NCBI GenBank assembly: GCA_030427445.1
Contig: JAUIBQ010000009.1
Coordinates: 1-36,915 of the forward strand
DNA: 36,915 bases
Source of the DNA: a bacterium
GTDB lineage: Bacteria; Patescibacteriota; Saccharimonadia; Saccharimonadales; SZUA-47
Direction: 5' to 3'
Made by a program: the position numbers and the translations under genes. Positions 1 through 36,915 of this stretch are shown piece by piece. Positions within the stretch are counted from its first letter, which is position 1; each line of letters opens with the position of its first letter. The notes below the pieces were generated by a model that was not told where the DNA came from, did no database searches, and was given only the letters and a program-made list of their open reading frames with translations.

Positions 1-20
1 GCGCTACTTTACTAAAGTGC

Positions 21-49
21 TTGATTATTGTATCGCTTTGTGTTAGCAT
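21..49 (+). promoter_or_regulatory. Promoter of the response regulator gene
   Basis: TTGATT at 21-26, a 17-nt spacer and TAGCAT at 44-49 fit a housekeeping promoter, with transcription expected to start near position 56. A 7-bp inverted repeat (AGTGCTT 16-22 and AAGCACT 50-56) brackets the two hexamers and could be an operator. Judged by consensus only. Confidence 0.45.
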
Positions 50-63
50 AAGCACTATCATGG

Positions 64-143
64 ATCCCGTTAATGCTAATTCGCCTTACACGGTTCAGCA
101 AGAAAAATTCCCATGGAATTAATAAAAGGAGCATTAACGGGAT
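64..143 (+). promoter_or_regulatory. Leader hairpin that masks the response regulator start
   Basis: A perfect 14-bp inverted repeat, ATCCCGTTAATGCT (64-77) and AGCATTAACGGGAT (130-143), flanks a 52-nt loop. An inner helix AATTC (78-82) with GAATT (116-120) can stack on it, leaving the purine-rich ribosome site (AAAGGA 125-130) in a bulge. The outer right arm includes the first two bases of the ATG at 142. The folded mRNA should therefore hide the start codon, which suggests control of translation by temperature, a protein or another RNA. The pairing is seen; the regulatory role is inferred. Confidence 0.6.
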
Positions 144-537
144 GGATGAAAACACAAACCAAAACCCAACAAAAAAAGTACTACTCGTAGAAGACGATGA
201 CTCACTAGCATCAGTCTATACAACACGTTTCCAAGCAGAAGGCTTCTCTGTACAACGTGTCGCAAACGGAGAAGATGCTCTCTCGGCAGCTATTTCTTTC
301 CGACCTGACATCGTTTTACTCGATGTGATGATGCCGAAAGTTTCAGGCTTTGATGTATTAGACATTTTTAGAAATACGCCAGAGACAGCAAACGTTAAAG
401 TAGTGATGCTTACTGCATTATCTCAAGAAGCTGACAAAGCTCGCGCCGATGAACTAGGTGTCGATGACTACATGGTGAAATCACAAGTTGTAATCGCAGA
501 CGTAGTAGAGCGTGTGAAGCACCACCTCGGTTTGTAG
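142..537 (+). CDS. Single-domain response regulator (receiver domain)
   Basis: A 131-residue CheY-like receiver with no output domain. The acidic pocket is E17-D18-D19, the phospho-accepting aspartate is D61 in LLDVMMP, the switch threonine is T91 in MLTAL and the conserved lysine is K113 in YMVKS, so phosphorylation should work. I start it at the ATG at 142 because AAAGGA lies just upstream and the receiver fold begins at residue 12; an in-frame ATG at 73 lies inside the leader hairpin and would add a tail atypical of the family. No kinase gene is adjacent, so its partner is unknown. A terminator follows directly, so it is probably transcribed alone. Confidence 0.88.
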   Translation: MDENTNQNPTKKVLLVEDDDSLASVYTTRFQAEGFSVQRVANGEDALSAAISFRPDIVLLDVMMPKVSGFDVLDIFRNTPETANVKVVMLTALSQEADKARADELGVDDYMVKSQVVIADVVERVKHHLGL

Positions 538-556
538 ATTTTAAAGAAGTAGTGCA

Positions 557-587
557 GAAGGGGACATGCAAATGTCCTCTTTTTATA
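557..587 (+). terminator. Rho-independent terminator after the response regulator
   Basis: GGGGACAT (560-567) pairs with ATGTCCTC (572-579) around a GCAA loop, with one G-U pair. A T-run follows from 580, and flanking A/T bases extend the helix. Confidence 0.85.
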
Positions 588-592
588 TATCA

Positions 593-621
593 TTGACAAA
601 AACGCTAATGTTTGCTATAAT
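593..621 (+). promoter_or_regulatory. Consensus promoter, copy 1 of a repeated promoter element
   Basis: TTGACA (593-598), a 17-nt spacer and TATAAT (616-621) with the extended -10 TGC. Bases 592-618 are identical to 8820-8846, including the whole spacer. The spacer contains a partly symmetric GC-AA-TT-GC pattern that could bind a regulator. It drives the gene starting at 653. Confidence 0.85.
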
Positions 622-652
622 TACTACAGTAAATAGCAAAATAAAAAATAAA

Positions 653-1723
653 ATGAGCCCAGAATTTACACATATCCAAGAACCAGATTTAGAATACGCT
701 GAGCGTATGAGGTTTGGGGGACATACAGATGGAAATCTTACTAAGTATAGTGGGCTACCAGAAAGTGGAGTTTTTGATGCAAAGCATTTCCTTGACACGG
801 CTTTAATTGCTTCAAGCGAAGTGCAAGATGCTGCCAATGGCGGAGATTTGTCACTATTTGATCAAGATACACAAGAAAAACTAAAAGATGGAAGTCTGCG
901 TCTCGCAGGCGAAGGTGTCCCAAAAGCCATTGAGCATGCCAAATTCGATAAAATGCTTCTAATGGCGGTAGGAGAAGTGGCATTTAGGGATTACGTAGAT
1001 AAAATAATGATTGTAAATTCTGAGCTCAAAGATGTGGCTACAGAAGAAAATAATATGCTAGAACTAGCTAGTAGATACGGTCTAAGTGAAGACCAAGCTT
1101 ATATATTTGCTCCTATTGTTGAGCCTGAGCAAGAGCCTAGGTCTGTAGACGATATAGTTGGAGATATCCTAGGAGATTCTGATGATTATTATAGCCGCTT
1201 GTTCACGGACACTGATGAAGATTTTAACAAAAATCGTAGCACAGAATCTGCGGCAGTGAGTGGAGATACTGGTATAAGAACAGTGACCGATGATTCAGAA
1301 CAGGATGCCATATCTGCACTAGAACATATTCAAGATTTTGTGATAAAAGATGAGGTAGATCATTATGCAAGAGAATATGGCATTAAGAATGCGAAGGAAA
1401 AAGTAAAACTTATTCGAACAAATGCTGAATTACGATACAAATTAGCGAAAGGTTTATTGCGAAAACTTGAAGGTCTGGTAGGCGGTTCGTCCTTGCCAGA
1501 GAGGGTTGGAAGAGTTGATGAAATGAAGTCACCTGCAAGGCAATATGGCAAAAACGCAACTCTTCCCAGCCGTGATTATGTGGTAGCTTTGAGTCTATCA
1601 ATGCTAGATGGAACTTTTGATAACACAAGTACTGATACAGAACCTAAAAATACTCCTTTAAGCATGCGAACACATGGGCAGCATAGAGGTGTGGCTCGTG
1701 CTCTACTGTTCAACGAATATTAA
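653..1723 (+). CDS. Hypothetical acidic protein, no recognised domain
   Basis: A 356-residue protein I do not recognise. It is acidic, with no membrane segment or signal peptide. The middle (about residues 155-235) is rich in Asp, Glu and Ser and probably disordered, while residues 235-300 look helical and basic. The ATG at 653 is chosen because a strong promoter at 593-621 lies inside any longer reading; transcription would begin near 628, giving a leader of about 25 nt with no Shine-Dalgarno sequence. It shares its promoter almost base for base with the orphan gene at 8879, so the two may be co-regulated. It converges on rpmA with only 16 bp between stop codons and no clear terminator. Confidence 0.75.
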   Translation: MSPEFTHIQEPDLEYAERMRFGGHTDGNLTKYSGLPESGVFDAKHFLDTALIASSEVQDAANGGDLSLFDQDTQEKLKDGSLRLAGEGVPKAIEHAKFDKMLLMAVGEVAFRDYVDKIMIVNSELKDVATEENNMLELASRYGLSEDQAYIFAPIVEPEQEPRSVDDIVGDILGDSDDYYSRLFTDTDEDFNKNRSTESAAVSGDTGIRTVTDDSEQDAISALEHIQDFVIKDEVDHYAREYGIKNAKEKVKLIRTNAELRYKLAKGLLRKLEGLVGGSSLPERVGRVDEMKSPARQYGKNATLPSRDYVVALSLSMLDGTFDNTSTDTEPKNTPLSMRTHGQHRGVARALLFNEY

Positions 1724-1739
1724 AATGTATAATTAAGAT

Positions 1740-2012
1740 TTACTCGACAGTAACTTCAGTACGAGGGACTGTTTTGCCGGTAAAGTTCTTTTTGCGGCGG
1801 CTAACGAATTTAACGATACCGTCTTTAGCTGCGTGAATAGTGTAGTTTCGGCTCATGTATGTGCCGTCACCTGATAATTTAGTTTGACCAACTTGGCGAA
1901 CGATAACTTCGCCTTTGTTTACTTTTTGACCACCAAAGCGCTTAACACCGAGTCTCTGGCCTGGACTGTCGTGGACATTTTTAGCGGTTCCGCCCGCTTT
2001 CACATGTGACAT
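1740..2012 (-). CDS. rpmA: 50S ribosomal protein L27
   Basis: A 90-residue L27 homologue of normal length. The signature GQRLGVKRFGGQ, the motif IVRQVGQTK and the basic C-terminal region are all present. L27 sits near the peptidyl-transferase centre of the large subunit. The N-terminus is MSHVKAGGTAKN, with no long cleavable extension. AAGAGG precedes the ATG by about 9 nt. Its usual partner rplU (L21) is not beside it; instead it lies 15 bp downstream of the Trm11-like methylase and is probably co-transcribed with it. Confidence 0.95.
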   Translation of the reverse strand: MSHVKAGGTAKNVHDSPGQRLGVKRFGGQKVNKGEVIVRQVGQTKLSGDGTYMSRNYTIHAAKDGIVKFVSRRKKNFTGKTVPRTEVTVE

Positions 2013-2027
2013 ATATGTATACCTCTT

Positions 2028-2777
2028 TTAACGCTTTTCTAGTACAAGTAGCTCGCGTCCGACTACCTGGTTGTCACGGTGATAAATAAGGTCTTTATTC
2101 TCAACGTGTTTAAACTCCAAACGAGTATAGCCTAAATCAGACAAATAATCAAGCACTTTAAGGTGTAAAAACTCCCGATGACCGCGCCACGTCGGTACTG
2201 CCAGACAAAGTTTTGTACCTGGCTTAATCTGCTTGCCAATGTTTTCTAAAAATTTGTGGTGCAATGAATTAACTTCAGTCATGATTTTAGATAGCTGATC
2301 AGACGGGGGAAGGGTGGAGAGCGGTTGCCCGAGATAAGTTTCACAGGCTACGGATTCAAGGATGTTAGCCTCAATCCACTGTTTATTGGTGGCATCTCCT
2401 TGACGTAAAGATAGAAGTGTACCAGGGTAATCATATTTTTCTGCTAACCAATTGATGTTTCCTTGCGTGTAGTCAATCATTCTCTGGTCAATATCGGTAC
2501 CATGCACAAAATAACCCATCAATAAGGCCTCCTGTACAAGTACGCCCGTTCCACAAAAGGGGTCAAGTAAGTGATGCTCACTTTGAGGATTTATATCTTC
2601 GTGATGTTTAGCGAGGTTAACAATGATCTGAGCGAGTTTAGGCGGAAGCATGCCGACTTTTGCATCGCGCATTGGTCGTTCACGGTCACGAGCTGAGTAT
2701 GCGTCGATATCTTGGATTGAGTTTGTTTGAGCCAAGTAGGTTTTTTTACCATCGCTGACGACAAGTAACTCCAGCAT
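2028..2777 (-). CDS. Trm11-like RNA methylase, C-terminal catalytic part
   Basis: A 249-residue reading frame covering a Rossmann-fold methylase of the UPF0020/Trm11 type, which methylates tRNA guanosine in archaea and eukaryotes. Motif I is DPFCGTGVLVQEA, followed by HGTDID for SAM binding. The usual DPPY-type motif IV is not seen; CETYLGQPL takes its place, as I recall from related CPR and archaeal proteins. The reading frame starts with MLELLVVSDG, which looks like mid-protein sequence rather than a true N-terminus. It is most likely the second half of the protein whose first half is read from 3223 in another frame. Confidence 0.75.
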   Translation of the reverse strand: MLELLVVSDGKKTYLAQTNSIQDIDAYSARDRERPMRDAKVGMLPPKLAQIIVNLAKHHEDINPQSEHHLLDPFCGTGVLVQEALLMGYFVHGTDIDQRMIDYTQGNINWLAEKYDYPGTLLSLRQGDATNKQWIEANILESVACETYLGQPLSTLPPSDQLSKIMTEVNSLHHKFLENIGKQIKPGTKLCLAVPTWRGHREFLHLKVLDYLSDLGYTRLEFKHVENKDLIYHRDNQVVGRELLVLEKR

Positions 2778-3223
2778 TGTGGGCCTGTCAGTTTGTTATA
2801 GAGTACGGTTGCGGCGTTGAGCTCAAGGCCGTCGTGAGGAACCATGCGGACAGAGTTGCCAGCTTTTTTAACGGCTTTTTTTATATTTAGTGCTGTGCGA
2901 GCGATATCTTTTTTGTGAACGCCGTGACCAAACACACTGATACCGAAGGTAAGTTTGCCATCGATATGCTCAGCATACTCGGGAGTAGACGAGACGAGTT
3001 CTCGGTCAATTTTACGCCAATCGTTCGGCAGCTCACGTAAGATTTTAGCCGTGCGCACTGTTCCACCAAGCCGTTTGAACTCTACATCATCAGGCTGCAG
3101 TGTTAGAAGGGCATGGCTGCCAAAAGGCTGCACTGCTTCCGCGCCATAGAGGCTTTCTAGTTCTGCAAGACCAAGCGCTGGTTGACGCCCAAGAATGGCG
3201 ATTGTCTGGAATTGGTTACTCAT
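2591..3223 (-). CDS. Trm11-like RNA methylase, N-terminal THUMP-type part (frameshifted)
   Basis: The frame runs from ATG 3223 (MSNQFQTIAILG). Residues up to about NAATVLYNKLTGP form a plausible Trm11-like N-terminal plus THUMP region that would bind RNA. Beyond base 2780 it continues as low-quality, non-family sequence to a stop at 2591. A -1 shift after the CCA codon (2780-2782) gives LTGPTMLELL and joins cleanly to the methylase frame. There is no classical slippery heptamer, so a one-base deletion or sequencing error is likelier than programmed frameshifting. A TATACT -10 box (minus strand, 3232-3237) puts the transcript start almost at the ATG. An in-frame TTG at 3244 is possible but less likely. 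Confidence 0.7.
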   Translation of the reverse strand: MSNQFQTIAILGRQPALGLAELESLYGAEAVQPFGSHALLTLQPDDVEFKRLGGTVRTAKILRELPNDWRKIDRELVSSTPEYAEHIDGKLTFGISVFGHGVHKKDIARTALNIKKAVKKAGNSVRMVPHDGLELNAATVLYNKLTGPQCWSYLSSAMVKKPTWLKQTQSKISTHTQLVTVNDQCAMQKSACFRLNSLRSLLTSLNITKI

Positions 3224-3254
3224 TACCTGATAGTATAAAGGCAAGTATTATTTT

Positions 3255-4337
3255 ATGAAACCGAAGTCAATAAAATTCTGGGTCAATATCATCACTGCGG
3301 CAGCACTGATAATGGCATTTATATTTGCTCGAGGGCAAATAGTCGACGCTTTTAAGACTTTTGGATCTCTCAACCTTATCTGGTTAGTTCTAATCATCCC
3401 GATTCAGATTGGTAACTATTTTTCCGTCTCAAAGTTCTACCAAAGCTACCTTAAGTCACTGGGTGAAAAGATTCGCCTATGGGAGCTCTACAAAGTAGGT
3501 CTTGAGATGAATTTCGTTAACAACGTATTTCCTTCGGGCGGAGCGAGCGGGTTTGGGTATTTGAGCTTACGGCTTAAAAAGCTTGGAGTCCCAGGGTCGA
3601 AGTCGGCGCTACTTCAGACATCAAGACACATGTTAACGTTCCTATCATTTATTGTATATCTACTGTTAGCGCTTGTACTGCTGTCTGCATTTGGTTCTGC
3701 TAGTCGCTTTATTGTGTTAGTTGCGACTTCTTTATCTTCGTTTATCGTGTTTTTAACTCTTGTTCTGATCTATATCATTAGCAGTGAAGAGAGAGTAACG
3801 TCATTTACGGCTGGTATCCCAAAGTTTATAAATAGTGTATTCGGGTTTTTCCATAAGGAGAACAAACGTTTAATAAATATCGAAAAAATAGAAGCTTTGT
3901 TTAAAGATTTGCACAAAGATTATGTTCAGGTTCGTAAAGATTGGCGGAGTTTACGTTACCCGTTTTTCTGGGCCTTAATGATGAACTTCACAGAAATTTT
4001 GACGATTTTTGTCGTGTACCTGTCATTCGGTGAGTTAGTTAACCCGGGTGCAATCATCGTTTCATATGCGGTGGCAAACATAGCAGGGCTGTTCGCCATA
4101 TTACCGGGCGGTATCGGTGTGTACGAAGGCCTCATGACTGGTGTAATGACATCAGCGGGAGTCAGGCAAGGTCTTGCACTATCCGCAACGGTGGTCTACC
4201 GTGTGCTAAATATGGGCCTATTTTTACCTATAGGATACTTCTTCTACACGAGAGCACTTGCAGAAGGCGACGTGCCACCTGAGTCTCTTAAAGATGCGAC
4301 GTACGACGAAGACACACTACATATTGAGGACGAATAG
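3255..4337 (+). CDS. Lysylphosphatidylglycerol synthase-type membrane protein (UPF0104)
   Basis: A 360-residue integral membrane protein with about eight hydrophobic segments. It carries the family hallmark PGGIGVYEG near residue 284 and resembles the flippase half of MprF and AglD-type proteins. The catalytic aminoacyl-transfer domain of MprF is absent, so it probably moves or handles lipids rather than aminoacylating them. The C-terminal tail is acidic and cytoplasmic. It is divergent from the methylase with only 31 bp between start codons, and its stop lies 2 bp from xseA, suggesting one operon through 6178. Substrate unknown. Confidence 0.8.
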   Translation: MKPKSIKFWVNIITAAALIMAFIFARGQIVDAFKTFGSLNLIWLVLIIPIQIGNYFSVSKFYQSYLKSLGEKIRLWELYKVGLEMNFVNNVFPSGGASGFGYLSLRLKKLGVPGSKSALLQTSRHMLTFLSFIVYLLLALVLLSAFGSASRFIVLVATSLSSFIVFLTLVLIYIISSEERVTSFTAGIPKFINSVFGFFHKENKRLINIEKIEALFKDLHKDYVQVRKDWRSLRYPFFWALMMNFTEILTIFVVYLSFGELVNPGAIIVSYAVANIAGLFAILPGGIGVYEGLMTGVMTSAGVRQGLALSATVVYRVLNMGLFLPIGYFFYTRALAEGDVPPESLKDATYDEDTLHIEDE

Positions 4338-4339
4338 TC

Positions 4340-5461
4340 ATGGATATGCTTCCTAGCGAAATGGTTTTTACGCCGTCAGAGTTTGTCGCTGAGTATAACG
4401 CAGCTCTCGAAACAGTTTTTCCAGTTGTTGTGATTGAGGGTGAGCTCTTAAATTTCAAAGTCGCTCAGAATAAATGGGTATACGCAGACATCGCAGACGA
4501 TGAATCAAAGATTCGGTTATTTGGATCGGTCTATAAATTACAGCACCAGGTGTCAGATGGTATGAGAGTGAAAGTGTTGGCTCAACCCCGCTTGCATCCA
4601 CAATACGGATTGAGCTTGAATTTCGAAATAATCACTCCGTTAGGAGAGGGGAGTATTAAAAAAGCTGCTGAGGAGCTTGCTCTTAAACTATCAAAAGAAG
4701 GTTTATTCGATGAATCGCGAAAACGGACACTACCAAAATACCCAACGAGAGTGGGTCTTGTTACGTCACTTCAATCAGCGGCATACGCAGACTTTACAAA
4801 AATTATGAACGCACGATGGAGTGGTGTAGAAGTTATCGCCCATCAGTCGACGGTGCAAGGAGATAGTGCGCCTGGAGAACTGTGCAGAGCGATAGAGACT
4901 TTGAACACACATACTCCTGAGCTCGATGTGATTGTGCTGGTGCGAGGTGGTGGTAGCCCTGAAGACCTTCAGGCATTTAGCGCAGAATCTGTGGTACGAG
5001 CAGTTGCACAGTCACGAGTACCGACACTTGTCGGTGTGGGACACGAAATCGATATTTCTCTAAGCGAAATGGCTGCAGATGTCGCTGCTTCCACTCCGAG
5101 TAATGCTGCTGAGCTTTTATTCCCGGATGCACGTGATGAACTACGTAGCCTAAGCGCAAAATCAGAGATGTTGCAACGTTCTATTATCTCCGCGCTTGAG
5201 CATTGTACTCGATATGTAGATGAGCAAAAAACTGAGCTAAGAGAACTAGTAAACGACGCATTAGAACGCAGAGAAACATTTGTTGAGTCTAAGAGGCAGT
5301 TTATGCGCACTACAAATCCAAAAGTCATCTTGTCGCGAGGCTATGGCATGCTAACCGATATACAGGGAGCAGTAGTCACAAGTGTGAAGGGTATAGATAT
5401 GAAAAACGACTACACATTGGCACTTCAAGATGGAGAAGTAGTAGTGAAACGAGTAAAATAA
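4340..5461 (+). CDS. xseA: Exodeoxyribonuclease VII large subunit
   Basis: A 373-residue XseA, shorter than the 456 residues of E. coli. An N-terminal OB-fold (about residues 12-100) binds single-stranded DNA. The nuclease core follows, with VGLVTS, VLVRGGGSPEDLQAF and VGVGHEIDISLSEMAADVAASTPSNAAE. The C-terminal coiled coil is shortened, which accounts for the length. With XseB it degrades single-stranded DNA to oligonucleotides during repair. GAGGA lies upstream of the ATG. An in-frame Met at codon 3 is an alternative start. Confidence 0.95.
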   Translation: MDMLPSEMVFTPSEFVAEYNAALETVFPVVVIEGELLNFKVAQNKWVYADIADDESKIRLFGSVYKLQHQVSDGMRVKVLAQPRLHPQYGLSLNFEIITPLGEGSIKKAAEELALKLSKEGLFDESRKRTLPKYPTRVGLVTSLQSAAYADFTKIMNARWSGVEVIAHQSTVQGDSAPGELCRAIETLNTHTPELDVIVLVRGGGSPEDLQAFSAESVVRAVAQSRVPTLVGVGHEIDISLSEMAADVAASTPSNAAELLFPDARDELRSLSAKSEMLQRSIISALEHCTRYVDEQKTELRELVNDALERRETFVESKRQFMRTTNPKVILSRGYGMLTDIQGAVVTSVKGIDMKNDYTLALQDGEVVVKRVK

Positions 5462-5471
5462 GGAGCAGTCC

Positions 5472-5666
5472 ATGGCAAAAGTGATCAAGAAAACGTACGA
5501 AGAACTACAGGCAGAACTCGAAGAAGTACTGGCTAGTATTCAGAACGAAGATGAAAAAGGTAATCTCACGGAACTTCTTGCGCTCTATGAAAAAGGCGAA
5601 AAGATCCTCGAGCAGATGCAAGATCACTTGGAAAACGCAAAAAACACAATTAAGAAGATTCAATAA
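5472..5666 (+). CDS. xseB: Exodeoxyribonuclease VII small subunit
   Basis: A 64-residue helical protein with the XseB pattern: YEELQAELEEVLASIQ, then LLALYEKGEKILEQMQDHLENAKNTIKKI. It follows xseA by 10 bp with AAGGAG before its ATG. Small subunits dress the coiled coil of XseA in the holoenzyme. Its TAA overlaps the next ATG by one base, which suggests translational coupling. Confidence 0.92.
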   Translation: MAKVIKKTYEELQAELEEVLASIQNEDEKGNLTELLALYEKGEKILEQMQDHLENAKNTIKKIQ

Positions 5667-6178
5667 TGACAGCGTTCTTATTTGGCCTGGCGATTGTGTT
5701 GCTTTTTGCCTCTGCGGTGGGGTTCGGTGCGCCGTTTTTACCGACGCTGCGTAAGAGAGTTGAAGACGCAGTTGATTTGCTTGATCTACAGCCTGGTCAA
5801 ACGATGCTTGAGCTAGGTTCAGGAGACGGGAGATTGCTGAAAGCTGCTGCTAAGCGCGGTATTTACGGTATAGGGTACGAGATAAATCCACTTGTGTACC
5901 TTTACTCAAAAATTATCTGCTTTCCTGAGAGGAAATACATCAAAATCTACCTGAAAAACTACTGGAAAGCTGATTTACCAAAGGCCGATGGCGTCTATGT
6001 GTTTCTGCTCCAGCCGTACATGGCGAAGCTTCATAAATTTCTAGTGGAGTATCTAAAAAAACATAATAAAACGTCCATACCGCTCGTGAGTTTTGGATTC
6101 TTTATTGAAGGCAAGAAGCCGATTAAAGATGAAAACGGGATGTTGCTGTATAAGATTACAGTTAGCGATAAACTCTAA
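5666..6178 (+). CDS. Membrane-anchored SAM methyltransferase, FAM173-like
   Basis: 170 residues. Residues 3-25 form one hydrophobic anchor, and a compact class I methyltransferase follows with motif I LELGSGDGR (48-56) and GIGYEINPLVYLYSK after it. An N-terminal anchor just before a GSGDGR methylase is the layout of the FAM173 family, whose animal members methylate lysines of the ADP/ATP carrier and of ATP synthase subunit c. A membrane protein substrate is therefore possible but unproven here. Overlapping xseB by one base probably reflects operon packing, not shared function. Confidence 0.7.
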   Translation: MTAFLFGLAIVLLFASAVGFGAPFLPTLRKRVEDAVDLLDLQPGQTMLELGSGDGRLLKAAAKRGIYGIGYEINPLVYLYSKIICFPERKYIKIYLKNYWKADLPKADGVYVFLLQPYMAKLHKFLVEYLKKHNKTSIPLVSFGFFIEGKKPIKDENGMLLYKITVSDKL

Positions 6179-6189
6179 GATCTAAGGGG

Positions 6190-6218
6190 TTGTTACTGCT
6201 TACGCTACGTAGTAAAAT
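6190..6218 (+). promoter_or_regulatory. Promoter for the membrane protein at 6234
   Basis: TTGTTA (6190-6195), 17 nt, TAAAAT (6213-6218). Transcription would begin about 9 nt before the ATG, leaving no room for a Shine-Dalgarno sequence. Confidence 0.6.
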
Positions 6219-6233
6219 ACCTCTCAAGTAGAT

Positions 6234-6983
6234 ATGAATCCAAACAACCAACAAAACCAACCGTTCCAGCCATCTGTACCACCACAGGCTCAAGCACAGT
6301 TTCAACAGCAGGGAACTGTTTCAGGGTCTATGCTTCCACATACGCCGAGCAAGCTTCCGCTTATATTGGCAATAGTTTTCGGCATGTTATTCATACTAGC
6401 TCTAGTGTTTGGACTATGGGCATTTACTGAGCGACAAGATTACAAAGATAACTCAGATGCTAAGTCCGCAGTAGCTGTTGAGGCTGCATTAGCCGAGCAG
6501 AAAGATACACTAAGCGCTGAGTTTGCTGAGCAGGCGAAAGAGCCGTTCCTCACATATAACGGTCCAAGCACATATGGCTCATTTAGTTTTGAATACCCAC
6601 GCACATGGAGCGTCTACGTAGAAGAGTCGTCTAACTCAAGCGACCTCTACAACGTCTATATGCATCCAAACGAAATTCGTGATATTGGCGACAGAGAAGC
6701 CGAGCATGCATTCCTGCTTGAGGTCGTAGGCAACGAATATGAGCAAGAGGTCAGCAGGTTAGCTTCGCAAGTTGAACGAGGCGATCTATCTTCAGCGGCG
6801 TATCGACCTGAGAAAGTGTTATCTACGCTTGGTATTAAAGTGAAGGGCGAGCTCGACAACAATACTAACGGTACGAGAGTGTACCTACCGATCCGAGATC
6901 GCACGCTCATCCTCACTACAGAGACCGATAACTACGTAGCAGACTTCGAGCGCATCCTTACGACGCTTACGTTTACTCCATAA
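6234..6983 (+). CDS. Single-pass membrane protein with Gln/Pro-rich cytoplasmic tail
   Basis: 249 residues. Residues 1-40 are rich in Asn, Gln and Pro and should be cytoplasmic and disordered. Residues 41-63 are one strong membrane segment. Then comes a short acidic and alanine-rich helix, and from about residue 105 an outside globular domain beginning TYGSFSFEYPRTWSVY. That opening resembles the PsbP-like domain of many bacterial surface lipoproteins, but the match is by eye only. The promoter just upstream makes it nearly leaderless. Function unknown. Confidence 0.75.
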   Translation: MNPNNQQNQPFQPSVPPQAQAQFQQQGTVSGSMLPHTPSKLPLILAIVFGMLFILALVFGLWAFTERQDYKDNSDAKSAVAVEAALAEQKDTLSAEFAEQAKEPFLTYNGPSTYGSFSFEYPRTWSVYVEESSNSSDLYNVYMHPNEIRDIGDREAEHAFLLEVVGNEYEQEVSRLASQVERGDLSSAAYRPEKVLSTLGIKVKGELDNNTNGTRVYLPIRDRTLILTTETDNYVADFERILTTLTFTP

Positions 6984-7049
6984 TTTTCGTTCTTCTGCAA
7001 GCACTCAAGCTGGTATACTATAAGTAAATAAAGAGGGGAACAACGCAGG

Positions 7050-7676
7050 GTGAATACTGCTGAGATTGAATCATTTTCGCGACAACTACTCGCGCCACTT
7101 CATGCATTAAAACTTGATGCAGAATATCGTGAGAACACTTTTGCAGTGTCTCAGGCAAAGCTTGCACTAGATGTAGTGGAGTCAGTCACGTTACTCCATC
7201 GGCTTGATTCTCGGCAGACCCAGCTAGAGCTTGAGCCGGTGCACCTAGGCGATATTATCGTGCGTGTACTTGCATCATTGAGAGAATATTTCGGCGAGAT
7301 GCAGATAGACTATGAGCTGGACTTTCAAAAGGGTGTGCCGCTTGTAAATTCTGATAGGCATGTTATTGAACACGCACTAAAAATGCTCCTCTACGGTGTG
7401 CAGTCACTCAATGCGTCCGGTGCAGTCATTTCAATAAAAGCTCACAAAGATAAAGATAACAACGTGAAATGTATCGTTGGAGCACGAGCACTCGACACAC
7501 AGAAAATCACGTTGCACACATCGCTCCATACACAGTCAACTTCTGTAAGTTCGGCCGTAGATACATCTCGCCAGTTACTTCGTGAAGTGGGCGCAACATT
7601 GCGCAAAACTCAAACCAAACAACACAAAGGCTTTGCTGTATCGATCCCAGCCTCAGAGCAGCTTATGTTGGTGTAG
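7050..7676 (+). CDS. Degenerate histidine-kinase-like protein (no phospho-accepting His)
   Basis: 208 residues aligning to the core of a sensor kinase. FSRQLLAPLHAL stands where kinases have SHELRTPL, so the phospho-accepting His is Arg (R11). LLHRLDSRQTQLELEPVHLGDII matches the second dimerisation helix and linker. DRHVIEHALKMLLYGV resembles the ATPase N-box, but the key Asn is missing and no DxGxG box follows. It has no membrane or sensor region. I infer a pseudokinase that dimerises or binds the receiver encoded next. The start is GTG with AGAGGGGAA about 10 nt upstream. An extended -10 box (TGG TATACT, 7014-7019) lies upstream. Confidence 0.7.
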   Translation: MNTAEIESFSRQLLAPLHALKLDAEYRENTFAVSQAKLALDVVESVTLLHRLDSRQTQLELEPVHLGDIIVRVLASLREYFGEMQIDYELDFQKGVPLVNSDRHVIEHALKMLLYGVQSLNASGAVISIKAHKDKDNNVKCIVGARALDTQKITLHTSLHTQSTSVSSAVDTSRQLLREVGATLRKTQTKQHKGFAVSIPASEQLMLV

Positions 7677-7679
7677 CTC

Positions 7680-8063
7680 ATGGAATATATCGTAGTCGAC
7701 TGCACGGACGCAGGAAAAGTGATTAAACAAGAGATAAAAAAGCACGGTTGCAAGGTGTTATTAGTACGTTCAAACCAGCAAGCAATACAAGCACTTGATA
7801 CGCATATTGATACACTTCGCTGTGTGATTATCGACCCGTTTTTGCTGCATAACTCTACCTTTGAGTTCTTATACGAGATGCGTTCATACGCTGATATGTC
7901 AAAGCTGAAAGTCATAGCGTATTCATCGCGCAACCTGCCCAAGTCTCTTACCAGCTCTCTTGATTGGAAGCTACTGGATATTAAAAAAGTGTTTTATAAA
8001 TCAAATGATAGTGTGGCGACTGTCTGCCGACAGGCATTACAAGCGCTTAAAGCAGAGGTTTGA
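7680..8063 (+). CDS. Receiver-domain protein, divergent
   Basis: 127 residues folding as a response-regulator receiver. D7 and D10 could form the acidic pocket, D52 in CVIIDPFLL is the likely phosphorylation site, S82 in VIAYSS replaces the switch threonine, and K107 in VFYKS is the conserved lysine. No output domain follows. Its ATG lies 3 bp after the pseudokinase stop, so the two are made together. Because the neighbouring kinase lacks its His, D52 may be phosphorylated by another kinase or by small phosphodonors. It ends 4 bp before recO. Confidence 0.7.
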   Translation: MEYIVVDCTDAGKVIKQEIKKHGCKVLLVRSNQQAIQALDTHIDTLRCVIIDPFLLHNSTFEFLYEMRSYADMSKLKVIAYSSRNLPKSLTSSLDWKLLDIKKVFYKSNDSVATVCRQALQALKAEV

Positions 8064-8067
8064 TCAG

Positions 8068-8766
8068 GTGCCGCAGGCTATTTCAACTGAAGCGATAATA
8101 CTTCGTCGCGTGAACTACGGCGAGGCGGATCGAGTTGTGACGTTCATTACTGCTGCTCATGGGCAAGTTAGTGGCTACGCCAAGGGTGTACGGAAACAAA
8201 AAAGTAAGCTGGCGGGAGGCTTGGAGCTTTGTATGCTGAGCGAGATTAGTTACTTACCGAGTAAGCGGGCAGATGGGTTAGCCACGATTACTTCTACTCG
8301 TATGAAAGAGTTTTATGACGAAGTAGTGAAGGATTATGATGTATTGCAGGATGTATTCTCGCTCCTTAAAATCGTCGATAAAGCTTCAGAGTTTGAAGAG
8401 TCACCGCTGTTATTTACGCTTAGCATCGAGCTTTTACGAGGACTTAACGCAAATCCAGCGTCTACAGCAGTGGAGTTGTGGTTTTTGATTCGGCTTTCAT
8501 CTCTGCTAGGCCAAGGTTTTCAGCTACAGTCTCCACTAAACGCTGAAAAGTTTAGTAATGAAGCGATGTACCAGTTTGATTTTGAGCAAATGGGTTTCTT
8601 GGAATCAGATAACGGCAATGTTCTGCCAAAAGATATAAAACTCCTGAAAGTTATGTCAGTCGCAGAAACTCCGAAAAATCTAGGAAACATCGTCGGTATA
8701 GACGAATCGTTGAATAGGGTAGAGCACGTCTTAAAATACCTGAAGCAACAGCTCGAACAGCTATAA
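8068..8766 (+). CDS. recO: DNA repair protein RecO
   Basis: 232 residues from the GTG at 8068, which has AGAGG 9 nt upstream and sits just after the receiver stop. The N-terminal OB-fold reads STEAIILRRVNYGEADRVVTFIT, then GVRKQKSKLAGGLEL, both typical of RecO, which anneals strands and loads RecA with RecR. The helical C-terminal domain lacks the four-cysteine zinc site found in some homologues. Earlier in-frame ATGs would overlap the receiver gene by about 100 bp and add non-family residues, so I reject them. Confidence 0.88.
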   Translation: MPQAISTEAIILRRVNYGEADRVVTFITAAHGQVSGYAKGVRKQKSKLAGGLELCMLSEISYLPSKRADGLATITSTRMKEFYDEVVKDYDVLQDVFSLLKIVDKASEFEESPLLFTLSIELLRGLNANPASTAVELWFLIRLSSLLGQGFQLQSPLNAEKFSNEAMYQFDFEQMGFLESDNGNVLPKDIKLLKVMSVAETPKNLGNIVGIDESLNRVEHVLKYLKQQLEQL

Positions 8767-8820
8767 ACTATCACGTGTCCCGTTTGGCTTGAGATAACAG
8801 GAGTTAGCTTCTTAATGTGA

Positions 8821-8849
8821 TTGACAAAAACGCTAATGTTTGCTATTAT
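8821..8849 (+). promoter_or_regulatory. Consensus promoter, copy 2 of a repeated promoter element
   Basis: TTGACA (8821-8826), 17 nt, TATTAT (8844-8849), with TGC before the -10. Bases 8820-8846 equal 592-618 exactly. It should start transcription near 8856, about 23 nt before the next ATG. Confidence 0.85.
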
Positions 8850-8878
8850 ATATTGTGTAATAACAAATTATTTCAACT

Positions 8879-9082
8879 ATGAGCAAAAATCACATACAAA
8901 CACACCCAACAAGACCGATGATTACAATGCCGGATAGTGCCTTAGAACGTAAAATTGATATTGTAGATAAGAGCGCATCAGCTGCGATTATCGATTTATC
9001 ACAAGGTTCGATGCCTGATCCATACTTCGGCCACAATGACGAAGCGGATAGAATTCGAGACTTAGGAAAGGGAGCAAACTAA
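8879..9082 (+). CDS. Hypothetical small protein (67 residues)
   Basis: An unrecognised 67-residue soluble protein, N-terminally His- and Thr-rich, with a short helical middle (ALERKIDIVDKSASAAIIDL). No membrane segment. The ATG at 8879 is 23 nt from the expected transcript start with no Shine-Dalgarno sequence, the same arrangement as the gene at 653 under the identical promoter. It is followed by the gene at 9084 after one base, so the pair probably forms an operon. Confidence 0.65.
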   Translation: MSKNHIQTHPTRPMITMPDSALERKIDIVDKSASAAIIDLSQGSMPDPYFGHNDEADRIRDLGKGAN

Positions 9083-9083
9083 G

Positions 9084-9599
9084 ATGTCAGATACAGATGA
9101 AATCAGGAAGAAGTTCATAGAGCCCGGTTTTGGTGAAACGGAGCCTTTAGCAACCGAAGATGCCACAGGACGCTTAGCTGAAGTTATTGAATTGCCTCTT
9201 AAGAAAGAGAGTGCTTCGGAATCATTAAGTCCTGTACAGTCAGGTGCACCTGAGCAATTGGACTCAGATCCGACACCAGCTCATGGTGGTCCGCGACCCG
9301 CTGAAGATGACATTCGAGATGCAATTTCTCAATCAGAAGGAGAAGTAGCGTTAGCGAAACACGACTTTGCAAGAATTGCTGATACAGTTCTTAACGCTGC
9401 AGGCGTAGTTAAACGTGCATTTTCAGCAAAGGAACCTGCAAACGGGTGGAAGACTCACGGTGAAACATCTAAAAAAGCTTCTGAACCAATGAAAAAAGAT
9501 AGAGAAACTAGTTACAAGCCGCCAGTGGCAGTGCCTGGCACTAACCAAAGCGATCCACGATTGAGTAGAAACGTGCCACGCAAGGGACTTCTTAAGTAA
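9084..9599 (+). CDS. Hypothetical acidic protein, probably disordered
   Basis: 171 residues, rich in Glu, Asp, Ser and Pro, with a short helical stretch around EVALAKHDFARIADTVLNAAGVVKRAF. The C-terminus turns basic. No domain recognised. AAAGGGAG sits before the ATG, unlike the leaderless gene in front of it, as expected for a second cistron. The composition resembles the acidic protein at 653 driven by the same promoter type, but I see no clear sequence similarity. Confidence 0.65.
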   Translation: MSDTDEIRKKFIEPGFGETEPLATEDATGRLAEVIELPLKKESASESLSPVQSGAPEQLDSDPTPAHGGPRPAEDDIRDAISQSEGEVALAKHDFARIADTVLNAAGVVKRAFSAKEPANGWKTHGETSKKASEPMKKDRETSYKPPVAVPGTNQSDPRLSRNVPRKGLLK

Positions 9600-9615
9600 T
9601 ACTTTTTCTAAAGGT

Positions 9616-9644
9616 TTGTTCGAATAGTAAAAATAGTTTATTCT
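9616..9644 (+). promoter_or_regulatory. Possible promoter of glyS
   Basis: TTGTTC (9616-9621), 17 nt, TATTCT (9639-9644). About 120 nt of leader follows, with short inverted repeats (GGCCTCGGCC near 9712) but no T-box sequence that I can see. Confidence 0.4.
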
Positions 9645-9770
9645 ATAGCTTAGTATGAAATCTATTCGTATGAGTTATATGTGTACGGTGAATAGTGGCT
9701 ATGGCCTCGGCCTACTTTAATTTTCCCCAGAAAAACCATATAACTTTTATAAATATCAAGGATAGACTAA

Positions 9771-11066
9771 ATGAGCAACGAACAAAAACAACCAACATTA
9801 GAAGACATCGTAAGCCTATGCAAGCGCAGAGGGTTTATTTTTCAGGGTTCTGAGATTTACGGAGGCCTCGCAGGTACTTGGGACTACGGTCCACTCGGTG
9901 TACAGTTGAAGAAGAATCTTCAGGATTTATGGTGGAAGACATTTGTTGAGTCGCGTGATGACATGGTGGGGCTTGATGCGGCGATTTTGATGAATCCGAA
10001 GACATGGAAGGCAAGTGGTCATGTTGATACGTTTACAGACCCACTTGTAGAGTGTTCAGAATGTAAAGGTCGTTTCCGTGAGGATAAACTCGATGATCCA
10101 AATAAATGTCCGAACTGCGGCAAAGAGAATACATTTGGTGAAGCTCGGCAGTTTAACTTGATGTTCGAGACGACAGCTGGGCCTGTAGCATCTGATGAGA
10201 ATAAAGTTTTCCTGCGTCCAGAAACTGCACAGGGTATATTCACAAACTTTAAGAACGTTGTAGATACACTCTACCCAGAAGTGCCGTTTGGTATCGCACA
10301 GATAGGGAAGGCTTTCAGAAATGAGATTAGCCCGCGTGACTTCGTGTTCCGCTCTAGAGAGTTTGGACAGATGGAGATTGAATATTTCATCAGAGAAGAG
10401 AACTGGAAAGAACTATTTGAGCAGTGGCAGAGTGACATCAAAGATTTCCTGAGTGAAGCCGGTGTCGACATGAGTAAGGTGACTGAAGAGGAGGTCGAAG
10501 GTGAAGACCTCGCTCACTATTCAAAACGAACAATCGACTATGAGTTTGAATACCCACATGGATCTGACGAGCTCCTCGGACTTGCCTATCGTACTAACTT
10601 CGACCTTGGAAACATCGAGCGAGAATCAGGAAAATCAATGGTTTACCGACCAAAAGACGGATCCGAACCGTTCGTACCACACGTGATTGAGCCAAGCTTC
10701 GGGGTAGAACGACTCGTCATGGCGGTACTAGTCAGCGCATATCGCTACGATGCGGAGAATGAACGAATCGTCCTACAACTCCCACCACACATCGCACCTG
10801 TCAGATACTGTGTATCACCGCTCCTTAAAAACAAACCAGAGCTTGTGAGTAAGGCTCGCGAAGTCTATCAGGCGTTACGAAACAAGGGTCACTCAGTGAT
10901 GTGGGATGACAACGGAAACATCGGTAAGCGATATCGTCGCCAAGACGAAATCGGTACACCAGAGTGTATCGTCATCGATTTTGAAACACTGGAGAACGAC
11001 ACAGTCACCGTTCGAGACCGTGACACTACCGAGCAAAAACGCATCGCTACAACAGAACTGTTTTAA
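9771..11066 (+). CDS. glyS: Glycyl-tRNA synthetase, dimeric type
   Basis: A 431-residue class II synthetase of the alpha-2 type that charges tRNA-Gly. Near the N-terminus is GLAGTWDYGPLGVQLKKNL. CSECKGRF and CPNCGKEN form a zinc-binding insertion. Catalytic motif 2 lies around FRNEISPRDFVFRSREFGQMEIEYF after RPETAQGIF, and motif 3 is EPSFGVERLVMAVL. The C-terminal anticodon-binding domain begins at APVRYCVSPL. It is a little shorter than Firmicutes homologues (about 460). AAGGA precedes the ATG. It appears monocistronic. Confidence 0.95.
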   Translation: MSNEQKQPTLEDIVSLCKRRGFIFQGSEIYGGLAGTWDYGPLGVQLKKNLQDLWWKTFVESRDDMVGLDAAILMNPKTWKASGHVDTFTDPLVECSECKGRFREDKLDDPNKCPNCGKENTFGEARQFNLMFETTAGPVASDENKVFLRPETAQGIFTNFKNVVDTLYPEVPFGIAQIGKAFRNEISPRDFVFRSREFGQMEIEYFIREENWKELFEQWQSDIKDFLSEAGVDMSKVTEEEVEGEDLAHYSKRTIDYEFEYPHGSDELLGLAYRTNFDLGNIERESGKSMVYRPKDGSEPFVPHVIEPSFGVERLVMAVLVSAYRYDAENERIVLQLPPHIAPVRYCVSPLLKNKPELVSKAREVYQALRNKGHSVMWDDNGNIGKRYRRQDEIGTPECIVIDFETLENDTVTVRDRDTTEQKRIATTELF

Positions 11067-11081
11067 ATAAGAGATAACACT

Positions 11082-11675
11082 TTAGAAAGATGAGCGAGTA
11101 GATCCTGCTTGAAGTTCGAACATATATACCCGTTCTTGTGCATTTGAGAATGTTAGACCATACCCTACGGTTTGGGATGCTTTGATTCTGTCTAATTGCT
11201 CATCAGTGAGAGAAGTCAAAGGTGATGTGATGTCACTGTAGAGTTTGTTTTCTTTTCTGCTGGGCACAGAGGCATAGCCTAGTTTGGTTGCGATAATAAG
11301 GCCATTACTTCTTGAGTCTCCGTGCTCAAGCTCTACGTCTTGTGAGGAGGGATAGCGTGCGACTTCGTGAAGATAAAGATTACCTATATCTGAAAGCTGA
11401 ATGAGCTCGACTCCTAATTCGTTTTCAAGCCTCGTGTGTATAGTTTTATCGATGTATTCTTTATAGTCGGTAAGGTTTTCAAAGTACCTCAGCTGGATGC
11501 GAAACGAAGAGACGAAATCAAAAATCGACGTAGGGTCGGTTACTGGCTCAAAGGCACTTCTTAATAGAGGTATGTTGACGAATCGTCCAATCGCTACAGC
11601 ACCTATTGGAGCGATCATTTTTTTAATAAATTCTTCTCTACTTAAGTATGGATTAAGTGTTTCGTCAATTTCCAT
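11082..11675 (-). CDS. Hypothetical protein (197 residues)
   Basis: An unrecognised protein of 197 residues. Residues about 17-40 (FIKKMIAPIGAVAIGRFVNI) are hydrophobic but broken by charges, so a membrane segment is doubtful. The rest is mixed and soluble-looking. The start ATG follows an AT-rich stretch with TATATA-like bases and no Shine-Dalgarno sequence. It converges on glyS with 15 bp between stops, and diverges from the gene at 11769. Confidence 0.6.
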   Translation of the reverse strand: MEIDETLNPYLSREEFIKKMIAPIGAVAIGRFVNIPLLRSAFEPVTDPTSIFDFVSSFRIQLRYFENLTDYKEYIDKTIHTRLENELGVELIQLSDIGNLYLHEVARYPSSQDVELEHGDSRSNGLIIATKLGYASVPSRKENKLYSDITSPLTSLTDEQLDRIKASQTVGYGLTFSNAQERVYMFELQAGSTRSSF

Positions 11676-11733
11676 TAGATATATATCATCACAGAACTCG
11701 TTTTCATCAAAGCATAACCAGTTGCCATCACGT

Positions 11734-11762
11734 TTTGTTCGTAGAAGTAATCAGGGTATGAT
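11734..11762 (+). promoter_or_regulatory. Promoter of the CYTH operon
   Basis: TTTGTT (11734-11739), 17 nt, TATGAT (11757-11762). The predicted start falls on or beside the ATG at 11769, making that mRNA leaderless. Confidence 0.55.
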
Positions 11763-11768
11763 AAACGC

Positions 11769-12086
11769 ATGAGATTAGAGCAGTGTGAATCTGGCGTGTT
11801 CAGAGTGTGGCTAGTTGAAGAAGACATCAAACAATTGTCGAAATCATTTGGTAACTCACTATTTTCGTATGCAAATACGTTGATGGGGTTTATTAGTATG
11901 GGAGTAGATGAAGAAGATTTGGATCATGCTGAAGTGAATACGGGTAGCATAGGTATAACTCTATCTGATGTTGATAGAGAGTCTTTCCCAAGGATTATCA
12001 CGAGAGAATTTATACAGCCAGTGGGCTGTATAGACGAATTTGGTGGTTCAATATTTATTGATTTGGAAGAAGAAGCTACTGTATGA
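11769..12086 (+). CDS. Hypothetical protein upstream of the CYTH enzyme
   Basis: An unrecognised 105-residue acidic protein with alternating hydrophobic residues and a C-terminal half that looks like beta strands (GGSIFIDLEEE). No membrane segment. It is probably leaderless. Its TGA overlaps the next ATG in an ATGA junction, so it is translationally coupled to the CYTH protein and may work with it. Only context supports that link. Confidence 0.65.
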   Translation: MRLEQCESGVFRVWLVEEDIKQLSKSFGNSLFSYANTLMGFISMGVDEEDLDHAEVNTGSIGITLSDVDRESFPRIITREFIQPVGCIDEFGGSIFIDLEEEATV

Positions 12087-12622
12087 GAGAGATAGAAATT
12101 AAAGCTAAAGTACAAAATGCGGTGAAACTGAAAGAAGTTATTCAGATAAATGGTGTGAAATTAGGTCAAGCAATAAAACAGCATGACGTCGTATACTGTT
12201 TGCCTGGTTCTATTGAAAATCATAAAGATGCAGTATGGATGAGAATTCGAACTGAAAACGATGTAAAGCACATCTTGACTCTGAAGCGGTCGGTCGAAGG
12301 ACACTTAGATAGCATCGAGCATGAGACTGTAATTGAGGATGCTGATGAGATGACAGCTATCCTAAAACAGATGGGCTATGTGATGTATTCTGATTTAACT
12401 AAAACAAGGCAAAAAGGTAAGCTGGATGATATCGAGATATGTCTCGATCATGTTGATGGGTTGGGTGATTTTGTTGAAGCTGAAAAACTTGTAGCAGACA
12501 CTGAAAACGGTGACGATGTGAGAGCGGAGCTATGGAGTTTTTTTGAAAACCTCGGAATTGATAAAAAATCAGAAGTTTTCAAAGGATATGACGTACTTGA
12601 GCGAGAAGCCAGAGATGAGTGA
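12083..12622 (+). CDS. CYTH-domain protein (class IV adenylate cyclase / triphosphatase-like)
   Basis: 179 residues. The signature ExExK is present at the extreme N-terminus (E3, E5, K7). Paired charged strands typical of the CYTH tunnel fold follow: MRIRTEN, ILTLKR, EHETVIED, DLTKTRQKG and EICLDHVDGLGDFVEAEKL. Family members hydrolyse triphosphates (thiamine triphosphate, inorganic triphosphate) or make cAMP (CyaB). The sequence alone does not decide which; the compact size and GLGDFVEAE stretch resemble CyaB-like proteins. It overlaps the preceding gene by 4 bp. Confidence 0.85.
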   Translation: MREIEIKAKVQNAVKLKEVIQINGVKLGQAIKQHDVVYCLPGSIENHKDAVWMRIRTENDVKHILTLKRSVEGHLDSIEHETVIEDADEMTAILKQMGYVMYSDLTKTRQKGKLDDIEICLDHVDGLGDFVEAEKLVADTENGDDVRAELWSFFENLGIDKKSEVFKGYDVLEREARDE

Positions 12623-12661
12623 TAGAAAAGGTATACTAGATATAGAGGAGACGAACTAGTT

Positions 12662-13297
12662 ATGATGAATATTACTAAATTTGGACATTCGTGTGTTTTA
12701 GCAGAGACACCAGATAGAATTGCGCTTTTTGACCCAGGAGCCTGGTCAGATAGAGATGCAATACTACACATAGAACACATTGATAGAATTATCTACCCAC
12801 ACGAGCATGGCGATCATATTGACGCTGAAATACTCAAAGAATTAGTAGAGAAACATCCTGATGTGCATGTAGTGTGTCATGATGACATTGAAAAAATCAT
12901 AAGAGAAAATGGATTGGATATGACTGTTCGTGGTGAAACACAGTGCACTGTGCCGTTTAATTCCAGTCATGAGAAATTGCCAGTCCCAGGAGTCAATGCA
13001 CCAAGTCAACGAGGGTATCATTTCAAAGAGTTTTTCACTCATCCAGGAGATAGCCAAAGCTTCAGCGAGACGAAGTTCGTGCTTGCAATGCCTTTTATTG
13101 GGCCTTGGGGTAAGACAGGTGACTCGATTGATAAAGTTCTCGAGCTAAAACCAAAATATGTACTGCCCATACATGACTGGCATTACACCGATGAAGCTAA
13201 GACATGGTTGCAAGGCATGCTAAAAAATGTACTCGAGCCTCAAGGGATTATCGTTTTAGATAACGAGAATGGGAAGAAGATAGAAATCGATGTCTAA
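12662..13297 (+). CDS. Metallo-beta-lactamase-fold hydrolase
   Basis: 211 residues. The metal-binding motif is H47-E-H49-G-D51-H52 in YPHEHGDHID, a second-site histidine may lie in FTHPGDS, and a late histidine is in LPIHDWHY. The pattern is that of the UlaG/YtnP-like stand-alone MBL hydrolases. The substrate is not evident. GAGGAG (12645-12650) lies 11 nt before the ATG; an in-frame ATG directly follows. The gene overlaps the lysA-like gene by 8 bp, suggesting co-expression. Confidence 0.85.
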   Translation: MMNITKFGHSCVLAETPDRIALFDPGAWSDRDAILHIEHIDRIIYPHEHGDHIDAEILKELVEKHPDVHVVCHDDIEKIIRENGLDMTVRGETQCTVPFNSSHEKLPVPGVNAPSQRGYHFKEFFTHPGDSQSFSETKFVLAMPFIGPWGKTGDSIDKVLELKPKYVLPIHDWHYTDEAKTWLQGMLKNVLEPQGIIVLDNENGKKIEIDV

Positions 13298-14510
13298 AAC
13301 TGTTCCGTTTAATAAAGAAAAGGCACTGGGCATACTTGCTGAGCATGGCTCGCCTTTATATGTCTATGACGAAAAGGGAATTCGTGATAACGCACAAAAA
13401 CTTAATGATGCATTTGCATGGTCCAGTGGCTACAAAAATTATTTTGCGGTGAAGGCGACGCCTACACCGGGCATCTTGAGAGTCCTTCGCGAAGAGGGAA
13501 TGGGCTTTGACTGTAGTTCACGAAGTGAGCTTTTGCTGATGCAAGGCATGGGTGTCTCTGGGAATGACATCTTCTTCACGAGCAACAACACACCCCGTGA
13601 GGATTTCGAGCTTGCGATAGAATTAGGGGTTATCGTAAACATAGATGATCTCACGCAAGTTCCAGTGTTTCTAGATGCTTTAGGGGATAAAGAATACGAC
13701 TCTGTTGCTGTACGTTACAACCCTGGGGATGAGCATGGTGGAAATGAGATTATCGGTCAGCCTACGGAAGCAAAATATGGCATGAGTTTAGAGCAAGTTA
13801 TCGAAGCGTACGAAATGCTATCCAAGGCAAATATTAAACACTTAGGTCTTCACACCATGGTCGCATCAAACGAATTACATGAGGAGTTTTTCGTAAAAAC
13901 AGCACAGATTATAAAAAATGCGGTGAAATCGATAGAAGTAAAAATGCCAAATGCGGTGAAATTTGTGAATTTAGGTGGTGGATTTGGAATCCCGTATAAT
14001 CCTGAAGATAGCGCACTAGACTATCAAAAAATCTCAGATGGCGTGAGAAGCGAACTGGAAGAGTTGGGCGTAGAAATATACACAGAAAATGGGCGAGCAA
14101 TAACTGGCCCGTATGGCTATCTGCTCACGAGTGTCCGGTATGTGATGGAAAAATACAAAACGTATGTTGGAGTGGATGCGAGTATGCATAACCTCATGCG
14201 TCCAGGTATGTACGGAGCGTATCATCACATCTCTGTGCTAGGGAAGGGTGATGATGGAGATATGACCTATGATGTCGTCGGCAGTCTGTGCGAGAACAAC
14301 GATAAGTTTGCGATTGACCGTAGATTACCAGAAGTTGAACCGGGAGATATATTAGTAATCCATGACGCAGGGGCGCATGGCCATGCAATGGGCTTTAACT
14401 ACAACGGGTTACTTAGGAGTGCAGAAGTACTGCTTCATGAAGATGGCTCAACTGAGCTAGTACGTCGAGTCGAAACGTTTGAAGATTATTCAAGGACGAT
14501 TCAGTGGTAA
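13290..14510 (+). CDS. lysA: Diaminopimelate decarboxylase-like PLP enzyme
   Basis: 406 residues of the fold-type III (alanine racemase-like) decarboxylase family. The PLP lysine is K55 in YFAVKATPTPGILR. GFDCSSRSEL, the phosphate loop GGGFGIPY and the CExxD active-site motif (CENND) are present. The usual EPGR motif reads ENGR, a variation worth noting. LysA converts meso-diaminopimelate to lysine; no other lysine biosynthesis gene is in view, so it may act on imported or recycled diaminopimelate, or on another substrate. It overlaps both neighbours by 7-8 bp. Confidence 0.82.
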   Translation: MSKTVPFNKEKALGILAEHGSPLYVYDEKGIRDNAQKLNDAFAWSSGYKNYFAVKATPTPGILRVLREEGMGFDCSSRSELLLMQGMGVSGNDIFFTSNNTPREDFELAIELGVIVNIDDLTQVPVFLDALGDKEYDSVAVRYNPGDEHGGNEIIGQPTEAKYGMSLEQVIEAYEMLSKANIKHLGLHTMVASNELHEEFFVKTAQIIKNAVKSIEVKMPNAVKFVNLGGGFGIPYNPEDSALDYQKISDGVRSELEELGVEIYTENGRAITGPYGYLLTSVRYVMEKYKTYVGVDASMHNLMRPGMYGAYHHISVLGKGDDGDMTYDVVGSLCENNDKFAIDRRLPEVEPGDILVIHDAGAHGHAMGFNYNGLLRSAEVLLHEDGSTELVRRVETFEDYSRTIQW

Positions 14511-14968
14511 AGAAGATATACGATGAGTCCATGCCTCGAAGCCAGGAATGCATGGCAAAGTGGGCTTCTCAATTCTCAGATTTGGGACAAGTTGAAGGAG
14601 ATATTGATGTTATACGCATAGGTGCTGCGGACATTTCGTATGGAGGGACTTTTGTAGTACACGCACTTGGCCGCAGACTGTTTATTGATGTGCTTGATTA
14701 TGGATGGACTTCCTATGATTTTGATCGCTGCGACGACGATGAACCCTATGGTTTTAATACGCTTATACATAACATAGCTGATCTTGATACTGGCAAAGTT
14801 TTAGCGTTAAACTATGACATTGAATGTGCTGAGGATGATTCATATCAAGGATTAGGACGATTGTTGATTGAATCAATAGACGAAAAATCATCGCTAGTGA
14901 CCGTGGTTGAGTCATGGCGGAGGTTTACAAGAGAACTTGTAGACAGATTTATGTATGATGAGAATTGA
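14504..14968 (+). CDS. Hypothetical protein (154 residues)
   Basis: An unrecognised acidic protein. It has a strand-rich core (IDVIRIGAADISYGGTFVVHALGRRLFIDVLDY) and a helical C-terminus with several Arg residues. No membrane segment. I use GTG 14504, which overlaps the lysA stop and has AAGGA 7 nt upstream; ATG 14531 is an alternative that would drop nine residues. Overlap suggests it is the last gene of the MBL-lysA operon. Confidence 0.6.
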   Translation: MVKKIYDESMPRSQECMAKWASQFSDLGQVEGDIDVIRIGAADISYGGTFVVHALGRRLFIDVLDYGWTSYDFDRCDDDEPYGFNTLIHNIADLDTGKVLALNYDIECAEDDSYQGLGRLLIESIDEKSSLVTVVESWRRFTRELVDRFMYDEN

Positions 14969-14993
14969 ATAGCTTAGTGGAAAAGCGTATAAT
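14965..14993 (+). promoter_or_regulatory. Promoter upstream of the gene at 15110
   Basis: TTGAAT (14965-14970), 17 nt, TATAAT (14988-14993). It overlaps the end of the preceding gene. Transcription should start near 15000, leaving a leader of about 110 nt. Confidence 0.65.
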
Positions 14994-15025
14994 CACTCCT
15001 CGTGACTATTGAGAGCCGACAAGAA

Positions 15026-15087
15026 ACAGAAGTAATGATACCGGTGTTCTGTCCCGAGACTCCTGCTATGAGCAGGGTATTTTAGTC
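15026..15087 (+). promoter_or_regulatory. Structured leader or attenuator-like element
   Basis: Two hairpins follow the promoter. The first is ACAGAA (15026-15031) with TTCTGT (15047-15052). The second is CCTGCT (15062-15067) with AGCAGG (15071-15076) around ATG, closed outside by GACT/AGTC (15058-15061, 15084-15087). GTATTTTA after the second hairpin is a weak U-run, so this could be an attenuator or end a small RNA. A 10-bp palindrome ACGGTACCGT (15099-15108) abuts the next ATG. Confidence 0.4.
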
Positions 15088-15109
15088 AGGTTTCGTTAAC
15101 GGTACCGTC

Positions 15110-15367
15110 ATGACTTCAGATGTATTTGTAGAATGGTTGGAGAAGCGTGTGCCTAGAATTATGCCGCTAGACCTTACGGTAGACTATGTAGGTAGTACAC
15201 AGAGAACAGTTCTTGATGCGACTGTTCGCACTAACGCAGCCAACGGGCACAGGGAGGGTGCGCTTGCTGCCACTGAGATAGCAAGTGAATATTTCACGCG
15301 TCCAACGCATTTCTTATTAAGAAGATATGTCAAAAAGGCGCTTAGACAGCACGAATTGATATCATAG
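15110..15367 (+). CDS. Hypothetical small protein (85 residues)
   Basis: An unrecognised 85-residue protein with a mixed N-terminal half and a basic helical C-terminus (FLLRRYVKKALRQHELIS). No Shine-Dalgarno sequence is visible; a palindrome ACGGTACCGT lies directly before the ATG. Its last 6 bp overlap the 3' end of the convergent NUDIX gene. The strong upstream promoter supports it being expressed, but it could also be a leader region with incidental coding potential. Confidence 0.5.
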   Translation: MTSDVFVEWLEKRVPRIMPLDLTVDYVGSTQRTVLDATVRTNAANGHREGALAATEIASEYFTRPTHFLLRRYVKKALRQHELIS

Positions 15368-15817
15368 ATAGTTTTTAAAAATGGGAAAAGAAGAGCTCGG
15401 GTCGCTTAAATCGTCGATAGTTTGGTTGAGCAGCTTCGGTAGTACGTTGAATTCTTTTGGATTGATAAATCCGTACTCGATAAGTTCATCCTGACCGTGC
15501 GTTGTTTGGCTCAGGTCTATGTTTTCAAAATCATCAGCGTTCGTTACTCCAAAGAAAAATTCGACGTATTGTCCTTCTGGGTCGTCGAACTGCTGCACAT
15601 AGAGTAGGCGACCAATCTGGGCTGTCACTCCGACTTCTTCTTTTATTTCTCTCGCCAAATTATCTTTTAGAGATTCGTTTGGGTCGAGATGACCACCGAT
15701 TAAACACCAAAAGTCATTCTCTGTATTGTCATTAAGATTTTTCTGCCGAACCATAAATAGCTTATCATCTTTGCGGATAATCGCTCTGCATGTCACTCGT
15801 ACGGTATGTCGTTTCAT
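15362..15817 (-). CDS. NUDIX hydrolase
   Basis: 151 residues. The Nudix box fits GX5EX7REUXEEXGU exactly at residues 42-64, from GHLDPNE to REIKEEVGV. Such enzymes cleave nucleoside diphosphates linked to another group; specificity cannot be read here. The N-terminal strand VRVTCRAIIRKDDKLFMVRQ is typical. A TATACT -10 box (minus strand, 15825-15830) places the transcript start at about the ATG, so it is likely leaderless. It is divergent from rnhA across 40 bp. Confidence 0.9.
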   Translation of the reverse strand: MKRHTVRVTCRAIIRKDDKLFMVRQKNLNDNTENDFWCLIGGHLDPNESLKDNLAREIKEEVGVTAQIGRLLYVQQFDDPEGQYVEFFFGVTNADDFENIDLSQTTHGQDELIEYGFINPKEFNVLPKLLNQTIDDLSDPSSSFPIFKNYL

Positions 15818-15824
15818 AGGTAGT

Positions 15825-15848
15825 AGTATAAGCGAAAACTGCTACAAT
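15825..15848. promoter_or_regulatory. Back-to-back -10 boxes of the NUDIX and rnhA genes
   Basis: On the minus strand TATACT covers 15825-15830; on the plus strand TGC TACAAT places its hexamer at 15843-15848. Both predicted starts fall within a few bases of the start codons. The -35 regions must lie inside the opposite promoter, so the two may interfere with each other. Confidence 0.5.
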
Positions 15849-15857
15849 GTAGAGTAG

Positions 15858-16277
15858 ATGAGAATATTTTATACAGATGGATCTTGCAGTCCTAACCCAG
15901 GGCCTGGTGGATATGCCGTGATCGAAAACGACCAGCCAGTAGCACTAGGTAGCGACAAGAATTCTACGAACATTCGGATGGAAGCTCAAGCGCTAATCGA
16001 AGCGATGAAGTTGAGCGATGGTGAGCCTTGTGAGATACATACAGATAGCGAATTTTGGATTAATGTAATTACAAAATGGGGTCCAGGCTGGAAAGCAAAG
16101 GGGTGGAAGAAGTCTTCCAAGGGCGAGATACAGAACCTTGATCTCGTAAAAGAGGCGATGGAGATTTATGAACAATCACAGGCAAAGCTCGTGTGGGTGA
16201 AAGCACACAATGGCCACGACCAAAATGAAATGGCTGACGAGTGGGCAAACAAAGCACGGAAAGGTGTAACACTGTGA
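15858..16277 (+). CDS. rnhA: Ribonuclease H-fold protein
   Basis: 139 residues matching RNase HI. The catalytic carboxylates are D7 in YTDGSC, E42 in RMEAQAL, D63 in IHTDSEF and the late Asp in NEMADEWANKA, with the loop histidine in KAHNGH. It cleaves the RNA strand of RNA-DNA hybrids, for example primers and R-loops. The handle region is basic (KAKGWKKSSKG). An extended -10 box lies 9 nt before the ATG, so it appears leaderless. Its stop overlaps the next start as GTGA. Confidence 0.92.
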   Translation: MRIFYTDGSCSPNPGPGGYAVIENDQPVALGSDKNSTNIRMEAQALIEAMKLSDGEPCEIHTDSEFWINVITKWGPGWKAKGWKKSSKGEIQNLDLVKEAMEIYEQSQAKLVWVKAHNGHDQNEMADEWANKARKGVTL

Positions 16278-16873
16278 TTAACGAAAACTTTGTGTTTGTT
16301 GGTGTGCTTGTGAGCACGATTTTTGCGCTGCCGTATATACTTGGAACACTAAAAGGTGACGTAAAGCCTAATAAAGCGACATGGCTTTTATTATCAGTAG
16401 CTCCGCTATTGGCAGTGGCAGGAGAAATAAACGAAGGAGTTGGGCTCCGTTCGGTCACAACATTTATGGCCGGTTTTATACCATTTTGTATATTCTTGGC
16501 AAGTTTTGTAAACAAGAAAGCATATTGGAAACTTACTAACATTGATTATGTATTCGCAACGCTATCAGTGGTCGGAATCGTGCTATTTCTAGTTAGCGAT
16601 AACGGTAAAGTCGCCATACTATTTGGACTTTTAGCTGATGCACTTGCATTTACGCCAACAATTATAAAAGGGTATAGATACCCTGAGACAGAGAATTTTG
16701 TGCCTTTCGTAGGCGGAATAATCACCTCAACAATAGGCTTGCTTATACTTGATGTGCCATCATTTGCTGGAGTAGCATTTCCGGTATACTTAGTAGCAGC
16801 AAATCTTATAATGATTTATGGCGTCGCAATTAGACCAAAAATAATGAAAACTCAAAAGGAAGCAAAAATATAA
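16274..16873 (+). CDS. Seven-TM membrane protein with PQ-loop-like repeats
   Basis: 199 residues from GTG 16274, which overlaps the rnhA stop by 4 bp and has AAAGG about 10 nt upstream. Seven hydrophobic segments are evident. The first (LPYILGTLKGDVKPNKATW) and the fifth (TPTIIKGYRYPETEN) end in similar Pro-Lys-turn sequences, the positions where SWEET-type transporters carry their PQ-loop repeats (three helices, a linker helix, three helices). This suggests a small-solute carrier, by topology and weak motif only. No substrate can be named. Confidence 0.6.
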   Translation: MINENFVFVGVLVSTIFALPYILGTLKGDVKPNKATWLLLSVAPLLAVAGEINEGVGLRSVTTFMAGFIPFCIFLASFVNKKAYWKLTNIDYVFATLSVVGIVLFLVSDNGKVAILFGLLADALAFTPTIIKGYRYPETENFVPFVGGIITSTIGLLILDVPSFAGVAFPVYLVAANLIMIYGVAIRPKIMKTQKEAKI

Positions 16874-16875
16874 TT

Positions 16876-17562
16876 ATGAGTGAAAATAAAAAAAGGCGAT
16901 TCGGGTTTCGGCGTAAGAAGCAGCAAAAACAGCCTGTAAAAGTTAAGAGAAATTACGCATTTATCGATTCACAGAACTTAAACCTCGGCACACAAAAAAT
17001 GGGCTGGAAAATGGACTGGAAGAAGTTCAGGAAGTTCCTCGAAGACACATATAACGTTGAAAAAGCCTATATGTTTATAGGCTATGTGCCAGATAACGAA
17101 GACCTTTATAAGCAAATGAAAGAAGCAGGCTATACAGTCGTGCTTAAACCGACGGTAGACATGCTGATGACGAAGGAAGAGCTGGCTGTTGAGTCGCACG
17201 TAACGAAAGGGAACGCCGATGCAGAGCTTGTGTTGTATGCGATGAAAGAATTGCCGTATTACGAAAAGGCAGTCGTTGTTTCCGGGGACGGTGATTTTTA
17301 CTGTCTCGTTGAATATTTGATTAAAGTGAATAAGTTCTCTACATTGCTCACGCCTAACTCGCACTATTCGTCACTGTTAGAAAAATTCTCAAGCAACATA
17401 GTAAATATTGATTCTTTCAAAAAAGAACTTGTGTATGAGTATGTTAAGAATAAAAAACACGGACAGATAAAGTCAGGCTCGCAAAAAAATAAGAATAAGA
17501 AAAACAGTAGTTCTCGTTCAAAGAAAAGAAATCAAAAACAGCATAAAAATACTAAAAAGTAA
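16876..17562 (+). CDS. NYN-domain (LabA-like) PIN-fold protein
   Basis: 228 residues. A basic N-terminal tail (residues 1-25) precedes a NYN domain with FIDSQNL (D31, N34), KGNADAELVLYAM and VVSGDGDFYCLVEYL, whose acidic residues form the metal site of PIN-like RNases. The last 40 residues are almost all Lys, Asn, Ser and Gln, a likely RNA-binding tail. It follows the membrane protein by 2 bp and is probably in the rnhA operon. A role in RNA cleavage is inferred from the family. Confidence 0.88.
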   Translation: MSENKKRRFGFRRKKQQKQPVKVKRNYAFIDSQNLNLGTQKMGWKMDWKKFRKFLEDTYNVEKAYMFIGYVPDNEDLYKQMKEAGYTVVLKPTVDMLMTKEELAVESHVTKGNADAELVLYAMKELPYYEKAVVVSGDGDFYCLVEYLIKVNKFSTLLTPNSHYSSLLEKFSSNIVNIDSFKKELVYEYVKNKKHGQIKSGSQKNKNKKNSSSRSKKRNQKQHKNTKK

Positions 17563-17682
17563 CAATTACAACTAATATATATCTGTTAAGTAGCTAGAGT
17601 AGTAAGTATAGGTAGTCGTGTAGCCACTACATTGGTGAATAAAACGTTGAATGCACAAAGTATAAGTTTATATGCTTCATGC

Positions 17683-18237
17683 ATGAAAAATTTTATAACC
17701 ACAGCACTCACTATCCCTCATCTCGTAGAGGGAGGAAGCTATTACGATTTACATGTTCGAGAACATCTGTTTAGGAAATCACGAGAAGAAGAGATACGAA
17801 AAAGGTGTCCAGATGATAGTGAGCGACGGTTTAAAGACAGAGATAGTTTGAGAGAGTGGTTACTAGAAGTGCCAACGGAAATGTATACGCTGCAGGAGCG
17901 AAGCTCGGAAGATCCATTGGCTGGCTTGATTTTCTACAGGCATAAGCAACATGAACTTAGTAAAAAGAAGGTGACGATGGGGATACGGTTGTACGAAGGC
18001 TACGCAGGTAGAGGTCTGTCTCGTGAGTTCTTTGCTGGTTCATTAGTTCTAAGACAGACGATAGGCGCTGATGTAGTACTTGCTCATGAGCGTGAGCGAG
18101 GAGTGGAGGAAGGCATTTGGCTTGCAGTTGAAGCGGATAATACCGTAGCGCGAGGGCTGTATGATTCACTCGGATTTGTGGCAGTAGGCCAAGAGCCAGA
18201 TACAAAGCGCATCGTCATGGAGTATGATGGTAGGTAG
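17683..18237 (+). CDS. GNAT-family N-acetyltransferase
   Basis: 184 residues from ATG 17683. The acetyl-CoA-binding region reads VTMGIRLYEGYAGRGLSREFF, and the typical C-terminal segment is LAVEADNTVARGLYDSLGFVAVG. The acceptor substrate is unknown. In-frame TTG (17632) and GTG (17635) codons would lengthen it by 16-17 residues, but they lack a Shine-Dalgarno sequence and the added residues are not family-like, so the start is uncertain. Its TAG directly abuts the ATG of yvcK. Confidence 0.8.
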   Translation: MKNFITTALTIPHLVEGGSYYDLHVREHLFRKSREEEIRKRCPDDSERRFKDRDSLREWLLEVPTEMYTLQERSSEDPLAGLIFYRHKQHELSKKKVTMGIRLYEGYAGRGLSREFFAGSLVLRQTIGADVVLAHERERGVEEGIWLAVEADNTVARGLYDSLGFVAVGQEPDTKRIVMEYDGR

Positions 18238-19233
18238 ATGAATAAGTTTCAACCAAAAGTAGTTGTGATAGGTGGTGGCACCGGCAACTATACAGTTTTA
18301 AGTGGATTAAAGCGTTATACAGAGAACATCACAGCGCTCGTTAATATGTCAGATGATGGCGGTTCAACTGGTGTGTTGCGAGATGAGCTCGGTGTATTGC
18401 CTCCAGGGGATGTTAGGCAATGTTTAGTCGCTCTGAGTGATACAAGGCGCGTGCGTGATCTTTTTACCTATCGTTTCGACCAAGGAGGTCTTAAGGGGCA
18501 TAGTTTTGGTAATCTTTTCTTGAGTGCAGTTGAGAAAATGACTGATAGCTTTGAGGAAGCTGTTTCTGTCGCGAGTGAAGTGTTGCATATCCACGGAGAA
18601 GTGGTGCCTGTGACATTGCAAAAAACAACTTTATTGGCCAAAACTAAAAAAGGTACAGAACTTAAGGGTGAGAATGTGATTGGTTCAACCGCACTTGATG
18701 CCCAGTTTCCCGAGATAACATTCGACAAAAAGGCATATCTGAACATACATGCGAAGAAGGCTATCGCTAATGCGGATGTCGTCGTCATATCTCCGGGCAA
18801 TTTGTACGGGAGCTTGGCACCTGCATTGATCGTTGATGGCATGAAACAAGCTTTGAAAACTACGAAAGCGAAAATCGTATGCATCACGAACTTAGTAACA
18901 AAGCCAGGGCAGACAGATGGGTTTAGTGTCGCTACACATGTTGAAGAGATTGAACGACTGATTGGGCAGCAGGGGATAGTAGACTTTGTTATATACAACA
19001 CTGATGAGCCGACAAAGCGCACATACGAAAAGTATGTGAAAGATAATGAGCTGTTGCTGCCGTTTGATCTGGACGATTTAGAGTCAGCTAGCTATACAGC
19101 ACTCGGTATGCCTCTAATTGATAAGTCACCAGTAGTTGTCGATAGTAGCGATAAGATTTCTCATGTGCGGACGTGGATACGCCATGACTCAGACCGTATC
19201 GCGCGCGAGATTATGAAAATCGCATTTAGCTAA
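18238..19233 (+). CDS. yvcK: YvcK/CofD-like protein (gluconeogenesis factor family)
   Basis: 331 residues of the YvcK (UPF0052) family. The N-terminal nucleotide-sugar-binding loop VVVIGGGTGNYTVLSGLK, NMSDDGGSTGVLRDE, PPGDVRQCLVALS, HSFGNLFLSA and PGNLYGSLAPALI are all diagnostic. In Bacillus YvcK binds UDP-GlcNAc and is needed for cell shape and peptidoglycan synthesis under gluconeogenic growth. Its presence 2 kb before the division cluster fits a cell wall role. No gap separates it from the GNAT gene. Confidence 0.92.
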   Translation: MNKFQPKVVVIGGGTGNYTVLSGLKRYTENITALVNMSDDGGSTGVLRDELGVLPPGDVRQCLVALSDTRRVRDLFTYRFDQGGLKGHSFGNLFLSAVEKMTDSFEEAVSVASEVLHIHGEVVPVTLQKTTLLAKTKKGTELKGENVIGSTALDAQFPEITFDKKAYLNIHAKKAIANADVVVISPGNLYGSLAPALIVDGMKQALKTTKAKIVCITNLVTKPGQTDGFSVATHVEEIERLIGQQGIVDFVIYNTDEPTKRTYEKYVKDNELLLPFDLDDLESASYTALGMPLIDKSPVVVDSSDKISHVRTWIRHDSDRIAREIMKIAFS

Positions 19234-19252
19234 GCCCATGCTACAATAAGCG

Positions 19253-20533
19253 ATGATTATGGATAAAAAACAAATACCAGAGTATCCAAAAAACTTTTTG
19301 TGGGGCGCTTCGACCGCAGGCCACCAAGTAGAGGGCAATTGTGACGATCAGTGGTCGCGCTGGGAACATGAGAATGCCGAGCGACTTGCAGCAAATGCTG
19401 ATAAACGGTGGGGTTACGTGCCGAATTATGAAGCAGTACGCGACAGAGCAAACGACCCGCAAAACTACATTTCCGGGGCTGGAGTAGAGCACTACGAACG
19501 CTACGAGGAAGACTTTAAGCTTGTTAAAAAACTAGGTCTAAACTCTTTCCGCTTCACAGTAGAGTGGAGCAGGATCGAGCCAGAAGAAGGTGTATACAGC
19601 GCAGAAGCATTGAAACACTACCAAGATTATATCGACAAACTTATCGATATGGGTATCGAGCCGGTACTGAACATTTGGCACTGGACACACCCGACATGGT
19701 TTGAGGATAAAGGTGCATTTACGAAACGTAAAAACATCAAATATTTTATACGGTTTGTTAAGAAAATTGCTCCGTTACTTGAAAAGGTCACTTGGGTTGT
19801 AACCATTAATGAGCCGAATAATGTCGTGTGGTTTCAGTATGTGAGTGGGGAATGGCCACCAGCTGAAAAGAATAAATTTATTAAGGCAGCGAAAACGTAC
19901 ATCAACTTAGTGAGTGCCCACAAGCGTGCATATATTGAGATAAAGCGAATCAACCCGTCTGCAGAAGTGACTACCGCGCATGCGTCCTCTCTCAACAAGC
20001 CAGCTAATCCAAAATCTCTCTATCATCGATTGTCTGCATCCTTCGCAAACTATGTAGCCAACACGTGGTATTTACGACGCATTAGAAACTACCAAGATGT
20101 CTTAGGTTTTAACTACTACTTTACAAATTACATGAAAGGTCCACGACCAGAAACCGATTTTGCTAATCCTGAAAAACCACTGAATGACCTAGGGTGGTAT
20201 ATGGAACCGTACGCAGTAGCTGATTTAATAAGGAAGTTTCACAAGCAGTTCCCAAATAAACCAATAATACTTCTAGAAAATGGGTTGGCTGACAGACAAG
20301 ATGTTCAGCGCGAGTGGTGGATCAAAGAAACTATCAGAGCAATGGATGAAGTAGTAAATGAAGGCATACCTGTAGCAGGCTATATGCACTGGAGCTTGTT
20401 AGATAACTTTGAGTGGGCAATAGGCTGGTGGCCTGCGTTTGGTTTAGTAGAAGTAGACCGTGAAAATGACATGAAACGAACTATTCGTAAAAGCGCTCAA
20501 ACGTATACTGAAGCCATAAAACAACGCTCGTAA
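19253..20533 (+). CDS. Glycoside hydrolase family 1 (beta-glycosidase)
   Basis: 426 residues of a GH1 (alpha/beta)8 barrel. It begins FLWGASTAGHQVEG, the acid/base is E187 in TINEPN and the nucleophile is E342 in LLENG, followed by YMHWSLLDNFEWAIGWWPAFGLVEVD. Typical activities are beta-glucosidase or beta-galactosidase. There is no signal peptide, so it should be cytoplasmic and act on imported glycosides. An extended -10 (TGC TACAAT, 19242-19247) is 5 nt from the ATG, making the mRNA practically leaderless. A second in-frame ATG follows at codon 3. Confidence 0.93.
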   Translation: MIMDKKQIPEYPKNFLWGASTAGHQVEGNCDDQWSRWEHENAERLAANADKRWGYVPNYEAVRDRANDPQNYISGAGVEHYERYEEDFKLVKKLGLNSFRFTVEWSRIEPEEGVYSAEALKHYQDYIDKLIDMGIEPVLNIWHWTHPTWFEDKGAFTKRKNIKYFIRFVKKIAPLLEKVTWVVTINEPNNVVWFQYVSGEWPPAEKNKFIKAAKTYINLVSAHKRAYIEIKRINPSAEVTTAHASSLNKPANPKSLYHRLSASFANYVANTWYLRRIRNYQDVLGFNYYFTNYMKGPRPETDFANPEKPLNDLGWYMEPYAVADLIRKFHKQFPNKPIILLENGLADRQDVQREWWIKETIRAMDEVVNEGIPVAGYMHWSLLDNFEWAIGWWPAFGLVEVDRENDMKRTIRKSAQTYTEAIKQRS

Positions 20534-20621
20534 AGCATAAGTGTGATATATCGCACAAAATTTATAATTTAGCGTAACCTTATTTACAAAAACACCATAT
20601 ATTGTGTGTCTATGCATTCTT

Positions 20622-20630
20622 TGTGGATAA
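20622..20630 (-). promoter_or_regulatory. Single perfect DnaA box upstream of mraZ
   Basis: TGTGGATAA is the reverse complement of TTATCCACA. Only one copy is seen in this intergenic region, so it is not an origin. It might link division-gene expression to DnaA, or be chance. Confidence 0.3.
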
Positions 20631-20642
20631 TCAGTAAACAAG

Positions 20643-20695
20643 TGGAGAGAAATGGGTAAAAGGGGGTTGATGTGGGTTAATGTGGGTAGTATTCT
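20643..20695 (+). promoter_or_regulatory. MraZ operator array overlapping the mraZ promoter
   Basis: Five direct repeats at an exact 10-bp period: TGGA (20643), TGGG (20653), GGGG (20663), TGGG (20673) and TGGG (20683). MraZ is known to bind TGGGN repeats of this spacing before its own gene. The last two lie inside a promoter with TTGATG (20667-20672), 17 nt and TATTCT (20690-20695), so binding should repress transcription. A CA-rich unstructured leader of about 93 nt follows. Confidence 0.85.
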
Positions 20696-20794
20696 AGTGT
20701 CAGTGGAATAATCAAGAGCTATCCAAAACAGATATCTCACCAAAACAAAAACCACTGCAAATTAAAACAACAAACATAATCACATCAAGAGGAC

Positions 20795-21154
20795 ATGGGG
20801 AAAGTAGACTATTTTGAGCGAAAGCTCGATGACAAGCGTAGGTTGACGATACCAACTGAGCTCAGATCGGAACTCGCTGCAGGAGTGGTCGTAACCCGTG
20901 GATTTGGTCAATACTTACATATGTATCCAAAGCATGTGTGGGATGAATTAGTTGAACCAAAGCTCGATGGTGACATCCTCGATGAAAGGATAGCTGATTT
21001 AAACGTTCAATTTAGAACAGGTAAGTCAGAGTCTTCATTAGATGAAAAGCAGGGAAGGGTGACGCTAGATCAGCATCACATCGCCTATGCCGGAATCGAT
21101 CGAGACGTTGAAGTGATTCGTGTAGGTAAATACTGGAGAATCGTTGCTAAGTAG
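20795..21154 (+). CDS. mraZ: Transcriptional regulator MraZ
   Basis: 119 residues with the two AbrB-like half repeats: ERKLDDKRRLTIPTELRSEL near the start and LDEKQGRVTLDQHHIAYAGI in the second half. MraZ is a ring-forming DNA-binding protein that controls the division and cell wall operon. The operator array in front supports autoregulation. AGAGGA ends just one base before the ATG, an unusually short spacing, yet the start is fixed by family alignment (about ten residues before LDDK). The following gap to rsmH is unusually long. Confidence 0.93.
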   Translation: MGKVDYFERKLDDKRRLTIPTELRSELAAGVVVTRGFGQYLHMYPKHVWDELVEPKLDGDILDERIADLNVQFRTGKSESSLDEKQGRVTLDQHHIAYAGIDRDVEVIRVGKYWRIVAK

Positions 21155-21605
21155 GAGTAACGACTTGTTGTTTTATATAAAAACCTATCAGGTACATTAA
21201 CAATTAGGCAAAAAAACCGAATATACGACCTTTCGAGGTTAGCTATTCGGCAGTTAACATGTGGAACAGGTGAAGGAACCCACATAAAAAAACCTTCGTA
21301 CATTTTTAGGTGTAAAACACCTCCCAAAACTCCACCTCACACATAAGTCTCTCAACTTAAAAACACTTTTTCTAAACCTCGTTGTAGCTAGATGAGAAGG
21401 AAACTTATTAGAAGATTTTTTAAATTTTCATACACAATATTTCCAAAATTCGCATCAACTACATAAAAGTAGGTTTAGCACTACAAAAACAAAAACGATC
21501 AAAAATAAAACTGTTAACTGCTGATTAGGTGACCTTGACTTAAAGCAAAAATAAAAACAAAAACAAAAATAAAATGCGAAGTCACACCAAAATCAAAAAC
21601 ATTCT
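21155..21605 (+). promoter_or_regulatory. 451-bp structured gap between mraZ and rsmH
   Basis: Holds several inverted repeats and possible short ORFs but no annotated gene. CCGAATA (21217-21223) pairs with TATTCGG (21244-21250) around an inner ACCT-TTCG-AGGT hairpin with a UUCG loop. ATGTGG/CCACAT and GAAGG/CCTTC arms nearby overlap, so only one can form. AGGTGT-AAA-ACACCT follows. A basic 24-codon ORF (21392-21466) and a 14-codon ORF (21574-21618, overlapping the rsmH start out of frame) are possible. The last 60 bases are an A-rich, Shine-Dalgarno-free stretch. Consistent with a regulated 5' leader. Confidence 0.5.
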
Positions 21606-22481
21606 ATGCCAGAAATAGTACAGCATATACCAGTGCTGCTAGATGAGGTTTTAGAGTATCTTTCTCCTGAAGAAGGGGAATCATACCTGGACCTGACAGC
21701 GGGATATGGAGGGCATGCGACGCAAGTGTTAGCAATAACTCAAGCAGAAGCAACGCTCGTGGATAGAGATGAGAATGCTCATCACTCACTTTCTGAACTA
21801 TTTAGAGACAATAAGAATGTGCGTTTGATACAAAAAGATTTTGAGCAGGCAAGTATCGAATTAGCCGACTCAGGACAAACTTTTGACATCATACTCGCTG
21901 ATTTAGGTATTTCGTCACCGCACATTGACAACAAACAACGAGGATTCTCGATCAAACAGGATGGTCCGCTCGACATGAGAATGGACCAGGCACAAGAAAA
22001 AAGTGCTGAAACTGTCGTGAACACATATTCACAGGAGGCTCTAGCTACTCTTCTAAAAAAGTATGGCGAAGAACCAAAAGCAGAGAAAATTGCTCGTTTA
22101 ATTGTCGAAGCAAGACCGATTGCGACAACAGGACAACTCGCATCGATCGTGGCTAAAGCGTGGCCAGGGTACTCCAAAGTACATCCTGCTACACGAACAT
22201 TCCAGGCAATTAGGATCGAAGTCAATGATGAGCTTGGTCAGCTCGAGCGTAGTTTACCTTTGTGGGTAAGCTTGCTTAGTAAACATGGCCGACTCGGTAT
22301 CATAACGTTCCATTCTCTTGAGGACAGAGTTGTAAAACACTTCTTCAAAGAACATTCAGGTGATCGGTATGATGCAAAACTAGAGCTTGTTACGGCTAAG
22401 GCTATAGTAGCCGGCTCAGAAGAATTAGTTCATAATCCGCGTGCACGAAGCGCAAAACTGCGAGTCGTTAAACGCAAGTGA
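21606..22481 (+). CDS. rsmH: 16S rRNA m4C1402 methyltransferase RsmH (MraW)
   Basis: 291 residues. HIPVLLDEVLEYL and the SAM motif LDLTAGYGGHA open the protein; ADLGISSPHIDNKQRGFS, DGPLDMRM and FQAIRIEVNDELGQL are family signatures. It methylates C1402 of 16S rRNA in the P site. Placement after mraZ is the usual order. The ATG has no Shine-Dalgarno sequence and is overlapped by a short upstream ORF in another frame. Confidence 0.95.
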   Translation: MPEIVQHIPVLLDEVLEYLSPEEGESYLDLTAGYGGHATQVLAITQAEATLVDRDENAHHSLSELFRDNKNVRLIQKDFEQASIELADSGQTFDIILADLGISSPHIDNKQRGFSIKQDGPLDMRMDQAQEKSAETVVNTYSQEALATLLKKYGEEPKAEKIARLIVEARPIATTGQLASIVAKAWPGYSKVHPATRTFQAIRIEVNDELGQLERSLPLWVSLLSKHGRLGIITFHSLEDRVVKHFFKEHSGDRYDAKLELVTAKAIVAGSEELVHNPRARSAKLRVVKRK

Positions 22482-22513
22482 AAACAAAAACAAAGAAAGG
22501 AAGTGTAACTACA

Positions 22514-22576
22514 ATGCCAATTCAGGTAAAAACAAGTTCACGATCCTACAAAGTAAAGGTTCGAGTCGATAGATAG
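22514..22576 (+). CDS. Possible 20-residue basic peptide before ftsL
   Basis: ATG at 22514 with AAAGGAAG about 11 nt upstream opens a 20-codon frame ending in TAG. The product has six Lys/Arg and an alternating K-V pattern (YKVKVRV). It lies between rsmH and a strong hairpin before ftsL, the classic place for a leader peptide. Too short to judge by coding bias; it may be chance. Confidence 0.35.
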   Translation: MPIQVKTSSRSYKVKVRVDR

Positions 22577-22614
22577 TTACTAAAACGTAACCAATTGACT
22601 GACGTTTACACGTA

Positions 22615-22674
22615 CTCCCCACACAAAAAGGATTCATGCACTCAAAATAAGTGTGTGAATCCTAGGTAGGGGAG
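22615..22674 (+). promoter_or_regulatory. Long hairpin in the ftsL leader
   Basis: AGGATTCATGCAC (22629-22641) pairs along all 13 bp, two of them G-U, with GTGTGTGAATCCT (22651-22663). An outer helix CTCCCC/GGGGAG (22615-22620, 22669-22674) closes it. It ends 25 nt before the ftsL ATG and has no U-run, so it more likely affects translation, RNA stability or processing than termination. Confidence 0.6.
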
Positions 22675-22699
22675 AGCAAAAGGAAAACAAAAAACAATA

Positions 22700-23044
22700 A
22701 TGACATATCTATCAGCATCTACGATGAATCGACAGCGATACTCGTCGAAGAACAAAAACACTGTTTCATATGCGGATAAGCAAATGGGCTTAGGACCTAT
22801 TAGTAATGCTGTTATCGTGCTAATCATGGCATGTTTAATAGGGATGATTTATCTAACTCAGATTACGAAAACAAACTCATTCAGCTACGAAATAGACCGA
22901 CTTCAGCAACAACAATCTCAGCTTAAAGAAGATCAAAAAGATCTTGACCTCACGACCGCTAGACTCCGAACACTTGATTCAGAATCTGTTTCTAATGCTG
23001 CAGAGAAGCTCGTCACTACTCAACCTACAGCAACACTTCGCTAA
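22700..23044 (+). CDS. ftsL: FtsL-like division protein
   Basis: 114 residues with a basic cytoplasmic tail, one membrane segment (about 34-55) and a periplasmic-side coiled coil (YEIDRLQQQQSQLKEDQKDLDL). Size, topology and position between rsmH and the division PBP are those of FtsL, which links FtsQ/FtsB to FtsW-FtsI. Sequence similarity in this family is always weak, so the assignment rests on layout and context. AAAAGGAAA lies before the ATG at a long spacing. Confidence 0.75.
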   Translation: MTYLSASTMNRQRYSSKNKNTVSYADKQMGLGPISNAVIVLIMACLIGMIYLTQITKTNSFSYEIDRLQQQQSQLKEDQKDLDLTTARLRTLDSESVSNAAEKLVTTQPTATLR

Positions 23045-23082
23045 GCCTGATATATATAGCCTAAAGCGGTATACTAGTAGAG

Positions 23083-24861
23083 ATGAGTTTTCTCAGTAAG
23101 CAATCCCACCAATCGACCACATTAAAACGTATGCATATCGTATACGTATTTTTTATATTGTTTGTTTTAGTTGCAATTGGACGCTTATTTTATCTACAAA
23201 TCATAAAGCACGATTACTACAAGTCACAAGCAAATGCGAGCCAATTTCGTAGCTACGAAATACCTGCTGAGAGAGGGCAGATATTGTTCGAGAATAACGG
23301 AGAGCTACTACCTTTGGTTCTCAATGAGAGAACGTACACGGTCGTTAGTGACCCACTGATTATTTCCGATAAGGATGCTACTGCGACTAAGCTATCAGAG
23401 ATACTTGGAAAAGATAAAGGCGAAATATACGACGCTTTAGATGACGATACCGTACGGTATCAAGTGTTGGCAAGAGGGGTGAACGCAGATATAAAAGATG
23501 CAGTTGAACTTGCGATGCGTGAAGGAGAAATTGAAGCGACGTTTGCAGAGGCAACAAGTAAACGGGTATACCCATACGAAACTCTTGCATCGACTACATT
23601 AGGGTTTGTTGACGATGAGCGTGAAGGAAGGTACGGACTAGAGCAGGCGTTAAATGAAGAATTATCCGGTACTCCTGGACGAGTAAAAGCCTTAACCGAC
23701 CAGAACGGTATTCCGCTACTTGCGTCTGGGGATAATGTTTCTGTAGAGCCAATTGATGGTCAAGACATAGTCACTACATTAGATCCAACAATGCAAAAGC
23801 AAGTTGAGCTTCTCCTTGAGAAAGGAGTAAAGAATGCTAACAGTGATTTTGGTGATGTAGTTGTACTTGAAGCAAATACCGGCAAGATACGAGCAATGGC
23901 GTCATATCCTTCGTATGACCCATCAAAGTTCAGAGAAGTTGAGGATACATATCAGTTTATTAACTCGGCAGTAGCACGGCCGTTGGAGCCTGGTTCTGTA
24001 ATAAAGACGCTAACCGTAGCTGCAGCATTAGAAGAAGGCGTCGTGTATGACGGTCAAACATACTTCGATCCGAGTTTTTATGTAGTTGATGGCTACACTA
24101 TACGCAATGTCGAAGAAGACGGCGGAGCAGCGACTCGATCTATCGAAGATATCCTAAGCTTTTCTCTAAACACTGGCGCTACTTGGCTCTTGATGCAAAT
24201 GGGTGGCGGAGAGCTTAATGAGCGAGGTCGTTTAGTTTGGGAAGATTATATGGACAATAAGTACATGTTCGGGCAGACAACTGGAGTAGAGCAAGGTTTT
24301 GAAGAGACCGGAATAACGCCAGATGCTCGCAATGGTGACGCACTAAACCTACGATACGCAAACTCTTCATTTGGGCAGGGTATGACGGTGACGCCTCTGC
24401 AAATGGCTTCAGCGCTCGCTACGGCAGTTAATGGTGGAACGTATTACCAGCCTACGCTAGTTGAAGGCTACGTATCGTCTGATGGCGAGTACACTCAAAA
24501 ACAACCAGAAGTGAAACTTGATGGGATTTTCTCTGAAGACACTTCCAATACTCTTGTGCAATATATGATCACGACATTATCCAACAATAGCTATACACGT
24601 CCAGCTTTGCGTGATGGGTATAAAATCGGAGGTAAAACAGGGACAGCTGAAGTCGCGAACCCTGCTGGCGGTTACTATACCGATAGATATAACGGAACGT
24701 ACGTTGGTTTTGTAGGATTCGATAAACCAGAATACATCATCATGACTCGTGTAAATGAACCAAATATCGGCGGATATGCCGGTACAACTGCTGCGTCTCC
24801 GATATTTGTAGACGTGGCAAAACTGCTTACTGATGAGCTAAGCGCTGTGGATGGTGAATAA
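23083..24861 (+). CDS. ftsI: Class B penicillin-binding protein, FtsI-type transpeptidase
   Basis: 592 residues. One N-terminal membrane segment (18-40), the pedestal domain, then the transpeptidase. The active-site triads are S305-V-I-K in PGSVIK, S361-L-N and K518-T-G in GGKTGTAEV. It crosslinks septal peptidoglycan. No C-terminal PASTA domain. A TATACT -10 box (23070-23075) leaves almost no leader before ATG 23083, so ftsI seems to have its own start in addition to read-through from ftsL. Confidence 0.95.
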   Translation: MSFLSKQSHQSTTLKRMHIVYVFFILFVLVAIGRLFYLQIIKHDYYKSQANASQFRSYEIPAERGQILFENNGELLPLVLNERTYTVVSDPLIISDKDATATKLSEILGKDKGEIYDALDDDTVRYQVLARGVNADIKDAVELAMREGEIEATFAEATSKRVYPYETLASTTLGFVDDEREGRYGLEQALNEELSGTPGRVKALTDQNGIPLLASGDNVSVEPIDGQDIVTTLDPTMQKQVELLLEKGVKNANSDFGDVVVLEANTGKIRAMASYPSYDPSKFREVEDTYQFINSAVARPLEPGSVIKTLTVAAALEEGVVYDGQTYFDPSFYVVDGYTIRNVEEDGGAATRSIEDILSFSLNTGATWLLMQMGGGELNERGRLVWEDYMDNKYMFGQTTGVEQGFEETGITPDARNGDALNLRYANSSFGQGMTVTPLQMASALATAVNGGTYYQPTLVEGYVSSDGEYTQKQPEVKLDGIFSEDTSNTLVQYMITTLSNNSYTRPALRDGYKIGGKTGTAEVANPAGGYYTDRYNGTYVGFVGFDKPEYIIMTRVNEPNIGGYAGTTAASPIFVDVAKLLTDELSAVDGE

Positions 24862-24900
24862 GCGTTAGAAGTGTTATAATTACATCTGTAAAACACTTCT
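24852..24900 (+). promoter_or_regulatory. ftsW promoter with an overlapping inverted repeat
   Basis: TGT TATAAT places a -10 at 24875-24880, with a weak TGGTGA at 24852-24857. A perfect 9-bp inverted repeat AGAAGTGTT (24867-24875) and AACACTTCT (24892-24900) straddles the -10 and the predicted start. No T-run follows, so an operator is likelier than a terminator. Confidence 0.45.
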
Positions 24901-24968
24901 GTAAAATGAAACACGTATTCACTAAAATAAATAATAAAGATACTTCCAGAGTTAGGTGTGATTAATCG

Positions 24969-26315
24969 ATGAACATGCTTGGCAATAAAAAATCGCGATC
25001 GAGAAACCCTGCTGTAGTATCACGCAATATATCGACTGTCAGGAGAAATCAAGCGAGTACGCGACAGGCCTCCAGTAAGAACAATGTTGGCCACACGAGT
25101 GCTCAAGTTGCTCAAAAGAGCAGGGAGCATGCACCTGATTATATGATACTAGTGCTTGCACTTATTTTGATAGCTGCAGGAGCGATTATTGGTTATACAA
25201 ATAGTCCTGGTCTGACGGAAGTACGAGGGTTGCCGGGTGATTTTTATACAAAAAAGCAGTTTATCGCGACAGGAATTGGTTTGGTCGCCTTTGCTATAAC
25301 TGCGAGAATGAAAATCGAAACATGGAAAATTCTCGTGAAACCAATCGCTATAACTGCAATAGTCGTCGCTTTGGCAGTACGCTTATTCGGTACTCCAATT
25401 TATGGTGCCTACAGATGGCTCGATGTAGCTGGCATATCAGTACAAGCAGCTGAGGTAATAAAGTTTGCATTAGTGATATGGCTGTCTTATTTCATCTACG
25501 ATCGAAAAAAGCACGGAGATCTGTTCGAAAAAGACCAGCTAAAAAAAGTAGCTATTATTTCTGCAGCTACGGTGTTTGTCGTTGCGGGGTTGCAAAGCGA
25601 TCTCGGGTCTGCGGCAGTGATGGTAGCGATGATTTTTAGTGCTCTTTTTATTGCAGGACTACCAATGAAGTACATCATGTATTCCGCTGTTGGTGTCGTT
25701 GTGGCTGGTGCTTTAGCAATCTTGCCTTCAGCATATCGGCTGCAACGAGTTGAAACATTCCTTAACCCTACTGCTGATTGTCAAGACGCTGGCTATCAGG
25801 TGTGCCAAGCCTTAATATCAGTTGGATCAGGAGGAGCTGTGGGGAGAGGACTTGGGAGAAGTGTTCAAGCGTACGGATATCTACCTGAAGCGCTCAGTGA
25901 TTCGATTTTTGCGATTATCGCAGAAAATACAGGGTTTTTAGGTGCTGCATTTGTGTTACTGGTGTTTTTAGAGCTTTTTAGAAGACTTCATAAAATCGCA
26001 GTCGCTTCTCCAGACACTTACAGTCGCTACTTGGTGTATATGATCCTCATATGGCTCGCTTCTCAAACAATGATAAATATAGGTGCTATGATTGGACTGT
26101 TGCCACTAAAGGGCATAACACTTCCATTAATTAGTTTTGGTGGAACAAGTATTATTTTCGTTTTAGCCGCGCTTGGAATATGTTTTAAAATATCTAGAAG
26201 CACAGATTTACGTGCGGCTCAGATGAAAGAGCTTCAAGAGGGGAGTGGGACTACAGCTAAGCGTACGACCCAGAGTGAAAGAACTTCTCAAAGAAGGGTA
26301 TATCGGAGTATTTAG
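24969..26315 (+). CDS. ftsW: SEDS glycosyltransferase FtsW
   Basis: 448 residues. A basic tail of about 57 residues precedes some ten membrane segments. The SEDS signatures are present: YGAYRWLDVAGISVQ, LQSDLGSAAVM, GLGRSVQAYGYLPEALSDSIFAIIAENTGFLG and GLLPLKGITLPLISFGGTS. FtsW polymerises glycan chains at the septum with FtsI, encoded just before. The long charged N-terminal tail is an elaboration relative to E. coli. A second in-frame Met at codon 3 is possible. Confidence 0.95.
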   Translation: MNMLGNKKSRSRNPAVVSRNISTVRRNQASTRQASSKNNVGHTSAQVAQKSREHAPDYMILVLALILIAAGAIIGYTNSPGLTEVRGLPGDFYTKKQFIATGIGLVAFAITARMKIETWKILVKPIAITAIVVALAVRLFGTPIYGAYRWLDVAGISVQAAEVIKFALVIWLSYFIYDRKKHGDLFEKDQLKKVAIISAATVFVVAGLQSDLGSAAVMVAMIFSALFIAGLPMKYIMYSAVGVVVAGALAILPSAYRLQRVETFLNPTADCQDAGYQVCQALISVGSGGAVGRGLGRSVQAYGYLPEALSDSIFAIIAENTGFLGAAFVLLVFLELFRRLHKIAVASPDTYSRYLVYMILIWLASQTMINIGAMIGLLPLKGITLPLISFGGTSIIFVLAALGICFKISRSTDLRAAQMKELQEGSGTTAKRTTQSERTSQRRVYRSI

Positions 26316-26321
26316 AATAGC

Positions 26322-27548
26322 ATGAAAAAACAACACGTATCAGTGTATCTAGTAGGAGGGGGTTCCGGTGGCCATGTCTCTCCTCTTCGAGCACTTGCAG
26401 ATGAGCTTCATGAGCAAATTGATGAAAAGTCATTGCGTATTACCTTTATGTGTGAGCGCGGAGGCATGTTTGATGAGTTGATGGATGCGCCATATATACA
26501 AAAGAAGAAGAAAGTGTTCGCAGGTAAGTTTAGGAGATATCACGGCGATTCGTTTCTGTCGCACATAACCGATGGTAAAACGATTTTACTTAATATAAGA
26601 GATTTCTTTACTTTTGCTCTAGGATGCTTGCAGTCATTCGCGATACTCCTCTTTCATCGACCAGATGTTATTTTTCTTAAAGGAGGATTTGTGTGTGTGC
26701 CCGTAGGCTTTGCCGCGAGACTCCTTCGTGTGTCTTATGTAACACATGATTCAGATGCTATACCAGGACTCGCTAATAGGCTGACTGCTAAAGGTGCAGT
26801 TAAAAACTTAGTCGCATTGGACGGATCGTATCCTTATCCAGAAGGTAAAACAGTCGTAACAGGAGTACCAATCGATACGGATTTCGCTAAGTTAATTGAA
26901 GACTCTAAGCGTGAATATCGCAAAAAACTCGGGCTACCAGAATCTGCCCTCGTACTGCTTGTGACTGGTGGTGGACTAGGTGCGCAAGGAATGAACACGC
27001 AAGTGATTGCTGCGCTGAACACACTAGCGACATCTACTGATTCAACAGAAAATACCCCAGAACTATATGTGCTGCACATCACAGGAAAAGCATTGTACGA
27101 GCAAACGTTAGATGAGTATGAGCAGACATCGCTAAGCCCTGATAAAATACACGTTATAGACTTCACCACAGATATGCTTTCTCATGTCGGAGCTGCTGAT
27201 ATAGTTGTTAGTAGAGCTGGTGCAACCGCTATTGCAGAGCTAGCGGCTGCTAAGCGTCCTTGTATATTTATTCCTGGCGCTCATTTAACTGGTGGTCAGC
27301 AGCTACATAACGCTAAAGTATTAGATAGTAAAGGTGCTGCGATTATAATTCTCGAACAAGACACTAACGGATTGGTAAAAGCTATCGCTTCACTGGCCAG
27401 TGATCCGGAGTTGAGACAATCATACGGTGGTGCAATCGCTTCTGTTGCAGTGATGGATTCTGCATCCAAGATCGTTACCATTCTCTTAGAGGTAGCAGAC
27501 TACCAAGTAGCAAGTAACCAAGAGCAAGACTCCAATGAAACTTCCTAA
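26322..27548 (+). CDS. murG: UDP-GlcNAc:lipid I GlcNAc transferase MurG
   Basis: 408 residues of a GT-B glycosyltransferase. The N-terminal loop is GGGSGGHVSPLRALADEL. Acceptor-side motifs include KGGFVCVPVGFAARLL and THDSDAIPGLANRL; the donor side carries VTGGGLGAQGMN and VSRAGATAIAELAAAKRPCIFIPGAHLTGGQQ. It makes lipid II on the inner face of the membrane. Somewhat longer than E. coli MurG (355) through insertions around residues 62-88 and 240-255. It follows ftsW by 6 bp and overlaps ftsQ by 14 bp. Confidence 0.93.
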   Translation: MKKQHVSVYLVGGGSGGHVSPLRALADELHEQIDEKSLRITFMCERGGMFDELMDAPYIQKKKKVFAGKFRRYHGDSFLSHITDGKTILLNIRDFFTFALGCLQSFAILLFHRPDVIFLKGGFVCVPVGFAARLLRVSYVTHDSDAIPGLANRLTAKGAVKNLVALDGSYPYPEGKTVVTGVPIDTDFAKLIEDSKREYRKKLGLPESALVLLVTGGGLGAQGMNTQVIAALNTLATSTDSTENTPELYVLHITGKALYEQTLDEYEQTSLSPDKIHVIDFTTDMLSHVGAADIVVSRAGATAIAELAAAKRPCIFIPGAHLTGGQQLHNAKVLDSKGAAIIILEQDTNGLVKAIASLASDPELRQSYGGAIASVAVMDSASKIVTILLEVADYQVASNQEQDSNETS

Positions 27549-28530
27549 ATCTAAAAAAGCCTCTGTTAAAAAAAACGAGGATAGACGCACGCCTAAATCA
27601 CAGCAGTCTTTGCAGAAAAATCAGTATTTTCGCAGCTCAGATTCTTCATATAGGCGTAAACAATTATCACGAGAACAAACAGCAGATTACGGACGCAGAA
27701 GTGACTCAGAATCTCGCGTAAAAACTGCTAAGGTAAAAGTGCGTAAGCCTAGAGTAAATATTTCTTCATTATTCTCCTTACTGATCCTCCTAGGAATAGT
27801 TTCTGCACTGCTATATGCTTCATCGGTCTCTACTTCGGGGTCGCGTGTGAGTATATCCGATGATTCGTTTACCTTTAGAGATTCTGATGATTACCAAGAA
27901 TTTGTCGATACCTATATTTCATCAAATATTCTATCTCGTAGTAAACTTTTCTTTCCTGTTGAAGATTTTAACACTGCATTTACGGAAGAATACCCTGAAG
28001 TCACAGCTATCAGGACAAAAGTTCCATTCGCTGACAGTAATGTCGAGGTATATATCGACACACCGAAACCGATGTTTCGTATCGAAGGCTCATCAGACAC
28101 TACCTACACTGCAAAATACATAGATGCAAACGGTTCAGTTATAGGTTCTACTGGTCTGGAAAGTGACGAAACACCTACTATACGCGTCGATTCATCAGCG
28201 TTAACTAGCGTAGGTTCACAGCTTTTAACTCGTAATGAAGTAGATATCTTACAGCTCCTCGCCAATGAAATAACCCCAGATAGTATTACTGGTTTACCCC
28301 ATGACTTCGTCGTATCTAACGCTGATCTAGACATAGCTAATGGCCGTCTTGAGGTTGGTTTTAAGAGCGTGTCATATATAGCGCGTTTTTCGACATATTC
28401 AGACGCTAGAAACCAGGTCGGAGCGCTTAAGGCTATATTGACTGAGCTATACGCATCGGAGAGCGGGGGAGAAGACCTACCTAAAGAATACATCGATGTA
28501 CGTGTGTACGAGAAAGTGTTTATTAAGTAG
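27535..28530 (+). CDS. ftsQ: FtsQ-type division protein
   Basis: 331 residues. A long, very basic cytoplasmic tail (1-75), one membrane segment (about 77-97) and an outer region with a POTRA-like part (FNTAFTEEYPEVTAIRTKVPFADSNVEVYIDTPKPMFRI) match FtsQ/DivIB. These proteins connect early and late division proteins. It overlaps murG by 14 bp. The assignment rests on topology, the POTRA pattern and place in the cluster. It is the last gene of the operon; ftsA and ftsZ do not follow. Confidence 0.8.
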   Translation: MKLPKSKKASVKKNEDRRTPKSQQSLQKNQYFRSSDSSYRRKQLSREQTADYGRRSDSESRVKTAKVKVRKPRVNISSLFSLLILLGIVSALLYASSVSTSGSRVSISDDSFTFRDSDDYQEFVDTYISSNILSRSKLFFPVEDFNTAFTEEYPEVTAIRTKVPFADSNVEVYIDTPKPMFRIEGSSDTTYTAKYIDANGSVIGSTGLESDETPTIRVDSSALTSVGSQLLTRNEVDILQLLANEITPDSITGLPHDFVVSNADLDIANGRLEVGFKSVSYIARFSTYSDARNQVGALKAILTELYASESGGEDLPKEYIDVRVYEKVFIK

Positions 28531-28700
28531 CTCTATCGTATCTACTTGTCTCGTGTTATTTACAGCAACTAGCGAGAGAGAAGCGCTCTCCTCCTCTTTC
28601 AAGGGGCGTTCGTAAAATGTTCATATACATATAAAACATACTAATTAGCAAAAAGTCAAAATATCTCATACTTAAGGGAAGAGGGGGTGGGGGAGTATAT

Positions 28701-28738
28701 AAAAAACTAAAATCGTGAAAAAGCAAATATTTTCACGA
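28701..28738 (-). terminator. Minus-strand rho-independent terminator (distal)
   Basis: Read on the minus strand, TCGTGAAAA and TTTTCACGA form a perfect 9-bp stem with an 8-nt loop (28713-28738), followed by TTTTAGTTTTTT. It would stop transcripts heading toward ftsQ. Confidence 0.7.
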
Positions 28739-28852
28739 AATGTGTGGAAAACTATTAAAGGACATATAAAAAACGCAACATCAGCAGAATAGACATTATC
28801 CGAAAATATAAAAAGAATAAAACTTACAGGTGTAATTGCTAGTGATTATGAA

Positions 28853-28890
28853 CAAAACAAGAAAAACTCCCCTAGTGCAGCTAGGTAGTT
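28853..28890 (-). terminator. Minus-strand rho-independent terminator (proximal)
   Basis: On the minus strand AACT-A-CCTAG pairs with CTAGG-GG-AGTT around CTGCA (28865-28890), then TTTTCTTGTTTTG. It lies about 275 bp after the exported orphan gene, the nearest gene it could serve. Confidence 0.7.
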
Positions 28891-29164
28891 AATCAACTAT
28901 TCATAATAGTATAGCGTCGCAAAATATACATTGTGCGACGTAATGTCTATATATAGATTTGGTGCTCTGCTCCATGATTTCTGAAAGATTTTTCTGTGTC
29001 ATTTTGTGTTTTTATTTGTTTTATTTTTATTTCACCTGCTCCACACTATTTAGTGCTATTTATGACCTTTTGGCATTTCTGAGCCGATTTATGCGTATTT
29101 TGATGAGAAGTAATCATTATAAGTATTTGTTCGTATAATGTTCAGTTAAATGAGTGAAGATGAT

Positions 29165-29839
29165 TTATGGTGACTGGAGAAGCTCTTTTTGTACGTAGAA
29201 GGTATTGAAGCCATATACGTAAGGGCCGGTTGAATATCCAAACATATTGTTTTGTGGTTCAAATACATCTCCTCGTGCATAATTGCAACTTCCTAATGTG
29301 TCACGCAACATATCCCATGTTGTTTCGTAATTACTAAGATATGTCTGGTATGCTTCTGAGTCGATGTCCAAGTTGCCATCCGGGTCATCTACAGAGTCGC
29401 CCATGAAGCGAACGCTGTATGTAGCAACCGGATACCATTCTGACATAGCCTCGAGATCTGTGATATGGTTCACTTCAGGAAAATCAGGTTGTTGGAGATC
29501 TCTTTCGCGTTCTGTGTGATAGACGTACGTATCTGGGCAGCTGGCGTCGTATTCAGAACCTGACGCAGATTCTTCCGACAACATAGTAAGTACCGTACCT
29601 ACGTCGGGATTAACTGGAAGGTTTTCATAAAGCGAGCCATTCTCATCATGTGGCTCTGATTCAAATCTTGCTAGTTCTGGTCTCGGATAATGACTATCCA
29701 TAGCCGTGATAGTAAGTGCCGTAGCTCCGCAAAGTCCGAGTAATCCTAGGTTCTTGATTAGTATACTTGATTTAGCGTATTCAAAAGTTGATTGTAGAGT
29801 TTGATATATACGCCAGGCTTCGTATGATATTTTATCCAT
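29165..29839 (-). CDS. Membrane-anchored or exported orphan protein
   Basis: 224 residues. A short N-terminal region, then one hydrophobic segment (about 29-47), then an acidic outside domain rich in Asp, Glu, Ser and Tyr with two cysteines (SCPDTY and GSCNYA) that could form a disulfide. The hydrophobic segment lacks a good lipobox (Leu precedes the Cys), so it is probably an uncleaved anchor. No family recognised. It starts 16 bp after the sigma-like gene, so it may be co-transcribed. Confidence 0.65.
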   Translation of the reverse strand: MDKISYEAWRIYQTLQSTFEYAKSSILIKNLGLLGLCGATALTITAMDSHYPRPELARFESEPHDENGSLYENLPVNPDVGTVLTMLSEESASGSEYDASCPDTYVYHTERERDLQQPDFPEVNHITDLEAMSEWYPVATYSVRFMGDSVDDPDGNLDIDSEAYQTYLSNYETTWDMLRDTLGSCNYARGDVFEPQNNMFGYSTGPYVYGFNTFYVQKELLQSP

Positions 29840-29855
29840 AAATCGTTATGGATCT

Positions 29856-30893
29856 CTACGCGTTTTCAGCTAGTGTGTACGTAGCTTTTGCAGTTCGCTT
29901 GAACTGTGGTTTACCCTGAAGGTTGAGAAGGATAGTCGTTTCTTTCACGAAGCGTCGCTTGAGAACTTGCTTCACGATTTCGTCGCGGTGAAGTGGTTCA
30001 CCTGCTTTTTCAAGTACTTCGACGATTACGTCTGCGACAGTTCCCCTTTTAAAGCCCCACTCTTTTAGAGCGTAGATACCACGTCCGACGAGTACAAATC
30101 GTTTGTCTTTGATAAGTTCGTTGTGAATTGCTTGGGTAGTGACATTTTTACGCTTGAATTCGCTGTTTTCAATAGCTTTAGCAATCTCAGAAAAGTGCAT
30201 TTGCTTCTCGTTTTCATAAAGGATAACGTAGATTTTGTCTCGGATGTTCTTCGGGTTGACCATTGGCCATTTGATAAGACCCCATCTGTTATTGAGATGT
30301 GCAATGTTCTTGCTGATACTTGCGAGTGAAGCGACTTCTTTTGCGTCTGGGTGACCCATTGACCCTGCTATTTCTTGTATAGATGCAGGTTCGCCAATTG
30401 CCTTGATCGCTTTGAGTGTATTTGTTACAGCCTCTTTGAGGTTCTTCTCGCTATATTTACTGTTGAGTGCTGCTGCTTGGTTGTAGTTATCGTTTTCGCT
30501 CAGGAATGTAACTGAAGGGATTAATTGTGCGAAAAAAGCGACTCGTGACTGATCTATTTTGCTGTTTTCGTCCGTTATCTTCCCGCTCAGTTTCTCGATT
30601 GTAGCGACACCACCGTTCTCCTCAAGAAGTTGCTCAAAAAGTGCGCTCAAGCCTTCCATGTGAGGAAGCTTCATGCCTTCTTTTTTGAGGCTTGTAATCG
30701 TCGCCTTTTCGAGCTGACGGACTCGCTCACGAGTAATGCCAAGAAGTTCACCGATTTGCTCTAGTGTCTCTTTACGCTCATATAGACCATAGCGACGTGA
30801 AATAATCTCGCGCTCTCGTTCTTTGTCGATAGCACCTAATATATCTTTAACTATTTTCTCCACCGCTACTGTTTCTTGGTTTACATCAGTCAT
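29856..30893 (-). CDS. Sigma-70 region 4 / HARE-HTH fusion protein
   Basis: 345 residues from ATG 30893, preceded by AGAGGA. Residues about 24-72 match sigma-70 region 4 (EREREIISRRYGL, ETLEQIGELLGITRERVRQLEKATITSLKK), which binds -35 elements. There is no region 2, so it cannot melt promoters alone. The rest holds winged-helix units of the HARE-HTH type (MHFSEIAKAIENSEFKRKNVTTQAIHNELIKDKRFVLVGRGIYAL; GEPLHRDEIVKQVLKRR), related to the RNA polymerase delta subunit. I infer a polymerase-associated regulator. Its own promoter is strong. Confidence 0.8.
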   Translation of the reverse strand: MTDVNQETVAVEKIVKDILGAIDKEREREIISRRYGLYERKETLEQIGELLGITRERVRQLEKATITSLKKEGMKLPHMEGLSALFEQLLEENGGVATIEKLSGKITDENSKIDQSRVAFFAQLIPSVTFLSENDNYNQAAALNSKYSEKNLKEAVTNTLKAIKAIGEPASIQEIAGSMGHPDAKEVASLASISKNIAHLNNRWGLIKWPMVNPKNIRDKIYVILYENEKQMHFSEIAKAIENSEFKRKNVTTQAIHNELIKDKRFVLVGRGIYALKEWGFKRGTVADVIVEVLEKAGEPLHRDEIVKQVLKRRFVKETTILLNLQGKPQFKRTAKATYTLAENA

Positions 30894-30914
30894 GTGATTC
30901 CTCTTATTTTTATT

Positions 30915-30943
30915 ATTGTAACACAAAAAAGATTAAAGGTCAA
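30915..30943 (-). promoter_or_regulatory. Promoter of the sigma-4/HARE gene
   Basis: Minus strand: TTGACC (30943-30938), 17 nt, TACAAT (30920-30915) with an extended TGT before it. The leader is about 15 nt and includes AGAGGA. Confidence 0.75.
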
Positions 30944-31085
30944 CATTTTGAACCCCTACCCCTCTTCTCGTGTTGTATGAACCTTATTGTACCAGTTTTT
31001 TGCGCTTCCTGCACCAAAAATGACTGTCAATACTACTACGAAACAAACTGTTCAAGCTCACAAAGAAGACGTCTTGCGTCAGAGC

Positions 31086-31099
31086 GTGATAATTATCAC
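31086..31099. repeat. 14-bp perfect palindrome over the topA stop codon
   Basis: GTGATAATTATCAC covers the last codons of topA. On the plus strand it is followed by TTTTTCTTTGTTTT, so it could terminate antisense transcripts. On the minus strand no U-run follows. Confidence 0.5.
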
Positions 31100-33414
31100 T
31101 TTTTCTTTGTTTTACGAGACTTCTTTCGTCCTGATTTCTTAGCTGGAGCTTTTTCGATAAGCTCAATCGCCTGCTCTTCCGTGATATCTTCGGGTTCTGT
31201 ACCTTTAGGTATACGTGCATTTGTTTTGTCTTTTTTAAGATACGGTCCGTATGGTCCACGGACGATTTCTATGCCACTTTCAAACACTTTAATTGGCTTA
31301 CGGAACTCACGGATTTCGTCAATGACTTTCCGTGCTTCTTCTTCTGTTACAGTAAGTGGATCGTAGCCATACTTCTTTATTGAGAAGAATTCTTTATCTA
31401 TTTGCACATACGGACCAAAGCGGCCGATATTTGCTTTGATCTCCTCGCCTTTCTCGGTCTTGCCGACGACTCTTGGTAATTTAAACATCTCTGCTGCTTG
31501 CTCTACCGTGACGTTTTCAATCGATGTTCCTTCAGGTAATGGAGCAAAGCGTGGTTTCTCATCCTCATTTTCACCGTCTCCTAGCTGTAGCATCGGACCA
31601 TAGCGACCAATTCTTGCGAGGATTGGCAGGCCTGTTTTAGGGTCTTTGCCGACTTCACGAGCTTTCGCAACTTTAGATCGGTCGATGTCGTCAGAATTTT
31701 CAATCAGCTTATGGAACGGTCCGTAGAATTCACGTAGCATTTCTGACTTCTCAAGCTTATTTTCAGCGATTTTATCAAAATCTTCTTCGATGTGAGCCGT
31801 GAAATCATAATCGACAATCTGTTCAAAATGACCAGTTAAGAAGTCGCTCATCACTCGACCAATGCTTGTTGGTACGAGTTTGCCCTTATTACTACCAGTT
31901 TTCTCGCTGACATTGGTTTTCTGTACTTCTTGAGAGTTTTTGCTCAGCGATAATTCAATTGCTTCTCGTTCAACTCCTTCAGACTCACCACGCTCAGCAT
32001 AGCCACGAGCCTGTACTGTCCCTATGATTGTCGCGTAGGTACTCGGGCGACCAATACCGAGCTCTTCAAGTTTCTTTACTAAACTACCTTCTGTGTAGCG
32101 AGCTGGAGGTCGTGAGAAGGTTTCTTTTGCTGTGATGACGTCGTAGATCAACTCCTGGCCTTGTTTCATCGGAGGTAGGATATCGCTGTCTTTTGTGGTT
32201 GCGCCGTACACTCTCAAGAAACCGTCAAACTTGATAACTTCACCTTTAGCGAGGAATGTCTCCGACTTACTAGATATCTCAATCGTGACGTTGGTTTTCT
32301 CAGTGATTGCACTCGACATCTGGCTTGCGAGTGTGCGGTTGCGGATAAGGTCATACAGCTTTTGGTCGTATGAGTCGCTACTACCGACACGCTGTGATAC
32401 ATCTGTCGGACGAATTGCCTCGTGAGCCTCTTGAGCACTTGAAGACTTCGTCTTAAATTTTCGAACTTGTGAATAATCTTTGCCGTATTCTTTTTCAACA
32501 TATGAAGCGATAGACGCGATAGCTTGCGACGAAAGATTAAACGAGTCAGTACGCATGTATGTGATTTTTCCTGCTTGATATAACTTCTGAGCACTGGACA
32601 TAGTTGCACGAGCACCGAACCCTAATTTGGAGTTTGCATCTTGCTGCAGTGTTGATGTCGTAAACGGTGCTGGCGGGTTACGTTTACTAGGTGATACATC
32701 GATGTTTTTAATCGTAAATGTAGAGCTGGCAATTGATGAAAGGAAGTCGTGTGCTTCTTTCTCGCTCGCGAATTTTGTATCAAGCTCGGCTGTTACTCCA
32801 TGATCTTCGTGTAGAAATGTCGCTTTAACTTTATATTCTGACTGAGCTTCGAAGTCTTCTATCTCACGTTCACGTTCGACGATGAGGCGAACTGCTGGTG
32901 ACTGTACACGACCGGCTGATTTGCCACCCGGCACCTTTTTCCAGACCACTGGGCTGAGTTCGAAGCCGACGAGTCGATCTAGGATCTGACGAGCTTGTTG
33001 CGCTTCGACTAAGTTTTGATCAACTGTTCGTGGGTTTTTGATTGCTTCTTCAATCGCTCCCTTAGTAATCTCATGAAACACAATTCGCTTGGTAGTCTTT
33101 GGGTCAAGTCCGAGTACTTCGCATAAATGCCATGCGATAGCCTCTCCTTCACGGTCTTCATCAGTTGCGAGCCACACGGTATCAGCTTGTTTTACGGCTT
33201 TTTTAAGCTCTGTGATAGTTTTCTTTTTGTCTGAGTCTACCTCGTACGTCGTCTCGAAATTATTATCCACATCGATTGGCGGTTTGCTATTTTTGCCTTT
33301 TTTAGATATGGAGCGAATATGACCGACGCTTGAGAGTACCTTAAAATCTTTGCCCAAATACTTAGCAATCGTACTCGCTTTCGCTGGACTCTCGACGATA
33401 ACTAAATTCTTCAT
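31096..33414 (-). CDS. topA: DNA topoisomerase I
   Basis: 772 residues of type IA topoisomerase. The Toprim domain has VIVESPAKA and ATDEDREGEAIAWHL; the catalytic tyrosine is Y286 in ITYMRTDS, and GRPSTYATIIGTVQARGY is present. The C-terminus carries repeats with GRYGPMLQLG, GRFGPYVQI and RGPYGPYLKK instead of four-cysteine zinc fingers, then a Lys-rich end. It relaxes negative supercoils. A TATACT box (minus strand, 33423-33428) lies 8 nt before the ATG, so it looks leaderless. It follows dprA, a common pairing. Confidence 0.96.
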   Translation of the reverse strand: MKNLVIVESPAKASTIAKYLGKDFKVLSSVGHIRSISKKGKNSKPPIDVDNNFETTYEVDSDKKKTITELKKAVKQADTVWLATDEDREGEAIAWHLCEVLGLDPKTTKRIVFHEITKGAIEEAIKNPRTVDQNLVEAQQARQILDRLVGFELSPVVWKKVPGGKSAGRVQSPAVRLIVEREREIEDFEAQSEYKVKATFLHEDHGVTAELDTKFASEKEAHDFLSSIASSTFTIKNIDVSPSKRNPPAPFTTSTLQQDANSKLGFGARATMSSAQKLYQAGKITYMRTDSFNLSSQAIASIASYVEKEYGKDYSQVRKFKTKSSSAQEAHEAIRPTDVSQRVGSSDSYDQKLYDLIRNRTLASQMSSAITEKTNVTIEISSKSETFLAKGEVIKFDGFLRVYGATTKDSDILPPMKQGQELIYDVITAKETFSRPPARYTEGSLVKKLEELGIGRPSTYATIIGTVQARGYAERGESEGVEREAIELSLSKNSQEVQKTNVSEKTGSNKGKLVPTSIGRVMSDFLTGHFEQIVDYDFTAHIEEDFDKIAENKLEKSEMLREFYGPFHKLIENSDDIDRSKVAKAREVGKDPKTGLPILARIGRYGPMLQLGDGENEDEKPRFAPLPEGTSIENVTVEQAAEMFKLPRVVGKTEKGEEIKANIGRFGPYVQIDKEFFSIKKYGYDPLTVTEEEARKVIDEIREFRKPIKVFESGIEIVRGPYGPYLKKDKTNARIPKGTEPEDITEEQAIELIEKAPAKKSGRKKSRKTKKK

Positions 33415-33508
33415 TACGCTAAAGTATAACCTACCGGTGCCTATTATTTATAAATATGTACAGCGAGCAATGCTACATGAATTAGAGGCGACATGCAAAT
33501 TCGTTTAT

Positions 33509-34372
33509 TTATCGGAGCTCCCAGTTGCCCTGTGGTGTCTGGGAGATTCTACTATCAATCTCAAGCATAGTAAGTACTTCTTGCAGCTCTCCTAAATCCA
33601 TACCTGTTTCACTCATCAGCTCATCTGTGAGGCCGAAGCCTAAGGCTATTTTTTGTATAATCAACGTTTCTTCTGGCGAGCTTGATGAAAGGTCTAGGGA
33701 TTGTTGCTTTTTCGTATCTACCCCTAGGTCTTTCAGAAGTTCGGCTGGGTCGGTGAGTAATTTCGCACCTTGTTGGATTAGCCAGTTACAGCCAGCACTG
33801 TTAGGCTGAGTGACGTTCCCTGGTACTGCATAGATAGGGATACCCATTTCTCTAGCGTGCCTTGTAGTGTTTAGTGTGCCAGATTGGGCTGCCGCTTCAG
33901 TGACAACGACTGCATCGCTGAGTGCCGCTACGATGCGGTTACGGATAAGAAAATCTACTTTCTTCGGTTTTGGGTTTGATTCGTATTCACTCACTAACGC
34001 TCCCCAGCTCTGCTCGATTCGCTCAGCAAGTAATCGATTAGTGGCTGGGTATATGTGTTCCACATCGCTTGGCAACACTGCAATGCATACTCCTTTTGCT
34101 GTCAATGTCGCTTCATGAGCGATGGCGTCTACACCTAGTGCTAAGCCACTCACTACCACTACCCCTGCTCTACTTAACTCACTTGCCAGCTTCTCCGTCT
34201 GAGCTCGCCCGTAAGGTGAGGGCTTACGGGTACCGACAATCGCAACCCAAGGCTTACCAAGTAGTTCACCGATATTTAGCCCTTTATAGTAGAGTTGTTG
34301 CAGCGGAGCATCAATCTTCTCGAGTCGTTTTACTTTCTTTTGGATACTAGGGGTAAGCGTAAGCTTATTCAT
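33509..34372 (-). CDS. dprA: DNA processing protein DprA
   Basis: 287 residues with a Rossmann-like core: WVAIVGTRKPSPYGR, VVSGLALGVDAIAHEATL, YPATNRLLAERI and FLIRNRIVAALSDAVVVTEA. A C-terminal winged helix follows (about 225-287). DprA protects incoming single-stranded DNA and loads RecA during natural transformation; competence is common in these lineages. AAAGG sits 7 nt before the ATG. It diverges from the RNA locus at 34416 and precedes topA by 94 bp. Confidence 0.94.
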   Translation of the reverse strand: MNKLTLTPSIQKKVKRLEKIDAPLQQLYYKGLNIGELLGKPWVAIVGTRKPSPYGRAQTEKLASELSRAGVVVVSGLALGVDAIAHEATLTAKGVCIAVLPSDVEHIYPATNRLLAERIEQSWGALVSEYESNPKPKKVDFLIRNRIVAALSDAVVVTEAAAQSGTLNTTRHAREMGIPIYAVPGNVTQPNSAGCNWLIQQGAKLLTDPAELLKDLGVDTKKQQSLDLSSSSPEETLIIQKIALGFGLTDELMSETGMDLGELQEVLTMLEIDSRISQTPQGNWELR

Positions 34373-34415
34373 TTATGACCTTTATTTGTGTAAATAACAA
34401 GATGATGTAAAGGTA

Positions 34416-34444
34416 TTGACTTAATGACATAATTTTGCTATAAT
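34416..34444 (+). promoter_or_regulatory. Consensus promoter of the structured RNA locus
   Basis: TTGACT (34416-34421), 17 nt, TATAAT (34439-34444) with an extended TGC. Transcription should begin near 34451, right at the first hairpin. No ORF with a usable start follows for 700 bp. Confidence 0.85.
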
Positions 34445-34450
34445 GTCTAC

Positions 34451-34640
34451 TTGTAAGCATCGTAATGGATGTTCTTACGTACCTTTACCCCTTATTTTAC
34501 CACTACTCTCTCTCGAGATGAGTAGAGTAAAATGATATGTTTTAGAGCTGTGAATATGCCCTGTAGCTCGTTGTTACCCTCCACGAGTTGCAGACAAAAG
34601 CACATTTACTGCCTAGATAGAGGTACCAAGCTCTAAAACA
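34451..34640 (+). ncRNA. Structured RNA of unknown family
   Basis: Three helices fill the segment after the promoter. Hairpin 1: GTAAG-CATC with GATG-TT-CTTAC (34453-34478). Hairpin 2: ATTTTAC-CA-CTACTC with GAGTAG-A-GTAAAAT (34494-34533). Domain 3: an 11-bp closing helix GTTTTAGAGCT (34539-34549)/AGCTCTAAAAC (34629-34639) enclosing an 11-bp stem CTGTAGCTCGT (34561-34571)/ACGAGTTGCAG (34583-34593) with an 11-nt loop. No signature of RNase P RNA, tmRNA or SRP RNA is visible. No U-run follows, so it may be processed from a longer transcript that also carries the downstream 6S-like RNA. Confidence 0.6.
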
Positions 34641-34781
34641 CTCACTGGTCACGACCTAATCTTTTGAATTAATTTGTGGCAGATGCAAGCTAGATTGTGT
34701 TTGAACGAGCGAGCAGTAGAAATTACTACTGTAAGCGAGTGAAAAGATAATATAGCGTAGCAAATGTAGCAAATTAAACTA
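34641..34781 (+). other. Linker between the two structured RNAs
   Basis: No gene. One hairpin, CAGTAG (34714-34719)/CTACTG (34726-34731), is seen. No good second promoter for the downstream RNA could be found. Confidence 0.5.
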
Positions 34782-35018
34782 AAGAGCTAGGTGGTGGATA
34801 GTGAATCCCCTTTAACCCCGCATCCCCCTCTCGTTTTGATTAGAGTTTTGGGCAGTGATGACGGATCAACCTTATGGATGGGCTTTCGTATGACTTTTGC
34901 GAGAACATATGAGAGATAAGCCTTCAAGGTGGGTTGAAGGGTGTAATTTTGGGATGTCCTTTGAGAGACGTCCCTAGATATGAGCTTACAGCGGTGCCCA
35001 CCCCCTCTGTAAGCTCTT
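34782..35018 (+). ncRNA. ssrS: Probable 6S RNA
   Basis: The ends pair in a long-range closing helix: AAGAGCT (34782-34788) with AGCTCTT (35012-35018), and GGTGG (34790-34794) with CCACC (34998-35002). The 5' strand carries GTGAATCCCCTTTAACC, close to the conserved GUCCCCUGAGCC region of 6S RNA. The 3' half has CCTTCAA/TTGAAGG as in the E. coli 3' arm, and ends TTACAGCGGTGCCCACC, which resembles the 6S 3' signature as I recall it. An extra hairpin GGGATGTC/GACGTCCC lies in the 3' arm. 6S RNA mimics an open promoter and binds sigma-70 RNA polymerase. A covariance search would settle it. Confidence 0.5.
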
Positions 35019-35028
35019 ATTTATTTTT
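34982..35028 (+). terminator. Rho-independent terminator of the RNA locus
   Basis: GAGCTTACAG (34982-34991) and CTGTAAGCTC (35007-35016) form a perfect 10-bp stem with a 15-nt loop, followed by TTATTTATTTTT. The stem uses the same bases as the 6S-like closing helix, so the two are mutually exclusive. Confidence 0.85.
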
Positions 35029-35049
35029 GGACATCTTAAGCGGAGCCCA

Positions 35050-35150
35050 GCTACGTTCCGTAGCCTCAGAACAACATCTTAGAAAACACGTTTCCAAGAG
35101 TTGGTTCTCTTGCAGAAATCCACCGGATTTCCTCACCCTCTAGTGGCTTT
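35050..35150 (+). other. Three further hairpins before the orphan gene
   Basis: Perfect 6-bp hairpins: GCTACG/CGTAGC (35050-35064), CAAGAG/CTCTTG (35095-35112) and AAATCC/GGATTT (35116-35130). A short CTTTTAT stretch follows near 35147. They may be part of the upstream RNA if the terminator is leaky, or a separate small RNA. Confidence 0.4.
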
Positions 35151-35155
35151 TATAT

Positions 35156-35183
35156 TTGATAATATATTATTTTGTTTTATAAT
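35156..35183 (+). promoter_or_regulatory. Promoter of the 525-residue orphan gene
   Basis: TTGATA (35156-35161), 16 nt, TATAAT (35178-35183). The start falls about 3 nt before GTG 35193. Confidence 0.65.
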
Positions 35184-35192
35184 ATATTTATT

Positions 35193-36770
35193 GTGAGAGA
35201 CTATTATAGTTATAACCCAGAACTTGCTGAATTAGTGCGTGATTCGTTTCAACGAGAAGCAAGTGATAACTCGGGAGAAGCACTTGGTACGCTCCTAGCT
35301 CGTACGTTCACTGATATAGATGATGAAGTTAGAGACTATATATACACTGAAAAACCAGGGTATATAAATACTTATGAAGAACTATTTAGCAATCTAGATA
35401 CTGGCAACGAACAGCACGTTTCCGAACAAGAGAGATCACACGAGTCAATCGCTAGACTACTAGGTATCATTAATCAATTGTCAGACTACGACAAAACTCC
35501 GCACAACCATAATGACTACTGGCATAGCGAACGAGGTAGAGCTGTTGTGGATGCTGTACTCAACGGGCCGCCATACGAGTCAAGCGAAGGGTCTATGGAG
35601 TTTGATGATACCGATTCAGACTTATTTCAAGATATACCTCGAGATCCTGTGAACTTTAGAGGTGAGCATGGTTTATTTGAACCTGAGCTGTGTAGCTGGA
35701 CGGCCAACGAAATACGTCGTTCTCTAAAAGATATATTCCAAAATATCGACGAAACTATGCCGGTAGGAGATGTGGCGTCTGAACGAATTAGAGATGTAAC
35801 ATATTTTGGCGGTCATAGGTTTATAAACGATTCAACCATTGATCGCAGAATTATTGAGCTTGCTCGTGTTTCTGGGGGTTTGAGGCTGTATGCATGGACC
35901 GACATCCCTCAAAAAGGTAGGTTATTTAAACGAGATGATTTGAGTGACGATGCGATAAATAGAGAAAAGTTCTATATAGGTCTAGCACGTGATTCATACG
36001 ACACAGACCATTCTTTGTTTATTCCTATACTTTCGAGTAGTTTAGAAGATGGATGCAGTTTTGTCTTGACAGGATCAAACCCTGAAGACATAACGTTCAA
36101 CAACCCGCAAGTACTCAGTCACTTACGCGATATTCTCGCCACAGCAGATGTATATAATGGCGATGAAGAAAACTTAGCCAGAGAGTTTCTTGATGAGATA
36201 ATTGAGGCCCTACGCTATGTCCCTGAAGGAGTTGGCTTGCAGTTGTTCTTAGAACAGCAACTATACAAACAAGTACCAGAAAGCTTGCAAGAGTTGTATA
36301 ATCTCTTGCTGGACAATGGACGGATGGCAGAGCTACCGAGAAGACAGCGCCTACTTACAACGGTCGATGGTGATGAAAAGGTTTTTAACCTTGTTGGTAA
36401 TATTTACGAACGTGAGGATGCAGATAAACAAGAAGGAAGGATAAAATATGAATTTTTCCTTGAAGATGCCGGTGTGGTGCAAGATGGTGACTTGTCAAAG
36501 CGAGTATTTAGGTTATGGCAAGGACTTGACCCAGATATTTATGAGAATGCAGTTGTAGGACCTCGCTTTTCTATAGAAATGACAGAGTTTGAAGATTTAG
36601 AAATACTGTCATATGACGCAGCTACTCATTCATATGAGGAAGCTGATGGTCAGAGTTTAGCAGTGTGTATCTACATATTGCACAAAAAACTACTAGAAGG
36701 TGTGCATGCTCATAGACGACTTGACACACGCTCTGCACGGCCACAGCATTTAAAGTGGTTTGAGACTTAA
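35193..36770 (+). CDS. Large orphan protein (525 residues)
   Basis: An acidic soluble protein with no domain I recognise, no signal peptide and no membrane segment. Residues 80-140 are acidic and probably disordered. Segments such as RIIELARVSGGLRLYAW and FYIGLARDSYDTDHSLFIPILSSSLEDGCSFVLTG look like ordered alpha/beta structure. I choose GTG 35193 because the promoter -10 lies at 35178-35183; a TTG at 35172 would sit inside the promoter. The mRNA would be nearly leaderless. It lies alone between the RNA locus and a convergent partial gene. Confidence 0.75.
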   Translation: MRDYYSYNPELAELVRDSFQREASDNSGEALGTLLARTFTDIDDEVRDYIYTEKPGYINTYEELFSNLDTGNEQHVSEQERSHESIARLLGIINQLSDYDKTPHNHNDYWHSERGRAVVDAVLNGPPYESSEGSMEFDDTDSDLFQDIPRDPVNFRGEHGLFEPELCSWTANEIRRSLKDIFQNIDETMPVGDVASERIRDVTYFGGHRFINDSTIDRRIIELARVSGGLRLYAWTDIPQKGRLFKRDDLSDDAINREKFYIGLARDSYDTDHSLFIPILSSSLEDGCSFVLTGSNPEDITFNNPQVLSHLRDILATADVYNGDEENLAREFLDEIIEALRYVPEGVGLQLFLEQQLYKQVPESLQELYNLLLDNGRMAELPRRQRLLTTVDGDEKVFNLVGNIYEREDADKQEGRIKYEFFLEDAGVVQDGDLSKRVFRLWQGLDPDIYENAVVGPRFSIEMTEFEDLEILSYDAATHSYEEADGQSLAVCIYILHKKLLEGVHAHRRLDTRSARPQHLKWFET

Positions 36771-36783
36771 TAAATACAGTTGC

Positions 36784-36915
36784 TCATTGATCAGGGTTAA
36801 AGCAATCGATAATTTTGTGAGGATATAATCCGTTTCTGTCACAATGGCGTCGTATAGCACCGATACTGACATTATGCGCAACGACTATTATGGGTGCAGG
36901 TTGTTCAGCATCTTC
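36784..36915 (-). CDS. Partial gene, histidine-phosphatase-like C-terminus
   Basis: The last 43 codons of a minus-strand gene that continues beyond the window, ending in TGA at 36784-36786. The stretch PAPIIVVAHNVSIGAIRRHC resembles the second His motif of the histidine phosphatase (phosphoglycerate mutase-like) superfamily, where V-V-x-H precedes a hydrophobic helix. The N-terminal RHG motif is outside the window, so the assignment is tentative. It converges on the orphan gene with 13 bp between stops. Confidence 0.45.
   Translation of the reverse strand, partial: EDAEQPAPIIVVAHNVSIGAIRRHCDRNGLYPHKIIDCFNPDQ

Follow-up and report, generated by a model that had tools for sequence, protein, structure and literature searches.

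In a stretch of 36,915 nucleotides from a Saccharimonadales genome (the window), I find what is likely to be a gene standing on its own, constitutively transcribed into a structured noncoding RNA. This RNA measures some 260-580 nt across its homologues and falls outside Rfam 15. I would give this reading a probability of roughly 0.78, the transcript itself being unobserved. It rests on the combination of a promoter, a terminator, a single copy, a fixed locus, a conserved fold and near-invariant C-rich loops. The start of the gene is inferred from the promoter and its end from the terminator, and the features of the locus are as follows:

33509-34372, minus strand: dprA, the divergent neighbour, with topA beyond it.
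34416-34444, plus strand: promoter, with -35 TTGACT (34416-34421), a spacer of 17 bp, -10 TATAAT (34439-34444) and an extended -10 TG, TGCTATAAT.
34451-35028, plus strand: whole RNA gene, inferred.
34453-34478, plus strand: H1, 5' hairpin GUAAG...CUUAC, strands 34453-34461 and 34468-34478.
34480-34491, plus strand: M1, unpaired C-rich link, consensus ACCUUAUACCCC, mean unpaired probability 0.74.
34492-34535, plus strand: H2, hairpin predicted in the fold of the window, strands 34492-34500 and 34527-34535.
34538-34640, plus strand: P3 domain, with a closing stem of 12 bp (34538-34549 with 34629-34640) that is 100% complementary.
34561-34593, plus strand: P3a, arm inside P3, with a stem of 11 bp (34561-34571 with 34583-34593).
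34572-34582, plus strand: M2, the loop of P3a, UGUUACCCUCC, near-invariant and C-rich.
34642-34804, plus strand: long hairpin, an insert in the family to which the window belongs, missing from most other families.
34808-34817, plus strand: 5' strand of P4, CCCUUUAACC, which pairs with 34932-34941 in the minimum-energy fold; the motif in relatives is ACUAACCCCUUUAAC.
34928-34933, plus strand: GGUGGG, possible pseudoknot partner of CCCACC in the terminator loop.
34932-34941, plus strand: 3' strand of P4, GGUUGAAGGG, in long-range pairing with 34808-34817.
34951-34974, plus strand: optional hairpin in the interval from P4 to the terminator, from the predicted fold and missing in some relatives.
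34982-35016, plus strand: intrinsic terminator hairpin, stem 34982-34991 with 35007-35016.
34992-35006, plus strand: M5, the terminator loop, CGGUGCCCACCCCCU, with core UGCCCACCC.
35017-35028, plus strand: U-rich tail of the terminator, the T-rich 12 bases after the stem.

The gene spans approximately 580 nt in the window, and the RNAs of 110 aligned homologues are 264-508 nt long, with a median of 385. Of these homologues, 107 carry a TTGAC[A/T/G] promoter, the spacer is exactly 17 bp in 101 and the extended -10 TG occurs in 106, while 105 have a U-rich tail, counted as at least 6 T within 12 bases past the terminator stem. Promoter and tail together are the marks of an expressed gene, an inference made from sequence alone and without transcript data.

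The 5' part of the gene (34449-34680) has a fold energy of -69.1 kcal/mol (z = -5.9), which was equalled by none of 200 shuffles. The longer interval 34449-35070 reaches -224.6 kcal/mol with z = -10.7, albeit against 20 shuffles only, and for this reason the feature is considered to continue well beyond 34640. Folding the transcript on its own, without any alignment, gives a minimum-energy structure that contains P3, P3a, P4 and the terminator stem, and in which the C-rich stretches M1, M2 and M5 are mostly open. The original prediction had described a near-ideal promoter leading into three stacked helices, with pairing too dense to be expected by chance. The promoter held, the three helices were all found (H1, H2 and P3), and the shuffles bear out the judgement on chance. 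The third helix was said to have an 11-bp closing stem around a second 11-bp stem; the enclosed stem, P3a, is confirmed, and the closing stem measures 12 bp. The proposed extent of 34416-34640 was too short, as it covers only the 5' part of a gene that ends near 35028.

Conservation in relatives together with covarying pairs had been named as the test of this prediction, and both are observed. When 28 relatives are aligned with MAFFT, 99.7% of the P3 cells are paired, with double changes in 6 of its 11 pairs, and P3a shows two-sided changes in 4 of 6 pairs; the signal is lost when the partner strand is slid by 1-3 columns. In the terminator stem 10 of 11 pairs covary. A tree test on 110 sequences, which compares double changes on the same branch with random placement, gave 38 such changes for P3 (null maximum 19), 23 for P3a (21), 9 for P4 (4) and 80 for the terminator stem (32), and no support for H2. 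Under a stricter, R-scape-like test of column pairs with a tree null, only pairs of the terminator reached E<0.05 (6 pairs); I judge this test too strict for stems that change slowly. The P3, P3a and P4 strands of the 110-sequence set were partly picked by their pairing, and the tree-test counts are somewhat inflated. The segments of the MAFFT alignment were picked by pairing and consensus as well, and with its slid controls this alignment offsets the inflation only in part. The terminator stem was anchored solely by its loop core UGCCCACCC, but copies that pair weakly were filtered out.

Individual replacements illustrate the same trend. P4 occurs in the compensatory variants GCCUUUAAC/GUUGAAGGC and CCCUUUAAG/CUUGAAGGG, and the family f36 has a P4 of different sequence with its pairing retained. 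In the family f35, which contributes the most genomes to the sample, P3 has an unrelated sequence at the identical position, e.g. ACAUGCAAUG/CAUUGCAUGU. Homologues beyond the reach of BLAST thus retain the helices through compensatory changes. H1 recurs among relatives with different loop sequences. By comparison, the unpaired C-rich loops UGUUACCCUCC on P3a and UGCCCACCC on the terminator are near-invariant, the former on a stem that varies, and ACCUUAUACCCC after H1 hardly changes while the stems do; this M1 link recurs in most homologues inspected, including those of f35. The motif GGUGGG is present in 104 of 110 RNAs where resampling predicts 6.4. A pseudoknot between it and CCCACC of the terminator loop is possible, but no covariation of the two was seen in the 110 RNAs. 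Several RNAs of f35 and related families (loci L209, L210, L221, L224, L225, L235 and L237-L239) have an extra conserved arm within P4, GGCGGACCUCC...GAGGUGGGUCACGCU, which contains GGUGGG.

A DNA search matched 40 of the 61 nearest genomes. Two covariance models were built, R1 for the P3 domain and R2 for the 3' domain, and the union of all searches, assembled by hand, comes to 56 of 61 genomes and, within a single order, the Saccharimonadales, to 34 of 37 families. No match was obtained in the remaining five of the 61 (G003, G033, G035, G043 and G050), two of which are less than 90% complete. Each positive genome has exactly one R2 match, including all 20 genomes tested from f35, a family that BLAST mostly missed. 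In phylum-wide samples the matches were confined to Saccharimonadales genomes, with none in other classes, nor in three further orders or families within the same class. A scan for the terminator loop over 84,980 named species matched at least 119 contigs or stretches, nearly all of them titled Candidatus Saccharibacteria or similar; the matches in Akkermansia, Dyadobacter, Elusimicrobia and Halioglobus look like chance, as none has the P3 domain. The gene is likely to be ancestral to the Saccharimonadales and almost universal in that order. A viral origin was considered and rejected, for phage records gave no match, and among the 19 IMG/VR contigs that show the loop pattern the P3 domain is found in just one. 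This contig, L204, has the RNA together with its promoter and terminator at 8064-8353; either the contig is bacterial and misclassified, or the copy is a carried one.

The neighbourhood is equally stable. The RNA gene is divergent from dprA and topA in nearly all inspected loci, and where dprA is absent topA adjoins; in genus g57 topA lies on the opposite side of the RNA gene. In 58 of 89 loci the downstream gene is convergent, and from its protein sequence, without a search, I take it to be peptidyl-tRNA hydrolase (pth). Of the 89 loci, 39 have their first downstream open reading frame on the strand of the RNA, and no co-directional gene is common to more than four. A second structured element is observed right downstream, at 35040-35145 of the window, consisting of a UUGAAAACAAGUUUUCAA hairpin, a GAAAnUCCACnGGAnUUUC hairpin and UCACCCUCU...GGCUCUUUAUAUUU. 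It recurs in the relatives L002, L003, L005, L009 and L014, and is found a second time in the same genome (contig C36 of G000; L296 12355-12419).

No known family accounts for the RNA. At the gathering threshold no Rfam 15 family matches the window or any of 20 homologous loci. A lax threshold gives three sub-threshold matches in the window (E 0.3-1.1), only one of which lies on the strand of the RNA within the gene, a 22-nt snoRNA-like match at 34851-34872. RNase P RNA (RF00010) has no match at the locus and its true gene at C39:30710-31069 (217.6 bits); tmRNA (RF00023) likewise is absent from the locus, which has neither a tRNA-like domain nor a model match, and matches above the cut-off at C40:1930-2302. 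For 6S RNA (RF00013) there was no match at the locus, in the homologous loci or anywhere in the genome, and for SRP RNA (RF00169) none in this genome or in 36 genomes of the phylum. Most control genomes did match in the SRP searches, and a full-length SRP54-domain protein (Ffh/FtsY) was not found in 29 Patescibacteria genomes, which gave just short, weak matches. The idea that the RNA replaces the missing SRP RNA was dropped, since the SRP54 protein is missing too and the RNA has a narrower range than the absence of SRP RNA. The P3 strand 34538-34549 contains GUUUUAGAGCU, which resembles the first letters of a type II CRISPR repeat. A crRNA or tracrRNA of that type was rejected; the likeness is a coincidence, as other families (f35) replace the P3 sequence.

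The locus does not appear to code for protein. The transcript has no plus-strand open reading frame of 60 or more amino acids except one starting with TTG (34934-35143), which begins in the 3' strand of P4 and crosses the terminator, and no open reading frame is conserved among the homologues. An RNA with a small open reading frame or a dual function was rejected, because in 62 frames that looked homologous the likeness came from conserved RNA motifs such as GCUCUAAAACAAACUAACCCCUUUAAC that are read in different frames; coding by a small frame is unlikely. The literature searched holds no description of the RNA, most subscription journals and preprints being outside its coverage. I consider the family new in that it lies outside Rfam 15, while the broad kind, that of large structured RNAs in bacteria, is already known, and its function, if found, could turn out to be a familiar one. 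The original prediction had seen no signature of RNase P RNA, tmRNA, SRP RNA or a riboswitch, which is upheld by Rfam and the neighbourhood, and a strong Rfam match that might have overturned it is lacking. It had also suggested a lineage-specific regulatory RNA; the restriction to one order confirms the former adjective, whereas the latter remains unproven.

How the RNA might work can only be inferred. Transcription by RNA polymerase and the main sigma factor would start near 34451 and stop near 35028, P4 would join both ends of the variable domain, and the stems would form a scaffold that offers the C-rich single strands M1, M2 and M5 to a conserved partner in trans. The trans mode itself is inferred from the architecture. 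This partner, so far unidentified, would probably not be a multitude of mRNAs but either a protein or a second stable RNA, as the loops hardly change while the surrounding stems do; between protein and stable RNA I see no reason to prefer either. A partial action of the constitutive transcript in cis, through the divergent dprA promoter, remains possible. Since the RNA is near-universal and its position fixed, it could just as plausibly serve in housekeeping as in regulation. A bolder reading, for which the odds are slightly unfavourable, is that of a large housekeeping RNA of a new class, assembled into a ribonucleoprotein specific to the order. If true, it would mean an important task without known counterpart in an epibiotic lineage that has no detectable 6S and SRP RNAs.

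Alternatively, the RNA could act as an antisense regulator in the manner of RNAIII, with C-rich loops containing CCUCC that pair with the Shine-Dalgarno sites of many mRNAs and block their translation. M1, M2 and M5 are indeed C-rich and mostly unpaired, and M2 keeps CCUCC even in variants such as UACCUCC. However, complements of the loops are not enriched at 613 gene starts of this genome (about 92% of its bases): GGAGGG was found 2 times (controls 1 and 1) and GGGUGG once (controls 0 and 1), compared with 31 times (controls 3 and 1) for true Shine-Dalgarno hexamers such as AAGGAG. Complements of M1, M2 and M5 in the genome also reach no greater length than those of reversed controls. This explanation is therefore unlikely, and the lack of enrichment at ribosome-binding sites favours a scaffold with a conserved loop partner. 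At the same 613 gene starts the most enriched hexamers 2-20 nt before the start codon are TATAAT and TATACT, which may point to many leaderless or nearly leaderless transcripts.

A stand-in for 6S RNA, which would bind and sequester the RNA polymerase holoenzyme, would fit a single-copy, near-universal RNA with a strong promoter in a genome without detected 6S RNA, but in place of a rod around a central bubble the fold has separate domains closed by P3 and P4, and RF00013 is unmatched; I regard it as improbable. Less likely still, and largely refuted, is a leader that controls an adjacent gene in cis, as a riboswitch or attenuator would. It could draw on the terminator hairpin at the end, as in attenuators, and on the loci in which a same-strand frame comes first downstream, yet the conserved downstream gene is convergent, dprA and topA are divergent, and a co-directional gene is shared by at most 4 loci. 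Finally, a conserved promoter and terminator could enclose nothing but chance folding and no functional RNA, as transcription is unobserved and the middle is partly variable. This too is very unlikely: P3, P3a and P4 covary above the tree-based null, the loops are near-invariant, and the z-scores hold for both the 5' part and the whole.

The standalone RNA gene thus remains the preferred reading, and it implies that nearly every Saccharibacteria genome examined keeps an RNA of unknown job at one locus. Saccharibacteria genomes are about 1 Mb or less and have shed much metabolism. Large structured RNAs found throughout an order are rare, and RNase P RNA, tmRNA, 6S RNA and OLE opened new biology. 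Natural transformation has been described for cultured Saccharibacteria (PMC10633639), so that the role of the RNA is directly testable. With the covariance models the gene can also serve as a marker, one that Rfam-based annotation pipelines miss.

Among known systems, RNase P RNA and tmRNA are similar in length and in their housekeeping-like conservation, but both are encoded elsewhere in the same genome. The RNA resembles 6S RNA in being near-universal and single-copy and in having its own promoter, whereas it is longer, has several domains and shows no match in sequence or structure. RNAIII of Staphylococcus aureus is a large RNA of many hairpins whose C-rich loops include that of the terminator hairpin, and the likeness extends to each of these traits; the Saccharibacteria RNA differs in lacking a conserved open reading frame and an enrichment of loop complements at ribosome-binding sites, and its host lineage is unrelated. 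OLE, GOLLD, ROOL, HEARO and raiA are classes of large structured bacterial RNAs whose role is unknown or partly known. They too are hundreds of nucleotides long and lineage-restricted, with several conserved helices and conserved loops. In contrast to these classes, the RNA described here stays below every Rfam gathering score in the window and the 20 homologous loci, and it is a single-copy gene, near-universal in one order and held in fixed synteny.
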